In this document: positions 1 to 64,000 of the stretch, one piece after another | Position numbering within the stretch: the stretch's first letter is position 1 | Layout of the letters: each line of letters starts with the position of its first letter | Assembly (NCBI GenBank): GCA_019637095.1 | Contig: JAHBWG010000007.1 | Span: 62,001 to 126,000 of the forward strand | Length of the DNA stretch: 64,000 nucleotides | Reading direction: 5' to 3' | From: Sandaracinaceae bacterium | GTDB lineage: Bacteria; Myxococcota_A; Polyangia; Polyangiales; Sandaracinaceae | The notes under the pieces: model-generated | What the model saw: the letters and a program-made list of their open reading frames with translations, nothing else | What the model was told of the DNA's origin: nothing | Database searches by the model: none | Translations under genes and position numbers: made by a program

Positions 1-195
1 CGTCGGTGACCGGGAGGCGTCGCGCAGGCGCGGCGCCGCGCCGGCCGATCGACGGCCGCTCGAGGTGTCGACTGCGGGAGACACTCGGAGCGACGCGCGC
101 TCCGTGTCCAGAGTGCGGTCGGCGGGGCGTCGGATCGCGCCTCGACGGCGCGGCCTCGACGCCGCACTCGCGGGCCTCGGGCCGCGCGATGTACG

Positions 196-211
196 TTGCA
201 CGACGCTTGCA
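196..211 (+). promoter_or_regulatory. weak sigma-54-like promoter candidate
   Basis: The stretch TTGCACG-N4-TTGCA differs from the sigma-54 consensus (TGGCACG-N4-TTGCW) only at the first G of the -24 GG. The predicted transcript start would lie almost on the ATG at 224 and leave essentially no leader, so this may be chance. The 223 bases before that ATG otherwise show no gene I can recognise. Confidence 0.2.
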
Positions 212-223
212 CTCGTAGGGGGC

Positions 224-2032
224 ATGCGTACTCGCGTCGTCGCCCTCCTCACCACGCTGCTCACTTCAGGCTGCATCCCCGCATCGCCGGGCCAGCAGCC
301 CGCCCACTTCGACGAGGACCTCGGCGAGGAGTCGCTCTCCATCGAGGCGGTCGCCGAGGGCTTCGACGCCGAGGACGGCTGGCTCGTCTCCCCCGTCTCC
401 GCGGCGCACGCGGACGGCGTCCGCCGCGTCACCGCGTTCGTCGAGCTGCTCGACGAGGGCGAGCTCGGGCTCGAGGCGCGCGCCGTCCACGCCGACGGCT
501 CCACCGGCCCGTGGACTGTGCTCCGCACGAGCTGGGTCGAGGGCGTGATGCGCGTCGCGCTCGCGGACGTCGAGCCCGGGCGCGGCGGACAGCTCCGCGT
601 GCGCGAGGCGGACCTCGCGCGGCTCTCCGTCCTGCGCTGGTCCGCGACCAGCCCCGACGAGGGCGAGCTCGACGCCGACGGCGAGGGCGACCTCGGCCTC
701 TCGCGCGACGCGCTGCTCAGCACGCTGCGCCCGCTCGGCATCGTCGAGCGCACGGCCTGGCGCGCGCGCGCGACGCGCTGCACGAGCCGCGACGGCGCGC
801 GCACCCGCATGGCGATCCACCACACGAGCTCTCCGTCGACCGGCGACGTCGCGGCCCGCGTGCGCGGCTTCCAGGCCTACCACATGGACTCGCGCGGCTG
901 GTGCGACGTCGGCTACCACTTCCTCGTCGGCGCCGACGGCACGATCTACGAGGGGCGCCCGCTCGAGCTCGTCGGCGCGCACGTCGGCGGGCACAACACG
1001 GGCAACGTGGGCATCGCGCTCGTGGGCTGCTTCGAGCCGCGCAACTGCTCGCCCGAGAGCCGCTGGGGGAGCGCGGCGCCGTCCGACGCGATGATCGCCT
1101 CGACGCAGCGCCTCGTCGCGCAGCTCGCCGCGCACTACGGGATCACCCCGAGCGCCACGAACCTGCGCGGGCACCGCGAGCACTCGGGCCAGTCGACCGA
1201 CTGCCCCGGCATCAACGTGCTGCACCGCATCGCGGAGATCCGGAGCGGCGCGGCGACGCCGGCGCCAACGCCCACGCCGACGCCGACGCCCACGCCGAGC
1301 GCCGGCCGCTCGTGCACGCACAGCTTCGGCGCCGTGTACGCGAGCACCGCGTGCTCCGCGGGCTACCAGTGCTGCGACGGGACGTGGCGGACGCGCACGA
1401 GCGGCTGCGGCGCGTGCGCGTGCGTCGAGGAGTCCGGGCGCGTCGGCTGCACGCCCGGCGCGCCGGCTCCCGTCGAGCCGGTGCCCGCGGGCGGCCTCCA
1501 CGCCGGGCTCACCCTGCGCGGCTCGGAGATCCCGCGCGCGGGCCTCGCGAACACGACGCTCGAGCGCGCGCTCGGCGTCGCGGTCGAGCCGTACGGGACG
1601 GTCGTCACGGTCGGCGGCGCGCCGTGGGTGCGCGGGCGCGTCAGCCACTTCGGCGGCCCGAGCGACACCGGCGTGACCGCGACGGAGACCGGGGCGATCA
1701 CCGGCGAGCGGCTGCGCGAGCTCAACGACCCCGAGCGGCCGAGCAGCGCGACCCTGCGCGCGCGGCCCGAGGACTACTACTACGTGGCGATGCGGTGGGC
1801 GTACTCGCCCAACGGCCGGACGTTCTGGCGCGACGCGCGGCTCCTCGTGCAGAACCCCGCGACGGGTGCGCGCGTGGTGGTGCGCCCCGTCGACTGGGGC
1901 CCGCACACGCGCACGCGCCGGATCATCGACCTGTCACCGCAGGCGGTGCGCGATCTGGGCGTCGTCACCGACGCCGAGGTGGACGTCGCGTTCGCTGCGC
2001 CGGGCACCCCGCTCGGCCCCGTCGGCCCGTGA
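224..2032 (+). CDS. lipoprotein: PGRP-type N-acetylmuramoyl-L-alanine amidase fused to RlpA-like DPBB domain
   Basis: Predicted cell-wall hydrolase exported as a lipoprotein. The ATG at 224 is chosen because it begins a short signal peptide ending in the lipobox LTSGC; the frame is open upstream to 65. Residues about 175-335 form an amidase_2/PGRP fold with the expected zinc ligands: a His-His pair near 199-200, His near 317 (GHREH) and Cys near 327 (DCPG). A Pro-Thr repeat linker (about 345-359) leads to a small cysteine-rich module (about 361-412). The C-terminus (about 425-595) resembles the double-psi beta-barrel of RlpA, with VRPVDWGPHTRTRRIIDLS matching the RlpA pattern of Asp-x-Gly-Pro followed by Arg-x-IleAspLeu. 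Substrate cleavage between muramic acid and L-Ala is inferred from the family. The barrel may bind or cleave denuded glycan. Confidence 0.85.
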   Translation: MRTRVVALLTTLLTSGCIPASPGQQPAHFDEDLGEESLSIEAVAEGFDAEDGWLVSPVSAAHADGVRRVTAFVELLDEGELGLEARAVHADGSTGPWTVLRTSWVEGVMRVALADVEPGRGGQLRVREADLARLSVLRWSATSPDEGELDADGEGDLGLSRDALLSTLRPLGIVERTAWRARATRCTSRDGARTRMAIHHTSSPSTGDVAARVRGFQAYHMDSRGWCDVGYHFLVGADGTIYEGRPLELVGAHVGGHNTGNVGIALVGCFEPRNCSPESRWGSAAPSDAMIASTQRLVAQLAAHYGITPSATNLRGHREHSGQSTDCPGINVLHRIAEIRSGAATPAPTPTPTPTPTPSAGRSCTHSFGAVYASTACSAGYQCCDGTWRTRTSGCGACACVEESGRVGCTPGAPAPVEPVPAGGLHAGLTLRGSEIPRAGLANTTLERALGVAVEPYGTVVTVGGAPWVRGRVSHFGGPSDTGVTATETGAITGERLRELNDPERPSSATLRARPEDYYYVAMRWAYSPNGRTFWRDARLLVQNPATGARVVVRPVDWGPHTRTRRIIDLSPQAVRDLGVVTDAEVDVAFAAPGTPLGPVGP

Positions 2033-2047
2033 GGCGCGCGCCGGGGC

Positions 2048-2641
2048 TCAATCCGCGACGCAGCGCGTGGCTTGGCAGGTCCCGGGCGCGCCCGCGCGCG
2101 TCATGCACTCCGTGCCGTCGTCGAGCGGCCGGCTGCTGACCCGACACATCATCATCCCGCCGATCTCGCCGCACACCTCGTCACCATTGCAAGGATCGTT
2201 GTCGGCGCAGTTGGCGGGCGCGGGCGGCGCGCAGGAGCGCGTGCAGAAGTTGTTGCAGCCGTCGTCCGGGTCCTCGTTGCCGTCGTCGCAGTACTCCGGC
2301 GGCATCGCCTCGCGGTCGACGAACCCGTCGCCGCAGCGGCGCATCACGCACGTCTGGCGCACGCAGTGCTGCATGCTCCCCGCCATCCCGCAGCGCGTTC
2401 CGTCGGGCGCGGGGCCGTCGATGCAGCGGCCCGCCGGCCCGCAGACCCGGTTGCAGTTGAACGGGTCGAACGAGATGCACTGCGCGTCGTCCGTGCAGGT
2501 CGGACCGATGTCGCCGGCGTCGGTGCCCGCGTCCCCGGAGGTGCTCCCGGCGTCGGCCTTGCGATCGAGCTCGCCCTCGACGATCACGGAGCACCCGGCG
2601 AGCGCGCACAGCGCACAGAGCGCGTAGCTGAAGGTACGCAT
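2048..2641 (-). CDS. cysteine-rich lipoprotein with Myxococcus cysteine-rich repeat
   Basis: A 197-residue exported protein. The signal peptide ends in LAGCS, a lipobox, and is followed by an Asp/Gly/Ala linker. The body has many Cys pairs, including CGDGFVDRE...YCDDGNEDPDDGC, the signature of the Myxococcus cysteine-rich repeat (DUF4215-like), usually found on surface or secreted proteins of myxobacteria. No catalytic residues are recognisable. The start codon overlaps the stop of the TPR/PEGA gene upstream by one base (TGATG), so the two are probably translated together. Function unknown. Confidence 0.8.
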   Translation of the reverse strand: MRTFSYALCALCALAGCSVIVEGELDRKADAGSTSGDAGTDAGDIGPTCTDDAQCISFDPFNCNRVCGPAGRCIDGPAPDGTRCGMAGSMQHCVRQTCVMRRCGDGFVDREAMPPEYCDDGNEDPDDGCNNFCTRSCAPPAPANCADNDPCNGDEVCGEIGGMMMCRVSSRPLDDGTECMTRAGAPGTCQATRCVAD

Positions 2642-3528
2642 CAGAACCGTCCCTCCACCGCCGCGCCGGCGAGCTGGGGCCCGAGCAGCGGCACGACCCG
2701 CGCCGAGCCGCCGAGGTCGGGCTCGAGCACGAACATCAGGATCACGCCCGCGAGCAGCACGGCGCCGCCTCCGCCGAACATGATGTCGGCGACGAGCGCC
2801 ATCGTCCGGGCGTCGTCCGCGGCGGGGCCGACGTTGCTCGGCGCGTCGCCGGCCTGCCCGAGCGCGAGGCCGCCGAACACGCCGCCGCCCGCGAGGATCG
2901 CGGCGCCCGCGATCGCGACGATGAGGCCGACGGTGGAGATCCCGCCGCCGCCGCCGGCGGTGTCGGCCGCGGTGCCGCTCGCCCCCGCGCGCATCTCGAC
3001 GGGCACGCTGACCTGCTGGCCCGCGCTGACGGCGACGGTCGCGACGAAGTCCTCGAACCCGTCCGCGCGCACCACGATGCGGTGGCTGCCGGGCTCGACG
3101 CGGTACGGGTCCGGCCGCGGCAAGAGGCCGCGGTCCTGCCCGTCGATCAGCACGCGCGCGCCCTGCGGCCCGCCGGTGAGGGTGATCCCCGTCTGGCCGA
3201 CGCGCTGCTCGAGCGAGGCGATCCGCGCGCGCGCGTTCGTGGCCCGCTGATCGTCGCCCGGCGTCGCGTCGACGTAGACGCGGTAGGCGCGGACGGCGGC
3301 GTCGAGCTGCCCGAGCCGCTCGTAGGCCTGCGCGAGGTTGTACTGGAGCAGCGGCCGCGGATCGAGCTCGTAGGCGCGCAACCAGAGGCGCACCGCGGAG
3401 TCGTAGTCGCCGGTCTCGTAGGCCGCTTGGCCCTGGGTGAAGAGCTGCCGCGCGTCGTCCTGCGCCAGCGCCGGCGAGGCCAGCGCGAGCGAGGCGAAGG
3501 CGAGCACGAGGCTCAGTCGTCGAAGCAT
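2641..3528 (-). CDS. TPR and PEGA-domain membrane protein
   Basis: A 295-residue envelope protein. It has an N-terminal signal peptide (cleavage near ALAQ), then two or three TPR-like helices (about residues 25-105: QGQAAYETGDYDSAVRLWL, QYNLAQAYERLGQLDAAVRAY), a PEGA domain (about 115-180: GARVLIDGQDRG, VEPGSHRIVVRADGF) and two hydrophobic segments in the C-terminal third. PEGA proteins are abundant in myxobacteria and are thought to bind surface structures, but a role here cannot be assigned. An ATG 15 bases upstream is also possible. The gene ends one base into the cysteine-rich lipoprotein start, an overlap typical of coupled expression. Confidence 0.8.
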   Translation of the reverse strand: MLRRLSLVLAFASLALASPALAQDDARQLFTQGQAAYETGDYDSAVRLWLRAYELDPRPLLQYNLAQAYERLGQLDAAVRAYRVYVDATPGDDQRATNARARIASLEQRVGQTGITLTGGPQGARVLIDGQDRGLLPRPDPYRVEPGSHRIVVRADGFEDFVATVAVSAGQQVSVPVEMRAGASGTAADTAGGGGGISTVGLIVAIAGAAILAGGGVFGGLALGQAGDAPSNVGPAADDARTMALVADIMFGGGGAVLLAGVILMFVLEPDLGGSARVVPLLGPQLAGAAVEGRF

Positions 3529-3687
3529 GACGAGCCATAGCATACGCCCCGAGGCAGCCGAGGGCGCATTTCGAGCCGCTCGTGCGTGCGGGACCGCTGG
3601 AGGACCGTCGACTGATCGAGCGAGCAGGCGGCCGACCCCGCCATCGAGACCAGCCCGTCGCGCAGCGACGGGCGTCGGTCGAGGGGG

Positions 3688-3796
3688 CCCCATCGCCCCG
3701 CGATGGGGTCGAGCGCGGCTGCGCCGCGTTCGCCTTGGGTGGGGGGCCCCGTCGCGGCTTTGCCGCGATGGGGGGAGGGGCTGGAACAGCCCCTCC
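3688..3796. repeat. array of four consecutive perfect hairpins
   Basis: The 274-base gap between two minus-strand genes holds four close inverted repeats: 3688-3708 (9-bp stem, CCC loop), 3714-3728 (6-bp stem), 3747-3773 (7-bp perfect stem with a TTT loop, extended by four outer C-G pairs) and 3774-3796 (10-bp stem, GAA loop). The first and third share the outer pattern cccc-atcgc/gcgat-gggg, so they look like two copies of one motif. The rest of the gap shows no coding signal. Confidence 0.65.
3774..3796 (-). terminator. candidate terminator hairpin after the prkA-hydrolase operon
   Basis: A perfect 10-bp inverted repeat (ggaggggctg / cagcccctcc) with a three-base loop lies 6 bases beyond the stop codon of the hydrolase gene, where a transcription terminator is expected. 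It lacks a T-rich tract, as is common in very G+C-rich genomes, so intrinsic termination is not certain. Confidence 0.4.
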
Positions 3797-3802
3797 GCAA
3801 GC

Positions 3803-4599
3803 TCAACTCCCGCGCAGGCTCGGCGGGTCGGCCCGCGGATCCCACGGCGGGCTGCGGAGCAGCCGCTGCCAGAGGGCGCGCCAGGTGCGCCAGTCGTGGC
3901 CGCCCGCGACCTGGCCGTGGCGCTCCTCCGGCAGGTGCGCGGCGAGCAGCGCGACGCCCGCGCGCGGATCGTCCGCGCCGTGGCCGACGTAGAGCGGGGG
4001 CATCTCGTCGGCCCGCGTGGCGTAGCCGGTGAGCCAGCCCCAGAGCGCGTCGTCGAACTCGTCCTCGTCGTAGCGGTCTGCGCCGGCCGGCGCCTCCCAC
4101 GACGCGAGGCCGCCCGCGCGCTCGATCGCGCCGATGAGCGCGTCGTCGCCGAGGAACGGCGCGAAGAGCACCACGCCGTCGACGAGGTCGGGGTGCTCCT
4201 GCGCGACGAGCAGCGCGCCGAGCCCACCCATGGAGACGCCGACGAGCCAGATCTCCTCGTAGCCGCGCTGGTCCGCGAGGTAGAGCACGTCGCTCGCGAC
4301 GCGGCGGCGCAGGCTGCCGTCGCGGTAGTAGCCGAAGTGCGCGTCGGCGAGCACGACGTCGCAGCGCGACGAGGCCGCCGCGGCGTCCTCGACGAAGCCG
4401 GCGCCGAGGAACGAGTCCGGCCCGTCGAGCATCCCCGGCAGCATCACGATCAGGCACGAGCGCCGGACGTACGGGTCCATGCGCGCCTCGAGCACCTGCA
4501 TCGGCCGCGGCGTGTCGCGGACGAAGTAGGCGGCGTACTGGCAGCCGGCCGCGGACAGCGCGAGGAGCGCCGCCGCGGCCCGCACGATCGCGGCGCGCA

Positions 4600-4600
<1 letters not shown>
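3803..4600 (-). CDS. alpha/beta-hydrolase-fold lipoprotein
   Basis: A 265-residue protein with a signal peptide ending in the lipobox LSAAGC and an alpha/beta-hydrolase core. The nucleophile elbow is GVSMGG, a likely acid is the Asp of HGADDPRA, and a likely catalytic His lies in GGHDWRTW. Substrate unknown; an esterase or lipase-like activity is inferred from the fold. Its start codon overlaps the prkA stop by one base (TGATG), so the hydrolase is probably produced together with the kinase. This is not the usual prkA partner set. Confidence 0.75.
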
Positions 4601-6648
<2,048 letters not shown>

Positions 6649-6708
6649 GGCGCCAAGGGTAGCACCGAGTGACGCGCTCCGGGCTGCCTGCTACGTTGCC
6701 TCGGTTCG

Positions 6709-7938
6709 ATGAGCCCGCCGGCCCCACCGCCCGACGTCCCCCGCGCGCTGCGCGAGGTCGACGCCCTGATGAAGCCGGTGGCGGACACGGCGCGGCTGCT
6801 CCCGGCGCTGACGGCGGAGAACGCGGTGGAGGAGCGCGCGCGGCTCGTCGACGCGCTCGAGCGCCGAGAGGCGCCGGTCCCCGCCTGGACGCTGCGCCCG
6901 GCGCGCGTCGAGCCGGCGGTGTGGCGCATGCTCGAGCGAGCGCGCGCGCGCGTCGAGGGGGAGCCGATCGCGGCCCTCTACCTGGCGCGCCTCGACGAGC
7001 TCGAGCTCGAGCTCGCGATGATCGAAGCGCTCGGCGACGCGCGGCGCGTCCGGCCGCTCGCGGCGCGCCGCTTCGGCACCGGGCGCACGGAGGTCGAGGC
7101 GCCCGGCGGCCGCGCGCCCGCGGCGCGCTTCGCGCGCGCGCTCCTCGACGCGCTGCCGCACCGCGAGGAGCCGCACACCGTCCCCGCCGCCGCGGCGGCG
7201 GGCCGCCCCTCGCTCGCCGGGCTCATGCTCGCGGTCGCGCGCGAGGCGGGCCTGTCGATCGAGGTGAAGGTCGAGCCGCGCCTGAGCGCGGGCGCCGCGA
7301 CCGGCGATCGCACCGTGTTCCTCGCCGACCGCTGGTTCGGCGCGCGCGAGGCGCAGCGCTTCGCGGTGCACGAGGTGCTCGGGCACGCGGTCGCCGCCGC
7401 GAACGCGCGCGCGCAGCCGCTGCGCCTCTTCGAGATCGGGACGGCCGGCGCGTTCAGCGCGCAGGAGGGGCTGTGCCTGTGCCTCGAGGAGCGCGCCGGG
7501 CTGCTCGATCCCTACCGCCTGCGCATCGTGGCGGCGCGCGTGCTCGCCGCCGACCGCATGCACCACGGCGCGCCGTTCGGCGACACGGCGCGCTGGCTGC
7601 GGCGTGAGCACGAGCTCAGCGCGGCCGACGCGATCGGCGTGGCCGAGCGCGCGTACCGCGGCGGCGGCGTCGCCCGCGACGTGGGCTACCTCGTCGGGTG
7701 GCTGCGCGTGCGCGGCGCGCTCGAGCGCGGCGAGACGAACGTGGACGACCTGCGCGCGGGCCGCGTCGACGTCGAGACGGCGCGCGCGCTGCCGCGGCTG
7801 ATCGAGGCGGGCCTCGCCCGCCCCCCGCGTCACCGCCCGAGCTTGTCCTCGAGCCGCGCGGCGACCGACGCGGGGACGAGCTTCGAGACGTCCCCGCCGA
7901 GCCTCGCGGCCTCCTTCACGATGTTGGAGGAGACGTAG
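6709..7938 (+). CDS. DUF1704 (MATCAP/KIAA0895-like) metallopeptidase family protein
   Basis: A 409-residue protein with the zinc-binding motif HEVLGH (about residues 222-227) followed by a conserved QEGL segment (about 253-256), the hallmarks of DUF1704. Characterised eukaryotic relatives (MATCAP) are tyrosine carboxypeptidases acting on tubulin; bacterial substrates are unknown. The family-like region ends around position 7845. The last 30 or so codons are antisense to the 3' end of coaD, and the first in-frame stop lies 109 bases inside that gene. That tail looks like unselected read-through. Confidence 0.75.
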   Translation: MSPPAPPPDVPRALREVDALMKPVADTARLLPALTAENAVEERARLVDALERREAPVPAWTLRPARVEPAVWRMLERARARVEGEPIAALYLARLDELELELAMIEALGDARRVRPLAARRFGTGRTEVEAPGGRAPAARFARALLDALPHREEPHTVPAAAAAGRPSLAGLMLAVAREAGLSIEVKVEPRLSAGAATGDRTVFLADRWFGAREAQRFAVHEVLGHAVAAANARAQPLRLFEIGTAGAFSAQEGLCLCLEERAGLLDPYRLRIVAARVLAADRMHHGAPFGDTARWLRREHELSAADAIGVAERAYRGGGVARDVGYLVGWLRVRGALERGETNVDDLRAGRVDVETARALPRLIEAGLARPPRHRPSLSSSRAATDAGTSFETSPPSLAASFTMLEET

Positions 7939-8309
7939 AAGTACGCGTCGTTGGCCATGATGAACACGGTCTCGATCTTCTTGTTGAGGTGCCGGTTCAT
8001 GTTCGCCATCTGCAGCTCGTACTCGAAGTCCGCGACCGCGCGCAGCCCGCGCAAGACGACGTTCACGTTCTTCTTGCGGCAGTAGTCGACGAGCAGGCCG
8101 TCGAAGCTGTCGACCTCGATGTTCTGCTCGCCCGCGAACTCGGCGCGGATCATCTCCACGCGCTCCTCGACGGTGAACAGCGACTGCTTCTTCGGGTTCT
8201 CGAGCACCGCGACGATCACGCGGTCGAAGCAGACGAGCCCGCTGCGCAGGATGCTCACGTGGCCGTTGGTGATGGGGTCGAACGAGCCGGGGTAGATCGC
8301 TGCGCTCAT
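7830..8309 (-). CDS. coaD: pantetheine-phosphate adenylyltransferase
   Basis: CoaD transfers AMP from ATP to 4'-phosphopantetheine in coenzyme A synthesis. The 159 residues match the usual length. Visible signatures are the nucleotidyltransferase motif TNGH at residues 14-17, RGLRAVADFEYELQMANMNR in the pantetheine-binding region, and SSNIVKEAA in the ISSSxVK-like position. The start ATG overlaps the rsmD stop by four bases (ATGA), a common rsmD-coaD arrangement. Its 3' end overlaps the convergent DUF1704 frame. Confidence 0.95.
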   Translation of the reverse strand: MSAAIYPGSFDPITNGHVSILRSGLVCFDRVIVAVLENPKKQSLFTVEERVEMIRAEFAGEQNIEVDSFDGLLVDYCRKKNVNVVLRGLRAVADFEYELQMANMNRHLNKKIETVFIMANDAYFYVSSNIVKEAARLGGDVSKLVPASVAARLEDKLGR

Positions 8310-8905
8310 GGCGTGGCCGGGTCCGTGTCGTCGGGGTCCGAGGGCGCGGTGAAGCAGGCGAGCAGCACCGCCGTGTCGCCGTAGCGATAGCGCGAAACCT
8401 CGTCGAAGCCGAGCGGCAAGTCGGGGGGGTGGCGCCGCGCGTGCTCGATCACGACGATCGCGTCCGGCGCGAGCGCGCCGGCGGCCGCGAGCGCGGCGAG
8501 GAGCGGCGCGACGCGGGCGACCTTCGCGTACGGCGGGTCGACGAACACGAGGCTCGCGCGCGCCTCGAGGCGGGCCGCCCACGGGGCCGGCGGCGCGTCG
8601 AGGTCCGCGACGACCACGCGGGCGCGCGCGGCGAGCCCGAGCTCCACGGCGCTCTCCTCGATCGCGCGCGCGACGCGGCGCGCCGACTCGACGAGCACCG
8701 CGTCGAGCGCGCCCCGGGAGAGCGCCTCGAACGCCATCGCGCCGGTGCCCGCGTAGAGGTCGAGCACCCGCGCGCCGGCGATCCAGCCGCGCGCGTCGAG
8801 CGCCGAGCCGATCGCCTCGCGCACCCGCTCGCTCGTCGGCCGCGTCGCGTCGGACGCAGGCCCGCCGAAGCGCCGCCCGGAGAGCGCCCCGCCGACGATC
8901 CGCAC
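8306..8905 (-). CDS. rsmD: 16S rRNA (guanine(966)-N(2))-methyltransferase
   Basis: A 199-residue SAM-dependent methyltransferase that modifies G966 of 16S rRNA. It starts with the family N-terminus RIVGGALSGRRF and RPTSERVREA, has the SAM-binding motif LDLYAGTGAMAFEALSRGA (about 48-66) and the catalytic VDPPY motif near residue 124. The start is GTG, 4 bases after the PEGA-domain gene stop. The gene overlaps coaD by four bases, so the three genes probably form one transcript. Confidence 0.92.
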   Translation of the reverse strand: MRIVGGALSGRRFGGPASDATRPTSERVREAIGSALDARGWIAGARVLDLYAGTGAMAFEALSRGALDAVLVESARRVARAIEESAVELGLAARARVVVADLDAPPAPWAARLEARASLVFVDPPYAKVARVAPLLAALAAAGALAPDAIVVIEHARRHPPDLPLGFDEVSRYRYGDTAVLLACFTAPSDPDDTDPATP

Positions 8906-8909
8906 CCGC

Positions 8910-10037
8910 TCAGAACCGGAGGCGGCCGCCGACGTACGCGTGGTCGAGGCCGACCGACGGCACGAGCTCGAAGGTCACCGCGTCGGCGGAGGCCCGCTCC
9001 TCGCCGTCGTCCGAGGCGGTCGCGCCCGCGACCACGAAGTAGAGGCCGAGGCCGCCCGCGAGCACCGTCAGGCCCATGAACACGAACTGCATCACCTCGA
9101 GCGTCGCCGCCTCGCTGCAGATCTCCGCCGCGCGGTTCGTCACGCCGGTCGAGCACAGGTTCTGCGTGCTCTCCATGTACTCGGCCCGGATCGCCGCCCA
9201 CTCGGTGCTGTTCGTGTGGCCCAGGACGGTCACGCCCGAGTACGCCCACACCACCGCGAAGCCCGCCGCCGCGACGAGCAGCGCCGAGCCGGCGACGAGC
9301 TCGGGAGACACGCCGCCGCCGCCGCCGCCGTCCGAGCCGAGCTGGAGCTCGCCCTCGAGGGTCGCCTCGCCGTACGCGGGGACGGACACCGAGCTCGCGA
9401 ACGCCGCGTGGTCCGTCGCGGTCACGCGCACCTGGCGGTGTCCCGCCTCGACGTCGTCGATGCGCAGGGCCCCGTTCGCGTCGACGACGCCGACCTGGCG
9501 GCCGTCGATCGAGACCTCCGCGCCGGGCACGTTCACGCGGACGATCAGGGTGCCGGCGCGCGGCGCCCCCTGGAGCGAGCGGATCCACCGGCGCGCGGGG
9601 ACGCGCAGATCGTCGATGTCCTGATGAACGCTGGGGATGGTGTCGGAAACGGAGTGTTCGATGCCACCCTGCGCGGCGTTGAACAGGTGAAGGTTGATCG
9701 AGAAGTCGAAGTCGCTCCGGGCGCTCGTCCGGCGCACTTCGCCGTAGATCACCCGCTCCGCGCCGAGCGACTCCGCGATCGAGCCCAGGCACGTGGGGTT
9801 CGGGTTGTCGCAGTCGTGGACGAGCGCCATCTGGACGAACGTCACCTCGCGGTCCGACACCTGCCAGCCCTCGACCTGCGAGGCGGCGTTGCGGATCGCG
9901 CCAGTCAAGTTGCGCGTGAAGTCGTCGTCGCCTTCGACCGACCGGATGCCGAGGACCATCACGCTCTGGGCGCCCGCGACGCTCGGGGCGAGCGAGGCCA
10001 GGGCGACGAGCAGGGGCAAGAGGGCTCGCTTGATCAT
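8910..10037 (-). CDS. PEGA-domain membrane protein
   Basis: A 375-residue envelope protein. The signal peptide (about 1-23) ends near SVAGAQ. Residues about 25-165 form a domain typical of myxobacterial proteins that predict periplasmic enzyme-like folds without known function. A PEGA domain follows (about 175-240: GTLIVRVNVPGAEVSIDGRQ), then a Gly-rich linker and two transmembrane segments (about 255-275 and 320-345). ATG at 10037 is preferred for the signal peptide. Probably first gene of the operon with rsmD and coaD. Specific function unknown. Confidence 0.75.
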   Translation of the reverse strand: MIKRALLPLLVALASLAPSVAGAQSVMVLGIRSVEGDDDFTRNLTGAIRNAASQVEGWQVSDREVTFVQMALVHDCDNPNPTCLGSIAESLGAERVIYGEVRRTSARSDFDFSINLHLFNAAQGGIEHSVSDTIPSVHQDIDDLRVPARRWIRSLQGAPRAGTLIVRVNVPGAEVSIDGRQVGVVDANGALRIDDVEAGHRQVRVTATDHAAFASSVSVPAYGEATLEGELQLGSDGGGGGGVSPELVAGSALLVAAAGFAVVWAYSGVTVLGHTNSTEWAAIRAEYMESTQNLCSTGVTNRAAEICSEAATLEVMQFVFMGLTVLAGGLGLYFVVAGATASDDGEERASADAVTFELVPSVGLDHAYVGGRLRF

Positions 10038-10136
10038 GGGGTGGATCGCTCCCAGGGGGGGACGATAGCATTCCAAGGTCGCGACAACCCACCTCTTTTG
10101 CCGGGCTCGCGCGTCGGAGCTACATCAGTGGAAGCG

Positions 10137-12242
10137 ATGGACGCGCTCGCGAAGGTCTGCCCCAAGTGCGGGCGCCACTACGATGGCGCGGCGGCCTTCT
10201 GTCAGAAGGACGGCGTCCGGCTGACCGCGACCACACAGAACAACGACCCATACATCGGCCAGACCCTGCTCGATCAGTTCAAGATCGAGGAGAAGATCGG
10301 CGCGGGCGGGATGGGCGCGGTCTACCGCGCGCGGCAGACGACGCTGCACCGCGACGTCGCGATCAAGATCCTGCACGCCGAGCTCGCGGACAACGCCGAC
10401 GCGGTGCGCCGCTTCAAGCGCGAGGCGCGCGTGTGCACGGCGCTCGATCACCCGAACGTCGTGCGCGTGTTCCTGTTCGGCCAGCTCGAGGACGGCTCGC
10501 TCTACATCGTGATGGAGCACCTCGACGGGCGGCCGCTGCTCGACGTGATCCGGCGCGAGGGCGCGTTGCCGGTCCACCGCGCGCTCCACATCGCGACGCA
10601 GATCTGCGACGGCGTCGGCGAGGCGCACCAGCAAGGCGTCGTGCACCGCGACATCAAGCCGGAGAACGTCGTGCTCGTCACGCGGCGGCGCGATCCGGAC
10701 TTCGTGAAGGTGCTCGACTTCGGGATCGCGCGCGTCCTCTGGGGCGACGACGTGACGCAGGCCACGCAGTCGGGGCTGGTGTTCGGGACCGCCCGCTACA
10801 TCTCGCCGGAGGGCGCCGCGGGCGAGGCGACCGACGCGCGCAGCGACGTGTACTCGCTCGGCATCCTCACCTACCAGCTCTGCTGCGGCGAGACGCCGTT
10901 CGACGCGCCCTCGCCGGTGCAGATGCTGATGAAGCACATCCACGCGGACCCGCCGCACCTGCGCGGCAAGCCGCGCGGCGCGCACGTCCCGGAGCCGATC
11001 GCGGACGTCATCATGCGCGCGCTCTCGAAGAACCCGGACGGGCGCTACGACGACGCGCACGCGTACGCCGACGCGCTGAGGACCGCGGCGGAGCGCGCGG
11101 GCTTCGAGGTGCACCGCCGCCGCACCGCGCGCTCCTCGATCGGGCCGCCGTCGGACCCGGCGTACCGCCTGCCCGCCGGCGCCATCGAGCCGCCCACCGT
11201 GAGCAAGACGCCGCCGATGTCGGAGCTGCCGCCGACCGCGGAGGCGCCCGCGTCGCACTCGACGACGCTCGAGGGCGCGCCGAGCCCGTTCGGCGACGAC
11301 GTCGACGTGTCGATCCCCGGGCTCGCGAGGGCGCCGCGCACGCTGCCCAAGGGCGCGCGCACGATCGCGCTCGCGTTCCTCGTCGGCGCGCTGCTCGTCG
11401 CGGCCGGCTACGGCGTCAAGCGCTACCTCGACCGGCCGCCCGCGGTCGATCCCGTCGCCGACGCCGACGCGCTGCTCGAGGAGGCGCGCGGCGCGCTGCG
11501 CGCCGATCGGCTCGACGCGCCGCTCGAGGCGAGCGTGCTCGGCCTCACCGACCGCGTGCTCGCGGCGCACCCCGGCGATCCGGAGGCGGGGCGGATCCGC
11601 CGGCTCGCGCGCGATCGGCTCGTCGAGCGCGCGCGCGAGCGCGCCGACGCGGGCGCGCGCGACGAGGCGCTCGCGCTCTACGCGCGCGCGCGCGCCTTCG
11701 TCGAGGAGGACTCGGTGATCGATCGCGCGGTCGACGCGCTCGAGCGCCCGCCGACGCCGCGCGCGGCGCCGGGGGTGCGCACGCGCCCGCAGCTCGTGAC
11801 CGCCGGCCAGGAGGTCACCGTCGTCGCGGTGCTCGAGCCGGACGTCGAGCTCGGCGCCCGCTCCGCGCCGCGCTTCGTGTTGCAGCGCGCCGGCCGGCAG
11901 GTCGGCGCCGCGATCGACGCGACCGCGGTCGAGGGCGAAGAGGGCGTGTACGAGGCCACCACCACCGTCGCGCGCGCGGGCACGTACCGCCTGCTCTTCC
12001 GCGTCGGCAGCGGGAGCGACCTGATCGAGCGCGCCGCGGACCTCGAGGTGCGCGCCGACCCGAGCGCGCCGGCGCGCCCCGCGACGCCGCGCGACCCGCC
12101 GCCCGTGACGACGCAGGGCAGCGCGTGGACGCCGAGCGTCGCGCCCGCGTGGACGAGCGCGACCGAGCCGCCGCAGATCGTCGACGTCGCGCCGACGCCG
12201 ACCCCGGCGCCGCCGCCCCCGTGGACCGGCAGCGTGCTGTGA
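10137..12242 (+). CDS. Hanks-type Ser/Thr protein kinase with N-terminal zinc ribbon
   Basis: A 701-residue signalling kinase. A short zinc ribbon (CPKCGRHY...FCQKDG) at residues about 9-27 precedes the kinase domain (about 45-310) with Gly-loop GAGGMGAVY, VAIKIL, catalytic HRDIKPEN and DFGIA, and SPE in place of APE. A Pro-rich segment leads to one transmembrane helix (about 410-430) and an extracytoplasmic region of about 270 residues. All catalytic residues are present, so it is likely active. GTG at 10128 is an alternative start. Divergent from the PEGA/rsmD/coaD group. The 155 bases after the stop hold nothing recognisable. Confidence 0.92.
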   Translation: MDALAKVCPKCGRHYDGAAAFCQKDGVRLTATTQNNDPYIGQTLLDQFKIEEKIGAGGMGAVYRARQTTLHRDVAIKILHAELADNADAVRRFKREARVCTALDHPNVVRVFLFGQLEDGSLYIVMEHLDGRPLLDVIRREGALPVHRALHIATQICDGVGEAHQQGVVHRDIKPENVVLVTRRRDPDFVKVLDFGIARVLWGDDVTQATQSGLVFGTARYISPEGAAGEATDARSDVYSLGILTYQLCCGETPFDAPSPVQMLMKHIHADPPHLRGKPRGAHVPEPIADVIMRALSKNPDGRYDDAHAYADALRTAAERAGFEVHRRRTARSSIGPPSDPAYRLPAGAIEPPTVSKTPPMSELPPTAEAPASHSTTLEGAPSPFGDDVDVSIPGLARAPRTLPKGARTIALAFLVGALLVAAGYGVKRYLDRPPAVDPVADADALLEEARGALRADRLDAPLEASVLGLTDRVLAAHPGDPEAGRIRRLARDRLVERARERADAGARDEALALYARARAFVEEDSVIDRAVDALERPPTPRAAPGVRTRPQLVTAGQEVTVVAVLEPDVELGARSAPRFVLQRAGRQVGAAIDATAVEGEEGVYEATTTVARAGTYRLLFRVGSGSDLIERAADLEVRADPSAPARPATPRDPPPVTTQGSAWTPSVAPAWTSATEPPQIVDVAPTPTPAPPPPWTGSVL

Positions 12243-12397
12243 AGGTCTGTCGGTAGATCGGACCGAGCACGGGGTCGAGGTGGGTCCAGCCGCGAGGTGA
12301 CGCGAGGGCTCGTGCGAGAGCACGGCGAGCCGCGGCAACGCCGCGGATGGGCCGCATCGACCGCGGGGCGACGGGAGATTCATCGACGGACCGTGAG

Positions 12398-12847
12398 TCA
12401 CGCGGCGAGGCGCGGCACCCGCAGCGCCTGCGCGACGACGCCGACGCTGGTGAGCGCGATCGCGGCGAGCACCGGCACGAGCGAGGCGCCGAAGGTGAAG
12501 CAGAACGTCGCGAAGATCGACGGGATCTGCGGCACCGCCGTCGTCAGCAGGAACACGCTGAACGCGATCTGGAAGCGGCGCGCCTGCGTGCTCTCCTCTT
12601 CGGAGAGGCGCGCGATGCGGCGCTCGACCACGCGGCGCTGGATCGCGATGCCGAGCGCGGCGCCGGCGCCCGCGAGCAGCGCGACGCCCCACGCGACGGG
12701 GGTGAGGGTCGGCTCGAAGAGCTCGCGGATGAGCTCGAAGTCGGCGGGGAAGAACAGCAGACGGATCGCCGTCTCGAGCGCGAGCGCGCCGGGCGCCGCG
12801 ACGATGGTCAGCCACAGGAGCGAGGTCGAGGGCGCCTTCTCGGCCAT
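12398..12847 (-). CDS. small integral membrane protein of unknown function
   Basis: A 149-residue protein with four predicted hydrophobic segments (about residues 9-30, 47-68, 93-108 and 118-140) and a short charged loop RRVVERRIARLSEEEST between helices 2 and 3. No motif or family is recognisable. The gene stands alone between the kinase and the outer-membrane gene pair. Confidence 0.65.
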   Translation of the reverse strand: MAEKAPSTSLLWLTIVAAPGALALETAIRLLFFPADFELIRELFEPTLTPVAWGVALLAGAGAALGIAIQRRVVERRIARLSEEESTQARRFQIAFSVFLLTTAVPQIPSIFATFCFTFGASLVPVLAAIALTSVGVVAQALRVPRLAA

Positions 12848-12884
12848 GGTGGCGCGAGGATAGCAACGTCGGCGGCGCGCGGGC

Positions 12885-14132
12885 TCAATGCCGCGGGAGC
12901 GTCGTGTCGTACGCGTAGCCCAAGCCCAGGAGCACCCGGTAGGGCTCCTGCGCGGCGAGCTCGCGCGCGTGGGCGTGCACGCCGGTCAGCCCGACGTCGA
13001 GCGTGAGCGTGATCGCGAGCCCGCGCACCGGGGGCATCACGCGCACGCCCAGGGTGAGCCGCGAGCGCAGCGCGTCGGGACCGAGCTCGCTCAGGCACGG
13101 ATCGACCTCGGGGCGCGCGCTCGGCACGCACACGAAGCCCTGCCGGTTCACGGGAACGTCCATGGTCCACTCGAGGAGCGGGCTCAACGTCGTCTGCTCG
13201 GCCGCGAGCTCGATCGGCAGCTCGAGGCCGACCCCGAAGCGCAGCCGGTCGACGCGGTCGACGCCGAGCGCGAAGCGCTCGAGCCGGCCGATGCGGTGGC
13301 GCGCCTCCTCCTCGAAGGGCCGCCGCGCGTCGGGCCCCTCCGCCGGCAGCGCGTCGTAGCGGGTCTGCTCGCGCGCGCGCACGATCGCGTCCGAGTGATC
13401 GAAGCGATAGCCGCCGTTGAGCCGCACGATCAGCGGGATCCGGCCCTCGACGCCGTCGAGCTCGCGCAGGTCGAGGGTGGCGTTGGCGCGCAGGCTCACG
13501 CTCGTCGTGTCGAGGGTGAGGGCCGCGTCACCGAAGAGGCTGCGGAAATCGATCGCGGCGTCGGCGCCGAGCCGCAGCCACGCGAGCGGCGTCGCCCACG
13601 CCTTGAGGCCGAAGCGCGCGTCGCCGTTGAGGCGCGTCCGCCCCGGCGCCTCCGTCTCGAGCCAGAGGCTCGCCGCCGACCCGTAGATCTCGAGCGCGTC
13701 GAACGGGGTCCAGCCCACCGACAAGGCGCCGCCGAAGTGGAGCTCGCGGCCCGGCGGATCGAGCCATCCGTCGAGCGCGAAGGAGCTCCCCGCGAGCTGC
13801 ACCCGGAACGAGCCCGGCGCCCCGGAGCCGGCGTCGACGACGCGCAGGCCGCCGACGGATCCCTCCCATGTGTTCTGCAAGACGTATTGCCGCTCGCGGC
13901 GCGCCTGCGACGCCGGCGGGGGCGCGTCGTCGGCGTGGTCGTCCGTAGGGTCCTCGCCCGGCTCCAGCGGGGACGCGCCGAGGGGCGCGAGCGGCGGCGC
14001 CCCGTGCTCGAAGGGCTCGAGCGAGGCGTCGTCGGACGGCTGCGCGGCCGCGAGCGCGGGACCCGCGAGCAGCCACGCGATCGCGAGCCGGGCCGCGAGC
14101 CTCGGGGCCGCGCGCGAGGGTCGAGCGCGCAT
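12885..14132 (-). CDS. predicted outer-membrane beta-barrel protein
   Basis: A 415-residue exported protein. It has an N-terminal signal peptide (cleavage near LAAAQ), an acidic and Pro-rich linker to about residue 75, then alternating amphipathic strands with aromatic girdles and no long hydrophobic helix, as in outer-membrane barrels. It ends in GLGYAYDTTLPRH. The ATG at 14132 shares one base with the stop of the porin-like gene upstream (TGATG), so both are likely co-translated. No specific family recognised. Confidence 0.65.
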   Translation of the reverse strand: MRARPSRAAPRLAARLAIAWLLAGPALAAAQPSDDASLEPFEHGAPPLAPLGASPLEPGEDPTDDHADDAPPPASQARRERQYVLQNTWEGSVGGLRVVDAGSGAPGSFRVQLAGSSFALDGWLDPPGRELHFGGALSVGWTPFDALEIYGSAASLWLETEAPGRTRLNGDARFGLKAWATPLAWLRLGADAAIDFRSLFGDAALTLDTTSVSLRANATLDLRELDGVEGRIPLIVRLNGGYRFDHSDAIVRAREQTRYDALPAEGPDARRPFEEEARHRIGRLERFALGVDRVDRLRFGVGLELPIELAAEQTTLSPLLEWTMDVPVNRQGFVCVPSARPEVDPCLSELGPDALRSRLTLGVRVMPPVRGLAITLTLDVGLTGVHAHARELAAQEPYRVLLGLGYAYDTTLPRH

Positions 14133-15568
14133 CAGTATCGCCCCTCGATGCGCGTCATCCACGAGATCTCCGCGGGCGCGTCGGCGCCGCCCGGCGCGCC
14201 CCCCTCGAGGACCATCACCTCCACGTCGGTCTGGACCTCGAGGAGCAAGTTGATGTGCCATTGGAGACTCACCGCCGCCGCCCGCGCCGCGCGCGCCGAG
14301 ACGGACGGATCGGCCAGCGCGGGGAACACGGCGCGGTCGAAGTAGATCTCCTGGTAGCGCACCGAGACGGTCGCCGCGCCCCACTGGTCGAGGCGTGGAT
14401 CGAACGGCCGCGTGGGCGTGACGCCGAAGAAGGTGTTCTCGTCGCCCTCGGTGAGCGTGAGGCTCAAGACGAGCTGCCAGGCGTGGTGCGCGATCGCCAC
14501 GTCGCGCGGCACGCCGCCCGGCGGCGGGACGAGGCGGACCTCCTGCGCGGAGCGCACGTACTCGAAGAGCGTGTTGATCGGCCCGTGGTGCCAGTGCGCG
14601 TGCACCGACTGCCGGTCGCGCCGCCCGTGGGCGATCACCGTGCCCGTCTCGTCGGAGCGGTACGCGTAGAGCAGGCGCCCGCCGAGCGCCGAGCGTCGAG
14701 GCATCGCGCGGACGGAGCCGAGCCGCGGGTCCTGTGGCGCGCCGAGCTCCTCGCCGAGCGTGAAGGAGACGCCGACGCCGAGGTGGCGCAGCGCGTCGGG
14801 CGCGTCGAAGAGCCGGAACGGCTGGAAATAGAGGCGACCCGCGAGCTCGGGGGTGCCGCTGCGGAAGTCGTAGAGGACGCCGAGATCCTCGGCCCCGCCG
14901 ACGAGCGCGACGTCGTAGGAGAAGAACCCGTCGCGCGTCTGCCCGTAGACGAACACGCCGAGCTCGCGGTTGGGCGCGAGCGAGGTCGGCAGCGCGCGGT
15001 CGATGAACCAGAGCGCGTAGGCGCGCGCGCGCCGCTCGAACCCGAAGGGCGACTTGAACCCGCCGACGCGCACGTTGAGCTCGGGCATCGCGCGCCAGTC
15101 GAGGTGGAAGTCGTAGGGCAGCGCGGGGTCGACGAGGATGTCCCACATGACGCGGTACTCGAAGTTGCCGAGGAACCGACCGTCGACGGCGAAGCGGATG
15201 CGTCGCAGGTAGAAGTTGGCCTCGTCGAGGTCGGGCCCTCCCGTGCTCGCGATGCGCGTGTCGACGTGGCTGAAGCCCGACGCGCGCAGCGTGAAGGCGC
15301 GATCGGGCGTGCCCGCCCAGAGCCCCTGGCCGCCGTAGAATTGCCCCGTCGCCTCCGGGTACTGACCCGGCAGCACCTCGAGCCGGGGTGGAGGCTCGGA
15401 CGCGGCCTCGTCGTCGTGCGCGCCCTCGTGCGCGTGCTCCTCGACGGCGGGCGCCGCTCCGGCGCCCCCGGGCCGCGGCTGCGCGGCGGCGGGCGCGGCC
15501 CAGAGCGCCCCGAGCGCGAAGGCGATCCGCGCGCGGACGAGGGTCGCGCGGCGCACCCTCACGCGCAC
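14132..15568 (-). CDS. phosphate-selective porin O/P family outer-membrane protein
   Basis: About 478 residues with a signal peptide ending near AAPAAAQ, a His-rich mature N-terminus (EEHAHEGAHDDEA) and a beta-rich body matching the OprO/OprP type: FYLRRIRFAVDGRFLGNFEYRV, LNVRVGGFKSPFGFE and a late QEIYFDRA region. Family members form anion-selective trimers; real substrate is unknown. The GTG at 15568 places the signal peptide at the start; an ATG at 15700 would add an Arg-rich extension that looks non-coding. The His cluster could bind metal. Confidence 0.75.
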   Translation of the reverse strand: MRVRVRRATLVRARIAFALGALWAAPAAAQPRPGGAGAAPAVEEHAHEGAHDDEAASEPPPRLEVLPGQYPEATGQFYGGQGLWAGTPDRAFTLRASGFSHVDTRIASTGGPDLDEANFYLRRIRFAVDGRFLGNFEYRVMWDILVDPALPYDFHLDWRAMPELNVRVGGFKSPFGFERRARAYALWFIDRALPTSLAPNRELGVFVYGQTRDGFFSYDVALVGGAEDLGVLYDFRSGTPELAGRLYFQPFRLFDAPDALRHLGVGVSFTLGEELGAPQDPRLGSVRAMPRRSALGGRLLYAYRSDETGTVIAHGRRDRQSVHAHWHHGPINTLFEYVRSAQEVRLVPPPGGVPRDVAIAHHAWQLVLSLTLTEGDENTFFGVTPTRPFDPRLDQWGAATVSVRYQEIYFDRAVFPALADPSVSARAARAAAVSLQWHINLLLEVQTDVEVMVLEGGAPGGADAPAEISWMTRIEGRY

Positions 15569-15726
15569 CCCTCGCGGACGGGCGCGCCCCCCGAGCGGGG
15601 CGCGAGCGGGCGATGGTGAAGCGTTCTTTGCACGGCGACTGACGACGGCGCCTCGGCGGCCGCAGAACACGGCGTGAGCCGCGACGCGGGCGAGCGGCAA
15701 GAGACGTCGAGACTGACCAATTCACC

Positions 15727-15750
15727 GCGCCCTCGCAACCACGAGGGCGC
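15727..15750. repeat. inverted repeat in a divergent intergenic region
   Basis: A perfect 9-bp inverted repeat (gcgccctcg / cgagggcgc, loop caacca) lies in the 253 bases between the porin-like gene (minus) and the DUF4403 gene (plus). The surrounding bases are less G+C-rich than the neighbouring genes, as expected for a promoter region. It could be an operator or a leader hairpin. Confidence 0.35.
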
Positions 15751-15821
15751 ACCGCGCGCCACGTGCACCGAGGACGAAACGTTGCGATCTCGCGCGCGGC
15801 GTGCACAGTGAGGGAGAGGGG

Positions 15822-17375
15822 ATGCACGAAGGCGCCACGCTCCGTCTGCTGCTCCGCGCGCTCGGCAGGGTCGCGCTCGGCGGCGTCGCGCTCTGCGGCC
15901 TCGCGCTCGGCAGCCTCGCGCTCGGCGCGTGCGGATCGGTGCACCTCACCGCCGCGGCGCCGCCGCGCGCGACGTCGGCGCCGCTCGCCGCGCTCGAGCC
16001 CGAGCCGTCGGTCTTGCCCGCGCAGCTCGCCGTGGACGTGAGCGCGATCGTCGCCGGCCTCGCGCCGCTCGAGGGCGTGCCCCTCGAGGTCGACCCGAGC
16101 GAGCCCCCCGAGCCCGAGGTCGGCGCGTGGACGCCGCGCGGCGAGCGCCTGCGCCACCGGGTCCGCGTGACGGTGGGCGCGCCGCGCGCGTTCAGCCGCG
16201 AGGACGGCGCGATCGAGCTCGAGGTGCCGCTCGAGGTGAGCGCGGTCGCGCTCGTCGGGCGCGGCCGGCGGCTCGAGGTGCGCGGCTGCGGCTGCGGCGG
16301 CGCGCCGTGGTGCGGCGGCGGCGCCGAGGCTCCGCGGGCCGCGCACCTGCGCGCGCGCGCGAGGCTCGACGCCGACGCGCGCTTCCACCTCGTCCCCACG
16401 CTCGAGAGCGACGCGGGCCTCGACGAGCCGTGCGTGCTCGACGCCGTCGGGGCCGCGCGCCCGATCGACCTCGGCGCCGCGATCGCCGAAGCGCTCGAGC
16501 CGCTGCGCGCGCGGCTCGAGGCGGCCGCGCGCGACGCGATCGCGCGCTCCGACGCGCTCGAGGTGCGCGCGCGTGAGCTCTGGGCGTCGCTGAGCCGCCC
16601 GCTCCCCGTCGCGAGCGCGCCGCCCTCCTCGCTCCACCTGCGACCCGAGGCGATCGCGCCCGAAGGGCTCGGTGGCGACGGCGCTCGGCTCGCGCTGCGC
16701 GTGCGCGTCACGCTGCGCCCCACGCAGGCCGCGCCGGACGCGGAGCCCGCGCCGCGGCCGCTCCCCGCGCTCGCCGGCGAGCCCCCCGACGCGGCCGCGC
16801 TCTCGATCGCCGCCGTCACCCGCGTGGCGACCGACGAGCTCTCGCGCGCCGTCCGCGCCGGCCTCGTCGGGCGCCGGTACCGCGACGCGCCGCGCCGGGT
16901 CGTCCGCGTCGTCGACGCCGAGATCTATGGCGCGACGCGCGGCGCGATCGTGCGCGTCGAGCTCGCCGGCGCGATCTCGGGCAACGTGTACGCGCGCGGC
17001 GCGCTCGCCCTCGACGAGGCCACGCGCGAGGTCTTCCTCGATCAGCTCGCGCTCGAGCCCGCCTCCGCGCGCGAGCTCGCGCGGCTGTTCGACGAGCTCG
17101 AGCTGCCCAACACGCGCGTCCGGCGCGCCCCGTGGCTCGACCGCGAGCGGCTCGTGCGCGACATCGCGGCGGCGAGCCGCTGGTCGCTCGACGCACCGCG
17201 CGCCGACCTGCGCGCCGCGGTGCTCGCCGCGCTGCGCTCGCTCGAGGCGACGCGCGGCGCGAGGCTCGACGGCGCGCAGCTCGTCGAGCTCCGCCTCGAG
17301 CCCGGCGCGCTCGTCGCCGCGACGCTGCTGCGCGGCGGCCTCGAGGCGCCCGAGGCGGCGAGCCCCACGCCCTGA
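15822..17375 (+). CDS. DUF4403 family lipoprotein
   Basis: A 517-residue protein with an unusually long Leu/Ala/Gly signal segment ending in the lipobox LGAC. The order of features follows DUF4403: a first beta-rich half, a Cys cluster (CGCGGAPWCGGG, unusual), a central LW-A-L-S-P segment followed by LHLRPEAI, a second beta domain with VDAEIYGATRGAIVRVELAGAIS, and a C-terminal helical repeat ending in an L-x-G-x-L segment. The fold is thought to resemble tandem lipid-binding TULIP modules; function unknown. ATG at 15822 is preferred because a GGGAGAGGGG ribosome site lies just upstream. Confidence 0.65.
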   Translation: MHEGATLRLLLRALGRVALGGVALCGLALGSLALGACGSVHLTAAAPPRATSAPLAALEPEPSVLPAQLAVDVSAIVAGLAPLEGVPLEVDPSEPPEPEVGAWTPRGERLRHRVRVTVGAPRAFSREDGAIELEVPLEVSAVALVGRGRRLEVRGCGCGGAPWCGGGAEAPRAAHLRARARLDADARFHLVPTLESDAGLDEPCVLDAVGAARPIDLGAAIAEALEPLRARLEAAARDAIARSDALEVRARELWASLSRPLPVASAPPSSLHLRPEAIAPEGLGGDGARLALRVRVTLRPTQAAPDAEPAPRPLPALAGEPPDAAALSIAAVTRVATDELSRAVRAGLVGRRYRDAPRRVVRVVDAEIYGATRGAIVRVELAGAISGNVYARGALALDEATREVFLDQLALEPASARELARLFDELELPNTRVRRAPWLDRERLVRDIAAASRWSLDAPRADLRAAVLAALRSLEATRGARLDGAQLVELRLEPGALVAATLLRGGLEAPEAASPTP

Positions 17376-17424
17376 GCGAAGCTCGGGCGGCGCGGTGCGG
17401 CGCGTGATATGCCGCGCGCCTGCC

Positions 17425-17739
17425 ATGAAGATCCAGATCAACACGGACAAGAACATCGGCGGCGACGAGCGCCTCGCCGAGTACGTCGAGGGCATCGTCG
17501 CGGGAGAGCTCGACCGCTTCGCCGACCAGATCACCCGCGTCGAGGTCCACCTCGCCGACGAGAACGCGCACAAGGGCGGCCAGAACGACAAGCGCTGCAT
17601 GCTCGAGGCGCGCGTCGCCGGCCGCAAGCCGACCGCGGTCACGCACCACGCCGACACGGTGGCGGAGGCGGTCGCCGGCGCGTCCGAGAAGCTCGCCCGC
17701 GCGCTCCATCGCGAGCTCGCCAAGCTCGACGCGCGCTGA
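17425..17739 (+). CDS. hpf: HPF/RaiA (sigma-54 modulation/S30EA) family ribosome-associated protein
   Basis: A 104-residue protein matching the short HPF/YfiA fold: a beta strand MKIQINTD, a central RVEVHLADEN strand, MLEARVAGRKP and a long C-terminal helix. Short HPF proteins bind the 30S decoding region in stationary phase and promote 100S formation or ribosome protection. The N-terminus differs from typical enteric HPF (no long basic tail), so the subtype cannot be fixed. It starts 49 bases after the DUF4403 stop and may be cotranscribed. Confidence 0.82.
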   Translation: MKIQINTDKNIGGDERLAEYVEGIVAGELDRFADQITRVEVHLADENAHKGGQNDKRCMLEARVAGRKPTAVTHHADTVAEAVAGASEKLARALHRELAKLDAR

Positions 17740-17813
17740 CGCGACGTCGCTTCGGGTGACGCAACGCCGCTTTGGGTGGAGACGCGCGCGCGCGCGCGGT
17801 AGCCTCGCCCGCC

Positions 17814-18365
17814 ATGGGGACGGAAGCGGAGGTGAAGGGCCATGCCCTCCAGTCCTACGCGACCCCGCTCCAGCGGGAGCGGCCCGACGTCTGGGCGAAG
17901 CTCGAGCGCGAGCTCGCGCCCGGTGACCGGCAATTCTTCGCGGAGCCGATCTACGCGAACGTCTGGTACCCGCGGCGCCGCCTCGCCGCGCTCCTCGACG
18001 CGCACGACCGCGTCCACGCGGACGCCCGCGCCGCGCGACGCGAGCTCGGTCGCCTCGCCGCCCACCACCAGGTGCGCTTCTTCTACCGCCTGTTCCTCAC
18101 GTTCGCGACCCCCGCGCTCGTGTTCCGGCGCGCCTCGAACCTCTGGTCGCGCCAGAACAGCACCGGCTCGTTCACCGTCATGGAGGACGGCGCGACGCAC
18201 CTCGTCGGCGAGCTCGCCGACCGCGATCTGCCGGCCCAGGTCCCCGACGTCATCGCCGGCTGGAGCGACGCGATCATCGAGATGCTCGGCCGCCGCCCGC
18301 GCCCGACCGAGTGGCACCTCGCCGCGCCCGGCCGCTGGCGCTTCCTCGTCCACTGGAGCGAGTGA
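17814..18365 (+). CDS. hypothetical cytoplasmic protein
   Basis: A 183-residue soluble protein, rich in aromatic and Arg residues, with no signal peptide or membrane helix. The pattern YPRRRLAALLDAHDRV followed by a helical RFFYRLFLTFATPALVFRRAS and a beta-rich end resembles the myxobacterial TIGR02265/DUF2378 or V4R-like small-molecule-binding folds, but I cannot confirm this. The preceding 74 bases are repeat-like and carry no clear ribosome site. Confidence 0.6.
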   Translation: MGTEAEVKGHALQSYATPLQRERPDVWAKLERELAPGDRQFFAEPIYANVWYPRRRLAALLDAHDRVHADARAARRELGRLAAHHQVRFFYRLFLTFATPALVFRRASNLWSRQNSTGSFTVMEDGATHLVGELADRDLPAQVPDVIAGWSDAIIEMLGRRPRPTEWHLAAPGRWRFLVHWSE

Positions 18366-18410
18366 GCGAGGCCACCGGGACACCGTCGCTCGAGCGAGCC
18401 TCCCGCGAGG

Positions 18411-20081
18411 TCACTCACACGAGGCGGTGGCGGAGAGGCCGTAGCGCCCGCGCAGGCGGCGCGCGGCCACGCAGCCGGTGCGCACCGCCGCCTCCATGCT
18501 CGCCGTCGGCTGCGTGCCCACCATCCAGTCGCCCGCGAGCGTCAGGTTGTCGTATGGAAAGCCGTCTTGCGTGGGTCGCGCCGCCCAGTGGCCGGGCTCC
18601 ATCAGGAGGTAGCGCAGGTGGCTCGCGGTGTTGCGCCGGAAGTCCCAGCGGTGCCCGCCCGTCTGGTTCAGCACCGCGTCGATGTCCACCTTCGCCGCGT
18701 CGACGAACGGGAGCTGGCGGAACGAGCGCAGGAGCTCGCGCAGGAGCTCGCGATCCCCGAGCTCCCCGTGCCGCCCCTCCTGCCCCTCGAACTCGACGAC
18801 CGAGCCCCACGCCGACGAGCGCAGCTCACCGACGCGGTTCTTGTAGTCGATGACCGTCGCCGCCGGCTGCGGCGTGCCCATCACGACGGTCGTGTAGTCG
18901 GCCGGCATCACGCGGGCCGGAAACCACACGCGCGCCGACAGCGAGGCCACCGTGCGCAGCCCCCAGATCCGCCGGATCGCGGGCTCGTCGAGCACCGCGC
19001 GCTCGAAGTCCGGGGTCGTGCGCAACAGCGCGCGCAGGCTGTCGACGGGGAGCGTGCAGACGACCTCGTCGTAATCGACGCCGTGCCGCAGCACCGTCTC
19101 CGCGCTGCCGCTCGCCGGCGCGGGCTCGCCCACCGGGTACGGCGCGTCGGCGAGCGAGTAGCCGCCGCCCAGCGGCGTCGGCGTGACGTGCTCCGGCTCG
19201 CCGGGGATCGGCGCCGCCGCCGCCATCGGCCGCGTCGCGAGCTCCTCCACGCGACGCGTCGCCGGATCGAGCGTCACGCGGGTGACCTTGGTGCAGAAGT
19301 CGATCGTCCCGCCGAGCGCGAGGAAGTGCGCGGCGAGCGGCCGGATCATCACCTCGCTCATCGGCCCGTTGAAGTAGTGCACGCGGCTCTTCTCCGGCCC
19401 CATGAGCCGCTGGAAGCCGTACATCCCCACGTACGCCGAGCCCTTCGACGGATAGTTGAACGCGAGGTCGAGCACGTAGCGGAACCAGCTCTTGCGCGTG
19501 AGCTCGACGTCGAGCCCCGTGCCGACACACCACGCGGTGAACGAGTGCGCGTCGATGGAGGGGTCGACCGTGCGCGTGAGCAGGCGCGCGCCCGTCTTGG
19601 CCATCCACGCGCCCGCGGCGGCCTTCTCGGTGAAGCTCATCCCCTCGTACCCGAGGAAGCCCCCGTTGAAGAGCGCGCCGACGTCGAGCGGCCCGTCGGG
19701 GATGTCGAGCCGGTTGACCTTGCGCACCTTCGACTCGTACATGAGGTGCACGCCGCCGTTGTCGGTGAAGTAACGCGCGTCCGTCACCGGCCGCCCGACG
19801 CGCTCGAGCAGCGCCTGGATCGCGCGGTAGTAGCCGAACACCGCGTGGAACCCGATCTCCATGTAGCGGCCGTCGGGCAGGCGCCAGCTCGCCGCCTTGC
19901 CGCCGAGCCGATGCTCCATGCACACGAGGTGGACGTCGAGCGCGGCGGCGCCGCCGTCCTCGAGGAGGTGGATGCCCGCCGAGAGCGCCGACAGCCCGCC
20001 CCCGAGGATGAGGATCTTCTTCTTCGGCACGCGCGGATGGTCGGCGCTGCTCACGCGCTCGTCAACGTCGTTTGTGATCAC
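18411..20081 (-). CDS. FAD-dependent phytoene-desaturase/amine-oxidase family protein
   Basis: A 556-residue flavoprotein. It has a Rossmann FAD site ILILGGGLSALSAG (about residues 22-35), a second glycine motif RLGGKAASW, a long central substrate domain, and a C-terminal FAD-contact segment LTLAGDWMVGTQ...SMEAAVRTG. This is the pattern of carotenoid desaturases and squalene/hydroxysqualene-associated oxidases. The next gene upstream on this strand is CrtC/AttH-like, which favours terpenoid chemistry. The start is GTG at 20081; the N-terminal 20 residues may be spurious. Confidence 0.8.
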   Translation of the reverse strand: MITNDVDERVSSADHPRVPKKKILILGGGLSALSAGIHLLEDGGAAALDVHLVCMEHRLGGKAASWRLPDGRYMEIGFHAVFGYYRAIQALLERVGRPVTDARYFTDNGGVHLMYESKVRKVNRLDIPDGPLDVGALFNGGFLGYEGMSFTEKAAAGAWMAKTGARLLTRTVDPSIDAHSFTAWCVGTGLDVELTRKSWFRYVLDLAFNYPSKGSAYVGMYGFQRLMGPEKSRVHYFNGPMSEVMIRPLAAHFLALGGTIDFCTKVTRVTLDPATRRVEELATRPMAAAAPIPGEPEHVTPTPLGGGYSLADAPYPVGEPAPASGSAETVLRHGVDYDEVVCTLPVDSLRALLRTTPDFERAVLDEPAIRRIWGLRTVASLSARVWFPARVMPADYTTVVMGTPQPAATVIDYKNRVGELRSSAWGSVVEFEGQEGRHGELGDRELLRELLRSFRQLPFVDAAKVDIDAVLNQTGGHRWDFRRNTASHLRYLLMEPGHWAARPTQDGFPYDNLTLAGDWMVGTQPTASMEAAVRTGCVAARRLRGRYGLSATASCE

Positions 20082-20155
20082 GCGGACGGTGCGGCGAGGC
20101 CGGCCCGGTGGATCGAGCGCGGTGGATCAGTCGATGGGAGCGGCCGCCGCACCCC

Positions 20156-21565
20156 TCAACGCAGGGTCACCGTCGCGGTGCTCGTCCCCGACAGCACGCC
20201 GGTCGCGTCCGAGACGACGACGCGCGCGAGCAGCGGCACGCCCTTGGGCAGGGCCGGATCGTCGAGCACCATCACCGGCACGTCGAGCCCCGAGACGTCG
20301 AGCAGCACGCCGCCGTTCGCGTCCTCGAGCAGGAACCGAGATGTCAACGTCACTTGCTCGTCCGGGTTCTCGACCCGCCACTCGAGCACGCACAGATCCG
20401 GCTGGCGCCGCACGACGCGCACCGTGAACGCAGGGTCCTCGTAGCGCTTGATCAGCTCGGCGAACGCGAGCCCCGTCGCCGGCGCGCCTCCGAACGTCCC
20501 GCTCACGCGGCAGCTCCCCTCCCAGAAGTCGCCGAGGAACCCCGTCCAGCCCGAGACGAGCGTGCTCAGGCTCCCGAGCAGGCCTGGCGGTGGGTCGTCG
20601 ACGATCGGCGTGAGCTGATCGAGGTGGCGCGGCGTGATGGTGAGCGAGCAACCCCACTCCGGCGCCTCGAACGTCCAGCCGGACGAGTAGACGGTGTGCT
20701 GTCGCGGCGAGCGCCAGAAGCCCGTGCGGTGCCAGCGATGCGCGCCGATGAGCTTGTCGAACGTGCCGTCCGCGCGGATCAGCCCCGCCCCGCCGTACGC
20801 GGCGAGGCTCGGCGTCTCGCCGCCCGGCTCCCACACCGTCGTGAGCAGCAGCTCGTCGCCGCTGTCGAGCTGGACGCTCATCCACTCGTACTCCTCGAGG
20901 TGCTTGTTGCGAAACGGCGTGACGTAGAACGGACCCCACTGATGGTCGTACCACCCCGTCCCGGCGACGGTGATCGTCTCCTCACCGCCGCTCGTCGGGA
21001 GCGTGAGCGTCCCGCCGACGGACAGGCGCGTCAGCGAGTAGTAGTAGAACGAGCCGTTCTTGCCGAAGGGCAAGTAGCCGCGCCCGCCCGCCTCGTAGGG
21101 GCGCTTCGTGTTGTCGATCGACAGCGAGAGCCGGAACTTCTTCGCGTCGTCGATCGCGTCGAGCCGCGACGCGAACGGGATGATCTTCCCCATCCCATCG
21201 AGCCGGCTCGCCCAGGTGTCCACGCCGCCGCCGTGATCGAAGCGCAGATCGAGCCGCTCGGGCGAGGGGCGCAGCCGCCCCCACGCCGTCCCCGTCCAGC
21301 CGCCGAGGTAGCCGTCGGCGCCGTCCCACGCGCGCACGACGAGGAAGCGCAGGCCCTGCGTGAAGTACGCCGCGAACACGATGAAGTCGCGCCCCGCGCC
21401 GCCGACCTCCTTCACGTGCGCGTTGAGGTAGACCCACTCCATCTCGCCGAGCGACGGGTTGGCGAGCCCGCCCGGGAGCAGGTTGTGCCACCCCTCGTCG
21501 CGCGGGAACGTCACGGCGGAGCCGGGGCGGTGGTAGGGGAACGCGTCCCAAGGCGGTGCGGGCAT
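20156..21565 (-). CDS. CrtC/AttH-like lipocalin-fold protein
   Basis: A 469-residue protein resembling carotenoid 1,2-hydratase (CrtC) and AttH proteins. The signature is GTGWYDHQWGPF (about residue 205), together with FVYFAAYFTQG-like and EWMSVQLDSGDELL strands of the double lipocalin fold. CrtC adds water to the psi end of acyclic carotenoids; related AttH proteins have unknown roles. There is no signal peptide. It is followed 74 bases later by the FAD desaturase-like gene, giving a probable two-gene lipid or carotenoid unit. No crtB or crtI core set is seen in this window. Confidence 0.75.
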   Translation of the reverse strand: MPAPPWDAFPYHRPGSAVTFPRDEGWHNLLPGGLANPSLGEMEWVYLNAHVKEVGGAGRDFIVFAAYFTQGLRFLVVRAWDGADGYLGGWTGTAWGRLRPSPERLDLRFDHGGGVDTWASRLDGMGKIIPFASRLDAIDDAKKFRLSLSIDNTKRPYEAGGRGYLPFGKNGSFYYYSLTRLSVGGTLTLPTSGGEETITVAGTGWYDHQWGPFYVTPFRNKHLEEYEWMSVQLDSGDELLLTTVWEPGGETPSLAAYGGAGLIRADGTFDKLIGAHRWHRTGFWRSPRQHTVYSSGWTFEAPEWGCSLTITPRHLDQLTPIVDDPPPGLLGSLSTLVSGWTGFLGDFWEGSCRVSGTFGGAPATGLAFAELIKRYEDPAFTVRVVRRQPDLCVLEWRVENPDEQVTLTSRFLLEDANGGVLLDVSGLDVPVMVLDDPALPKGVPLLARVVVSDATGVLSGTSTATVTLR

Positions 21566-21675
21566 GCGCGCGACGATACCGACTGCGTGTCGGATCGCAA
21601 AGCGTGCTGTCGTCCCCGGGTGGTGTCGGACGCGACCCGCGCCGGGGACCGCCCACGGTATGCTCCGCCGCGACG

Positions 21676-24600
21676 ATGGGAGGAGCTCACCGGCTCGCGT
21701 GCGCGGCGCGCGCGGCGCGGCGCCAGGCGGAGGCGGCGCGCGCGGTCGCGTCGCACCCGCGCGGCGCGCGCGTGCTCGTGCTCGCCCCGACGCTCGAGGC
21801 GGGCAGCCGCGTGCTGCGCCGCGCGGTCGAGGGGCAGCCCGCCGCCTTCGGCTGGGAGCGCGCGACGCCGGGCCGCCTCGCGGACCAGCTCGCAGCGGGC
21901 TCGCTCGCCGAGCGCGGCCTCGCCTCGGCGACCTCGGTCGCGCTCGAGGCGATCGCGGCCCGCGCGGTGCAGGCGCTCGCCGCCGCGGGCGCGCTCGGCC
22001 GCTACGCGCCGGTCGGCGATCGCCCGGGCCTTCCGCGCGCGCTCGCGCGCACGTTCGTCGAGCTCGGCCTCGCGGACGTCACGCCGGCGCACGCCGGCCT
22101 GACGCCCGACCTCGCGCGCCTCTACGGCGCCTTCCGCGACGAGCTCGCCGGAGCCGGCCTCGCCGACCGCGCGGACGTGCTGCGCGCCGCCGCCGAGCGC
22201 GCCCGCGCTCCCGCGCCGCACCCGCTCCTCGACGTGCCGCTCGTGCTCTTCGACCTCGACGTCGCGCACACGCTCGAGGCCGCGCTCTACGCCGCGCTCG
22301 CCGCCCGCGCGCCGGTCACCGCGCTCGTCCCCGACGGCGACGGCCACACCGCGCGCGCGCTCGAGGCCGCGCTCGGCGTGTCGATCGAACCGCTCGACGA
22401 CGGGCCCGCGACCGACGCGCTCGGGCGCCTGCGCGCGCACCTCTTCGCCGGCGACGTCGCGCGCGGCGCGCCGCTCGACGCCTCCGTCGAGATCCTCAGC
22501 GCGCCCGGCGAGGGCCGCGAGTGCCTGGAGATCGCCCGCCGCGTGCTCGCCGCCGCGCGCGAGGGCGTCCCGTTCGATCGCATGGCGATCCTCGCGCACG
22601 CGCCCGAGCGCTACCGCGCGCACCTCGTGGAGGCGCTGCGCCGCGCCGAGATCCCGGCGTGGTTCTCCCGCGGCACGGTGCGGCCCGATCCAGCGGGGCG
22701 CGCCCTGCTCGCGCTGCTCGCGTGCCGCGAGCGCCACCTCTCCGCGCGCGCGTTCGCGGAGTACCTCTCGCTCGGCGTGGTCCCGGACCCGGACGCGGAC
22801 CCCGACGAGGTCGAGTGGCTCGCGAGCGAGGAGGAGGAGGAGGAGGCCGCGCGCGACGAGGCGGAGCTCGCGCTCGGCCCGCTCGACGCGACCAGCCCCG
22901 TCGTCGCGGGCTCGCTGCGGTCGCCGCGCCGCTGGGAGCGGCTGATCGCCGAGGCGAAGGTGATCGAGGCCGACCGCTGGCCGCGCCGGCTCGAGGGCTT
23001 GGCGGCGCGCCTCGAGGCCGACCTCGCGACGCTCGAGCACGACGACCCGCGGCGCGCGGTGCTCGAGCAGAAGGCGCGCGACCTCGCGCACCTGAGCGCG
23101 TTCGCGCTGCCGCTGATCGAGGCGCTCGCCGCGCTGCCCGAGCGGGCGACGTGGGGCCGGTGGGTGGAGCTGCTCGACGCGCTCGCGCGCCGCGCGATCC
23201 GCCGGCCCGCGCGCGTCCTCGCGGTGCTGCGCGAGCTCGCGCCGATGGCGCCGATCGAGCGCGTCGGCCTCGCCGAGGTGCAGCTCGTCCTGGGCCCGCG
23301 CCTGACCGAGATGCGCGGCGCGAGCGCGAGCGCGCCCGCGGGCAAGCTCTTCGTCGGCACGACCGCGGAGGCGCGCGGCCTCTGCTTCGAGGTCGTGTTC
23401 GTCCCGGGCCTCGTCGAGCGCGGGCTCCCGCGCCGCGTCGCCGAGGACCCGATCTGTCTCGACGCGCAGCGCGCGGCGATCGATCCCTCGCTCGCGACGT
23501 CGGCGCGCCGCGTCGAGCGCGAGCGGCTCGCCCTGCGCCTCGCGGCAGGCGCGGCCGAGCGGCGCCTCGTGCTCTCGTACCCGCGCATCGACGTCGACCG
23601 CGGCCGCGCGCGCGTGCCGTCGTTCTACGCGCTCGAGGTGGTCCGCGCGATCGAGGGGCGCCTGCCCTCGCTCGGCGAGCTGAGCCGCCGCGCGGAGGCG
23701 GCGGGCGCCGCGCGCATGGCGTGGCCGGCGCCGCGCGCCCCGGAGGAGGCGATCGACGCGGCCGAGTACGACCTCGCGGTGCTCGACGAGCTGCTCCACG
23801 CGCCCACGCCGCCGGTCGGCGCGGCGCGCTACCTGCTCGAGGCGAGCCCGCACCTCGCGAACGCGCTGCGCGCGCGCTACGCGCGCTGGCAGAGCCCGAA
23901 GTGGACGCGTCACGACGGGCTCGTCGCGCCGCCCGAGGCGGCCCACGCGGCGCTGCGCGAGCACGCGCCGAGCCGCCGGGCGTACTCGGCGACCGCGCTC
24001 GAGCAGCTCGCGGCCTGCCCCTACCGCTTCTACCTGCGCGCGATCGCGCGCCTCGCGCCGCACGAGGAGCCCGAGGCGCTCGAGGAGCTCGACCCGCTCA
24101 CGCGCGGCCGGCTCGTGCACGAGGCGCAGTACGACTTGCTCGTCGCGATGCGCGATCGCGGCATGCTCCCGCTCGAGCCCGCGCGCCTCGGCGAGGCCGC
24201 GGCGGCGCTCGAGGAGGTCATGGCGACCGTCGCGACGCGCTTCCGCGAGGAGCACGCGCCGGCGATCGACCGCGTGTTCGACGACGCCGTCGAGGACTGC
24301 GCCGTCGATCTGCGCGAGTGGCTCGCCCGCATGGCGGAGCGCCCCGAGCGCCTCCCGATCGCGTTCGAGCTCTCGTTCGGCCGCGCGCTCGACGATCCGA
24401 GCCGCGGCGACCCCGCGAGCCGCGCCGAGCCGGTGACCCTCGAGGAGGGCCTCACCCTCGCGGGCGCGATCGACCTCGTCGAGGCCGAGGGCGGCGCGCT
24501 CTGGGCCGTCGATCACAAGACCGGCGCCCGCCCCGATCACGTCGCGGGCCTGCTCGACGGCGGCCGGACGCTCCAGCCGGTCCTCTACGCCAGGGTGCTC

Positions 24601-24897
24601 GAGGCGCTCTACCCGGACCGCGCGGTCCGCGGCGGGCGCCTGTACTACAGCACGCTACGTGGACGCTTCGAGCAGCACGCGGTCCGGCTCGAGCGGCCGG
24701 CGCGCGACGGGGTCGTGACCCTCACCGAGGCGCTCACCGCCTCGATCGAGCACGGCTTCTTGCCCGCGATGCCCGCAAAGGACGCCTGCGAGCGCTGCGA
24801 CTACCGCCGTGTCTGCGGGCCCGCCGAGGAGCGCCGCGTCGCCCCCAAGGAGCAGCGCGGCCGCGGCCCGATCCAGCGCCTGCGCAAGCTCCCGTGA
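21676..24897 (+). CDS. addB: AddB-like PD-(D/E)XK nuclease with Fe-S site (RecB-family exonuclease)
   Basis: A 1,073-residue protein that looks like the partner subunit of an AddAB double-strand-break resection enzyme. The N-terminal and middle parts resemble a degenerate UvrD helicase with no Walker A motif. The C-terminal nuclease (about 770-1060) has a CPYRFYLR Cys, the catalytic core ID...AVDHKTG near 930-950, and a Cys triplet CERCDYRRVC near 1037-1046, as in the four-Cys iron-sulfur nuclease of AddB. ATG at 21676 follows the last stretch with no coding signal. The AddA-like partner lies 1.3 kb downstream, not adjacent. Confidence 0.85.
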   Translation: MGGAHRLACAARAARRQAEAARAVASHPRGARVLVLAPTLEAGSRVLRRAVEGQPAAFGWERATPGRLADQLAAGSLAERGLASATSVALEAIAARAVQALAAAGALGRYAPVGDRPGLPRALARTFVELGLADVTPAHAGLTPDLARLYGAFRDELAGAGLADRADVLRAAAERARAPAPHPLLDVPLVLFDLDVAHTLEAALYAALAARAPVTALVPDGDGHTARALEAALGVSIEPLDDGPATDALGRLRAHLFAGDVARGAPLDASVEILSAPGEGRECLEIARRVLAAAREGVPFDRMAILAHAPERYRAHLVEALRRAEIPAWFSRGTVRPDPAGRALLALLACRERHLSARAFAEYLSLGVVPDPDADPDEVEWLASEEEEEEAARDEAELALGPLDATSPVVAGSLRSPRRWERLIAEAKVIEADRWPRRLEGLAARLEADLATLEHDDPRRAVLEQKARDLAHLSAFALPLIEALAALPERATWGRWVELLDALARRAIRRPARVLAVLRELAPMAPIERVGLAEVQLVLGPRLTEMRGASASAPAGKLFVGTTAEARGLCFEVVFVPGLVERGLPRRVAEDPICLDAQRAAIDPSLATSARRVERERLALRLAAGAAERRLVLSYPRIDVDRGRARVPSFYALEVVRAIEGRLPSLGELSRRAEAAGAARMAWPAPRAPEEAIDAAEYDLAVLDELLHAPTPPVGAARYLLEASPHLANALRARYARWQSPKWTRHDGLVAPPEAAHAALREHAPSRRAYSATALEQLAACPYRFYLRAIARLAPHEEPEALEELDPLTRGRLVHEAQYDLLVAMRDRGMLPLEPARLGEAAAALEEVMATVATRFREEHAPAIDRVFDDAVEDCAVDLREWLARMAERPERLPIAFELSFGRALDDPSRGDPASRAEPVTLEEGLTLAGAIDLVEAEGGALWAVDHKTGARPDHVAGLLDGGRTLQPVLYARVLEALYPDRAVRGGRLYYSTLRGRFEQHAVRLERPARDGVVTLTEALTASIEHGFLPAMPAKDACERCDYRRVCGPAEERRVAPKEQRGRGPIQRLRKLP

Positions 24898-24950
24898 CCC
24901 GCCGCCCGTGATGACTGCGGAGCGTACGAAGACCGAACACCCTGGGCGGC

Positions 24951-25035
24951 ATGGAGGACGCCGAGCTGGAGCGCATGCTCCGCGATACCGAGTCGGACCG
25001 GTCCGAGCGAACCGTCTCGCTCGAGAGGACCGTCA
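24951..25035 (+). pseudogene. N-terminal stub of an AlbA_2/Schlafen-type ATP-binding protein
   Basis: The 28 codons from ATG 24951 read LRDTESDRSERTVSL, close to the N-terminus of AlbA_2 (Schlafen-like, RecG-associated) ATP-binding proteins, whose consensus is L-x-D-x-ESDRVERKxSL. After about 25030 the frame runs into the antisense 3' end of hepT and loses all similarity. The rest of the gene, normally 400 or more codons, is absent. This looks like a truncation caused by insertion of the hepT-mntA pair or by deletion. Confidence 0.6.
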
Positions 25036-25473
25036 CTCCTCTTCCGCGTCGCCGCGCCGGCGCACCCAGGCCGACACCTCGCGCGCGAAGGACGAGAGGT
25101 CCTCGAGCCCCTCGTGGCTGGCCCGATGCACGAGCTCGGGGTCCACCCGCGCGTAGCCGTGGGCGACGACGTTGCGGAGGCCGACGGCTCGCTTGAGCGC
25201 GGCCGCGGTCGGGGCCGCGAGCACGCCATGTTCCTCCAGGCGGGCGAAGCCCTCCGCGAGCGTGCGCGCGACCGGCCAGCCCTCGTCCGACGCGACGTGG
25301 CTGGCCACGTCGGCGCAGGTCTGAACGGCCAGCATCAGGTTGAACGACACGATGTCGAGTGCGTCGCGGTCGGCGGCCAACGCGGCGGCGTCGGGCGCGC
25401 GGTGTGACCGCACGCGCTCCACGCGCTCGGAGAGCTCCGAGAGCTTCGTCGCGACGAGATCGGGATCGACCAT
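25033..25473 (-). CDS. hepT: HepT-like HEPN ribonuclease toxin
   Basis: A 146-residue all-helical HEPN protein (DUF86/HepT type). The active-site motif RNVVAHGY (about residues 99-106) fits RX4HXY exactly; Arg and His are the RNA-cutting residues in HEPN toxins. The Tyr is the residue that MntA antitoxins adenylylate in characterised HepT-MntA pairs. Its start shares one base with the mntA stop (TGATG). RNase activity is inferred from the family. It lies between addB and addA. Confidence 0.9.
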   Translation of the reverse strand: MVDPDLVATKLSELSERVERVRSHRAPDAAALAADRDALDIVSFNLMLAVQTCADVASHVASDEGWPVARTLAEGFARLEEHGVLAAPTAAALKRAVGLRNVVAHGYARVDPELVHRASHEGLEDLSSFAREVSAWVRRRGDAEEE

Positions 25474-25856
25474 CAGAGCCCCTCGCTTGCGACGCGGGCG
25501 AGGAACGCGTCGCGCTGGCGCCGATACCAGGGGCCGTCGATCTCGAGGGCGAGGAGGGTCCGCGCGCGCCACGCCGGCGCCGTGTGGCGCACGCCCTCGT
25601 GGATCACGACGCCCTCGTCGACGAGCCGCATCTGGAGCGGGATCGGGAGGTCCGTGTCGAGGTCGACGACCTCGACCTCGACGCCGAGGGCCTCCGAGAG
25701 CTCGGCCGCCAGCGTGAGCAGGTCGATCCCCGGTGCGCTCACCGCGAGGTCGAGGTCCGACGCATCGGTCGCCGTGCCGCGCGCGCGAGAGCCGAAGGCC
25801 AGCACGAGGCGCAGGTCCGCGCGTTCGGTGAGCCGCCCTCGCAGCGCGTCGAGCAT
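25473..25856 (-). CDS. mntA: MntA-like minimal nucleotidyltransferase antitoxin
   Basis: A 127-residue nucleotidyltransferase with the core motif GSRARG...DLDLAV (about residues 22-36), exactly the GSx10DxD pattern of minimal nucleotidyltransferases. In HEPN-MNT modules the enzyme blocks HepT by adding AMP to the Tyr of RX4HXY. Here it is the upstream gene, coupled to hepT by TGATG. The C-terminal 50 residues (ending RVASEGL) are a helical extension. GTG at 25865 is an alternative start. Confidence 0.88.
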   Translation of the reverse strand: MLDALRGRLTERADLRLVLAFGSRARGTATDASDLDLAVSAPGIDLLTLAAELSEALGVEVEVVDLDTDLPIPLQMRLVDEGVVIHEGVRHTAPAWRARTLLALEIDGPWYRRQRDAFLARVASEGL

Positions 25857-26177
25857 GAGGTCCACGACGAGGAGGATAGCCGATCCCTGCGCCAGCCCCC
25901 CTCTGGGCGGCGCCCGGCCGCCCTCTCCCGTGGATGAGCCGCGCGCGCCTCGCGCTCCCCGAGGCCACGACCATCGCCGGCGCGCGCGCGCGCCGCCAGC
26001 CGGCTCGGGCGCTCGCCAGCGACGCGAGCCCGCCTCGGGCGTCAGGGGGCGCCGGAGCGTCTCGGCGAGAGCTCGCGCGCGGACCCGGCTCCCGTTCGAG
26101 TAGCTGGCGGCTCGTGCGCGCCGCGCCGTAGCGCCGCGCTTCCCTCGGGCGCCGCTTCGCGATACTCGATCGCGACC
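25857..26177. other. 321-base gap without a recognisable gene
   Basis: The stretch between mntA (minus) and addA (plus) is extremely G+C-rich and contains several CG-alternating runs. Its reading frames give only Arg/Ala/Pro-rich translations with no family resemblance. It must contain the promoters of both flanking genes, since they diverge; no consensus elements stand out. Confidence 0.5.
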
Positions 26178-29100
26178 GTGATCGACGAGCAGGACCGGCA
26201 CCGCATCGCGACCGATCTCGACGCGAGCTTCGTCGTCGAGGCCGCGGCGGGGACGGGCAAGACGACCGCGCTCATCGGGCGCATCGTCGCGATCCTCGCG
26301 CGCGGCCGCGCTCGCCTCGACGAGATCGTAGCGCTCACGTTCACGACCAAGGCCGCCGGCGAGATGAAGCTGCGCCTGCGCGGCGAGCTCGAGCGCGCGC
26401 GCGCGGCCGCCGAGGGCGAAGAGCGGGCGCGGCTGACCGCGGCGCTCGGCGCGCTCGAGGCAGCGCGCATCGGGACGATCCACTCGTTCTGCCAGGACAT
26501 GATCTTCGAGCGCCCCGTCGAGGCGGGGATCGATCCGGCGGCCGAGATCGTCGAGGAGGAGGCGACCGAGCGGCTCGTCGAGCGGGCGCTCGATCCGTAC
26601 TTCGAGGCGTGCCTCGAAGATCCGCCCGAGGGGATCCGGCGGCTGCTGCGGCGGCGTGGCGCGCCCCCGCGGCGCGAGCTCGCGCGCGCGGCCCGCGAGC
26701 TCGTCGAGTGGCGCGATCACGACGCGCTCTGGCGCCGGCCGGAGGGCTTCGACCGCGAGGGCGAGCTCGACGAGCTGGTCGAGCACCTCGTCGGCGTGGC
26801 GGCGCTCGCCAAGCTCGCCCGCGACGAGCGCGACGAGCTGCTCGGCTCGCTCGGCAAGATCGCGCGCTTCGTCGACGACACGCGCTCGCGCGAGCGCGCG
26901 CGACCGCGCGACTACGACGGGATGGAGGCCGACCTGCGCGCGCTGCGCAAGGGCTGGGAGTGGAGCCGGCGCGGGCGCGGGCGCTTCTTCGCACCCGACG
27001 TCACGCGCGAGGACGCGGTCATCCGGCGCGACGAGGCGGCGGCCGCGATCGACGCGTTCCTCGCGCAGGCCGACGCGGAGCTCGCGGCGCTGTTGTTCCG
27101 CGAGCTGCGCCCGGTCGTGGAGGAGTACGCGCGCATCAAGGCGCGCGCGGGCAAGCTCGACTTCCTCGACCTCTTGCTCGCCGCGCGCGACCTCTTGCGC
27201 CGGCAACCCGCGGTGCTCGACGAGCTGCGCGCGCGCTACCGGCGGATCTTCGTCGACGAGTTCCAGGACACCGACCCGGTGCAGGCGGAGATCCTCGCGA
27301 TGCTCGCGTCCGAGGGGCCCATCGGGCCGGGCGGCGGGCTCGCCGACGACGCGCCGCCGCCGGTGCCCGGCAAGCTCTTCGTCGTCGGCGATCCGAAGCA
27401 GGCGATCTACGGGTTCCGGCGCGCGGACGTCGCGCTCTACCAGCGCCTGGTCGCGCGCTGGACGGCGGGCGGCGTCGAGCGGCTCACGCTCAGCACGAGC
27501 TTCCGCGCCGGGCCGAACGTGCAGCGCGTGATCAACACGAGCTTCGCGCCGCACATGACCGGCGACGCCGCGAGCGCGCAGGCGCGCTACGTGCCTCTCG
27601 CGCCGCATCGCGCGGACCCGGCGGGGCGCCCGAGCGTGATCGCCCTCGGCGTGCCCGAGCCCTACCTCGAGCGGTGGGCGAGGCTCTCGGGCCCGCGGAT
27701 CCGCCGCTCGAGCGCGGACGTCGTCGCGGCGTTCGTCGCGTGGCTGCTCGAGAGCGACTGGACGTTCGAGGACCCGTCGAGCGGCGAGACGCGGCGGTTC
27801 GAGTCGCGCGACGTGTGCCTCTTGTTCCGCAACACGACGAGCTTCGGGGAGAGCCTCGTAGAGCCCTACGCGCTCGCGCTCGAGGCCCGCGCGATCCCGC
27901 ACGTCGTCGTCGGCGGCCGCTCCTCGCGCGACCGCGAGGAGATCCTCGCGATGGCCAACGCGGTCAACGCGATCGAGCGGCCGGACGACACGCTGAGCGT
28001 CTACGCGACGCTGCGCGGGCCGCTGTTCGGGCTGACGGACGACGCGCTGCTCGTGCACCGCGAGGCGGTCGGGCCGCTCCACCCGCTCGCGCCGCTCGGC
28101 GAGGCGCTCCTGGACGAGGCGCGGAGGCCCGTCGCCGAGGCGCTCGATGTCCTGCGACGACTCCACTTGCGACGCAACCGCCGGCCGATCGCGGAGACGC
28201 TGGGGCGGATGCTCGACGCGACGCGCGCGCACGCCGGGATCGCCAACTGGCTGAACGGCGAGCAAGCCCTCGCGAACGCGCTGCGCGTGGTCGACCTCGC
28301 GCACCGCTTCGAGGCGAGCGGCGGCGCGAGCTTCCGCGCGTTCGCGACGGAGCTCGAGGAGCGCGTCGCGAGCGGCGCGGGCGTGGACGCGCCGGTGGTC
28401 GAGGAGCGCGAGGAGGGCGTGCGCGTGATGACGGTGCACGCGGCCAAGGGGCTCGAGCTGCCGGTGGTGGTGCTGTGCGATCCGACGCTGAGCCGGCGCC
28501 GCGCGAGCCTCTTCCGCTCGAGCTACGTGGACTCGCCGCGGCGCCTGCGCGTCGGGACGCTCGCGGGGTGCGTGCCCCTCGAGCTGAAGGAGCGCGCGCC
28601 GACGGTGCTCGCCGCCGAGGAGGCCGAGGAGGTGCGCCTCGCGTACGTCGCGGCGACGCGCGCGCGCGAGCTGCTCGTCGTGCCGTGCGTGGGCGACGCG
28701 CCGTTCGAGGGCTGGGTCGACCCGCTGCACGAGGCGCTCTACCCGGCGCCCAAGGCGTGGCGCGACGCGGCGCCGGCGCCCGGCTGCCCGCCCTTCGGCG
28801 GCGACAGCGTGGTCACGCGTCCGCTCGACGCGCCGCACGACGGCGCGGCGAGCGTGGCGCCCGGCCTGCACCGCGTGCGCGACGCCGAGGTCGTGTGGTG
28901 GGACCCGTCGACGCTCGGGCTCGGGCGCGTGTCGGCCGGCGGGCTGCGGCGCTTCTCGCTCTTGGCGCCCGGCGAGGACGGCGACGCGCGCGTCGAGGCG
29001 TACCACGCGTGGGTCGCGGAGCAGCGCGCGCTGCGCGAGCGCGCGGCCGCGCCGAGCTGGCGCGTCGCGCCGGTGACCCAGCTCGCGTACGCGGCCTCGC

Positions 29101-29585
29101 AGAGCGCGCACGCGCCGGCGATCGAGTCGACCGACGCGCCGCGCCAGGGGCGCCCGTCGGGCAAGCGGTTCGGCACGCTCGTCCACGAGGTGCTCGCCGC
29201 GTGCCCCCTCGACGCGCGCGAGGCGAGCGTGCGCGCGATGGCGCGCTATCACGGGCGGGGCTTCGGGGCGCCCGACGAGGAGGTCGAGGCGGCGGTGGAC
29301 GCGGTGCTCGCGACGCTCGGGCACCCGCGCCTCGCGGCGGCGCGCGCCTCGCGCGAGGTGCGGCGCGAGTGCCCGATCACCGTCCCGCTCGAGGACGGCA
29401 CGAGCGCCGAGGGCGTCATCGACCTCGCCTACCGCGCGGGCGAGGGTTGGGTCGTGCTCGACTACAAGAGCGACCGCGACGCCGAGGGGGGCAAGCTCCC
29501 GTACGTCGTACAGCTCGAGCTCTACGCGCGCGCGCTCCACGCCGCGACGGGCGAGCCCGTCGAGACCGTGCTGCTCTACGTCTGA
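26178..29585 (+). CDS. addA: AddA-like UvrD-family helicase with C-terminal nuclease
   Basis: An 1,135-residue ATP-dependent helicase-nuclease. Motifs are Walker A AAAGTGKTT (about 22-30), TFTTKAAGEM, TIHSFC, Walker B VDEFQDTDPVQ (about 357-367), GDPKQAIYGFR, TVHAAKGLE and motif VI YVAATRAR. The C-terminal nuclease has the core GVIDLAY...VVLDYKSD (about 1077-1098). With the AddB-like protein this would form a RecBCD/AddAB-type end-resection machine for recombination repair. The start is GTG at 26178. Gene order addB then addA is as in Bacillus, but the genes are separated by a toxin-antitoxin pair. Confidence 0.9.
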   Translation: MIDEQDRHRIATDLDASFVVEAAAGTGKTTALIGRIVAILARGRARLDEIVALTFTTKAAGEMKLRLRGELERARAAAEGEERARLTAALGALEAARIGTIHSFCQDMIFERPVEAGIDPAAEIVEEEATERLVERALDPYFEACLEDPPEGIRRLLRRRGAPPRRELARAARELVEWRDHDALWRRPEGFDREGELDELVEHLVGVAALAKLARDERDELLGSLGKIARFVDDTRSRERARPRDYDGMEADLRALRKGWEWSRRGRGRFFAPDVTREDAVIRRDEAAAAIDAFLAQADAELAALLFRELRPVVEEYARIKARAGKLDFLDLLLAARDLLRRQPAVLDELRARYRRIFVDEFQDTDPVQAEILAMLASEGPIGPGGGLADDAPPPVPGKLFVVGDPKQAIYGFRRADVALYQRLVARWTAGGVERLTLSTSFRAGPNVQRVINTSFAPHMTGDAASAQARYVPLAPHRADPAGRPSVIALGVPEPYLERWARLSGPRIRRSSADVVAAFVAWLLESDWTFEDPSSGETRRFESRDVCLLFRNTTSFGESLVEPYALALEARAIPHVVVGGRSSRDREEILAMANAVNAIERPDDTLSVYATLRGPLFGLTDDALLVHREAVGPLHPLAPLGEALLDEARRPVAEALDVLRRLHLRRNRRPIAETLGRMLDATRAHAGIANWLNGEQALANALRVVDLAHRFEASGGASFRAFATELEERVASGAGVDAPVVEEREEGVRVMTVHAAKGLELPVVVLCDPTLSRRRASLFRSSYVDSPRRLRVGTLAGCVPLELKERAPTVLAAEEAEEVRLAYVAATRARELLVVPCVGDAPFEGWVDPLHEALYPAPKAWRDAAPAPGCPPFGGDSVVTRPLDAPHDGAASVAPGLHRVRDAEVVWWDPSTLGLGRVSAGGLRRFSLLAPGEDGDARVEAYHAWVAEQRALRERAAAPSWRVAPVTQLAYAASQSAHAPAIESTDAPRQGRPSGKRFGTLVHEVLAACPLDAREASVRAMARYHGRGFGAPDEEVEAAVDAVLATLGHPRLAAARASREVRRECPITVPLEDGTSAEGVIDLAYRAGEGWVVLDYKSDRDAEGGKLPYVVQLELYARALHAATGEPVETVLLYV

Positions 29586-29636
29586 GTCCTCGGAGCCCGC
29601 TCGTGGTCGGGCACGACGAGGCGTAGACTCGCCGAG

Positions 29637-30719
29637 ATGCCGGCGCGCGTGGGTGGACGATGGTGGCTCGTGACCGCGACGCTGCTCGGCGGCCTGCACG
29701 GCTGCGGCGGCGGAGCGGCGACGAGCGATGCCGGGCCGCCGGACGCCGCGACGGATGCGGGAGCGCCCGACGCCGCGACCGAGGACGCGGCGCTGCGCGA
29801 CGCCGCGGCCGACGACGCCGGGGGCGCGCTCCTGCCACCGGAGCCGAGCGCAGGCTGCGGCGCGGGTCGCGCGCGCTACGGTGTCGGCACGACGACCGGG
29901 ACGGTCATGCACGGCGCCGCCGCGCGCACCTTCCGCGTGCGCGTGCCCCCGGGCTACGACGACCGCGTCGCGACCCCGCTCGTCCTCATGTTCCACGGCG
30001 GCGGGGGCACCGGGCTCCAGCTCGAGGAGCGATCGTCGCGGATGAGCCCCGTCGCCGATCGCGAGGGGTTCGTCGTCGTCTATCCCGACGGCACGGGGCG
30101 CACGTGGAACGCGGGAGGGTGCTGTGGCCCGGCCGCGCGCGACGCCGTCGACGACGTGGGCTTCGTGGGCGCGCTCCTCGATCACCTCGAGCAGGAGCTG
30201 TGCATCGATCGGCGCCGGGTCTTCGCCTCGGGGATGTCGAACGGCGCCATGATGAGCCATCGGCTCGCGTGCGAGGCGTCGGACCGAATCGCGGCGATCG
30301 CGCCGGTCGCCGGCGTCGAGATGTCGCCCACGTGCGCGCCCGCCCGCCCGGTGCCGGTCCTGCAAGTGCACGGCACCGCGGACGGCCACGTCCCGTGGGA
30401 AGGAGGCGTCGGCTGCGGGCTCGCGGGGGTCGCGTTCACGTCCGTCCCCGCCACGATGGAAGGCTGGCGGCTGCGCAACGGGTGCTCCTCCACGACGAGC
30501 GTCGTGCTCGAGCAGGGCGATGGCACCTGCACGGGCTTCGACGGATGCCCGATCGCCGGCGAGACCGTCCTCTGCGCGATCGCCTCGGGCGGCCACAGCT
30601 GGCCGGGCGGCGTCCCTCGCGAGGGCGTCGTCGACTGCCCCGAGGACGGCGCGCAGAGCACCACGTTCCTCGCGAGCGAGCAGATCTGGGCGTTCTTCTC
30701 CCGCCACGCGCGGCCCTGA
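29637..30719 (+). CDS. secreted/lipoprotein polyhydroxybutyrate-depolymerase-like esterase (CE1 type)
   Basis: A 360-residue protein with a lipobox GLHGC, an Asp/Ala/Thr-rich linker (about residues 25-70) and an esterase domain. The domain shows HGGGGTGLQLEER (oxyanion loop), nucleophile GMSNGAMMS (about 199-207), the Asp of HGTADGHVP and the His of GGHSWPGG, with several Cys that could form disulfides. This matches the LpqC/feruloyl esterase/PHB depolymerase group; the natural ester is unknown. It lies 51 bases after addA. Confidence 0.85.
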   Translation: MPARVGGRWWLVTATLLGGLHGCGGGAATSDAGPPDAATDAGAPDAATEDAALRDAAADDAGGALLPPEPSAGCGAGRARYGVGTTTGTVMHGAAARTFRVRVPPGYDDRVATPLVLMFHGGGGTGLQLEERSSRMSPVADREGFVVVYPDGTGRTWNAGGCCGPAARDAVDDVGFVGALLDHLEQELCIDRRRVFASGMSNGAMMSHRLACEASDRIAAIAPVAGVEMSPTCAPARPVPVLQVHGTADGHVPWEGGVGCGLAGVAFTSVPATMEGWRLRNGCSSTTSVVLEQGDGTCTGFDGCPIAGETVLCAIASGGHSWPGGVPREGVVDCPEDGAQSTTFLASEQIWAFFSRHARP

Positions 30720-30789
30720 GCGCGCCCTTCGCAGGGCCTCCTCTCGCACGGCCTGACGTCGAAGCCATCGCGCGAGGCGGCGACGGAGC

Positions 30790-31024
30790 CGTGCCCGAGA
30801 AGGCACGTGCTCGATGACCGTCTCGAACGCGGCCTCGGAGTCTCAGGTAGAACCGCCGCTCGCTTGCGCGGCTCTCCCGGATCCGCTCGAGCAGCTCGTC
30901 GAAGTAGTCCGCGCCGCTGGTCGAGCCAGAAGGTCTCGGACTCGTAGAGCACCTCGACGCGCACGCCGTCATCGACGGTGCGCTGGAGGATCAGCTCGCC
31001 TTCCTGCGGGGTCTCTTCGGTCAT
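30790..31024 (-). pseudogene. RhuM/virulence-protein family relic with internal deletion
   Basis: From the ATG at 31024 the first 36 codons (VDDGVRVEVLYESETFWLDQ) match the N-terminus of RhuM-type proteins (consensus: T-x-DG-K-T-x-I-x-V-x-L-x-x-E-T-V-W-L-x-Q). After a frame change near 30915 the reading resumes as DYFDELLERIRESRASERRFY, which matches the RhuM C-terminal motif (YFDELLERIRDIRASEKRFY). In intact RhuM these motifs lie more than 100 residues apart, so the middle has been deleted. A second frame change follows near 30845. Confidence 0.65.
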
Positions 31025-31031
31025 GGCACGC

Positions 31032-31124
31032 TCAGACCGCGAGGACGAAGAGCGCGAGGATCGCGAACCCCTCCGCGAGCTGCAGCTTGGTCGTCGGCGC
31101 GTCGAGATCGTCGCGAAAGCTCAT
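31032..31124 (-). CDS. 30-residue single-span membrane mini-ORF
   Basis: An ATG at 31124 opens a 30-codon frame ending at 31032. It encodes a short polar N-terminus (MSFRDDLDAPTTKLQLAEG) and a hydrophobic C-terminal helix (FAILALFVLAV). The composition is typical of small membrane proteins rather than random high-G+C frames, which are Arg/Ala rich. The stop lies 7 bases before the RhuM relic. No strong ribosome site is visible, so expression is uncertain. Confidence 0.3.
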   Translation of the reverse strand: MSFRDDLDAPTTKLQLAEGFAILALFVLAV

Positions 31125-31213
31125 GGGCCGCAGGCTAACCCAACCGCGCCGTCCGACGTCGAGCTGCGAGGCGCCGCGAAGGCGCCGGTCAGGGTGTAGT
31201 ACGCTCGCAGCGC

Positions 31214-33199
31214 TTGGGGGAGGCCGACGACGACACGTCCCGCGAGGACCCGCCGCGCTCGCGCGAGCGCGTGCGGGCGAGCGCGTCGGTGTTCACGGCA
31301 GACACGCTCCTGTCGGCCGCGGTCGGCGCGCCGATCCCGCCGACGCTCGTGGCCGGCGCGGACGAGCGCGACGAGGACGCCGGCGCTCGTGCGATCCCGG
31401 CGCGGTACGCGCTCCGCGCGCGCCTCGGCGAGGGCGGGATGGGCACCGTCGATCTGTGCATCGACACGCGCATCGGCCGCGAGGTCGCGCTCAAGCGCAT
31501 CGGCGAGAGCCTCGCGGGCTCGGGCGAGCTGCGCGCGCGGTTCCTGCGCGAGGCGCGCGTCCAGGGGCAGCTCGAGCACCCCGCGGTCGTGCCGGTGCAC
31601 GACCTCGACGAGGACGCGGACGGCGCGGCGTACTTCACGATGAAGCGCGTGCGCGGCGCCTCGCTCGACGACGTGATCGCGCGCCTGCGCGCCGGGGAGC
31701 CGGACGCGAGCGCGCGCTTCGGCCGACGCAAGCTCCTGTCGGCGTTCGCGACCGTGTGCCTCGCGGTCGACTTCGCGCACAGCCGCGGCGTGCTCCACCG
31801 AGACCTCAAGCCGGGCAACGTGATGCTCGGCGACTTCGGCGAGGTCTACGTGCTCGACTGGGGGCTCGCGAAGCTCCTGCGCGAGCCGGCGTCGGACGGC
31901 GCGCCGACCGACGCGGAGCAGCCCCCGGCGCCGGTCGACGCGGAGTCGATCCCCGGCGCGACGCGCGTCGGCGCGATGATGGGCACGCCCGGCTACATGA
32001 GCCCCGAGCAGGCGATGGGAGAGCTCGCCGCGCTCGACGCCCGCACCGACGTGTACGCGCTCGGCGCGATCTTGTTCGAGCTCTTGCACCTCGAGCCCCT
32101 CAACGCGGGCGAGTCGGTGACCGAGCGCCTCGACGCCACGCTCCGTGGCGCGGGGAGCGACGCGGCGCGCGCGCGGAGCGCCGACGTGCCGCCCGAGCTC
32201 GACGCGCTCTGGCGCGAGGCGGTCGCGGTCGAGCGCGAGGCGCGGCTCGGCTCCGCGCGCGCGCTCGCCGAGCGAATCGAGCGTTACCTCGACGGAGAGC
32301 GGGACGAGGCGCGCCGCCGCGAGCTCGCGAGCGAGCACGTCGCGCGCGCGCGCGGCTTCGACGTCTCCGATCCCGAGGCCCGCGCCGAGGCGATGCGCGC
32401 GCTCGGGCACGCGCTCGCGCTCGACCCCACGCACGAGGAGGCGCTGCGCGCGCTCTCGCGGCTGTTGACCGACCTGCCCGAGGAGGTGCCCGCCGGCGCG
32501 CGGCTCGCGATCGCGCGGGCGCGCGCGGAGGAGCGCGTGCAGATGGCGCGCACGAGCGCGATCCGGCTCGCGACGTGGCTCGCCGTCGTGCCCGCGGTGA
32601 TCGCGTTCGGCGTGATCGACTGGACCCGCGGGGCGGCGGTGCTCGTGTCGCTCTCGATCGCCGCGCTCGCCGCGCTCCTCGCGTGGCGGACGCGCGCGAC
32701 GAGCGACGCCGCGCTCGCGACGCTCGTCGGCCTCTCGACGCTCGCGATCGGGCTCGTCTCTTTCGTGTTCGGCCCGTTCGTGCTCGTCCCGAGCCTGGCC
32801 GCGACCAACGCCATGTTCTTCGCGATGAGCACCGACCGGCGCGCGCGACGCGCGGTGCTCGCCGCGAGCGTCGGCGCGCTCGTCGTGCCGTGGCTCGCGA
32901 CGGTGCTCGGGCTCGAGGCGCCGTACTACCGCTTCGGCCCCGAGGGGCTGACCATCGTCTCTCCGATGGTCGCGCTGCCGGAGGCGCTCGTGATGCCGTT
33001 CCTGCTCGTCGTCTCGGTCGCGCTCGTCGTGACGCCGACGATCCTCGCCGGCCGCATGCGCGACGCGCTCGCGCGCGCCGAGGAGCGCCTGCTCGTCTCG
33101 TCGCACTACCTCGCGCAGCTCGTCCCCGAGGCCGCGCGCGGCGCCGAGCGGAGCGCCGTCGCGGAGGAGGCCGCGGACGTGCGACCCTCCGCGCCATGA
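31214..33199 (+). CDS. Hanks-type Ser/Thr protein kinase with polytopic membrane C-terminus
   Basis: Up to 661 residues. The kinase domain (about 63-350) has GEGGMGTV, VALKRI, catalytic HRDLKPGN, and DWGLAK in place of DFG, a variant common in planctomycete and myxobacterial kinases. GTPGYMSPEQA marks the activation segment. A TPR-like helical stretch leads to about six transmembrane helices (about residues 450-620). The start is uncertain: TTG at 31214 gives the longest frame, with in-frame GTG codons near 31271 and 31289. The stop overlaps the GNAT start by four bases (ATGA). Confidence 0.88.
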   Translation: MGEADDDTSREDPPRSRERVRASASVFTADTLLSAAVGAPIPPTLVAGADERDEDAGARAIPARYALRARLGEGGMGTVDLCIDTRIGREVALKRIGESLAGSGELRARFLREARVQGQLEHPAVVPVHDLDEDADGAAYFTMKRVRGASLDDVIARLRAGEPDASARFGRRKLLSAFATVCLAVDFAHSRGVLHRDLKPGNVMLGDFGEVYVLDWGLAKLLREPASDGAPTDAEQPPAPVDAESIPGATRVGAMMGTPGYMSPEQAMGELAALDARTDVYALGAILFELLHLEPLNAGESVTERLDATLRGAGSDAARARSADVPPELDALWREAVAVEREARLGSARALAERIERYLDGERDEARRRELASEHVARARGFDVSDPEARAEAMRALGHALALDPTHEEALRALSRLLTDLPEEVPAGARLAIARARAEERVQMARTSAIRLATWLAVVPAVIAFGVIDWTRGAAVLVSLSIAALAALLAWRTRATSDAALATLVGLSTLAIGLVSFVFGPFVLVPSLAATNAMFFAMSTDRRARRAVLAASVGALVVPWLATVLGLEAPYYRFGPEGLTIVSPMVALPEALVMPFLLVVSVALVVTPTILAGRMRDALARAEERLLVSSHYLAQLVPEAARGAERSAVAEEAADVRPSAP

Positions 33200-33714
33200 G
33201 CGCGCCCCGAGTCGAGCTCCGCCCCCTCGCCCTGTCGCACCTCCCGCACGTCATGACCTGGGTCAACGACCGCGAGGTCATGCAGTACTTCGCGAACCGG
33301 CAGGAGCCGATCACCGAGGAGGAGGAGGCGCGCTACCTCGAGCACCTCATCGCCTCCAAGAACGACCGCACCTACTCGATCTTCGACGGCGAGCGCTACG
33401 TGGGGCAGTGCTCGGTCAACCAGATCTACTGGCCGGCGCAGAACGGCCGCGTGTTCCTCGTGGTGCGCGCGAGCGAGCAGGGCAAGGGGCTCGGGCCCGC
33501 CGCGCTCGACGCGCTGATCGCGACGAGCTTCGAGGAGCTGGGCCTGCACAAGCTCTGGCTGATCGTGCGCAAGGACAACCGCGCGGCGCAGGCGATGTAC
33601 CTGCGCGCGGGGTTCGACTTCGAGGGCGTGCTGCGCGACGAGTACTGCGTGGGCGGGCGGTTCTACGACATGGTGCGCATGAGCCGGCTCGCGCCTGGGC
33701 CGAGCCGGGACTGA
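33196..33714 (+). CDS. GNAT family N-acetyltransferase (RimJ/RimL type)
   Basis: A 172-residue acetyl-CoA-dependent acetyltransferase. It shows the N-terminal LRPL and WVNDREVM segments typical of RimJ/RimL and related amino-sugar acetyltransferases, a Q-x-K-x-x-G/A-type loop EQGKGLG (about 95-101), and the C-terminal LIVRKDNRAAQAMYLRAGF. Substrate unknown; PseH-like sugar or protein N-terminal acetylation are both possible. Its ATG overlaps the kinase stop (ATGA), so it is likely co-translated and might modify a target in the same pathway. Confidence 0.85.
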   Translation: MSAPRVELRPLALSHLPHVMTWVNDREVMQYFANRQEPITEEEEARYLEHLIASKNDRTYSIFDGERYVGQCSVNQIYWPAQNGRVFLVVRASEQGKGLGPAALDALIATSFEELGLHKLWLIVRKDNRAAQAMYLRAGFDFEGVLRDEYCVGGRFYDMVRMSRLAPGPSRD

Positions 33715-33775
33715 TCGCGCGCAGCGGCGAACGGTTCGACTGGGGCAGGCGTCGCGGGGGGCGTATCTTCGCGGA

Positions 33776-34591
33776 GTGGACCTCCCGTGGCTCGCGCGCG
33801 CCCGGCGCTCGCACTTCGCGACACCCCCACCGAGCTGGACGCGCCCCGCGGCGGCGGTCCTGCTCGCCACGGCGGTGGCGATCAGCACGCTCAGCGTGAC
33901 GCGAGGCCCGGGGGGCCTCCTGTGGTGCATCGTCGGCAGCCTCGCCCTGGGCTTCCCGATCTTCTTCGTCGAGCTCGGCTGGCGCACGCACCTCGTCAAC
34001 GCGGCGTACGTCTCGACGCTCGCGCTCGTCGCGATGCTGGCGCTCCCCGTGCTCTCAGGTCGATCGCACTGGTCGTGGACGTACCTGCCGCCCGGCTTCG
34101 GGGTGATCGCGCTGTGGGTGTTCGGAGGCGCGTGGCGGCTGATCGTCGAGGGTACGCTGCACGTCCCGCCCGAGTGGGAGCGCGCCGCGAGCGCGCTCGC
34201 GCGCTCCGGGCCCGACCGCGTCGTCCGAGTCCTCGAGGTGCGCGACGACGCGCTCGTGGTCGAGGTGCTCGGCGGCGAGGGGCGCGGCGACGAGGCGCGC
34301 GGCGGCGAGCGCGCGCCGCGCCGCCTCCCGCGCGAGCGCGCCCCCGACGCGCAGGTGGGCGAGCACCTCTTGCTCGCGAAGGCGCGAGAGGTGCGGCCCG
34401 AGGGTGGCTACCGCGACGACGCGGCGGTGAGCCTCGACGCCGACGAGGCGATCGCGCTGGGGCCACGGCTCGAGCCGCCGCGCCGCACGCTCCACGCCGG
34501 GATCGCGCTGCTCGCGGCGTGCACGGTCGGCTACTTCGCGGGCATCGTCCTGTTCGCGACGACGACGACCGACCTCTCGGGCCCCCGCTGA
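33776..34591 (+). CDS. membrane protein of unknown function
   Basis: A 271-residue protein with three or four hydrophobic segments in the first half (about residues 24-40, 48-65, 75-95 and 105-122), a charged cytoplasmic-type middle (residues 130-235, containing LEVRDDALVVEVLGGEG) and one C-terminal helix (about 240-262). Start is GTG at 33776, 61 bases after the GNAT gene. No family recognised. Confidence 0.6.
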   Translation: MDLPWLARARRSHFATPPPSWTRPAAAVLLATAVAISTLSVTRGPGGLLWCIVGSLALGFPIFFVELGWRTHLVNAAYVSTLALVAMLALPVLSGRSHWSWTYLPPGFGVIALWVFGGAWRLIVEGTLHVPPEWERAASALARSGPDRVVRVLEVRDDALVVEVLGGEGRGDEARGGERAPRRLPRERAPDAQVGEHLLLAKAREVRPEGGYRDDAAVSLDADEAIALGPRLEPPRRTLHAGIALLAACTVGYFAGIVLFATTTTDLSGPR

Positions 34592-34612
34592 AGGTCGTCA
34601 GGCGGCGTCGCG

Positions 34613-36493
34613 CTACTCGCGCGCCCACGCCGTACACGTCCCCGGCGCGTCGTCGGCGACGAACCCGTGGTGCCGGCCCAGCCAGTAGGCGAGGAGGTAG
34701 TCGGTGCCGGGGAAGACGTGGCGCGGGTCGTCCTCGACGCTGACGAGCTGGAACGGGTGGTGCTGCCACATGAAGTCGCGCGGCACGCGCTCGCGCACGC
34801 GCACGGGCGTCGTCGACTGGCCGCACGACGCGTCCTCGGGGTAGCGCCCGCGCAGATCGACGGGGCTCGACGCCTTGGGCGGCAGCGGAAAGCCGAGGAG
34901 CTCCTCGACGGTGTGCGACAGCTCGGCCGCGCCGATCAAGCCCGTCCCCTGCGCCGCCGCCACGAAGTCGAAGTAGGCGTTGGCGTGCCCCATCACGTGA
35001 CGCCGCAGCCCCCCGCCGAGCACCTCCGCGCGCAGCGCGTCGCGGAAGCTCGCGTCGCGGGTGAGGCGCAAGATGCCGTAGGTCGGGTGGTAGGCGATCG
35101 TCATCCCGAAGTAGCGGAGCCAGCACTCGTCCCGCCCGTGGTAGGTGTACTGCCGCATGACGCCGAGCCACGACGCGCGGTTCGCGTCGTAGTAGGCACG
35201 GATCGCCGCGCGGTCCGCTGCGCGGCCGGGGACGCCGTCGGTGACGTGGAGCGCGAGCTCCATGAAGTGCGCGAGCATCAGCGCGCTGCCCGGCCGCGGG
35301 ACCGACGGCGCCGCGGCGCCGACGAGGGGCGTCTGCGCGAGGAAGCGGCGCAGGTCGGGCATGAACTCGCGCACGCCGAACAGCTCCGACGCGTCGTAGT
35401 CCGACGGGCTCGCCTCGCTGCCGACGCGGATGAGCACGCGTCCGTCCTCCATCTCGTTCGGGACGAGCACCACGTTCTCGAGCTCGTAGTCGAGGTCCGC
35501 GCGCTGCCACGATCCGAACGCGTGGTAGCGCACGCGCACGGGGACGCGCCGCGCCTGCGCGAGCTCGCGCGCGAGCGTGACGATCACGTCGCGGATGAGC
35601 TCCCGGTGCGCCTCCGAGCGGGTCGCGTCGTACGCGAGGCCGAGCCCGAGCGAGACCCCCGCGTACATGTCGCGGCTCGTCCACGCGTGATAGAAGGCGC
35701 GCCCGCCGCGGTAGGTCGTCTCGAAGTGCGCGCGATCGCCCGCGTCGTAGAGGGCCGTGAGGCGCGGGTCGGCGCCGAGCGGCGCCCAGATGCGGGCCAT
35801 GCTGCCCGGCGTCCCCGTCACCTCGAAGAGCTGGTGGATGCGCTCGACGATCGCGTCGACGTTCTCGAGCGCGTCGGGGCTGCGCGTCACCATCGCGCGC
35901 AGCGCCTCGGCCGCGAGGTAGGCCCCCGTCCACTCGGCGGCGTCGACCGTGCCGGTGTAGCGCGCGACGCGCGTCCGCGCGGTGTCCTCGAAGGCGGCGT
36001 TCGCGACGTAGCCGTTGGCGAGGTGGTGGCGGCGCAGCCACGCGAGGTGGCGGCGAGCGCGGTCGTGGCCGCCCTCGCCGGGCGCGACGCGCGCGCCGCC
36101 CTCGCCGACGAGGACGCACGCCTCGGGGCCGCTCGCGCCCGCGCGGGTCTCGCCGAGCGCGCACGCGTCGAGGCACGCCGCCACGCACGCGTCCTCGACG
36201 CAGCGCGTGCCCGCGGCGCATGCGCCCTCGACCCACGCGCCGTCCTCGCAGCGCGCCTCGCGCTCCGCGCTCGCGCAGCGCCGCGCGCCCGGCGCGCACG
36301 CGCTCGGGGTGTCCCCGGCGTCGAGCCCGCCGCCGTCGGACGAGGGCGTGCTCCCGTCGGAGCTCCCGCCTCCGTCGCCGTCCGCCGGCGGCGCGCCGTC
36401 GACCCGCGCGCCCGAGTCGCTCCCGCCGGGCGGCGCGTCGCCTCCGCAGCTCGCGAGGGCCCCCGCGAGCGCCAACCACACGAGCGGCTTCAT
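34613..36493 (-). CDS. large hypothetical lipoprotein with cysteine-rich stalk
   Basis: A 626-residue exported protein. The signal peptide ends at the lipobox ALASCG, followed by a low-complexity Asp/Gly/Ser/Pro linker (about 20-65) and a cysteine-rich module (about 66-120, repeating C-x6-C spacings). The main domain (about 130-620) is helix-rich with many Trp, Tyr and His residues (for example ARRHLAWLRRHHLANGYVAN), which would suit an alpha/alpha toroid, but I recognise no family. Convergent with the membrane-protein gene upstream in the window. Surface location inferred. Confidence 0.75.
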   Translation of the reverse strand: MKPLVWLALAGALASCGGDAPPGGSDSGARVDGAPPADGDGGGSSDGSTPSSDGGGLDAGDTPSACAPGARRCASAEREARCEDGAWVEGACAAGTRCVEDACVAACLDACALGETRAGASGPEACVLVGEGGARVAPGEGGHDRARRHLAWLRRHHLANGYVANAAFEDTARTRVARYTGTVDAAEWTGAYLAAEALRAMVTRSPDALENVDAIVERIHQLFEVTGTPGSMARIWAPLGADPRLTALYDAGDRAHFETTYRGGRAFYHAWTSRDMYAGVSLGLGLAYDATRSEAHRELIRDVIVTLARELAQARRVPVRVRYHAFGSWQRADLDYELENVVLVPNEMEDGRVLIRVGSEASPSDYDASELFGVREFMPDLRRFLAQTPLVGAAAPSVPRPGSALMLAHFMELALHVTDGVPGRAADRAAIRAYYDANRASWLGVMRQYTYHGRDECWLRYFGMTIAYHPTYGILRLTRDASFRDALRAEVLGGGLRRHVMGHANAYFDFVAAAQGTGLIGAAELSHTVEELLGFPLPPKASSPVDLRGRYPEDASCGQSTTPVRVRERVPRDFMWQHHPFQLVSVEDDPRHVFPGTDYLLAYWLGRHHGFVADDAPGTCTAWARE

Positions 36494-36616
36494 GCGCTCG
36501 ACGGTAGCGAGGCCCGCGCCGCGCGCGCTTACATCGTCTGTCGCGCTCCCCGCGCGCGCCGGACTCACCCGTTCGGGTGATGGTCCCCGGAGGGTCGGGC
36601 TCTGCAGGATGTTTCC

Positions 36617-37048
36617 ATGCGGACGAGACCTCGCACGCGATCGCGCGCGCGCCGCCGGCGCGACGGCGCGTTGCGCGCTCGCGCGACCCGCCCGCCCGCC
36701 GGTGGGCGCGTCCTTCGCGTGCTCCGCGCCGCGATCGCGTCGCGGGTCGTCGCGCTCGCGTCGCTCGCCGGCTGCGGCGCGGCGCCGGTGCTGATCGAGG
36801 AGCCCCCAGCGCTCGTCGCGTACAACCGCACTCGCGCCGCGAGCGTGCGCATCGGCGCGGCGCGCTGCGGTGGGAGCGAGCCGGCGCGCGCGCTGCACGA
36901 GGCGCCGATCGCGCCCGGCGCGTCGCTGCGAGTCCCGCTCCCGGCGGGCTGCTACGACCTGGTCGCCGTCGACGGGTCGGGCGAGGTGGTCGGCGAGCAG
37001 CGCGGGGTCGCGCTGGATCGACCGATGACGTGGGCGATCACGCGCTGA
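36617..37048 (+). CDS. small lipoprotein of unknown function
   Basis: A 143-residue protein with an Arg-rich N-terminus followed by a signal segment ending in LASLAGCG, a lipobox, and a beta-rich body ending PMTWAITR. ATG 36617 has AGGA seven bases upstream; GTG at 36719 would give a more conventional signal peptide. First of four closely spaced genes running to the LuxR-type regulator. No family recognised. Confidence 0.55.
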   Translation: MRTRPRTRSRARRRRDGALRARATRPPAGGRVLRVLRAAIASRVVALASLAGCGAAPVLIEEPPALVAYNRTRAASVRIGAARCGGSEPARALHEAPIAPGASLRVPLPAGCYDLVAVDGSGEVVGEQRGVALDRPMTWAITR

Positions 37049-37069
37049 CGCGCGAGAGGAGGGTTGGGG

Positions 37070-38029
37070 ATGTCGCTTCGTGGCGTGTGGGGGTGGGTGC
37101 TGCTCGCGCAGGCGCTCGTGGTCGTGCCGGGGTGCGGTGGGCCGCAGTACATCGCGGTGACGACGACGCTCACGTTCGGCGATCGTGGCGAGGGGAGCCC
37201 GGAGGTGATCGTCGCGGGGCGCCGGACGCCGGTCGATCCGTCGCGGCTCGCGATCGTGTGGCCGAGCCAGTGCGCGAACGAGACCTCGGCGGCGCACCGC
37301 GGCGACGCGAGCGCGGTGACCACTCTGGCGACCAACGACTGCTCGCTCGAGATGTCGGCGTTCGAGCGGGTGCTCGCGTCGGCCGGCTACCAGGTGTTCC
37401 ACTGGGACAGCCTGCGCCGCCGCGCCGTCGCGGCCTCGACGACGCCCGAGGCGGTCGCCGAGGAGCTCGGGATCGGCCTGCTGCTGCGCGTGAACTCGCT
37501 CGAGCGAGCGAGCGTCGTGCCTGGCGCGGACGCGATGTGGCGTCGCGACTACGCGCGCAGCGATCGCGGGCGCTCCGCCGGGCCGCCCGCCGTCGTGGAC
37601 CCGCGCGTCGCCAACCAGCTCGACGGCTTCGCGGCGGCGCACGAGGACGAGGCGGTGCGTCACGCGCGCTTGGCCGTCACGCTCGACGTCACCGCGGTCC
37701 ACGTGCCGTCGGGGGAGATCTCGTGGTTCTACCGCTGGACGCACGCGGAGCAGGCGGAGCAGGCGGTCGCGCGGCGCCTGCTCGCCGAGTGCGTGGGCTT
37801 CGTCTGCGAGAACCACGGGCTCGACCCCGTGATGGGGGCGATGGCGCCCTCCGGCCCGCGGTCGGGGAGCACGCGCGCGATCTCGGTCCAGCGCGAGGAC
37901 GCGAGCGTGGCGCGCGCCACCTACGCGCGGCTGATGTTCGAGACGATCAGCGATCTCGTGCGCCGCGTGCGCGACCTCGAGGCCGGCAACGCGGCGGCCC
38001 CCGCGCGCGCGGGAGGCGCGGCGCGATGA
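37070..38029 (+). CDS. hypothetical lipoprotein
   Basis: A 319-residue exported protein with the lipobox VVPGCG. A GAGGAGGG ribosome site lies about 7 bases before ATG 37070. The body alternates helices and strands (AFERVLASAGYQVFHWDSL; VTLDVTAVHVPSGEISWFYRWTHAEQ), suggesting a periplasmic domain similar to those that collect GNA1162/CsgG-like accessory lipoproteins, but similarity is weak. It starts 21 bases after the preceding lipoprotein and its stop overlaps the next start (ATGA). Confidence 0.7.
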   Translation: MSLRGVWGWVLLAQALVVVPGCGGPQYIAVTTTLTFGDRGEGSPEVIVAGRRTPVDPSRLAIVWPSQCANETSAAHRGDASAVTTLATNDCSLEMSAFERVLASAGYQVFHWDSLRRRAVAASTTPEAVAEELGIGLLLRVNSLERASVVPGADAMWRRDYARSDRGRSAGPPAVVDPRVANQLDGFAAAHEDEAVRHARLAVTLDVTAVHVPSGEISWFYRWTHAEQAEQAVARRLLAECVGFVCENHGLDPVMGAMAPSGPRSGSTRAISVQREDASVARATYARLMFETISDLVRRVRDLEAGNAAAPARAGGAAR

Positions 38030-38292
38030 GCGCGCGCGCCCGGCGGCGCCGCGCCGCCGTCGCGCTCGTCGCGCTCGGCTGGCTCTACGCGATCGTGCTC
38101 GGTTGCGGCGGCGTGCCCTCGCGCCTCGTCGAGAGCGCACCGGCCGCGGTCGAGGAGCCGCAAGCCGCGACGGCGACGACCGCACCACGGCCGCCGCGCG
38201 TGGGCTTCGACGAGCGAGGCGCGGCGCACGTGGTGCGTCCCGAGGCGGATCCACGCTCGCTCGACGCGAGCCGCGCCGTGGTCATCGAGTGA
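38026..38292 (+). CDS. small lipoprotein in regulator operon
   Basis: An 88-residue protein with a basic N-terminus, a hydrophobic segment and the lipobox VLGCGG, followed by a short Ala/Pro/Thr-rich mature part. It overlaps the genes on both sides by four bases (ATGA upstream, GTGA downstream). That tight packing is the main evidence that it is a real gene. Confidence 0.6.
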   Translation: MSARARRRRAAVALVALGWLYAIVLGCGGVPSRLVESAPAAVEEPQAATATTAPRPPRVGFDERGAAHVVRPEADPRSLDASRAVVIE

Positions 38293-39359
38293 CCGCGCGC
38301 GTCCGCGCGGTGCCCGCGATCCGCACCGCACTTGAGCTCCGGCGCGCGAGCCTCTATCGTGAACGCCGCGTGGGGGGGGAGGCGTTACCGACGTTCACGA
38401 CGGCGCAGCCGGCGGCCTTGCGGGCCGAGGTCTGCGAGCGGCTCGCCCGCGCGCTCCACACCGACACCGCGTTCTGGTACGACGTCTCGACCGACGGCTG
38501 CTTCGGCGCGGCGGTGACGGTCGGCTCCCGTACGGTTCGGGAGGTGGTCGGCGCGCAGGTCGGGAGCCCCGGGCCCGAGGGCTCGGCCTGCACCGACACG
38601 TCGCCGGTCCTGCGCGCGCGCCGCGGCGCATGGCAGATCGATCGCGCGCCCGCGCGCCTGCGGACGCGCTTCCGCGCGCTGCTCGAGGACTTCACCTCGC
38701 GCGAGGCGTTCGAGGCGCTGCCCGTCCACGCGGCGTTCTACGCGCGGTGCGGTATCTCCGATCAGCTGCGCCTGCTCCCGTTCCTGGACGGGCGCTTCCT
38801 CGGTTGGATCGGCGCGCTGCGCCTCGACGGCCGCGAGTTCACCGAGGCCGAGCGGCGGCTCGCCAACGCGTGCGTGCCGGAGGTGACCGCGGGGCTCGCG
38901 AGCGCGCGCGCGCTCGAGTCGATCGGCGAGGGCGTCGCGTTCCTGGTCGCCGGCCCGGGCGGCCGCGTGGAGCAGGCGTGCGAGCGCACGCGCGCGTGGC
39001 TCACGAGGGAGCGCGCCGACTGCGTCCGGCGCGTGATTCGGGGCGCGGACCGCGGGAGCGCGCACGCCTTCCGCGTCGACGGAGTGATCCTCCGGCTCAC
39101 CCGCCTCGACGGCGAGGACGGCGTCCGCTACCTCGCGTGCCTCACCGACGCGCCGGCGCCGGTGCTCGGTGAGGCGAGCGCGCTCACCGCCGCCGAGCGC
39201 GCGGTCGCCGAGGCCGCCGCCGCCGGGCTGACGGTCGCCGAGATCGCAGAGCTCCAGGGGGCCTCGCCGAACACGATCAAGGCGCACCTCAAGAGCGTCT
39301 ACCGCAAGCTCGAGGTCGCCACGCGCGTCGAGCTCGCGCGCGCGCTCGCCGCGGCGTGA
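38289..39359 (+). CDS. LuxR/FixJ-type helix-turn-helix transcriptional regulator with GAF-like sensor region
   Basis: About 356 residues. The C-terminus (about 295-356) is a LuxR HTH: LTAAERAVAEAAAAGLTVAE, SPNTIKAHLKSVYRKLEV. The N-terminal 200 residues resemble the GAF-like sensor part of myxobacterial LuxR proteins that lack a receiver domain, so it is not a classical response regulator. GTG at 38289 overlaps the preceding stop (GTGA). A second GTG at 38370 sits at the edge of a run of eight G (38372-38379), so the true start is unclear. Likely controls genes connected with the three lipoproteins upstream. Confidence 0.8.
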   Translation: MTARVRAVPAIRTALELRRASLYRERRVGGEALPTFTTAQPAALRAEVCERLARALHTDTAFWYDVSTDGCFGAAVTVGSRTVREVVGAQVGSPGPEGSACTDTSPVLRARRGAWQIDRAPARLRTRFRALLEDFTSREAFEALPVHAAFYARCGISDQLRLLPFLDGRFLGWIGALRLDGREFTEAERRLANACVPEVTAGLASARALESIGEGVAFLVAGPGGRVEQACERTRAWLTRERADCVRRVIRGADRGSAHAFRVDGVILRLTRLDGEDGVRYLACLTDAPAPVLGEASALTAAERAVAEAAAAGLTVAEIAELQGASPNTIKAHLKSVYRKLEVATRVELARALAAA

Positions 39360-39424
39360 GCTGCACGAGAGCGACCTCGCCGCACGGTTGACGCGGCGGC
39401 GGGCTCCGACGCACGCTCGGCCTC

Positions 39425-40162
39425 ATGGGGATCCAGACGGCCCGCGGGGGCGGGCGACGCGGCGTGCTCTTCGTGCACGGGACGCCGGGGGACCAACGAT
39501 CGTTCGACGCGGTGATCGCGCGAGCACCCGAGGGCGTGCGGGTCCACCGCTTCGACCTGCCGGATCACGGCGCGGCGCCGGAGGAGCCCGAGGGCCGGCT
39601 CGCGCCGCTCGAGGACGCGCTCGTCGCCGCGGTCGAGCGCACCGAGGGGCCGCTCACGCTCGTCGGGCACTCGCTCGGCGCGTGGCTCGCCGCGAGCGTC
39701 GACGCGCGCCTCCCTTCGCGCGTGGAGCGGGTGGTCGCGATCGGCGGCTACCCGTCCCTCGCCGCCGACGAGGTCGCGCTCCGCGAGGGCCTGCTCGCTC
39801 AGATCGAGGGCGGCGCGCTCGACGTCACGGCCGACCTGCGCCCCATCTTCCTCGAGCTGATGCTCGGCGAGGCCCGCACCCCGGCGCTCGACGAGCGCGC
39901 GTGGGCGCAGGGCGGGGTCTCGCGCGAGCGCTGGGTGCGCCTGCTGAAGCGGATGATCGAGCTCGGCCAGCGCGCGCCGGTGCGCTGCTCGCGCCCCACG
40001 CGGCTCCTCCACGGCCGCCGCGACGCGGCGGTGCCGTACGCGCACGCGGTCGCGCTCGCCGCGGCGTGCGTCGACGCGGAGCTCGTCCCGCTCGACACGA
40101 GCTCGCACCTCCTGCCGCTCACCCACCCCGAGGCGCTCGCCGCCCACGTCTTCGGCGCGTGA
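39425..40162 (+). CDS. alpha/beta-hydrolase
   Basis: A 245-residue soluble hydrolase. It shows the oxyanion segment HGTPGDQRSF (about residues 19-28), a nucleophile elbow GHSLGAW (about 80-86), the Asp of HGRRDAAVP and the His of SSHLLPL. The length and order of motifs match small esterases and C-C hydrolases of the alpha/beta fold; a substrate cannot be predicted. Convergent with the uup-type gene. Confidence 0.85.
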   Translation: MGIQTARGGGRRGVLFVHGTPGDQRSFDAVIARAPEGVRVHRFDLPDHGAAPEEPEGRLAPLEDALVAAVERTEGPLTLVGHSLGAWLAASVDARLPSRVERVVAIGGYPSLAADEVALREGLLAQIEGGALDVTADLRPIFLELMLGEARTPALDERAWAQGGVSRERWVRLLKRMIELGQRAPVRCSRPTRLLHGRRDAAVPYAHAVALAAACVDAELVPLDTSSHLLPLTHPEALAAHVFGA

Positions 40163-40181
40163 GCGCCGAGATCAGGTCGCC

Positions 40182-42083
40182 TCAACCCTCCTCGCGCTTG
40201 CGCTCGAGCGTCTCCCAGCGCTCCATGAGGCGCGTCAACTCTTCTTGCGATGCTGCATGCTCGGCGACGCGGCTCGCCGCCTGCGCCGCGCCGGCGCCGT
40301 AGAGGCTCGGATCGGAGAGCGCGGCCTCGAGCTCGGCGACGCGAGCCTCGGCCGCCTCGATGCGCTCCATCATCGCGTCGAGCTCGAGACGCTCCCCGTA
40401 GGTCAGCCCCTTCTTCTTCGCCGGCGACGCCTTCTTCACCGGCTCCTCGCGGGGCGCGGGCGCGCTCGGCGCCGGCTCGCTCGCCGCCGCGGCGCGCAGC
40501 TCGCGGTAGCTCGTGTAGCCACCCGGGTAGCGGACCACGCGGCCGCCGCCCTCGAACGCGAGGATCGCGCTCGCCACGCGATCGAGGAACCACCGGTCGT
40601 GCGTCACGACGAGCGCGGTCCCGCCCTGCTCGACGAGCATCTCCTCGAGCGCGGCGAGCGTCGTGACGTCGAGGTCGTTCGTCGGCTCGTCGAGCACCAG
40701 GAGGTTCGACGGATCGAGCAGGAGCTTCGCGAGCAGCACGCGGGCCTTCTCGCCGCCCGAGAGCGACGCGACCGGCTGCCGCAGCTGCTCGCCGAAGAAG
40801 AGGAAGCGCTCGAGGTAGGAGCGCGTGTCCATCTCGCGCCCGCCGACCGTCACGCGCGCGCGGCCGCCCGCGACGTTCTCGAAGACGTCCTGCGTCTCGT
40901 CGAGCCCCTCGCGCCGCTGGCCGAGGTAGGTGATCTTCGTGCGCGCGCCGAGGCGCACCGCGCCTCCCGTCGGAGCGCGCACGCCGAGCACGGTCTCGAG
41001 GAACGTCGTCTTGCCGCACCCGTTGGGGCCGACGATGCCGACGCGCTCGCCGGGCACGAGCGAGAGCGTGAGCGCGTCGACGAGGGTGCGGCCACCGCGC
41101 TCGACGCGCAGCGCCTCGAGATCGAGCACGGTGCGCCCGCTCTCGAGCTGCGCGCGGTGGAGCGCGACGTCGCGCGTGCGCGCCGGGCCGCGCTGCGCGA
41201 GCAGATCCTGCGCGCGCCCGATGCGGGCCTTCTGCTTGGTCGTGCGCGCCGGCGCCGAACGGCGCAGCCAGTCGAGCTCGCGCCGCAAGACGTTTTGCCG
41301 GTTCTGCTCCGCGCGCGCCGCGTGCGCCTCGCGCTCCATGCGCGCCACCAGGTAGGCCTCGTAGCCGCCCTCGTAGATCGTCAGCCGCCCCGCCTCGAGC
41401 TCGGCGGTGCGCTGGACCACGCGGTCGAGGAAGAAGCGATCGTGCGTGATCAAGAGGAGCGCGCCCGGCTGCTCGGTCGCGAGGTGCCCCTCGAGCCACT
41501 CGATCGTGTCCACGTCGAGGTGGTTGGTCGGCTCGTCGAGGATCGCGAGGTCCGGCCGCGCGACGAGCACGCACGCGAGGTCCACGCGGCGCCGCTCGCC
41601 GCCGCTCATCGCGCCGACGCGGCGCGTCGCGTCCTCGATCCCGAGCCGCGACAGCATCGCGCCCGCGCGATGCGAGAGATCCCAGCCGCCGAAGCGCTCG
41701 ATCGTCGCCGCGGCCTCCGCTTGCGCCTCGAGCGCGCGCTCGACCTCGACGCCGCGCGCGAGCCGCTCGCTCGCCGCCTCGTGCGCCGCCACCGCCGCCG
41801 ACCACTCGCGCAGCCCCGCGAGCGCGGCCTCGAGGGCGGTCGGGTCGCCCTCGAAGCGCGGCTCCTGCGCGAGGTAGCCCACGCGCGCTCCGCGCCGCAG
41901 CACGAGCTGCCCCGCGTCCGGGTCCTCGGCGCCCGCGAGGATGCGCCCGAGCGTGCTCTTGCCCGAGCCGTTCGCGCCCACCAGGCCCACGCGCTCGCCG
42001 AGCTCGAGCGTCAACGACACCGAGTCGAGGACCTTGCGCGCGCCGTAGCTGCGCGAGATCGCCTGCGCGTCGAGGATGGGCAC
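40182..42083 (-). CDS. uup: ABC-F family ATPase (Uup type)
   Basis: A 633-residue soluble protein with two ABC ATPase domains (about 1-245 and 310-520). Walker A motifs are GANGSGKST and GPNGCGKTT; signatures are [10 protein letters not shown] and [10 protein letters not shown]; Walker B and H-loops are LDEPTNHLD...ITHDRFFLD and LDEPTNDLD...[11 protein letters not shown]-terminal coiled coil (about 570-633) is typical of Uup. ABC-F proteins act on the ribosome; Uup affects transposon excision precision and ribosome assembly. No transmembrane helices. The start is GTG. Confidence 0.92.
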
Positions 42084-42122
42084 GCGCGGACCATGCGCCG
42101 GCGCGCCGCGCCCCGCCAGCGC

Positions 42123-43394
42123 TCATCGACGCACGCGCGCGGGGCGCAGCGCGACGTACGCGATCACGCCGACGACGAGGAGCCCGCCCGCGAGCCCGCC
42201 CATCGCGCGGACGGCGAGCGGCTCGCCGCCGCGCGCGAGGCCGGCGAGGATCCCGGTGAGGTAGAGCGCGAGGCCGTTGAGCCCTTTGACGACGAAGTTG
42301 AACGCGCCGAAGTAGAGGCTCGTCACCTCGCCGTCGCGCTCGGCGGCGGAGGCGACGATCGCCTCGCCCTCGAGGCCGAGCAGCACCGCGGCCATCGGCC
42401 CGCCCATCGCGAAGAGCAGCGCGGCGGTCACGACGGGGCCGCCGATCAGGTCCGCGCCGAGGAGCCCGGCGCCCCCGTACACCGCGCCGAGCGCGAGCGT
42501 CGCGCCCAGGACCGCGCGCTCCCAGCCCAGCCGCCGGCTGAGCCGCGGCAGCACGAGGAAGGTCGGGATCGCGGTGAGCAGGAACGGCCCGAGCAAGAGC
42601 GCCACGTCGCTCGTCTCGCCGCCGAGCAGGTCGACCGCGAAGAACGGCGCGGCGGCGGTCATCACCGTGAAGGACATCTGCCCGCCCGCGAACAGCACGA
42701 CGACGGAGACGAACCGCCGGTGCGCGAGCGCCTCGCGCAGCGTCGCGACGAGCCCCGGCCCGGGCGGCGAGGGCGCCGGCGCGCGCGCGTCGTCCGGCCG
42801 CGCGACGTAGGGCAGCAACATGAGCCCCGCCGCGGGCGCCGCGAAGACCGCGGCCGCGCCGAGGAAGCCGAGGCGCTCGACGAGCCACGGGCTGAGCACG
42901 AAGCCGAGCGCGGTCGCGCCGAGCACGCCGCCGCCGAGCACGCTCGAGAGCCGCGCGCGCCGCGCCTCGTCACCCGCCGCGTAGTCGTCGAGCAGGCTCC
43001 AGTACGGGATCGCGTAGAGCGTGTACCCGACGAAGAACACGAACATGCCGGCGGCGAGCAGGCCCCAACGCGCCGCCTCGCCGAGCGCCTCGCTCGGCGA
43101 GAAGACGAGCACGAGCCCGATCGAGGGCAGCGCGAAGGCGACGAAGAGCAGCGAGCGTCGCTCGCGGCCGCGTCGCACCCACCCGTCGCCGAGCAGGCCG
43201 GCGAGCGGGTCGGTCACGCCGTCGAAGATGCGGAAAGCGAAGAAGAGAAGCCCGACGGACGCCGCAGCGAAGAGCGGCACGCCCGCCGCCGTCGGCGTCC
43301 CCGCGAAGTCGAGGACCCACTGGAAGAAGAAGCGCGCGAGCATCATCACGCCGAGCTGGCCGGCGCCGAAGAGGAGGTAGCTCGTGGCTCGCAC
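42123..43394 (-). CDS. MFS transporter, GPH (MelB-like) family
   Basis: About 423 residues with 12 predicted transmembrane helices. Visible family features are FRIFDGVTDPLAG in helix 2 (the D-x-x-x-D-P motif of GPH:cation symporters) and VGYTLYAIPYWSLLDD in helix 4. These transporters carry sugars, amino acids or lysophospholipids with cations; the substrate cannot be told. GTG at 43394 gives the natural N-terminus; longer starts add an Arg-rich stretch. It follows the esterase gene by 57 bases. Confidence 0.85.
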   Translation of the reverse strand: MRATSYLLFGAGQLGVMMLARFFFQWVLDFAGTPTAAGVPLFAAASVGLLFFAFRIFDGVTDPLAGLLGDGWVRRGRERRSLLFVAFALPSIGLVLVFSPSEALGEAARWGLLAAGMFVFFVGYTLYAIPYWSLLDDYAAGDEARRARLSSVLGGGVLGATALGFVLSPWLVERLGFLGAAAVFAAPAAGLMLLPYVARPDDARAPAPSPPGPGLVATLREALAHRRFVSVVVLFAGGQMSFTVMTAAAPFFAVDLLGGETSDVALLLGPFLLTAIPTFLVLPRLSRRLGWERAVLGATLALGAVYGGAGLLGADLIGGPVVTAALLFAMGGPMAAVLLGLEGEAIVASAAERDGEVTSLYFGAFNFVVKGLNGLALYLTGILAGLARGGEPLAVRAMGGLAGGLLVVGVIAYVALRPARVRR

Positions 43395-43451
43395 GGGCGG
43401 AGTATGCGCGGAAACCCGCGCCGCAGATCGGCGCACGGGTCGGCGCACGGT

Positions 43452-44456
43452 TCAGAGCCCGAGATCGGCCGCGTTCGCGAGGCGCCGCACCGGGACGCCA
43501 TCGCCCCAGACGCCGTGATCGCGCACCGGATCGCACTCGGGCCCTGGCCCCGCGCAGAGCGCCGAGTAGCCGGGGAACGCCGCGCCCTGCGCCTCGCGCA
43601 GCGCGCCCTCCGTCGGGCGCCAGCACGCGAAGTGATCGTGCGCGTCGAGCGGGCGCGCGCTCGTGCCCGACCGACAGCCGTTGTGGTTCGACACGAGGAC
43701 CGGCGTGCCGTGGCGGTCGCCGTAGGAACGAAGGAAGTTTCGTCGCGTCAGGTGGGCGGTGCCCTCCCACGCCTCGGGCGAGAAGCTGTCGGGCTCGTTC
43801 GCCTCGCCGGGGCCGCTCGTCTGCGCTTGCATCACCAAGAGCGCCACGGTCGGGGGGACGCGCGCGAGCGCGCCGCCCTCCGACAGCAGATCGGCGAACG
43901 CCCGGCGGCCCGCCGCGTCGTGGAGCACGACGAGCTCCGGCGTCGGGATCGCGGGCTCGCCCGGCGCCGCCATGCGCAGCGCGAGCGCGGCGCCCACCGA
44001 GTGCCCCGCGATCGCGAGGTGCCCGTCGGGCCGCGGGTGCGCCCCGCGCGCGAGCTCGTCGAGGGCGCGCTGCACCGCCTGCCGCGAGCTGCCCTCCCAG
44101 CGCGAACGATCGAGCGGCCCCCCCTGGTACGGAAACACGATGACGAACCCCTTGCGCGCGAGGTGGACCAGCATCGCCTCGTAACCGTCCTCGGGCTCGA
44201 ACGCGCTCCAGCCGTGCATGTAGACGAGCACCGGCGCCTGCGCCGGCGTGGGCTCGGCCGGCTCGATCAACCAGTAGGCGGCCGCGTCGCCGAGCGGCGC
44301 GCCGTAGCGCGTGATCGTCGCCGACCCATGGACGTAGTCGCTACCGCCCGGGCCGCGCTCCGGCTGCGGCGGCTGCGCGGCGTCGGTGTCTCCTCCCGCC
44401 TCGCACGCGCACGCGAACAGCGCGGCGGCGAGGACCGCGCTCGCCGAGCGCGTCAT
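43452..44456 (-). CDS. lipoprotein alpha/beta-hydrolase (esterase/lipase-like)
   Basis: A 334-residue protein with a lipobox LFACAC and a hydrolase core. Features are an oxyanion region VYMHGWSAF (about residue 80), nucleophile GHSVGA (about 148-153), a likely Asp in the loop after VLLVMQAQ, and His in DAHDHFACW. Its ATG overlaps the dienelactone hydrolase stop by four bases (ATGA). Substrate unknown. Confidence 0.8.
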   Translation of the reverse strand: MTRSASAVLAAALFACACEAGGDTDAAQPPQPERGPGGSDYVHGSATITRYGAPLGDAAAYWLIEPAEPTPAQAPVLVYMHGWSAFEPEDGYEAMLVHLARKGFVIVFPYQGGPLDRSRWEGSSRQAVQRALDELARGAHPRPDGHLAIAGHSVGAALALRMAAPGEPAIPTPELVVLHDAAGRRAFADLLSEGGALARVPPTVALLVMQAQTSGPGEANEPDSFSPEAWEGTAHLTRRNFLRSYGDRHGTPVLVSNHNGCRSGTSARPLDAHDHFACWRPTEGALREAQGAAFPGYSALCAGPGPECDPVRDHGVWGDGVPVRRLANAADLGL

Positions 44457-45127
44457 CCGAGCTCGGCGTGCAGGAACGCGATCGCGCGCTCCCACGCGAG
44501 GGTCGCCGACGGCTCGTGGTACGCGTCGGGGTCGCTCTCGCGCATGAACGCGTGCTTCGCCTCGTAGAAGAAGAGATCCATCCGCCCGCCCGCCGCGCGC
44601 ACGTCGCGCGCGAGGCCGACCGCGGGCTCGGCGCGCGCGAACGGATCGCCCTCCGCGAAGTGCGCCTGGATCGGGCAGCGCATGCGCTCGGCCACCATGT
44701 AGTCCGCGCGCGCGTTGCCGTAGAACGGGACCGCCGCCGACAAGCCCTCGACCGACGCGGCCGCCGCGAACGCCATCGCGCCACCGAGACAGAACCCGGT
44801 CACCCCGACCTTCGGCGCCCCGCGCCCCCTGAGCTCGCGGACGCAGCGCGCCACGCGCTCCGTCGCGTCCTCGGTGCGGAGCGCGCTCGCGCGCGCGAGC
44901 GCCTCGGCCGGATCCGTCGTCGCGGGCCGATCGTAGAGGTCCGGCGCGAGGGCGACGAAGCCCTCGGCGGCGAAGCGCGCGCACTGCGCGCGGAGCTCGT
45001 CGTTGAGGCCCCACCACTCGTGGATCACCACGATGCCCGGCCCGCGCTCGCCCGCGAGCGCGGCGGTGAAGCGCGGGGAGCCGGCGTCGTCCTCGCGCAG
45101 CGCGAGCGTGAGCTCTCGGGTCGTCAT
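44453..45127 (-). CDS. dienelactone hydrolase family protein
   Basis: A 224-residue soluble hydrolase with the complete DLH triad: Cys in GFCLGG (about residue 116), Asp in EGDPF and His in AKHAF, plus the conserved HEWWG segment after strand 1. DLH enzymes open dienelactones in chlorocatechol and hydroxyquinol-type ring degradation, though many members have other roles. The candidate ring-cleavage fusion gene lies 8 kb away on the other strand, so any functional link is a guess. GTG 45136 is an alternative start. Confidence 0.88.
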   Translation of the reverse strand: MTTRELTLALREDDAGSPRFTAALAGERGPGIVVIHEWWGLNDELRAQCARFAAEGFVALAPDLYDRPATTDPAEALARASALRTEDATERVARCVRELRGRGAPKVGVTGFCLGGAMAFAAAASVEGLSAAVPFYGNARADYMVAERMRCPIQAHFAEGDPFARAEPAVGLARDVRAAGGRMDLFFYEAKHAFMRESDPDAYHEPSATLAWERAIAFLHAELG

Positions 45128-45160
45128 GGCGGGCACTCTACGCGCGCCCGCGCGAGCCCG

Positions 45161-45262
45161 TCACGCGATCTTCGGCGACGCGCCGAGCTCTCGAGCGAGC
45201 GCACCGACCGCCGCTCGGCGAGCGCCTCGTCGCGCCGCGGGGCCCACGTCGAGCGCGAAACA
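45161..45262 (-). pseudogene. relic of a short-chain dehydrogenase C-terminus
   Basis: The minus strand reads ARELGASPKIA-stop, closely matching the end of the intact SDR gene at 49557 (ARELGGAPKIT-stop); upstream it reads RRDEALAERR against GRDEALAERL in the intact copy. The nucleotide sequence from 45161 is nearly identical to that from 49557 for about 35 bases, then shows a gap of about ten bases and a frameshift. No SDR sequence continues beyond about 45262. Confidence 0.55.
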
Positions 45263-45311
45263 CGTAGCCACGCGTGCCCCCGCGCTGCTACGTCCCGCGG
45301 CGGAGGGTGCG

Positions 45312-46613
45312 ATGTACAAGACGTGTTGGATGAGCGCGGCGCTCGTGTTGGCAGCGTGCGACGGGGGCGGCGGGGGCGCCGACGCGGGCGGGGGCGCCGA
45401 CGCGGCCCCGGGCCTCGACGCGGGGGGCGGCGGCGCGCCCGTGGACGTGACGTTCGAGCCCCGGAACGGGCGCGACTCGAGCCCGCTCCCCGGAGCGACG
45501 ATCGCGGTGGACCTGCCGGACGGAACCCGGCTCGAGCAGACGACGGACGCATCGGCGCGGGCCACCTTCTCGATCGACTGGGCGGCCGGTCCCGTCGACG
45601 TGACCGTCCACGTCGCAGGCTACTCCGTGCTCTCGCTCGTCGGGCTGCGTGCCGAGCACGTCGCCAGGCACGTCGACGGAGACGTGCTGCCCGTGCCGCT
45701 GGCCGCCAACGCCGTGCGGACCGACCTCGTCACGCTGAGCGGCGCGATCCTGAACGGCAGCAACCCCGCCAACGTCTACCAGGTGACCGGGGACACCGCC
45801 GAGGGCGCCATCTCCCAGGCGCGGACCCCCTCCTACAGCGTGCGGGTGCCGACGGGCCGCGCGCTGCAGCTCGTGGTGGCCGAGATCGACTACGTGCTGC
45901 GCGGCACGAGCGACTTCACGAACGACTACCTCGCCGTGGGCACCGTCGAGGTGGGCCCGCTGAGCGCGGACACGACGCTCGATCTCGACCTCACGGCCAG
46001 CCCGGTCACGATGGGGGAGGTGTCGGGCTCGTTGGCCTCGCCAGGCGCGGGCACGCCGCTCGCGGACGTGGCGCTCTTCGGCTACGTCACCGACGAGCGC
46101 GACGGGACCTTCTACGGCGCGATGACCTCGGCGACGCCCAACGGCGCCAACGTGGACTTCACCATGGGCTACCGCGAGGCGACCGACGCCCGCCCGCTCA
46201 CCCGCTACTTCCTCGAGGAGGGCTCGCTCGCGTCGCAGATCGTCACGCGAGGCTGGCCCGTCGCGGGCCCGGTCGCGCTGACGTTCCTGCCGCCACCGGC
46301 GATCGTCACGCCCGCCTTCGGGGTGTCGCACTCGATCCACGACCCCTTCGAGCTCGACCGCGTCGCGCCCGGGGCCGAGACCGCGCTGCTGCTGATGGAG
46401 CCCGATCCCGCCGAGCGCTTGCTCTGGCTCGTCGTCAGCCCCGGGGGCTCGGCGACGCTCGCGTTCCCCGCGCTGCCGTCGGGCGTGGCCGCGCCGTCGG
46501 TGATCCCGGCGGGCGCCGATCTGTTCGTCCGGCCTCAGGTCTGCGAGCGGACCCTCGGGCAGATGTGTGGGCGCTTCGCCGTCGGCAACCGCCAGTTCGA
46601 CGTCACGCCCTGA
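45312..46613 (+). CDS. lipoprotein with carboxypeptidase-regulatory-like beta domain
   Basis: A 433-residue exported protein with the lipobox LVLAAC and a Gly/Asp/Ala linker (about 19-45). The next part (about 47-110) resembles a carboxypeptidase regulatory-like fold: PLPGATIAVDLPDGT followed by DVTVHVAGY. The rest is beta-rich with many Thr/Val/Asp residues and a C-terminal Cys pair (CERTLGQMC). ATG 45312 is preceded by GGAGGGTG. No enzyme motif is seen. Confidence 0.75.
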   Translation: MYKTCWMSAALVLAACDGGGGGADAGGGADAAPGLDAGGGGAPVDVTFEPRNGRDSSPLPGATIAVDLPDGTRLEQTTDASARATFSIDWAAGPVDVTVHVAGYSVLSLVGLRAEHVARHVDGDVLPVPLAANAVRTDLVTLSGAILNGSNPANVYQVTGDTAEGAISQARTPSYSVRVPTGRALQLVVAEIDYVLRGTSDFTNDYLAVGTVEVGPLSADTTLDLDLTASPVTMGEVSGSLASPGAGTPLADVALFGYVTDERDGTFYGAMTSATPNGANVDFTMGYREATDARPLTRYFLEEGSLASQIVTRGWPVAGPVALTFLPPPAIVTPAFGVSHSIHDPFELDRVAPGAETALLLMEPDPAERLLWLVVSPGGSATLAFPALPSGVAAPSVIPAGADLFVRPQVCERTLGQMCGRFAVGNRQFDVTP

Positions 46614-46648
46614 CGACCGACCGCTCGCGCGGCGCCCCCGAGCACGGC

Positions 46649-46869
46649 TCACGCGGCGCGGCGCGACGACCCTCTCTCGCGCGCGAGCGCGGCGAACGCA
46701 GCGTCGGTGCGAGAGAGCTTCGCGACCCGCTCGAGCGCGGCGAGCGGCGCTCTGGCCTCCAGGCTCGCGGCAGCGCCGAGCGGGACGAACGCCGATGATG
46801 TCGAGCCACGCCGCGATCTCGGTCGCGGCCTCGGCCGCCTCGATTGACACCCTCGCGTTCCAGCCGTAA
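46649..46869 (-). pseudogene. possible degraded minus-strand gene fragment
   Basis: Between the lipoprotein and the TPR kinase, two minus-strand frames that look coding join near 46795: RYGWNARVSIEAAEAATEIAA...WLDIIG, then AFVPLGAAASLEARAPLAALE to a stop near 46649. Together they resemble one helical protein broken by a single frameshift, in a genome whose random frames are Arg-rich. I cannot name a family. Confidence 0.25.
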
Positions 46870-46878
46870 CGACGCGGC

Positions 46879-49389
46879 GTGGAGCTCGCCCCAGGCACAC
46901 GGATCGCCGACCGCTACGTGATCGAGGCGCCGCTCGGGCAGGGCGGCATGGGCGCGGTCTATCGAGCGCGCGACGAGCGCCTCGATCGAGCGGTCGCGCT
47001 GAAGCTCTTGCCTGCCGCGCGCGTGGGCGACGCGACCTCCGCCGCCCGGCTCATCCGCGAGGCGCGCGCCACCGCGGCGCTCGAGCACGACCACATCGTC
47101 CCCGTCTACGACGTCGGCGCGACCGGGGACGGCGGCGCGTACCTCGCGATGAAGCTCGTGCGAGGCGAGTCGCTCCGCGCGCGCCTGCGTCGAGGACCGC
47201 TGCGGCTGGGCGAGGCGCGGCGGTGGGTCCTCGAGATCGGTGAGGCCCTCGCCTTCGCGCACGACGCCGGGATCGTCCACCGTGACGTGAAGCCCGACAA
47301 CGTGATGCTCCGCGCCGAGGATGGGCGCGCGGTGGTGCTCGACTTCGGCATCGCGCGCCGCGACGAGCTGCCGACGCTGACCGCGGACGGCGCCCTCGTC
47401 GGCACGCCGGCCTACCTCTCGCCGGAGCAAGCGCGCGCTCAGCCGGTGGACGGCCGCGCCGACCAGTTCGCGCTCGCGGTGCTCGCCTGGGAGCTGCTCA
47501 CCGGCGAGCTGCCGTGGAGAGGCTCGACGATGGCCGAGATGCTCGTCGCGATCCTCGAGGCCGACCCGCCGCCGCTCGCCATCGACGGCGCGCCCGAGGC
47601 GGCGCTGCGACGCGCGCTCGCCAAGCGGCGCGAGGATCGCTTCCCAACGATGCGCGCGTTCCTGGAGGCGTTGCGGCTACAGGACTCGGAGCTCGCGCTG
47701 GCCGCCACCGTGGACGTCTCCAGCGCGGCGCGTCCGGCGCCGGCGCCGCGAGGGCCGTGGCGCGCGGCCGCGATCGCGGGCGTCGGCCTGGCGATCGCGG
47801 GCGGGCTCACCTGGGCGATGGTCCGAGCCGGCAGCGCGGAGCCCGCGCCGGCGCCGGCGTCTAGGCCGCCAGCGCCCGCGCGGCCGCTCGAGCACGCGCT
47901 GCCGCCGTGCGCGGCGGAGGCGCAGCAGAGCTATCGCGCGGCGCGCGAGGACGCGCATCGCGGCTCGTGGCAGGCGGCCTATCAGGGGTATCGGCGCGCG
48001 TTCGAGCAGGATCAGACCTGCGCGTCGGCGGCGCTCGCGGTCGCTCGACTCGGGCAGACCTCCTCGTGGGCGCCCGACCTGCGCGAGCACGCGCTCGCCG
48101 CCATCCGTCACGCCGCCGACCTCTCCGCTCGAGAGCGCGCCTTGCTCGAGGCGCTGCGGCCCGTGTTCATGGGCGACCCGCCCGACCGGGAGGCGAGCGC
48201 CGCGCGCCTCGCCGCGCTGGCTCGTGACTTCCCGGACGACGCGGAGCTCCTCGCGGTCTGCGCAGCAAGCTCGAACGCTCCACTCGACGAGCGCGAGGCG
48301 GCCGCGCGGCGCGCCGCCGAGATCGATCCGGGGTACGCCCCGGCCTGGACCAGCCTCGCGACGGTCCACGAGCTCGCGGGCCGACCCGACGCGGCCGACG
48401 AGGCGCTGCGGGAGTGCTCCGAGCGCACGACGGGGGAGGACTGCCTCGTCACCGCGATCGACATGCGCGCGCTGCGCGGGCAGTGCGCGTCGATCGCTTC
48501 GCTCGCTCGCGAGGCACGCGCGCGCGCCCCGCGAGCCGCGCCCGTACGACTGCAGCTCGCCCGCGCCTACGCGGCGGATGGCGAGCCGGAGGGGCGCATC
48601 CGCGCAGAGCTCGCCGAGGCGTTCCGGCTCGCTCCCGATCCGATCATGGAGACGGCCTTCGCCGCGCTCCTGGCCGCGCACGTCGGCGACCACGCCCGCG
48701 CGCTCGAGCACGCGATCGCGACCGAAGCGGCGGGGCGTGAGGCGGATGTGCCCGGCGTCATCCTGGCCGGGGTGGCGCTGCGCGTCGGCGCGCTCGAGGA
48801 GCTCGGCCGCTCCGAGGAGGCCGCCGAGGTGGCGCGAGACTTCGTGGTGCGCAGCACGAGCACGCTCACCGCCGTCACCCTGAGCGGCCTGCACACCCTG
48901 CGCGAGGTCGAGGTCCTGCGCGCCGCGCGCCGCGTGTTCGACGCGCCCGCGTTCGAGCGCGAGCACGCGCGGTGGGCCGAGGGCCTCGCGGGCAACTCGG
49001 CGCTCGAGCCGATCGATCGGTGGGCCATGCGCGACGCCGCCTTCGCTCGCACGGCCGACGAGGCCACGGTGTCGCTCGCGCGGGCGCCGGCGGCGCTCCC
49101 TCGCGCGGGCGAGCTCGGTACGCTCGTCGGCGCCGGTGAGGTGCTCACGCTCGCCGAGCGCTGGGAGGAGGCGGCCGAGCGCCTCGCGCCGATCGCGAAC
49201 GGCTGCCTGCGCCTCAACCACCCCTACACGAGCGCCCGCGCGCTCCTCGCGCTCGGTCGGGTGCGCCTCGCGCAAGGACGCGTCAACGATGCTTGCGATG
49301 CTCTCGGCGAGCTCGAGCGGCGTTGGCCCGACGGCCCGTCCGAGAGCCGCGACGCAGCGCGCCGCCTCCGCGCCGCGAGCTGCCCCTAG
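46879..49389 (+). CDS. Hanks-type Ser/Thr protein kinase with C-terminal TPR region
   Basis: An 836-residue kinase. The kinase domain (about 10-265) has GQGGMGAVY, VALKLL, HRDVKPDN, DFGIAR and GTPAYLSPEQA, so it is probably active. One transmembrane helix (about 297-318) is followed by about 500 residues of TPR-like repeats (for example YQGYRRAFEQDQTCASAALAV; PAWTSLATVHELAGRPDAADEAL) that would lie outside the cytoplasm. GTG 46879 is used; no stronger start is visible. Upstream lies a possible gene relic. Confidence 0.92.
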   Translation: MELAPGTRIADRYVIEAPLGQGGMGAVYRARDERLDRAVALKLLPAARVGDATSAARLIREARATAALEHDHIVPVYDVGATGDGGAYLAMKLVRGESLRARLRRGPLRLGEARRWVLEIGEALAFAHDAGIVHRDVKPDNVMLRAEDGRAVVLDFGIARRDELPTLTADGALVGTPAYLSPEQARAQPVDGRADQFALAVLAWELLTGELPWRGSTMAEMLVAILEADPPPLAIDGAPEAALRRALAKRREDRFPTMRAFLEALRLQDSELALAATVDVSSAARPAPAPRGPWRAAAIAGVGLAIAGGLTWAMVRAGSAEPAPAPASRPPAPARPLEHALPPCAAEAQQSYRAAREDAHRGSWQAAYQGYRRAFEQDQTCASAALAVARLGQTSSWAPDLREHALAAIRHAADLSARERALLEALRPVFMGDPPDREASAARLAALARDFPDDAELLAVCAASSNAPLDEREAAARRAAEIDPGYAPAWTSLATVHELAGRPDAADEALRECSERTTGEDCLVTAIDMRALRGQCASIASLAREARARAPRAAPVRLQLARAYAADGEPEGRIRAELAEAFRLAPDPIMETAFAALLAAHVGDHARALEHAIATEAAGREADVPGVILAGVALRVGALEELGRSEEAAEVARDFVVRSTSTLTAVTLSGLHTLREVEVLRAARRVFDAPAFEREHARWAEGLAGNSALEPIDRWAMRDAAFARTADEATVSLARAPAALPRAGELGTLVGAGEVLTLAERWEEAAERLAPIANGCLRLNHPYTSARALLALGRVRLAQGRVNDACDALGELERRWPDGPSESRDAARRLRAASCP

Positions 49390-49556
49390 CTAGAGCACCG
49401 ATCCGTTCGAGCGAGTCACCCGGAACCGAAGTGAGTGCGGCCAGGCGTCGTGGTGGACGTCGGGCGCACACGCGCGCGCCACCGTGTTCGCTTCGTCGGG
49501 GACTCGCCGCGCGGCTGAGGGGACCGTCCTGGCAGCCCGTCTGCGCGCGCGGGCCG

Positions 49557-50492
49557 TCACGTGATCTTCGGCGCCCCGCCGAGCTCTCTCGCGAGCTCGA
49601 TCGAGCGCTGCCACAGGCGCTCGGCGAGGGCCTCGTCGCGGCCGAGCGAGCTCGAGCGCGCGACGTTCACGTCGGCGAAGTACTCGCCGGTCACGCCGTC
49701 GAGCGACGGGTGCGCCGCGACGTAGCACTGCGTGGCCGCGCCCTCGTGGACGTCCTTCATGAACGCCCAGCTCACGAGCGCGCTGCCGAAGCGCAGCACG
49801 CCCATGTGCCGCCCGAGGTTGGTCGCGATCACGCCCGGGTGCACGGCGTTGGCGGTGCGCTCGCCGTCGAGGCGCTTCGCGAGCGCGCGCGCGAACAGGA
49901 GGTTCGCGAGCTTGCTCTGCCCGTACGCCGCCCACGGCGTGTAGCCGCGCTCGTAGGCGAGGTCGTCGAAGCGGATGCCCTCGGGCGGCGCCATCGTGTG
50001 CGCGCTGCTCGACAGCATCACTACGCGGCCCGCCGGCGTGAGCCGATCGGCGAGGCCGGTGACGAGCAGGAAGTGGCCGACGTGGTTGGTGAAGAGCTGG
50101 AGCTCGACGCCATGTCGCGTCTCGCGCTTGGGCAGCGCCATGATGCCGGCGTTGCAGAGGAGCACGTCGATCGGCCCGAGGCGCCGCGCGCGCTCGACGC
50201 ACGCGAGGACCGACTCGGGCTCGGAGAGCTCGCACGCGAGCGGCTCGTGACCTTCGCCCGCGAGCCCCGCGAGCGCGTCGCGCGCCTTGGCCTCGGTGCG
50301 CGCGGCGCCGAGGATCGTGGCGCCGCGCAGCGCGAGGACGCGCGCGCTCTCGAGGCCGAGCCCCGAATTGACGCCGGTGACGAGGACGCGGCGAGCCGAC
50401 AGGTCGAGCCCGGCCGTCACCTCCTCCGCCGTGGAGCCGAAGCCGAACCCGCTCGGACCACCCCGCCCCCTGACCATCCCTGCGAGAGACAT
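49557..50492 (-). CDS. short-chain dehydrogenase/reductase (WW-oxidoreductase/retinol-dehydrogenase-like)
   Basis: A 311-residue NAD(P)-dependent oxidoreductase. It has the cofactor motif TGVNSGLG (about residues 39-46), NAGIMALP, catalytic Ser in MLSSSAH and the YGQSK active-site Tyr-Lys, and an extended C-terminal part as in the WWOX/retinol dehydrogenase-like group. The ATG at 50492 is supported by AGAAGG seven bases upstream. A frameshifted partial copy of its last 30 codons lies at 45161. Substrate unknown. Confidence 0.9.
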   Translation of the reverse strand: MSLAGMVRGRGGPSGFGFGSTAEEVTAGLDLSARRVLVTGVNSGLGLESARVLALRGATILGAARTEAKARDALAGLAGEGHEPLACELSEPESVLACVERARRLGPIDVLLCNAGIMALPKRETRHGVELQLFTNHVGHFLLVTGLADRLTPAGRVVMLSSSAHTMAPPEGIRFDDLAYERGYTPWAAYGQSKLANLLFARALAKRLDGERTANAVHPGVIATNLGRHMGVLRFGSALVSWAFMKDVHEGAATQCYVAAHPSLDGVTGEYFADVNVARSSSLGRDEALAERLWQRSIELARELGGAPKIT

Positions 50493-50562
50493 CGCGGGAC
50501 CTTCTGGGTCCCGTCCGCCCTGCGCGCAACCCGTCATGCGCGCAACGCGATGGGGTCGAAGG

Positions 50563-51621
50563 CTATCTCGACATCGGCCAGACGGAGTCGTCGGCCAGCC
50601 GCTCGGGGATCCGCACCCCGTAGTGCTCCTCGATCGGCGCGAGGTGCTGCGGGGCCGCCTCCCACACCGCGCGCAGCGCGCCGCGGCAGACGTCGACCGC
50701 CGCCCTCGGCATCGGCCCGAGCGGGCGGCGGCAGTAGCTCCCGATCATCCCGAGGCCCGCCATCATCGCCTTGAGCGGCACCGGGTTGCGGAACTTGTCC
50801 TCGACGCGCAGCGCGCGCCCGTCGGGCAGCGTCCGCGTCCCGTGCGCGCGCACCCCGACGATCTTCAACAGCGGCCCGATCTCGCTCGCGATGCGCCCCG
50901 CCTCGCCGACGTCACCGCTCGCGCGCGCCTCGACCATGTCGACGAGCGCGCGGGGCACGAGGTTCGCCATCACGCTGATCACGCCGGACGCCTGGATCGC
51001 CGGGTCGTTCATCATCGGCAGCGTGAGGTCGTCGTCTCCGCTCAGGATCGCGAGGCTCGAGCCGCACAGCTCGCGGTCGTAGCGCATGCGATCGAGATCG
51101 CCGGTCGCCTGCTTGACCGCCGGGACGCGCGCGCGGTCCGTGAGGTGCAGGATCGCGAGGTCCTCCGCGCCGAGCGCGCAGCCGGAGCGCGCGGGGATGA
51201 CGTACGGGACGATCGGGATCTCGGGGACCGCCTTGAGCACGCGCTCGTAGTACTCGGTGCGCAGCTCGAGGCTGCTCGGGCCGTTGTAGTAGCAGTCGAC
51301 GAGGAGCGCCGCGCTCGCGCCGAGACGGCGCGCGTCGTCGGTCCCGCGGATCGCCTCCTGCGTGTTGTTGCTGCCGGTGCCAGCGAGGACGCCACCGGCG
51401 TCGCCGACCACGCGGACGGCGCGCGAGACGAGCGTGTCGTGCTCCTCCCAGCTCAGCGTCGGCGACTCCCCGGTCGTGCCGCACGGGACCACGCCCGCGA
51501 CGCCCCCGGCGAGCGCGAAGCGGACGAGCCGATCGTAGGCCGCGAGGTCGAGCGTGCCGTCGTCGGTGAAGGGGGTCGCGAGGGCGGGCCACACCCCGCG
51601 GGGCGAGAAGGCGCTGGGCAT
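50563..51621 (-). CDS. dapA: dihydrodipicolinate synthase family lyase
   Basis: A 352-residue DapA/NAL-superfamily aldolase. Conserved features are GTTGE (about residue 48), the catalytic Tyr in YVIPARSG with its Arg, and the Schiff-base Lys in AVKQATGD. These are the residues of 4-hydroxy-tetrahydrodipicolinate synthase, first step of lysine/DAP synthesis from pyruvate and aspartate semialdehyde. The protein is about 55 residues longer than typical DapA; the extra part is C-terminal (ending SVWPMSR). A related aldolase with another substrate cannot be excluded, and no lysine-pathway genes adjoin it. Confidence 0.8.
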   Translation of the reverse strand: MPSAFSPRGVWPALATPFTDDGTLDLAAYDRLVRFALAGGVAGVVPCGTTGESPTLSWEEHDTLVSRAVRVVGDAGGVLAGTGSNNTQEAIRGTDDARRLGASAALLVDCYYNGPSSLELRTEYYERVLKAVPEIPIVPYVIPARSGCALGAEDLAILHLTDRARVPAVKQATGDLDRMRYDRELCGSSLAILSGDDDLTLPMMNDPAIQASGVISVMANLVPRALVDMVEARASGDVGEAGRIASEIGPLLKIVGVRAHGTRTLPDGRALRVEDKFRNPVPLKAMMAGLGMIGSYCRRPLGPMPRAAVDVCRGALRAVWEAAPQHLAPIEEHYGVRIPERLADDSVWPMSR

Positions 51622-51700
51622 CGCGGTGAACGCTAACACCGCCGCGCCCCGCGCACCCGATCGCGCGTGCGCGCCGGCCCGGCGCGGGTACCCTACCGCG

Positions 51701-52300
51701 ATGCCGAGACCTCGTTGTCGCGTGGCCGTGACCGGCGGCCCTGGTGGAGGGAAGAGCACCGCCGTCGATCTGTTCCGCCGCGAGCTCGGCGAGGAGGTGG
51801 TCGTCGTGCCCGAGTCGGCGACGATGCTCTTCTCGGGCGGCTTCCCGCGCACCGAGGAGCCCGAGGCGCGCTGCTACGCGCAGCGCGCGATCTTCCACGT
51901 GCAGCGCAACCTCGAGGACCTCTACCGCAGCAAGTACCCCGGCCGCGCGCTCATCTGCGATCGCGGCACGGTCGACGGCGCCGCGTACTGGCCGCGCGAC
52001 GGCGACTACTTCATGGCGATGGGCACGACGCACGAGGCGGAGCTCGCGCGCTACGACGCGGTGATCTTCTTCGAGAGCGCGGCGGTCGGCGGGATGAGCA
52101 TCGAGGGCGGCAACCCGACGCGCATCGAGTCCGACCTGCAGGCCGTCCAGCTCGACCGCGCGCTGCGCGAGCTGTGGAAGGACCACGCGCACTTCGTGAT
52201 GGTCCCGCACCAGGCGTCGTTCTTCGAGAAGCTCCGCGTCGGCTTCGAAGCCATGCGCGAGATCGTGCGCGCCCACCGCGCGAACGGCGGCGGGGGTTGA
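51701..52300 (+). CDS. AAA_28/NadR-Ttd14-type P-loop ATPase or kinase
   Basis: A 199-residue P-loop protein. It has Walker A GGPGGGKST (about residues 12-20) and a central ICDRGTVD segment, with an overall pattern (VVPESATMLFSGGFPR; FFESAA) matching AAA_28 family proteins such as the NadR kinase domain and Ttd14. These bind or phosphorylate small molecules; the specific substrate is unknown. It stands divergent from the DapA-like gene with 79 bases between starts. Confidence 0.8.
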   Translation: MPRPRCRVAVTGGPGGGKSTAVDLFRRELGEEVVVVPESATMLFSGGFPRTEEPEARCYAQRAIFHVQRNLEDLYRSKYPGRALICDRGTVDGAAYWPRDGDYFMAMGTTHEAELARYDAVIFFESAAVGGMSIEGGNPTRIESDLQAVQLDRALRELWKDHAHFVMVPHQASFFEKLRVGFEAMREIVRAHRANGGGG

Positions 52301-52309
52301 GCTTCCGCG

Positions 52310-52957
52310 TCAGGGCTTCGGGATCTTGAGCGTCGCGCTGACCATCGCGGTGCCGCTCGCCGCGTAGAGGAGCACGAGCGGGTGCAGCGCGACTGGGCCG
52401 AGGCGGACCTCGCCGAGCCAGAGCGCGTCGCCGACCGCGTCCATCGCGAACGCCACGGCGAGCAGGAGCACGAGCCCGACGCTGGTCGGGATCGGCGTCC
52501 CCTCGAAGTGGCTCACCTTGCCCGCGTCGGTCATCAGCGCCTCGGCGGTGACGTTGAAGCGCGCGAGGCGGCTGATGCCGCAGCCGACGAAGTAGATCAG
52601 CACGAGCCCGTCCGCGAGCCCGCGCATCCCGAGGGCGAAGGCGATCGCCGCCGGGGCCACGCCGAACGAGACGATGTCGGCGAGCGAGTCGAGGTCGGCG
52701 CCGTAGGGCGAGCTGCGGCGCCGCCAGCGGGCCACCGTGCCGTCGAGCACGTCGAACACGAGCGCGAGCGGGAGCAGCCCGATCGCCGCCCACATCGCGG
52801 CGCGCTCGCCGCTCGCCACGTAGGCCATCGAGAGGAGCACGGAGCCCATCCCCGCCGCGCCGTTCGCGAGCGTGATCGCGTCGGCGAGCGAGAGCTCGCG
52901 CAAGAGCGAGAGGCGGCGGGGCCGCGGGGCGGCGGGCTCGGGCGGAGGCGCGGACAA
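52310..52957 (-). CDS. pssA: CDP-diacylglycerol-serine O-phosphatidyltransferase
   Basis: A 215-residue integral membrane enzyme of phosphatidylserine synthesis. The CDP-alcohol phosphotransferase motif is complete: DG-TVAR-x8-G-x3-D-x3-D (about residues 69-94). ARFNV, GTPIPTS and six or so hydrophobic segments match the PssA subclass that leads to phosphatidylethanolamine. The start is TTG at 52957; no ATG or GTG is available in frame near the expected N-terminus. No psd gene adjoins it here. Confidence 0.9.
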   Translation of the reverse strand: MSAPPPEPAAPRPRRLSLLRELSLADAITLANGAAGMGSVLLSMAYVASGERAAMWAAIGLLPLALVFDVLDGTVARWRRRSSPYGADLDSLADIVSFGVAPAAIAFALGMRGLADGLVLIYFVGCGISRLARFNVTAEALMTDAGKVSHFEGTPIPTSVGLVLLLAVAFAMDAVGDALWLGEVRLGPVALHPLVLLYAASGTAMVSATLKIPKP

Positions 52958-53105
52958 GGCTCGATCGGGGGCGCGGCGGGGGTCGCGCCACGACCGCGCT
53001 CATCATCGTGCGATCGCTCGCGGAACGCCAGCGCCGAGGGGCGCCGGCGACGCGGGGCTTTACGCGGGGCCGGCGGATCCCGAGACTCTCGCGCGGAGGC
53101 GAGCG

Positions 53106-56021
53106 ATGAGCGAGCACGAGGTGAAGATCGCGCGCGGGCTCGACGCGCTGCCCGAGGCGCTCGGGAGCGCGCGCCGGGTGCTGGTGATCACGGGCCCGTC
53201 GCGGCGGTTCGTGGAGCGGCTGCCGCTCGAAGACCGCGAGGTCGAGGTGTTCGACGCCGCGCGCGTGCACGTCCCGCGCGAGGTGCTCGACGCGGCGAGC
53301 GCGGCGCTGGCGCGGTTCGGGGCCGACGCGATCGTGGCCCTCGGAGGCGGCGCGGCGATCGGGCTCGGCAAGGCGCTCTGCTTGGTCCACGCGGGGCTCC
53401 GCTTCGTCGCGATCCCGACGACCTACTCCGGCTCGGAGATGACGAGCATCCACGGCGTCACCGACGGCGGCGACAAGCGCACGGGCCGCGACCCGCGCGC
53501 GCGGCCTCACGCGGTGATCCACGAGCCGGCGCTCTTCACCGAGATGCCGCGGGCGCTCACGGTGACGAGCCTGCTCAACGCGCTCGCGCACCCGATCGGC
53601 GCGCTCGAGGGCGGGCTCGACGAGGGCGCGGAGCGCGCGGCGCTCGGCGCGATCCGCGATCTGTCGTGGGCGCTCGACCAGCTCCTCGAGTCGGCCTCGT
53701 CGGCCGACGGGCTCGAGAGCGCCCTGCGCGGCGCGGCGCGCGCGGGCGAGATCATCGAGCGCGGCGGGCTCGGCGTGCACCACGCGGTCGCGCACCTGCT
53801 CGGCGGGCGCTTCGATCTCGACCACGCGGGGGTGCACGCCGTCTTGCTCCCCCACACCGCGCGGCGCCTCGCGGACGAAGAGCCCGCGCTCTACGCGCGG
53901 ATCGCCGACGCGGCCGGGGCGAGCGACCTGCCGGCCAGGCTCTACGACGCGCTGACGCGCGCGGGCACCGCCCGATCGCTCGTGGAGCTCGGCGTCGCGC
54001 ACGAGGCGTTCGAGGCGCTCGCCGCGGAGGACCCGCGCGCGGCGCTCGGCTGGGTCGACGACGCGCGGCTCGGCCGGCGCCCGACCGTGCGCTCGCGCGC
54101 GCTGGACGCCGGCGCCCGGCCGTGGACGCTCGCGCTCGGCCCGCCGCCGCGCGAAGCCTCGCGCGTGATCGTCGCGTTGCACGGCCGCGGCGCGAACGCG
54201 GGCCGCTTCGCGAAGGACGTGCTCGATCTGAGCGGGCGCGATCCGTCGATCGCCATCGTCGCGCCGCAGGCGCCGCGCTGCGCGTGGTTCGAGGGGAGCT
54301 TCCGCGCGCCCGAGTCGGGGCTCGAGGCCTCGCTCGACGCGGTGCGCGCGACGCTCGACGCCCTCCTCGCCGAGGGCGTCGCGCCCGAGCGCACGTCCCT
54401 CGTCGGCTTCTCGCAGGGCGCGTGCCTCGCGATCGAGTGCGTCGCGCGCGCGGAGCGGCGCCTCGGCGGGCTCGTCGCGATCGCGGGCGGCCGGATCGGC
54501 GCGACGCCCGCGCCGATCGCGCGCGAGCTCGCCGGCCTGCCCGTCGTGCTCGGCGCGGCCGAGGGCGACTCCTGGGTGCGCCCGGACGAGGTCGAGGCGG
54601 CCGCGAGCGCGCTGCGCGCCGCGGGCGCGCGCGTCACGGTGATCGCCGAGCCTGGCGACGCGCACGTGATCACGCTGCGCCAGCGCGTGGCGGCGCACGC
54701 GCTGATCACGGGGCGCGACCCGCGCGAGGGCCTGTTCGGCCTCCACGCGCCCCACCAGAGCGAGGCGCTCGAGGGCGCGCTCCCGCGCCACCAGAACACC
54801 CCCCGCAAGACGACGTACGGGCTCTACCCAGAGCTCGTCAGCGGCACCGGCTTCATGGCCGACCGGCACCACAACCGCCGCGTCTGGCTCTACCGGATCC
54901 GGCCCTCCGCCTCGCACACCCCCTTCGAGCCGCTCGCGCACGCCACGTTCCGCGCGGACTGGACGCCCGGCGAGGTCGACCCGAACCTCGCGGGCTGGGC
55001 CGCGCTCCCCGCGCCCGAGGCGCCCACCGACTTCGTCGACGGCGTCGCGACGCTCGGCGGCCAGGGCAGCCCTGCGCTGCGCCGCGGCTTCGCGATCCAT
55101 CTCTACGCGGCCAACCGCAGCATGGAGCGGCGCGCGTTCTACGACGCCGACGGCGACCTCCTGATCATCCCGCAAGAAGGCTCGCTGACTCTCCAGACGG
55201 AGCTCGGCGTCCTCGACGTCGGCCCGGGCCAGATCGCGCTCGTGCCGCGCGGGCTGAAGCTCGCCGTCCACCTCGCGGGCGGCTTCGCGCGCGGCTGGAT
55301 CGGCGAGGCGTACGGCCGCAGCTTCGAGCTCCCCGCGCGCGGCGTCGTCGGCAGCAACGGCACGAGCGACCCGCGACACTTCCGCGCGCCGCGCGCGTGG
55401 TTCGAGGACCGCGTCGTCCCCGGCTACCGGCTGACCGCCAAGCTCGGCAACGCGCTCCACGACGCGCGCCTCGACCACTCGCCGTTCGACGTGGTCGCCT
55501 GGCACGGCGAGCACGCGCCGTACGTCTACGAGCTCGCCGACTTCTCGCCGGTCGGCAACACGCGCTTCGATCACCCCGACCCGTCCGTCCACGTCGTGAT
55601 CGGCGCGCCGATGGACGAGGCCGGCGCCGACACGCTCGACTTCGTGTTCTTCCCGCCGCGCTGGGATCCGACCGAGCACACCTTCCGCCCGCCGTTCTTC
55701 CACCGCAACGCGGTCACCGAGCTGAACGGGATCATCGCCGACCCGAGCCTGCGCGCCGGCGGCCCGTTCGCGCCCGGGGTCACGTTCCTGACGCCGTCGA
55801 TGACCGCGCACGGCGTCCTCGCGCGGGCGGTCGAGAGCCAGCTGCGCAAGCCCGACGCGGTGGCGGATCGACCGGCGCGCATCCCGGACGCGTCCGCCTG
55901 GTTCCAGCTCGAGACGATGCTCCCGCTCTCGCTCACGCCGTGGGCGCGCGCCGCCGCGCACCGGATCGGCGAGTGGCCGCACGTCTGGGGCGCGTACCGC
56001 GAGCGGTTCGAGGCGCCCTGA
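53106..56021 (+). CDS. fusion: maleylacetate-reductase-like + carboxylesterase + homogentisate-1,2-dioxygenase-like
   Basis: One uninterrupted 971-codon frame. Residues about 1-335 match maleylacetate reductase, a metal-poor branch of iron alcohol dehydrogenases: GGGAAIGLGK, PTTYSGSEMT, LNALAH and HHAVAHLLGG, with HAGVHAVLLPH. Residues about 336-545 form an alpha/beta-hydrolase of the phospholipase/carboxylesterase type with Ser436 in GFSQGA and a His in GDAHVI. Residues about 552-971 are a full homogentisate dioxygenase domain: GLYPELVSGTGF, FYDADGDLLIIPQ, DHSPFDVVAWHG and the iron ligands His866, Glu872 and His902, whose spacing equals that of human His335/Glu341/His371. ATG 53106 follows a short leader after pssA. 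The three activities would suit ring cleavage and reduction of a hydroquinone-type compound (inference). Confidence 0.85.
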   Translation: MSEHEVKIARGLDALPEALGSARRVLVITGPSRRFVERLPLEDREVEVFDAARVHVPREVLDAASAALARFGADAIVALGGGAAIGLGKALCLVHAGLRFVAIPTTYSGSEMTSIHGVTDGGDKRTGRDPRARPHAVIHEPALFTEMPRALTVTSLLNALAHPIGALEGGLDEGAERAALGAIRDLSWALDQLLESASSADGLESALRGAARAGEIIERGGLGVHHAVAHLLGGRFDLDHAGVHAVLLPHTARRLADEEPALYARIADAAGASDLPARLYDALTRAGTARSLVELGVAHEAFEALAAEDPRAALGWVDDARLGRRPTVRSRALDAGARPWTLALGPPPREASRVIVALHGRGANAGRFAKDVLDLSGRDPSIAIVAPQAPRCAWFEGSFRAPESGLEASLDAVRATLDALLAEGVAPERTSLVGFSQGACLAIECVARAERRLGGLVAIAGGRIGATPAPIARELAGLPVVLGAAEGDSWVRPDEVEAAASALRAAGARVTVIAEPGDAHVITLRQRVAAHALITGRDPREGLFGLHAPHQSEALEGALPRHQNTPRKTTYGLYPELVSGTGFMADRHHNRRVWLYRIRPSASHTPFEPLAHATFRADWTPGEVDPNLAGWAALPAPEAPTDFVDGVATLGGQGSPALRRGFAIHLYAANRSMERRAFYDADGDLLIIPQEGSLTLQTELGVLDVGPGQIALVPRGLKLAVHLAGGFARGWIGEAYGRSFELPARGVVGSNGTSDPRHFRAPRAWFEDRVVPGYRLTAKLGNALHDARLDHSPFDVVAWHGEHAPYVYELADFSPVGNTRFDHPDPSVHVVIGAPMDEAGADTLDFVFFPPRWDPTEHTFRPPFFHRNAVTELNGIIADPSLRAGGPFAPGVTFLTPSMTAHGVLARAVESQLRKPDAVADRPARIPDASAWFQLETMLPLSLTPWARAAAHRIGEWPHVWGAYRERFEAP

Positions 56022-56109
56022 CGCGCCGGCGTGGCGCACGTGGCACAGCGCGTCGCCCAGGCTCGGCGCCGCAGCGCGAAGGGTACGGGGCTTGCTGTGG
56101 CCCGCCGGC

Positions 56110-56733
56110 ATGCGGACTCTGCGGTGGCTCTTCATCCTCACCTCCCTCGGCTGCGCCTCGACCGGTCCCGGCACGCGCTCGATCGATCGGACCGGGTTCG
56201 ACCTCGCCGCGTGCGCGCCAGCGAGCGCGCGCCTCTTCGACGCGCTGACGCCCGCGACGCCCGTCGACTACCTCGAGTGGCGCTCGCACCTCGGCGGCGA
56301 GGCCGCGCGCGGGACGCGGTGCGAGGGCGCGAGCGACGCGATGGCGTGCGAGGACGCGGTCGCGAGCCTCACCGCGCCCGTCGACGCGTGGGCGGCGATG
56401 ACGTCGGGGGGCGCGCCCGCGCCGCTCACGTACCTCGTCTTCACGCGCGGCGACGAGGTCGGCGCGGTCGGTCGAGACGGCCTCGGCGCGCTGCTCGCGC
56501 CGCTCGACGCCGCCGACGCCGCGTTCATCGCGCAGGCCGCGACGCAGGGCACCGTCCCGTGCGGCGAGGGCCGCGTGCGCGCGGTCCCGGGCGGCCACGA
56601 GGTCATCGTCAGCCGGACCCAGACCTGCGGCGGCCAACGAGACGAGCTGCTGGTGATGGTCGGCGAGGACGGCGCGGCGACCGTCCTCGAGATCGTGGTC
56701 GTCGTCGAAGGCGAAGCGATGATCTGCCCCTGA
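56110..56733 (+). CDS. hypothetical lipoprotein
   Basis: A 207-residue exported protein with the lipobox LTSLGC and a compact domain containing two Cys pairs. The repeated alternation of GGHEVIVSRTQTCGG and DELLVMVGEDG strands suggests a beta fold. No family recognised. TTG at 56092 is a possible earlier start. It begins 88 bases after the fusion gene. Confidence 0.65.
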   Translation: MRTLRWLFILTSLGCASTGPGTRSIDRTGFDLAACAPASARLFDALTPATPVDYLEWRSHLGGEAARGTRCEGASDAMACEDAVASLTAPVDAWAAMTSGGAPAPLTYLVFTRGDEVGAVGRDGLGALLAPLDAADAAFIAQAATQGTVPCGEGRVRAVPGGHEVIVSRTQTCGGQRDELLVMVGEDGAATVLEIVVVVEGEAMICP

Positions 56734-56815
56734 GGCGCGCGCCGTCGTTTTTCGAGATGCCTTAACAGTCTCTTCAGAAGGGGTGTGTCTCTTCTCTCCG
56801 AACCCGGAACGAAAC

Positions 56816-56821
56816 AAGGAG
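56816..56821 (+). promoter_or_regulatory. strong ribosome binding site fixing the start at 56830
   Basis: AAGGAG lies 8 bases before the ATG at 56830, close to the ideal Shine-Dalgarno, in a clearly less G+C-rich leader (56748-56829). The in-frame ATG at 56785 has no such site. Confidence 0.65.
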
Positions 56822-56829
56822 ACCCCCCG

Positions 56830-57816
56830 ATGCCCGCCACGTTCATCCAGCAGCTCGTCGCCTTCGGTGTCGCCGCCCTCGGTGCGATCGGAATCGACGT
56901 CGGTTCGACCCCCGCGGAGCTCGCCTTCGCCGGCAGCGCCCCCGAGGTGGTCACCATCGACGAGGAGGCCGCCGCCGCCTCGCGGATCGACCCCGCGCTC
57001 CTGAACAACCCCACGCTGCGGCGCGCGATCGCGTCGGTGGGCCCCGAGCTCGTCGCCGACCCGGAGGTGCGTAGGGCGATCGAGAGCGGCCGCTTCGACG
57101 CCTCGCTGATGAACAACCCCACGGTGTCGCGCGCGATGATGCGGGTCGGCCCGTCGCTGCTCGCCGACCCGGAGCTCTCCGCCGCCGTGCGCTCCGGCGC
57201 GCTCGGGCCGGAGATGCTCTCCGACCCCGCGGTGCTGAGCATCCTGCGCAGCCTCGACCCGTCGCTCAGCCCCGCGAGCGCCGTCGTGGCCACCTCCTCG
57301 CCGACGAGCGCGCCCTTCGTCCCGGTGAGCGCGATCGCCGTCGCCGAGGCGCCGACCCCCGCGCCCGCCGTCGAGGCGGAGCTCGAGGCCAGCGAGCGCG
57401 CCACCCCCGAGGCGCGCGCCCTCGCCCACGCCCGCCGCGACCTGCGCCGCGAGGCGGTCGCGCAGCACCGCGACGTCCACCGCGCCGCCACCGAGGCCCG
57501 CCGCGCCGAGCAATCACGCGCTGGTCGAGGCGCACCGCGCCGAGCGCCGCCCCGCCGCCGCCTGGCCGCGCGCCGCCCGGTCCCTTTCGCCCGCGCTCGG
57601 CGGAGCGCGCCGCTGCCGCCTGCGAGCGCCCGCGGCCCGCGGCGTGATCGGCGCCGCCCTCGGCATGGCGCAGCACCTCGCCGCGCGCTGACCCGAGCGC
57701 CCGTCCCCCCGCGGCGGCCGCCCTCTCGAGGGGCGGCCGCCGCGCGCGTTCCGTCGACGATGCGCCGCGGGGCTCGCGCCCGGGTCGAAACGCGGTATGT
57801 TCGCCGCTCGCGATGA
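56830..57816 (+). CDS. repeat protein with N-terminal helical motifs; probably frameshifted near 57511
   Basis: About 329 codons in the open frame. After a short N-terminal hydrophobic segment come three related units (DPALLNNPTLRRAIASVG, DASLMNNPTVSRAMMRVG, GPEMLSDPAVLSILRSL). From about 57511 the open frame becomes Arg/Pro rich, as out-of-frame G+C-rich DNA does. The +1 frame instead continues sensibly as NHALVEAHRAERR and ends GMAQHLAAR with a stop at 57691, 18 bases before a perfect terminator-like hairpin. The gene was probably meant to end there; a one-base indel (real or a sequencing error) is likely. Function unknown. Confidence 0.55.
   Translation: MPATFIQQLVAFGVAALGAIGIDVGSTPAELAFAGSAPEVVTIDEEAAAASRIDPALLNNPTLRRAIASVGPELVADPEVRRAIESGRFDASLMNNPTVSRAMMRVGPSLLADPELSAAVRSGALGPEMLSDPAVLSILRSLDPSLSPASAVVATSSPTSAPFVPVSAIAVAEAPTPAPAVEAELEASERATPEARALAHARRDLRREAVAQHRDVHRAATEARRAEQSRAGRGAPRRAPPRRRLAARRPVPFARARRSAPLPPASARGPRRDRRRPRHGAAPRRALTRAPVPPRRPPSRGAAAARVPSTMRRGARARVETRYVRRSR
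57710..57744 (+). terminator. strong terminator-like hairpin
   Basis: A perfect 14-bp G+C-only inverted repeat (cgcggcggccgccc / gggcggccgccgcg) with a 7-base loop lies after the +1-frame stop of the repeat-protein gene and before the ArsA-like gene. There is no T tract, but its position and strength suit a terminator. Confidence 0.6.
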
Positions 57817-58736
57817 CGTCGCCGTTCGACCGCGAGTTCCTCTTCGTCACGGGCAAGGGTGGCGTCGGAAAGACCACGGTGAGCGCCGCGCTCGCGCTCG
57901 CCGCCGCGAAGAAAGGCCGCCGCGTCCTGATCGCGATGTGCAACGCGAAGGAGCGCCTCAGCCACCTGCTCGACGTCGAGCCGATCGGCCCGCGCAACCA
58001 GCGCATCCTCGAGCGCATCGACGCGGTCAACATGACGCCCGCGGTCGCGCTCGAGGAGTACGGGATGATGGTCCTCAAGGTCCGCAGCGTCTACAAGGCG
58101 GTCTTCGAGAACCGGTTCGTCAGCGCGTTCCTGCGCGGCACGCCCGGCATCGAGGCGTGGTCGATGCTCGGCAAGGCGTACTTCCACGTCGAAGAGCAGA
58201 TCGACGGCCGCCCGCGCTACGACGTCGTGATCGTCGACGGCCCCGCGACCGGCCACGCGCTCGACATGCTGCGCGTCCCGCAGGTCATCTGCGACATCGC
58301 GCCGCCGGGCCTGCTGCGCACTGAGGCGGAGAAGGCGCGCAGCCTCTTCCACGATCGCCGCCGCTCCGCCGCCGTCCTCGTCACGCTCGCCGAGGACATG
58401 CCGGCCAACGAGACGATCGAGCTCCACGCCGCGATCACGAAGGACATCGGCCTAGAGGTCGACACGCTCGTCGTGAACTCGGTGCTGCCCAAGCTCTTCA
58501 AGTCGCACGAGCGCGACGCGATGGTGGAGCTGCCCGCCAAGCTCGCCCCAGGCTCCGCGCTCACCTCGCTCGCGCGCGCGAGCCGCGAGCGCGCGCTGCG
58601 CGAGGAGACGCAGCGCAGCGCGATCAAGAAGCTCGAGGAGGCGCTGCCGGCGCTGCCGCGCACCACGTTCCCGCACCTCTTCGTCCCCGAGTTCCGCCGC
58701 GGCGCGGTCGAGTCGCTCGCCGAGACCTTCGGGTGA
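57813..58736 (+). CDS. ArsA/GET3-like anion-transporting ATPase
   Basis: A 307-residue deviant Walker ATPase. It has the signature lysine loop GKGGVGKTT (about residues 14-22), a switch region IVDGPATGHAL (about 143-153) and a C-terminal helical part, as in the ArsA/GET3 group (SIMIBI class). Many bacteria, including myxobacteria, carry single-domain ArsA-like ATPases without arsenic genes; roles in membrane-protein insertion are suspected but not shown. No ars genes adjoin it. Confidence 0.85.
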   Translation: MTSPFDREFLFVTGKGGVGKTTVSAALALAAAKKGRRVLIAMCNAKERLSHLLDVEPIGPRNQRILERIDAVNMTPAVALEEYGMMVLKVRSVYKAVFENRFVSAFLRGTPGIEAWSMLGKAYFHVEEQIDGRPRYDVVIVDGPATGHALDMLRVPQVICDIAPPGLLRTEAEKARSLFHDRRRSAAVLVTLAEDMPANETIELHAAITKDIGLEVDTLVVNSVLPKLFKSHERDAMVELPAKLAPGSALTSLARASRERALREETQRSAIKKLEEALPALPRTTFPHLFVPEFRRGAVESLAETFG

Positions 58737-58819
58737 GCTCGCCGAGGGGTGCCTCCGCGCCCGGTGTCGCCGGATGCGGACGTGCAAGGTTCGTACAGTC
58801 GGGTGTAGGCTCGAACGCG

Positions 58820-59851
58820 ATGGGCTCCCGCCTCGCCGTCGCGGCCCTCTGCGCGACGCTGTTCGGCTGTACGGCCGGCCGCGTCGCACAGGAGCCGTTC
58901 GAGCCGGAGCCCCTCGAGCCCGCGCCGCCGCGCGCCGATTTCCGCTTCGCAGAGCCCCCGAGCGTCGACAACGATCCTTTCTTCGGTGCAGGCGCCGCGC
59001 GGACCGAGATCACGCTCGGGCTCTCGCAGGTCGCGCTGATCGAGGGCGCGCTCGACCCGAGCGGCGCCAACGAGGTGTGGACCGACTCCGACGGCTACGG
59101 CTTCTCGCTCTCGGCGGCGACGTTCGTGAGCGCGCACCTCTCGCACGAGGGACGCGGCGGCGTGTGGGCGGTCGCGATCCACCGCCCGGACCGCAGCCTC
59201 GCCGCGTGGTGGGGGATGGGCGCGACCGATCGCGTCGCCACGCACCCGGTCGAGCTCTCGGCGGGCGCGTACTTCGTGCACGTCGCGGCAGAGCCGTCGG
59301 TCGGCCTCGCGCCGTACGCGCTGCGCGTCGTGACCGCCCCGGACGAGCCGTGCGCGTCGAGCGCGCGGCCCGACTACGTCGAGCGCGAGGCGAGCCCGGG
59401 CCTCAACGACCAGGCGCTCGTGCACTGGGGCGCGTTCCCGCGCGTCTCGCGCGGCGACGGCCTCGCCGAGGCGACGGGCCTGCGCGTCGAGCGCGACGGC
59501 TCGCGCGTGATCGAGGGCGTCTCGGGCGCACCGGGGGCCAGCGCGGACGCGTACCTCGATCGCGACGCCTACGAGCTCGAGGTCGCCGACGGCGTCGGGG
59601 AGCTGCGCGTGCGGATCGAGCACGACTCCGCGGACGTGAACCTCGACGTGATGCTGCTGTCGGCCGACGGCCGCACGCTCGTCGGCGCCGGCGTCGAGAT
59701 CGGCGACTCGCCGGAGCTCGCCGCGATCCCCGTCGCCCCCGGTCGCTACGTCCTCTGGGTCGGCGCGCGCGACGAGCGCGCGATCGGCGGCGGCACCGCG
59801 CTCCCGCTCGGTTACCGCGCGGTGGTGTGCGGCCGCAGGGGGGCGCGATGA
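58820..59851 (+). CDS. lipoprotein with two pre-peptidase C-terminal-like beta domains
   Basis: A 343-residue exported protein with the lipobox LFGC and two similar beta-sandwich segments (about 60-180 and 200-335), each ending in a GAYFVHV or GRYVLWVG strand, the pattern of PPC-type domains. Its stop overlaps the next start by four bases (ATGA), linking it to the phospholipase-like protein. No catalytic residues are apparent, so a binding or carrier role is more likely. Confidence 0.7.
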   Translation: MGSRLAVAALCATLFGCTAGRVAQEPFEPEPLEPAPPRADFRFAEPPSVDNDPFFGAGAARTEITLGLSQVALIEGALDPSGANEVWTDSDGYGFSLSAATFVSAHLSHEGRGGVWAVAIHRPDRSLAAWWGMGATDRVATHPVELSAGAYFVHVAAEPSVGLAPYALRVVTAPDEPCASSARPDYVEREASPGLNDQALVHWGAFPRVSRGDGLAEATGLRVERDGSRVIEGVSGAPGASADAYLDRDAYELEVADGVGELRVRIEHDSADVNLDVMLLSADGRTLVGAGVEIGDSPELAAIPVAPGRYVLWVGARDERAIGGGTALPLGYRAVVCGRRGAR

Positions 59852-60609
59852 CGCGCGCGTGGCTCGCGGGCGCGCTGCTCGTCGCGCTGCCGTCGAGCGC
59901 GGCGGCCAACGAGGTGGTCGCGACCCCGTGCGACGGCTCGACGCACGGCGCGAGCGCGTTCTCGATCTTCGAATCGGTGTGCGTCGCCGGGGCCGCGGAC
60001 CTGGAGTGCGACGGCGCGCCGGGCGCAGACGTCTACGTCGTCCCGCACGGCGCCGAGCCGTGGGCCGGCCGCGCGATCCGCGTCGACGCCTCCTTCGCGG
60101 ACGTGCTCGCGTACGCAGCGCCGCTCGCCCCGGGCGAGTACGATCTGTTCCTCGACGAGGGCTGCGACGGAGAATGGACGGAAGACGACTTGCACGTCGA
60201 GCGAGCGTTCGAGGTCTTCGACGACCTCGTGTGTCGCGCCCCCGGGCCGCCGCTCGACCCCGGCCTCGAGAACGGCGCGACGTGCCGCGGCGCCTGCGGC
60301 GCTGGCTGCCCGAGCAGCTGCACCCTCGGCGGCGCCGTCACGACGTGCGTCGAGGGCGGCGGGCGCCACCAGACGTGCACGTTCGAGACGCTGACCTGCT
60401 CCACGCACGAGGCGTGTCGAGCGCACGACGAGTGCTACGACGGGTGCGACGGGTTCTGGTGCCAGCGCCAGTGCGACCTCGGCTGCGTCGGGCGCTGGGG
60501 CCTCGCGTGCGGCGCCTGGGCGACGGGGCGTGGCCCCTCCGACGGCTCCGTCACGTACTGGGGCCACCCCGTCACCGCTGGCGCGACGGAAGGGGCGTGC
60601 GGGAGCTGA
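59848..60609 (+). CDS. secreted protein with phospholipase A2-like active-site motif
   Basis: A 253-residue protein with a signal peptide (cleavage near AAANE). A Cys-rich C-terminal half contains CRACGAGC-type spacing (CRGACGAGCPSSC, a possible calcium loop) and THEACRAHDECYDGC (about residues 185-200), the Cys-x2-His-Asp-x-Cys-Tyr-Asp core of secreted phospholipase A2. The N-terminal half is a beta domain of unknown type. If active it would hydrolyse the sn-2 ester of phospholipids, with Ca2+. Coupled to the PPC-like lipoprotein gene by ATGA. Confidence 0.75.
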   Translation: MTRAWLAGALLVALPSSAAANEVVATPCDGSTHGASAFSIFESVCVAGAADLECDGAPGADVYVVPHGAEPWAGRAIRVDASFADVLAYAAPLAPGEYDLFLDEGCDGEWTEDDLHVERAFEVFDDLVCRAPGPPLDPGLENGATCRGACGAGCPSSCTLGGAVTTCVEGGGRHQTCTFETLTCSTHEACRAHDECYDGCDGFWCQRQCDLGCVGRWGLACGAWATGRGPSDGSVTYWGHPVTAGATEGACGS

Positions 60610-60625
60610 GCGGCTGCGCGCACCT

Positions 60626-61708
60626 TCAGCGCGCGGGCGTCGGGGCGTAGGGCTGCACGCGGCCGATCGCGATCGCGCGCAGCACCGGGTAGCGGCGGCG
60701 CACGTGCGGGCCGATGCGCAGCGCGCGCCGCGCGAGCTGCGTGGCCGCGTCGAGGAGCAGCCGCGCGGCCGGGCGCGTCCCCTCGGGCAGCCACTCGATG
60801 TCGCGCGCGGCGTTCGCCTCGAGCAGCTCCACGAGCACGTTCCACGCGAGCGCCGCGAGCAACGCGTCGCGGTCCGCGTCCGGGCTCGTCCACTGCCGCG
60901 CGCGCTCGAGCGTCCGCTCGATCGCCTCGCGCTCGTCCAGGATCGAGCCACCGCCGACCCCGGCGACCCACGCGATCGCGCGCGCGTGCTCCGCGTCCTC
61001 GGGCTCGAACGCCGCGCCGCCGGTCGGCACCCGCGCGCGCGCGTCGACGATCGGCCCGAGCGGCACCGCGACCGCGAGCCCCTCGACGCCGCGATCGAGC
61101 CGGCCGCGCGCGGTGACGATCCCCACGAGGCGCCCCTCGCGATCGACCACCGGCCCGCCGGAGTGCCCCGGGTTCACCGTCATCGTCAGGTGCAGCTCGC
61201 CGTTGCGGGTCACGCGGCTCACCTCGCCGCTCGCCGCCGCGGGCGTGTCCTCGCGCAGGTCGAGCGGATAGCCGCTCACGCTCACGCGCTCCGACAGCGT
61301 GAGCGGGCGCGCCTGCGCCGGCAGCGGCAGTCGGTCCGGGAGCGCGCCGGCGACGACGACGAACGCGAGGTCGTGCTCCGGATCCACGTAGACCGGGCGC
61401 GCGGGCATCGGCGTCGAGCTGCCGGGCAGAACGACGATCCACGCGTCGGCGCCCCACACCACGTGGCGCGCGGTGAGCACGAGGTTCGGGCCGACCACCA
61501 CGCCCGAGCCGTGCGTCGAGCTCGGCACGCCCACGACGCGGCGCACGTGCGAGCGACGCCCGTCGAGGCCCTGCGCGTCGATGCCGCGCAGCGAGATGAT
61601 CCGAACGGTCGCGCGGTCGACCGGTCGCAAGGTCACGGCCTGCCGCTGCGCGCGCGCGAGCGCGGGGACGGCGAAGAGGACGGCGAGACCGAGGAGCAGC
61701 GCGCGCAT
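60626..61708 (-). CDS. secreted trypsin-like serine protease (S1/DegP-like without PDZ)
   Basis: A 360-residue exported protease. A signal peptide ends near ARAQ. The chymotrypsin-like fold has His in TARHVV (about residue 82), Asp in EHDLAFVV (about 112) and the Ser of GHSGGPV (about 186). The C-terminal 130 residues are helical and contain no PDZ domain, unlike DegP. The gene shares one base (TGATG) with the lipoprotein gene upstream, so both are probably made together. Convergent with the phospholipase-like gene. Confidence 0.88.
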   Translation of the reverse strand: MRALLLGLAVLFAVPALARAQRQAVTLRPVDRATVRIISLRGIDAQGLDGRRSHVRRVVGVPSSTHGSGVVVGPNLVLTARHVVWGADAWIVVLPGSSTPMPARPVYVDPEHDLAFVVVAGALPDRLPLPAQARPLTLSERVSVSGYPLDLREDTPAAASGEVSRVTRNGELHLTMTVNPGHSGGPVVDREGRLVGIVTARGRLDRGVEGLAVAVPLGPIVDARARVPTGGAAFEPEDAEHARAIAWVAGVGGGSILDEREAIERTLERARQWTSPDADRDALLAALAWNVLVELLEANAARDIEWLPEGTRPAARLLLDAATQLARRALRIGPHVRRRYPVLRAIAIGRVQPYAPTPAR

Positions 61709-62811
61709 CACAAGATCCGGAACGAGTCGAAGAACGCGGCCGTGCGCGCCGCGCCGAGCGAGGCGGCGCCGACGACCTGCAGGACGTAGACGCGGCGCCC
61801 GGTGAGGAAGGCGCGCGCCTCCTCGTCGCGCGGCGGCGCGTAGCCGCGACCGGGGAAGCCAGACGCGTGCAGGTAGGCGCCGGGCGCGCCGAGCGAGAGG
61901 TGCGTCGCGACGCGCTCCAGCGCCCGCTCGGGGGCGGCGCCCGCGAAGCCGAACACCATGACGCGGTAGAGCCCGCCCGGGTGCGGGCTCTCGAAGGCGA
62001 CGGCGTCGACGGTCTCGTCGTCGAGCTCGACGCGCGCGGACCGACGCGCCCCGATCGGGGGGATGACGGCGGCGAAGTCCACGTCGGGGAGGTAGGTCGC
62101 GACCGGCTCCGTCGAGTCGCCGAGCGGCAGCATCGCGTCCTCGCGGTCGAGCGCGATCGACTGCATGAAGTACTCGGCGGAGCGCAGCGCCGCCGGCGTG
62201 GAGTCGACCGCGACCGCCGCGACGTAGAGCCGCTCGCGGCCGATGAACTGGCGCAGCGCGAAGAACCCGCCGTTCGCGACGCGCCCGGTGTCCTCGCGCG
62301 CGTAGAAGCCCGGCATCGCGACGCGCGCCGAGCGGCGGTCGGTCGCCTCGGCCCGCTCGACGATGGTGTCCGCGAGGCGCTGCGCGCGCTCGAGCGGGTC
62401 TCCGACGACGCCGCCCTCCCACTGCACGATGAACACGCCGAAGGTGCCGTGCGGCGCGTCGAGCCGGGCGGTGACCGACTGATAGCGCGCGCCGTCGTCG
62501 TCGATGCCCGCCTCGCCGTTCACGCGCGGGGCGAAGGGCATCTCGCAGGCGAAGCCGGTGTTGGGCGGCGCGACCGCCGCCCAGCCGGACTGCCCCGCCG
62601 GACGGAGCCTCGCGCGATCGTCGCGGCTCTCGTCGACCCGCGGCCCGCTCGCAGGATGGTAGGCGCGGCGCCCGCACGCCGGCCCCGCGACGAGCAGCGC
62701 CGCGACGACGAGGCCCAGCGCACCGATCCACGCGCGCGAGCGCACCGCCGCCGCCGGGCGAGGTGCCCGAGGCGTGGTGTCGACGCATCGACGCTCGAGG
62801 CGGGCGCGCAT
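61708..62811 (-). CDS. hypothetical lipoprotein upstream of serine protease
   Basis: A 367-residue protein with a basic leader, a transmembrane segment and the lipobox AGPACG. The mature part has alternating strands and helices; a GFYAREDTGRVANGGFFALRQF segment and a later FAGAAPERALERVATHL helix resemble nothing I recognise. It overlaps the protease gene (TGATG) and could be its inhibitor, chaperone or substrate. Confidence 0.7.
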   Translation of the reverse strand: MRARLERRCVDTTPRAPRPAAAVRSRAWIGALGLVVAALLVAGPACGRRAYHPASGPRVDESRDDRARLRPAGQSGWAAVAPPNTGFACEMPFAPRVNGEAGIDDDGARYQSVTARLDAPHGTFGVFIVQWEGGVVGDPLERAQRLADTIVERAEATDRRSARVAMPGFYAREDTGRVANGGFFALRQFIGRERLYVAAVAVDSTPAALRSAEYFMQSIALDREDAMLPLGDSTEPVATYLPDVDFAAVIPPIGARRSARVELDDETVDAVAFESPHPGGLYRVMVFGFAGAAPERALERVATHLSLGAPGAYLHASGFPGRGYAPPRDEEARAFLTGRRVYVLQVVGAASLGAARTAAFFDSFRIL

Positions 62812-62852
62812 GCTGGCGAAGTCTCGCCCGTCGCTCTCTTCGCGACAAGCGC

Positions 62853-62886
62853 ACAGACACATGGAACGCACAGACACATGGAACGC
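62853..62886. repeat. two tandem 17-base repeats
   Basis: The unit acagacacatggaacgc occurs twice with no spacer, in the 103-base gap between the divergent starts at 62811 and 62915. It is less G+C-rich than its surroundings and each copy contains an ATG. It could be a regulator site or a simple duplication. Confidence 0.7.
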
Positions 62887-62914
62887 GGAGGGCCGCGCGT
62901 GCGAGGATGGCGAC

Positions 62915-63610
62915 GTGGACCGCCCTCTTCGCGTCGTGATCTTCGGCTCGACCGGCCTCATCGGGCGCGGCGTCCTGCTCGAGGCGCTCGATCATCGGGC
63001 GATCGGCGAGGTGCTCACGGTCGGCCGGCGGCCCTCCGAGGTCGTGCACGAGAAGATCCGGCACCTCGAGCACGAGGACTTCCTCGACTTCACCGCGATC
63101 GCGGGCGAGCTCGCAGACCTCGACGCGTGCTTCTGGTGCCTCGGCATCTCCTCGGCGGGCGTGAGCGAAGCCGAGTACACGAAGATCACGTACGACTACA
63201 CGATGGCGGCGGCGAAGGTGCTGGCCGAGGCGAGCCCCGGGCTCGTGTTCTGCTTCGTCTCGGGCGAAGGCACCGACGAGACGGAGCGTGGCCGCTCGAT
63301 GTGGGCGCGGGTGAAGGGCCGCACCGAGAACGCGGTGAAGCGCGCCTTCGACGACGCGTACCTGTTCCGCCCCGCGTACATCCGGCCGATGCGCGGCGCG
63401 CGGTCCAAGACGACGCTCTATCGCGTGCTCGATCCCCTCCTCGTGGGGCTGAGCCCATTGCTGCGGCCGATGGGCATGGCGACCTCGACGGTCGAGATCG
63501 GCAAGGCGATGATCGCCGCCGTCCTCGGGCTGTCCGACGAGCGGCTCCTCGCGTCCAAGCAGATCAACGCGCTCGCGGCGAAGCTCGACGCGACGCCCCT
63601 CCCTCGGTGA
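62915..63610 (+). CDS. NAD(P)-binding Rossmann-fold protein (atypical SDR/NmrA-like)
   Basis: A 231-residue soluble protein that begins with a dinucleotide-binding motif VVIFGSTGLIGRGV (about residues 6-19). A central FSGEG-type Ser segment (VSGEGTDET) and a KGRTENAVK helix are seen in atypical SDRs of the NmrA/DUF group. Start is GTG 62915, preceded by a GAGG ribosome site; in-frame ATG at 62861 lies inside the 17-base tandem repeat and is less likely. Substrate unknown. Confidence 0.8.
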   Translation: MDRPLRVVIFGSTGLIGRGVLLEALDHRAIGEVLTVGRRPSEVVHEKIRHLEHEDFLDFTAIAGELADLDACFWCLGISSAGVSEAEYTKITYDYTMAAAKVLAEASPGLVFCFVSGEGTDETERGRSMWARVKGRTENAVKRAFDDAYLFRPAYIRPMRGARSKTTLYRVLDPLLVGLSPLLRPMGMATSTVEIGKAMIAAVLGLSDERLLASKQINALAAKLDATPLPR

Positions 63611-63668
63611 ACCGGCGTCGATCCGTGAGGGGTTCCGGCGCATCGCGCGCTCGACTACGCTCGCGCGC

Positions 63669-64000
63669 ATGCGGCGCGCGCACGGCGGATGGAGCGTGAG
63701 GGGGTGGGTGCTCGCGTGCGCCCTCGCCGCCGGCTGCGCGAGCACGCCAGCGCAGGTCGTGATCGGGCCGGCTCGGTACGACGGGCTCGAGCAGCTCTGG
63801 GAGGCGACGGTCGCGACGCTCGCCGCGGCGGGGTACACGCCCGAGGCGAGCGACCCGTACCGCGGGCGCATGCTCCTCCCTTCACGCATGTACGGGAGCC
63901 GGCACCGCTTCACCGTGCAGTGTTACCGCGAGGGGTGGGTCCAGCTCGGCTACGAGGACTCGCGCGACGCACACCAGCCGGCGCTCGCGCGCGAGCACCT
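63669..64000 (+). CDS. lipoprotein, 3' end beyond the window
   Basis: The ATG at 63669 opens a frame that is still open at the window end (110 codons seen). It encodes a signal peptide with the lipobox ALAAGC and a mature part starting STPAQVV, with GRMLLPSRMYGSRHRFTVQCYREGW. No family recognised. It follows the Rossmann-fold gene by 58 bases. Confidence 0.6.
   Translation, partial: MRRAHGGWSVRGWVLACALAAGCASTPAQVVIGPARYDGLEQLWEATVATLAAAGYTPEASDPYRGRMLLPSRMYGSRHRFTVQCYREGWVQLGYEDSRDAHQPALAREH

Follow-up and report, generated by a model that had tools for sequence, protein, structure and literature searches.

A single-chain fusion of maleylacetate reductase-, carboxylesterase- and homogentisate dioxygenase-type domains with a possible role in hydroquinone degradation

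Introduction

A gene in a 64,000-nt stretch of Sandaracinaceae DNA (the whole stretch is called the window here) raises the question of what one polypeptide would do with a maleylacetate reductase (MAR)-type domain, a hydrolase domain and a homogentisate dioxygenase (HGD)-type domain in a row, and whether homogentisate is its substrate. The original prediction read the fusion as a one-polypeptide route for para-diol aromatic compounds. We examined this reading by domain searches, residue comparisons, structure prediction and a survey of relatives in the same phylum.

Results

The frame at 53106..56021 (+) has no internal stop and encodes 971 residues, and a ribosome-binding-like GGAGG sequence, read directly at 53095..53099 (+), lies 6 nt 5' of the ATG at 53106. 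The length of the open frame alone is weak proof of a gene, because the DNA is GC-rich and its opposite strand carries an open frame of 1387 codons; the gene is proven by homology and by independent relatives with single-frame homologues. All five Pfam matches in the 971-residue protein exceed their gathering scores, and their order is Fe-ADH (residues 14-141), ADH_Fe_C (153-307), Abhydrolase_2 (348-523), HgmA_N (545-810) and HgmA_C (812-967), in agreement with the predicted single frame of three domains. The MAR-type domain, of the iron-ADH family, spans residues 14-310 (53145..54035, +) and is assigned by its two Pfam matches, PDB matches and a structural match. It is followed by a low-confidence linker (residues 317-346; 54054..54143, +; pLDDT below 50), an Abhydrolase_2 (phospholipase/carboxylesterase) domain at about residues 340-530 (54123..54695, +) and an HGD-type domain at residues 545-967 (54738..56006, +; HgmA_N 3e-94, HgmA_C 3e-30). 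The full chain was modelled with AlphaFold2 (mean pLDDT 76.7, pTM 0.51). The folds of the MAR and HGD domains are confident; the hydrolase is poorly modelled and the relative placement of the domains is unreliable.

A search for other proteins with the same domain order returned triple fusions in a single frame, about 970-1020 residues long, in at least 12 other genomes of the phylum (G016, G053, G043, G280, G244, G117, G235, G641, G633, G609, G632 and G596) and in a named MAG (L072, Co_bin.297). Three of these proteins match that of the window at 59% (G016), 56% (G053) and 43% (G043), and parts of the fusion lie at contig ends in G002 and G060. Other arrangements of the same pieces also occur. 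Five MAR-HGD proteins have no hydrolase domain (G015, G022, G243, G284 and G153), G023 and G034 carry MAR-hydrolase proteins and no HGD gene anywhere in either genome, G253 has a MAR-hydrolase gene with a separate HGD gene 14 nt downstream, and in G181 a MAR gene overlaps a separate HGD gene. The MAR-plus-hydrolase region is matched at 1e-50 in 21 of 379 phylum genomes, several of these matches being MAR only. Genes in the relatives were called with a simple codon-usage script, and their start sites are approximate; the contig scan for HGD listed mostly canonical HGDs, and its counts are no census. A plasmid search returned no place matching most of the fusion protein. In Burkholderiaceae, where we searched for bacterial methoxyhydroquinone clusters, the HGD frames listed are of single-domain size besides two of 917 and 926 codons.

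The original prediction would have fallen had relatives carried three separate genes. Some do carry split genes, and most near relatives are fused. The adjacent split genes of G253 and G181 are the one point in favour of an assembly or frameshift artefact that joined separate genes, a reading that we regard as practically excluded, since independent assemblies from many genera contain the triple fusion in a single frame. Judged from the sequences, the domain join is real and old, and its pieces have been exchanged in evolution. This swapping among arrangements points to one shared pathway.

We then considered the HGD-type domain. Its iron ligands, His866 (55701-55703), Glu872 (55719-55721) and His902 (55809-55811), all on the plus strand, were placed by alignment to 1ey2 and 3zds. 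Their spacing of 6 and 30 residues equals that of the human enzyme, as had been predicted, and also that of the Pseudomonas putida HGD, and all three are invariant across eight triple fusions whose identity to the window protein is 37-57%. The domain shares with HmgA (1ey2, 3zds) the fold (Z 47-49 to solved HGDs), both Pfam domains and about 40% identity, but its score to TIGR01015, the HmgA equivalog, is 431 bits and lies below the cut-off of 510.75. Canonical HGDs have an EFMGLxxGxYDAK loop, read here in 76 sequences, and then HGPD further on. The window protein has Ser881 (55746..55748, +) in place of P. putida Tyr346 and lacks both the YDAK loop and the HGPD motif. Tyr346 is the loop residue that we take, from structural work of 2013, to touch homogentisate. 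The same absence is seen in every MAR-linked HGD examined, where E[LFI]N and then a TPxxTxHG-type sequence are found instead. In a tree of 49 HGDs, built by a quick method without bootstrap, a branch with an SH-aLRT of 100 separates the 19 MAR-linked ones, as one clade, from the rest. The PDB chain 9pz4 also belongs to the HGD family and has no tyrosine loop; we considered it as a fungal methoxyhydroquinone enzyme and set this aside, as no organism was given for it. G005 carries two further genes of interest: a stand-alone HGD of the MAR-linked clade without a MAR domain, which overlaps a flavin-reductase-family gene (L036, 9121-11072), and a very divergent HGD-like protein of 384 residues (L041, 8177-9331; 55.6 bits to HmgA), whose gene sits in a tyrosine cluster with HPPD, maiA and an FAH-like gene.

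The HGD family membership and the exact iron-ligand spacing would fit a glutathione-independent homogentisate pathway, in which the HGD domain would form maleylacetoacetate, the MAR domain would reduce it to succinylacetoacetate, the hydrolase would release succinate and acetoacetate, and a 3-oxoacid CoA-transferase would provide the activation. At 96% completeness, the window genome gives no match to HPPD, contains no second HGD and has no maleylacetoacetate isomerase that scores over the cut-off. The missing isomerase suits such a pathway, as does a CoA-transferase family that includes acetoacetate as well as 3-oxoadipate enzymes; in both G117 and G060 the fusion is immediately followed downstream by genes for the A and B subunits of this family (PcaIJ/ScoAB), and two A subunits of this kind are encoded in the window genome. 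The missing HPPD speaks against it, and HPPD was likewise not found in the fusion genomes G016 (86% complete), G244 and G117 or in G253 with its split genes. G053 and G002 have HPPD, and they retain a separate canonical HGD besides the fusion. In its host the fusion has no genomic link to tyrosine degradation through HPPD, the isomerase or the hydrolase. The window genome also has no match to TIGR01266, which says little because this model covers a single type of fumarylacetoacetase and is over the cut-off in only 1 of 57 relatives. Homogentisate is an unlikely substrate because the loop is missing in the whole MAR-linked clade and neither HPPD nor a maleylacetoacetate isomerase is detectable in the host, and we consider the homogentisate pathway improbable. 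We set homogentisate aside as the default substrate on account of the lost loop, the separate clade and the absence of HPPD, and the dioxygenase of the fusion probably does not function as a homogentisate dioxygenase.

The hydrolase domain scores 47.5 bits against the Abhydrolase_2 cut-off of 23, and its nearest solved relative is the phospholipase/carboxylesterase 4h0c (phmmer 6e-22). The presumed catalytic triad consists of the nucleophile Ser436 in GFSQG (54411..54413, +), Asp488 (54567-54569, +) and His520 (54663-54665, +); all three residues are invariant in the eight triple fusions. The original prediction had compared the domain with MhqD-type carboxylesterases. The family and the Ser-Asp-His triad are shared with both the 4h0c carboxylesterases and the MhqD-type hydrolases, but the likeness to MhqD is loose, being at the level of the family. 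The genes mhqO and mhqD form another dioxygenase-hydrolase pair, which serves as an analogy because MhqO is reported as an extradiol, LinA-like dioxygenase (PMC12673573). In G284, where the MAR-HGD gene has no hydrolase part, a neighbouring COesterase gene could supply the missing esterase; we give this little weight, because the gene is convergent and begins with an apparent signal peptide.

The best PDB matches of the MAR domain are the MAR-family chains 3jzd, 3hl0 and 3w5s, and the MAR part of the model aligns to 3jzd and 3w5s with Z of 37-39, so that both the family and the iron-ADH fold are those of the nearest solved MARs. His162 (53589..53591, +) corresponds to the essential His172 of PcpE and is invariant in the eight fusions, as are the other MAR active-site histidines. 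PcpE-type MARs (3w5s, 3hl0) are thus the nearest solved family, with His172 and the histidine cluster kept in the window protein, which differs from them by its fusion, a shorter C-terminal region and an Ala227 (53784..53786, +) at the position of Lys238. This lysine lies in the PcpE signature LHHKLCHTLGG, where the window has VHHAVAHLLGG, and it is essential in PcpE, whose K238A mutant has no detectable activity (PMC5741723). In the clade of the window the position is occupied by A, T, R, H, R, R, Q and once K, whereas the other clade of triple fusions retains K. The predicted "three complete catalytic cores" therefore hold for the iron ligands and the hydrolase triad and not fully for the MAR core.

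The reductase in the window's clade may be altered or dead, as the lysine essential in PcpE is not kept there. If the domain had lost its reductase activity and now served as a scaffold or had taken on a different role, the fusion would carry out ring cleavage and hydrolysis only. The inactive K238A mutant of PcpE and the variable residue in this clade favour such a loss. However, His162 and the other active-site histidines are invariant across the fusions, unlike those of a decaying domain, and with a methyl-ester substrate one charged contact could be dispensable. We regard a MAR domain without activity as quite unlikely, and we speculate that a methyl-ester substrate of the reductase could be the reason why the charged lysine became dispensable.

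In the window, the fusion is flanked by genes for a short-chain dehydrogenase, a DHDPS-family protein, an AAA protein, a CDP-alcohol phosphatidyltransferase and an ArsA-like protein, with no aromatic operon. In G053, G043, G117 and G633, genes for a LysR regulator, an AMP-binding acyl-CoA synthetase, a citryl-CoA-lyase-like protein, a VOC protein and a GST lie beside the fusion, and subsets of them occur elsewhere. In the window genome these partner genes cluster on a different contig (C184), where no fusion gene accompanies them, with matches of 63% for the acyl-CoA synthetase, 63% for the citryl-CoA-lyase-like protein, 72% for VOC, 84% for GST and 53% for LysR. This cluster, with its divergent LysR gene, runs from 8739 to 13267 (L207), and in it VOC and GST are unusually conserved. 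Sets of VOC, GST and/or MAR genes without an adjoining HGD gene are found in G607 (L201), G639 (L202), G023 (L038) and G034 (L039); because these sets have no neighbouring HGD, ring cleavage there might instead be the work of the VOC protein. G280, G243 and G002 have genes for XylR_N sigma-54 activators close to the fusion or MAR-HGD gene, which suggests an aromatic compound as inducer. XylR_N/V4R activators of this kind were located at L060 (9044-10375), L067 (12319-13929) and L033 (2238-3923). Pirin genes adjoin the MAR or fusion gene in G280, G235, G002, G243, G181 and L072 (loci L060, L063, L033, L066, L067 and L072).

Discussion

Taken together, these results suggest that the fusion is likely to cleave, hydrolyse and reduce a para-diol other than homogentisate. 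The predicted one-polypeptide para-diol route finds support in the domain architecture, in the recurrence of the fusion, in the regulators responsive to aromatic compounds beside its relatives and in a fungal pathway of the same kind; homogentisate activity and an intact MAR core are not supported. In Aspergillus niger, the HGD-family enzyme MhdA was assayed to convert methoxyhydroquinone to 4-hydroxy-6-methoxy-6-oxohexa-2,4-dienoate, 4-oxo-monomethyl adipate accumulates when the adjacent carboxylesterase gene omeA is deleted, and a MAR-homologous reductase has been proposed between MhdA and OmeA in a route that ends in 3-oxoadipate (PMC8336404). We propose methoxyhydroquinone because this route uses the three enzyme types of the fusion. 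The likeness is one of enzyme type: the fungal proteins are separate and the bacterial domains form one chain, with the MAR lysine altered in the window. The fungal product, 3-oxoadipate, fits the CoA-transferase neighbours of the fusion's relatives.

By this analogy, the C-terminal HGD-type domain would open the ring of a 1,4-dihydroxybenzene other than homogentisate, most likely a methoxyhydroquinone-type compound from lignin or vanillate, by a cut between the hydroxyl-bearing and the methoxyl-bearing carbons that would give a maleylacetate methyl ester. Two steps, in either order, would follow: reduction of the double bond by the N-terminal MAR-type domain, with NADH as reductant, and release of methanol by the carboxylesterase domain in the middle. 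A CoA-transferase would carry the resulting 3-oxoadipate into central metabolism. We give methoxyhydroquinone or a close analogue as the substrate a probability of about 0.4. Somewhat more tentative is the full proposal that one chain converts methoxyhydroquinone, or a closely related substituted hydroquinone, to 3-oxoadipate and passes the intermediates between its domains, with a dioxygenase from an HGD-like clade that has no described function. The activity of all three domains, the substrate, the order of the steps and any channelling are what we infer here.

Several observations sit uneasily with methoxyhydroquinone. The five MAR-HGD proteins without a hydrolase indicate that hydrolysis does not always come from the same chain, the MAR-hydrolase proteins of G023 and G034 indicate that those two domains also work without HGD, the acyl-CoA synthetase, citryl-CoA-lyase-like, VOC and GST partners are unaccounted for by the A. 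niger route, the MAR lysine varies in the window's clade, and no gene for the formation of methoxyhydroquinone was identified in the host. The same three-step logic may apply to another hydroquinone, such as hydroxyquinol, methylhydroquinone, chlorohydroquinone or a larger substituted compound. The hydrolase would then work as a C-C hydrolase that splits a 1,3-diketone, and the route might serve detoxification. MAR normally acts after the cleavage of hydroquinone or hydroxyquinol, and this usual place favours such a substrate. Proteins without the hydrolase would be expected were ester hydrolysis unnecessary for some of the substrates, and the presence of VOC and GST partners may point to chemistry of quinones or glutathione. 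However, the Abhydrolase_2 family and the nearest solved relatives of the hydrolase are carboxylesterases or thioesterases, and unsubstituted hydroquinone would require an aldehyde dehydrogenase, of which none was seen in the clusters examined. We consider another hydroquinone rather unlikely, and methoxyhydroquinone or a close analogue is the reading that we prefer.

If this reading is correct, the fusion would be a natural three-step enzyme of aromatic degradation in a single chain, useful for studies of channelling and for the conversion of lignin-derived methoxylated aromatics to 3-oxoadipate. It would also define a separate bacterial clade of HGD-like enzymes that automatic annotation would call homogentisate dioxygenases despite the missing homogentisate loop.
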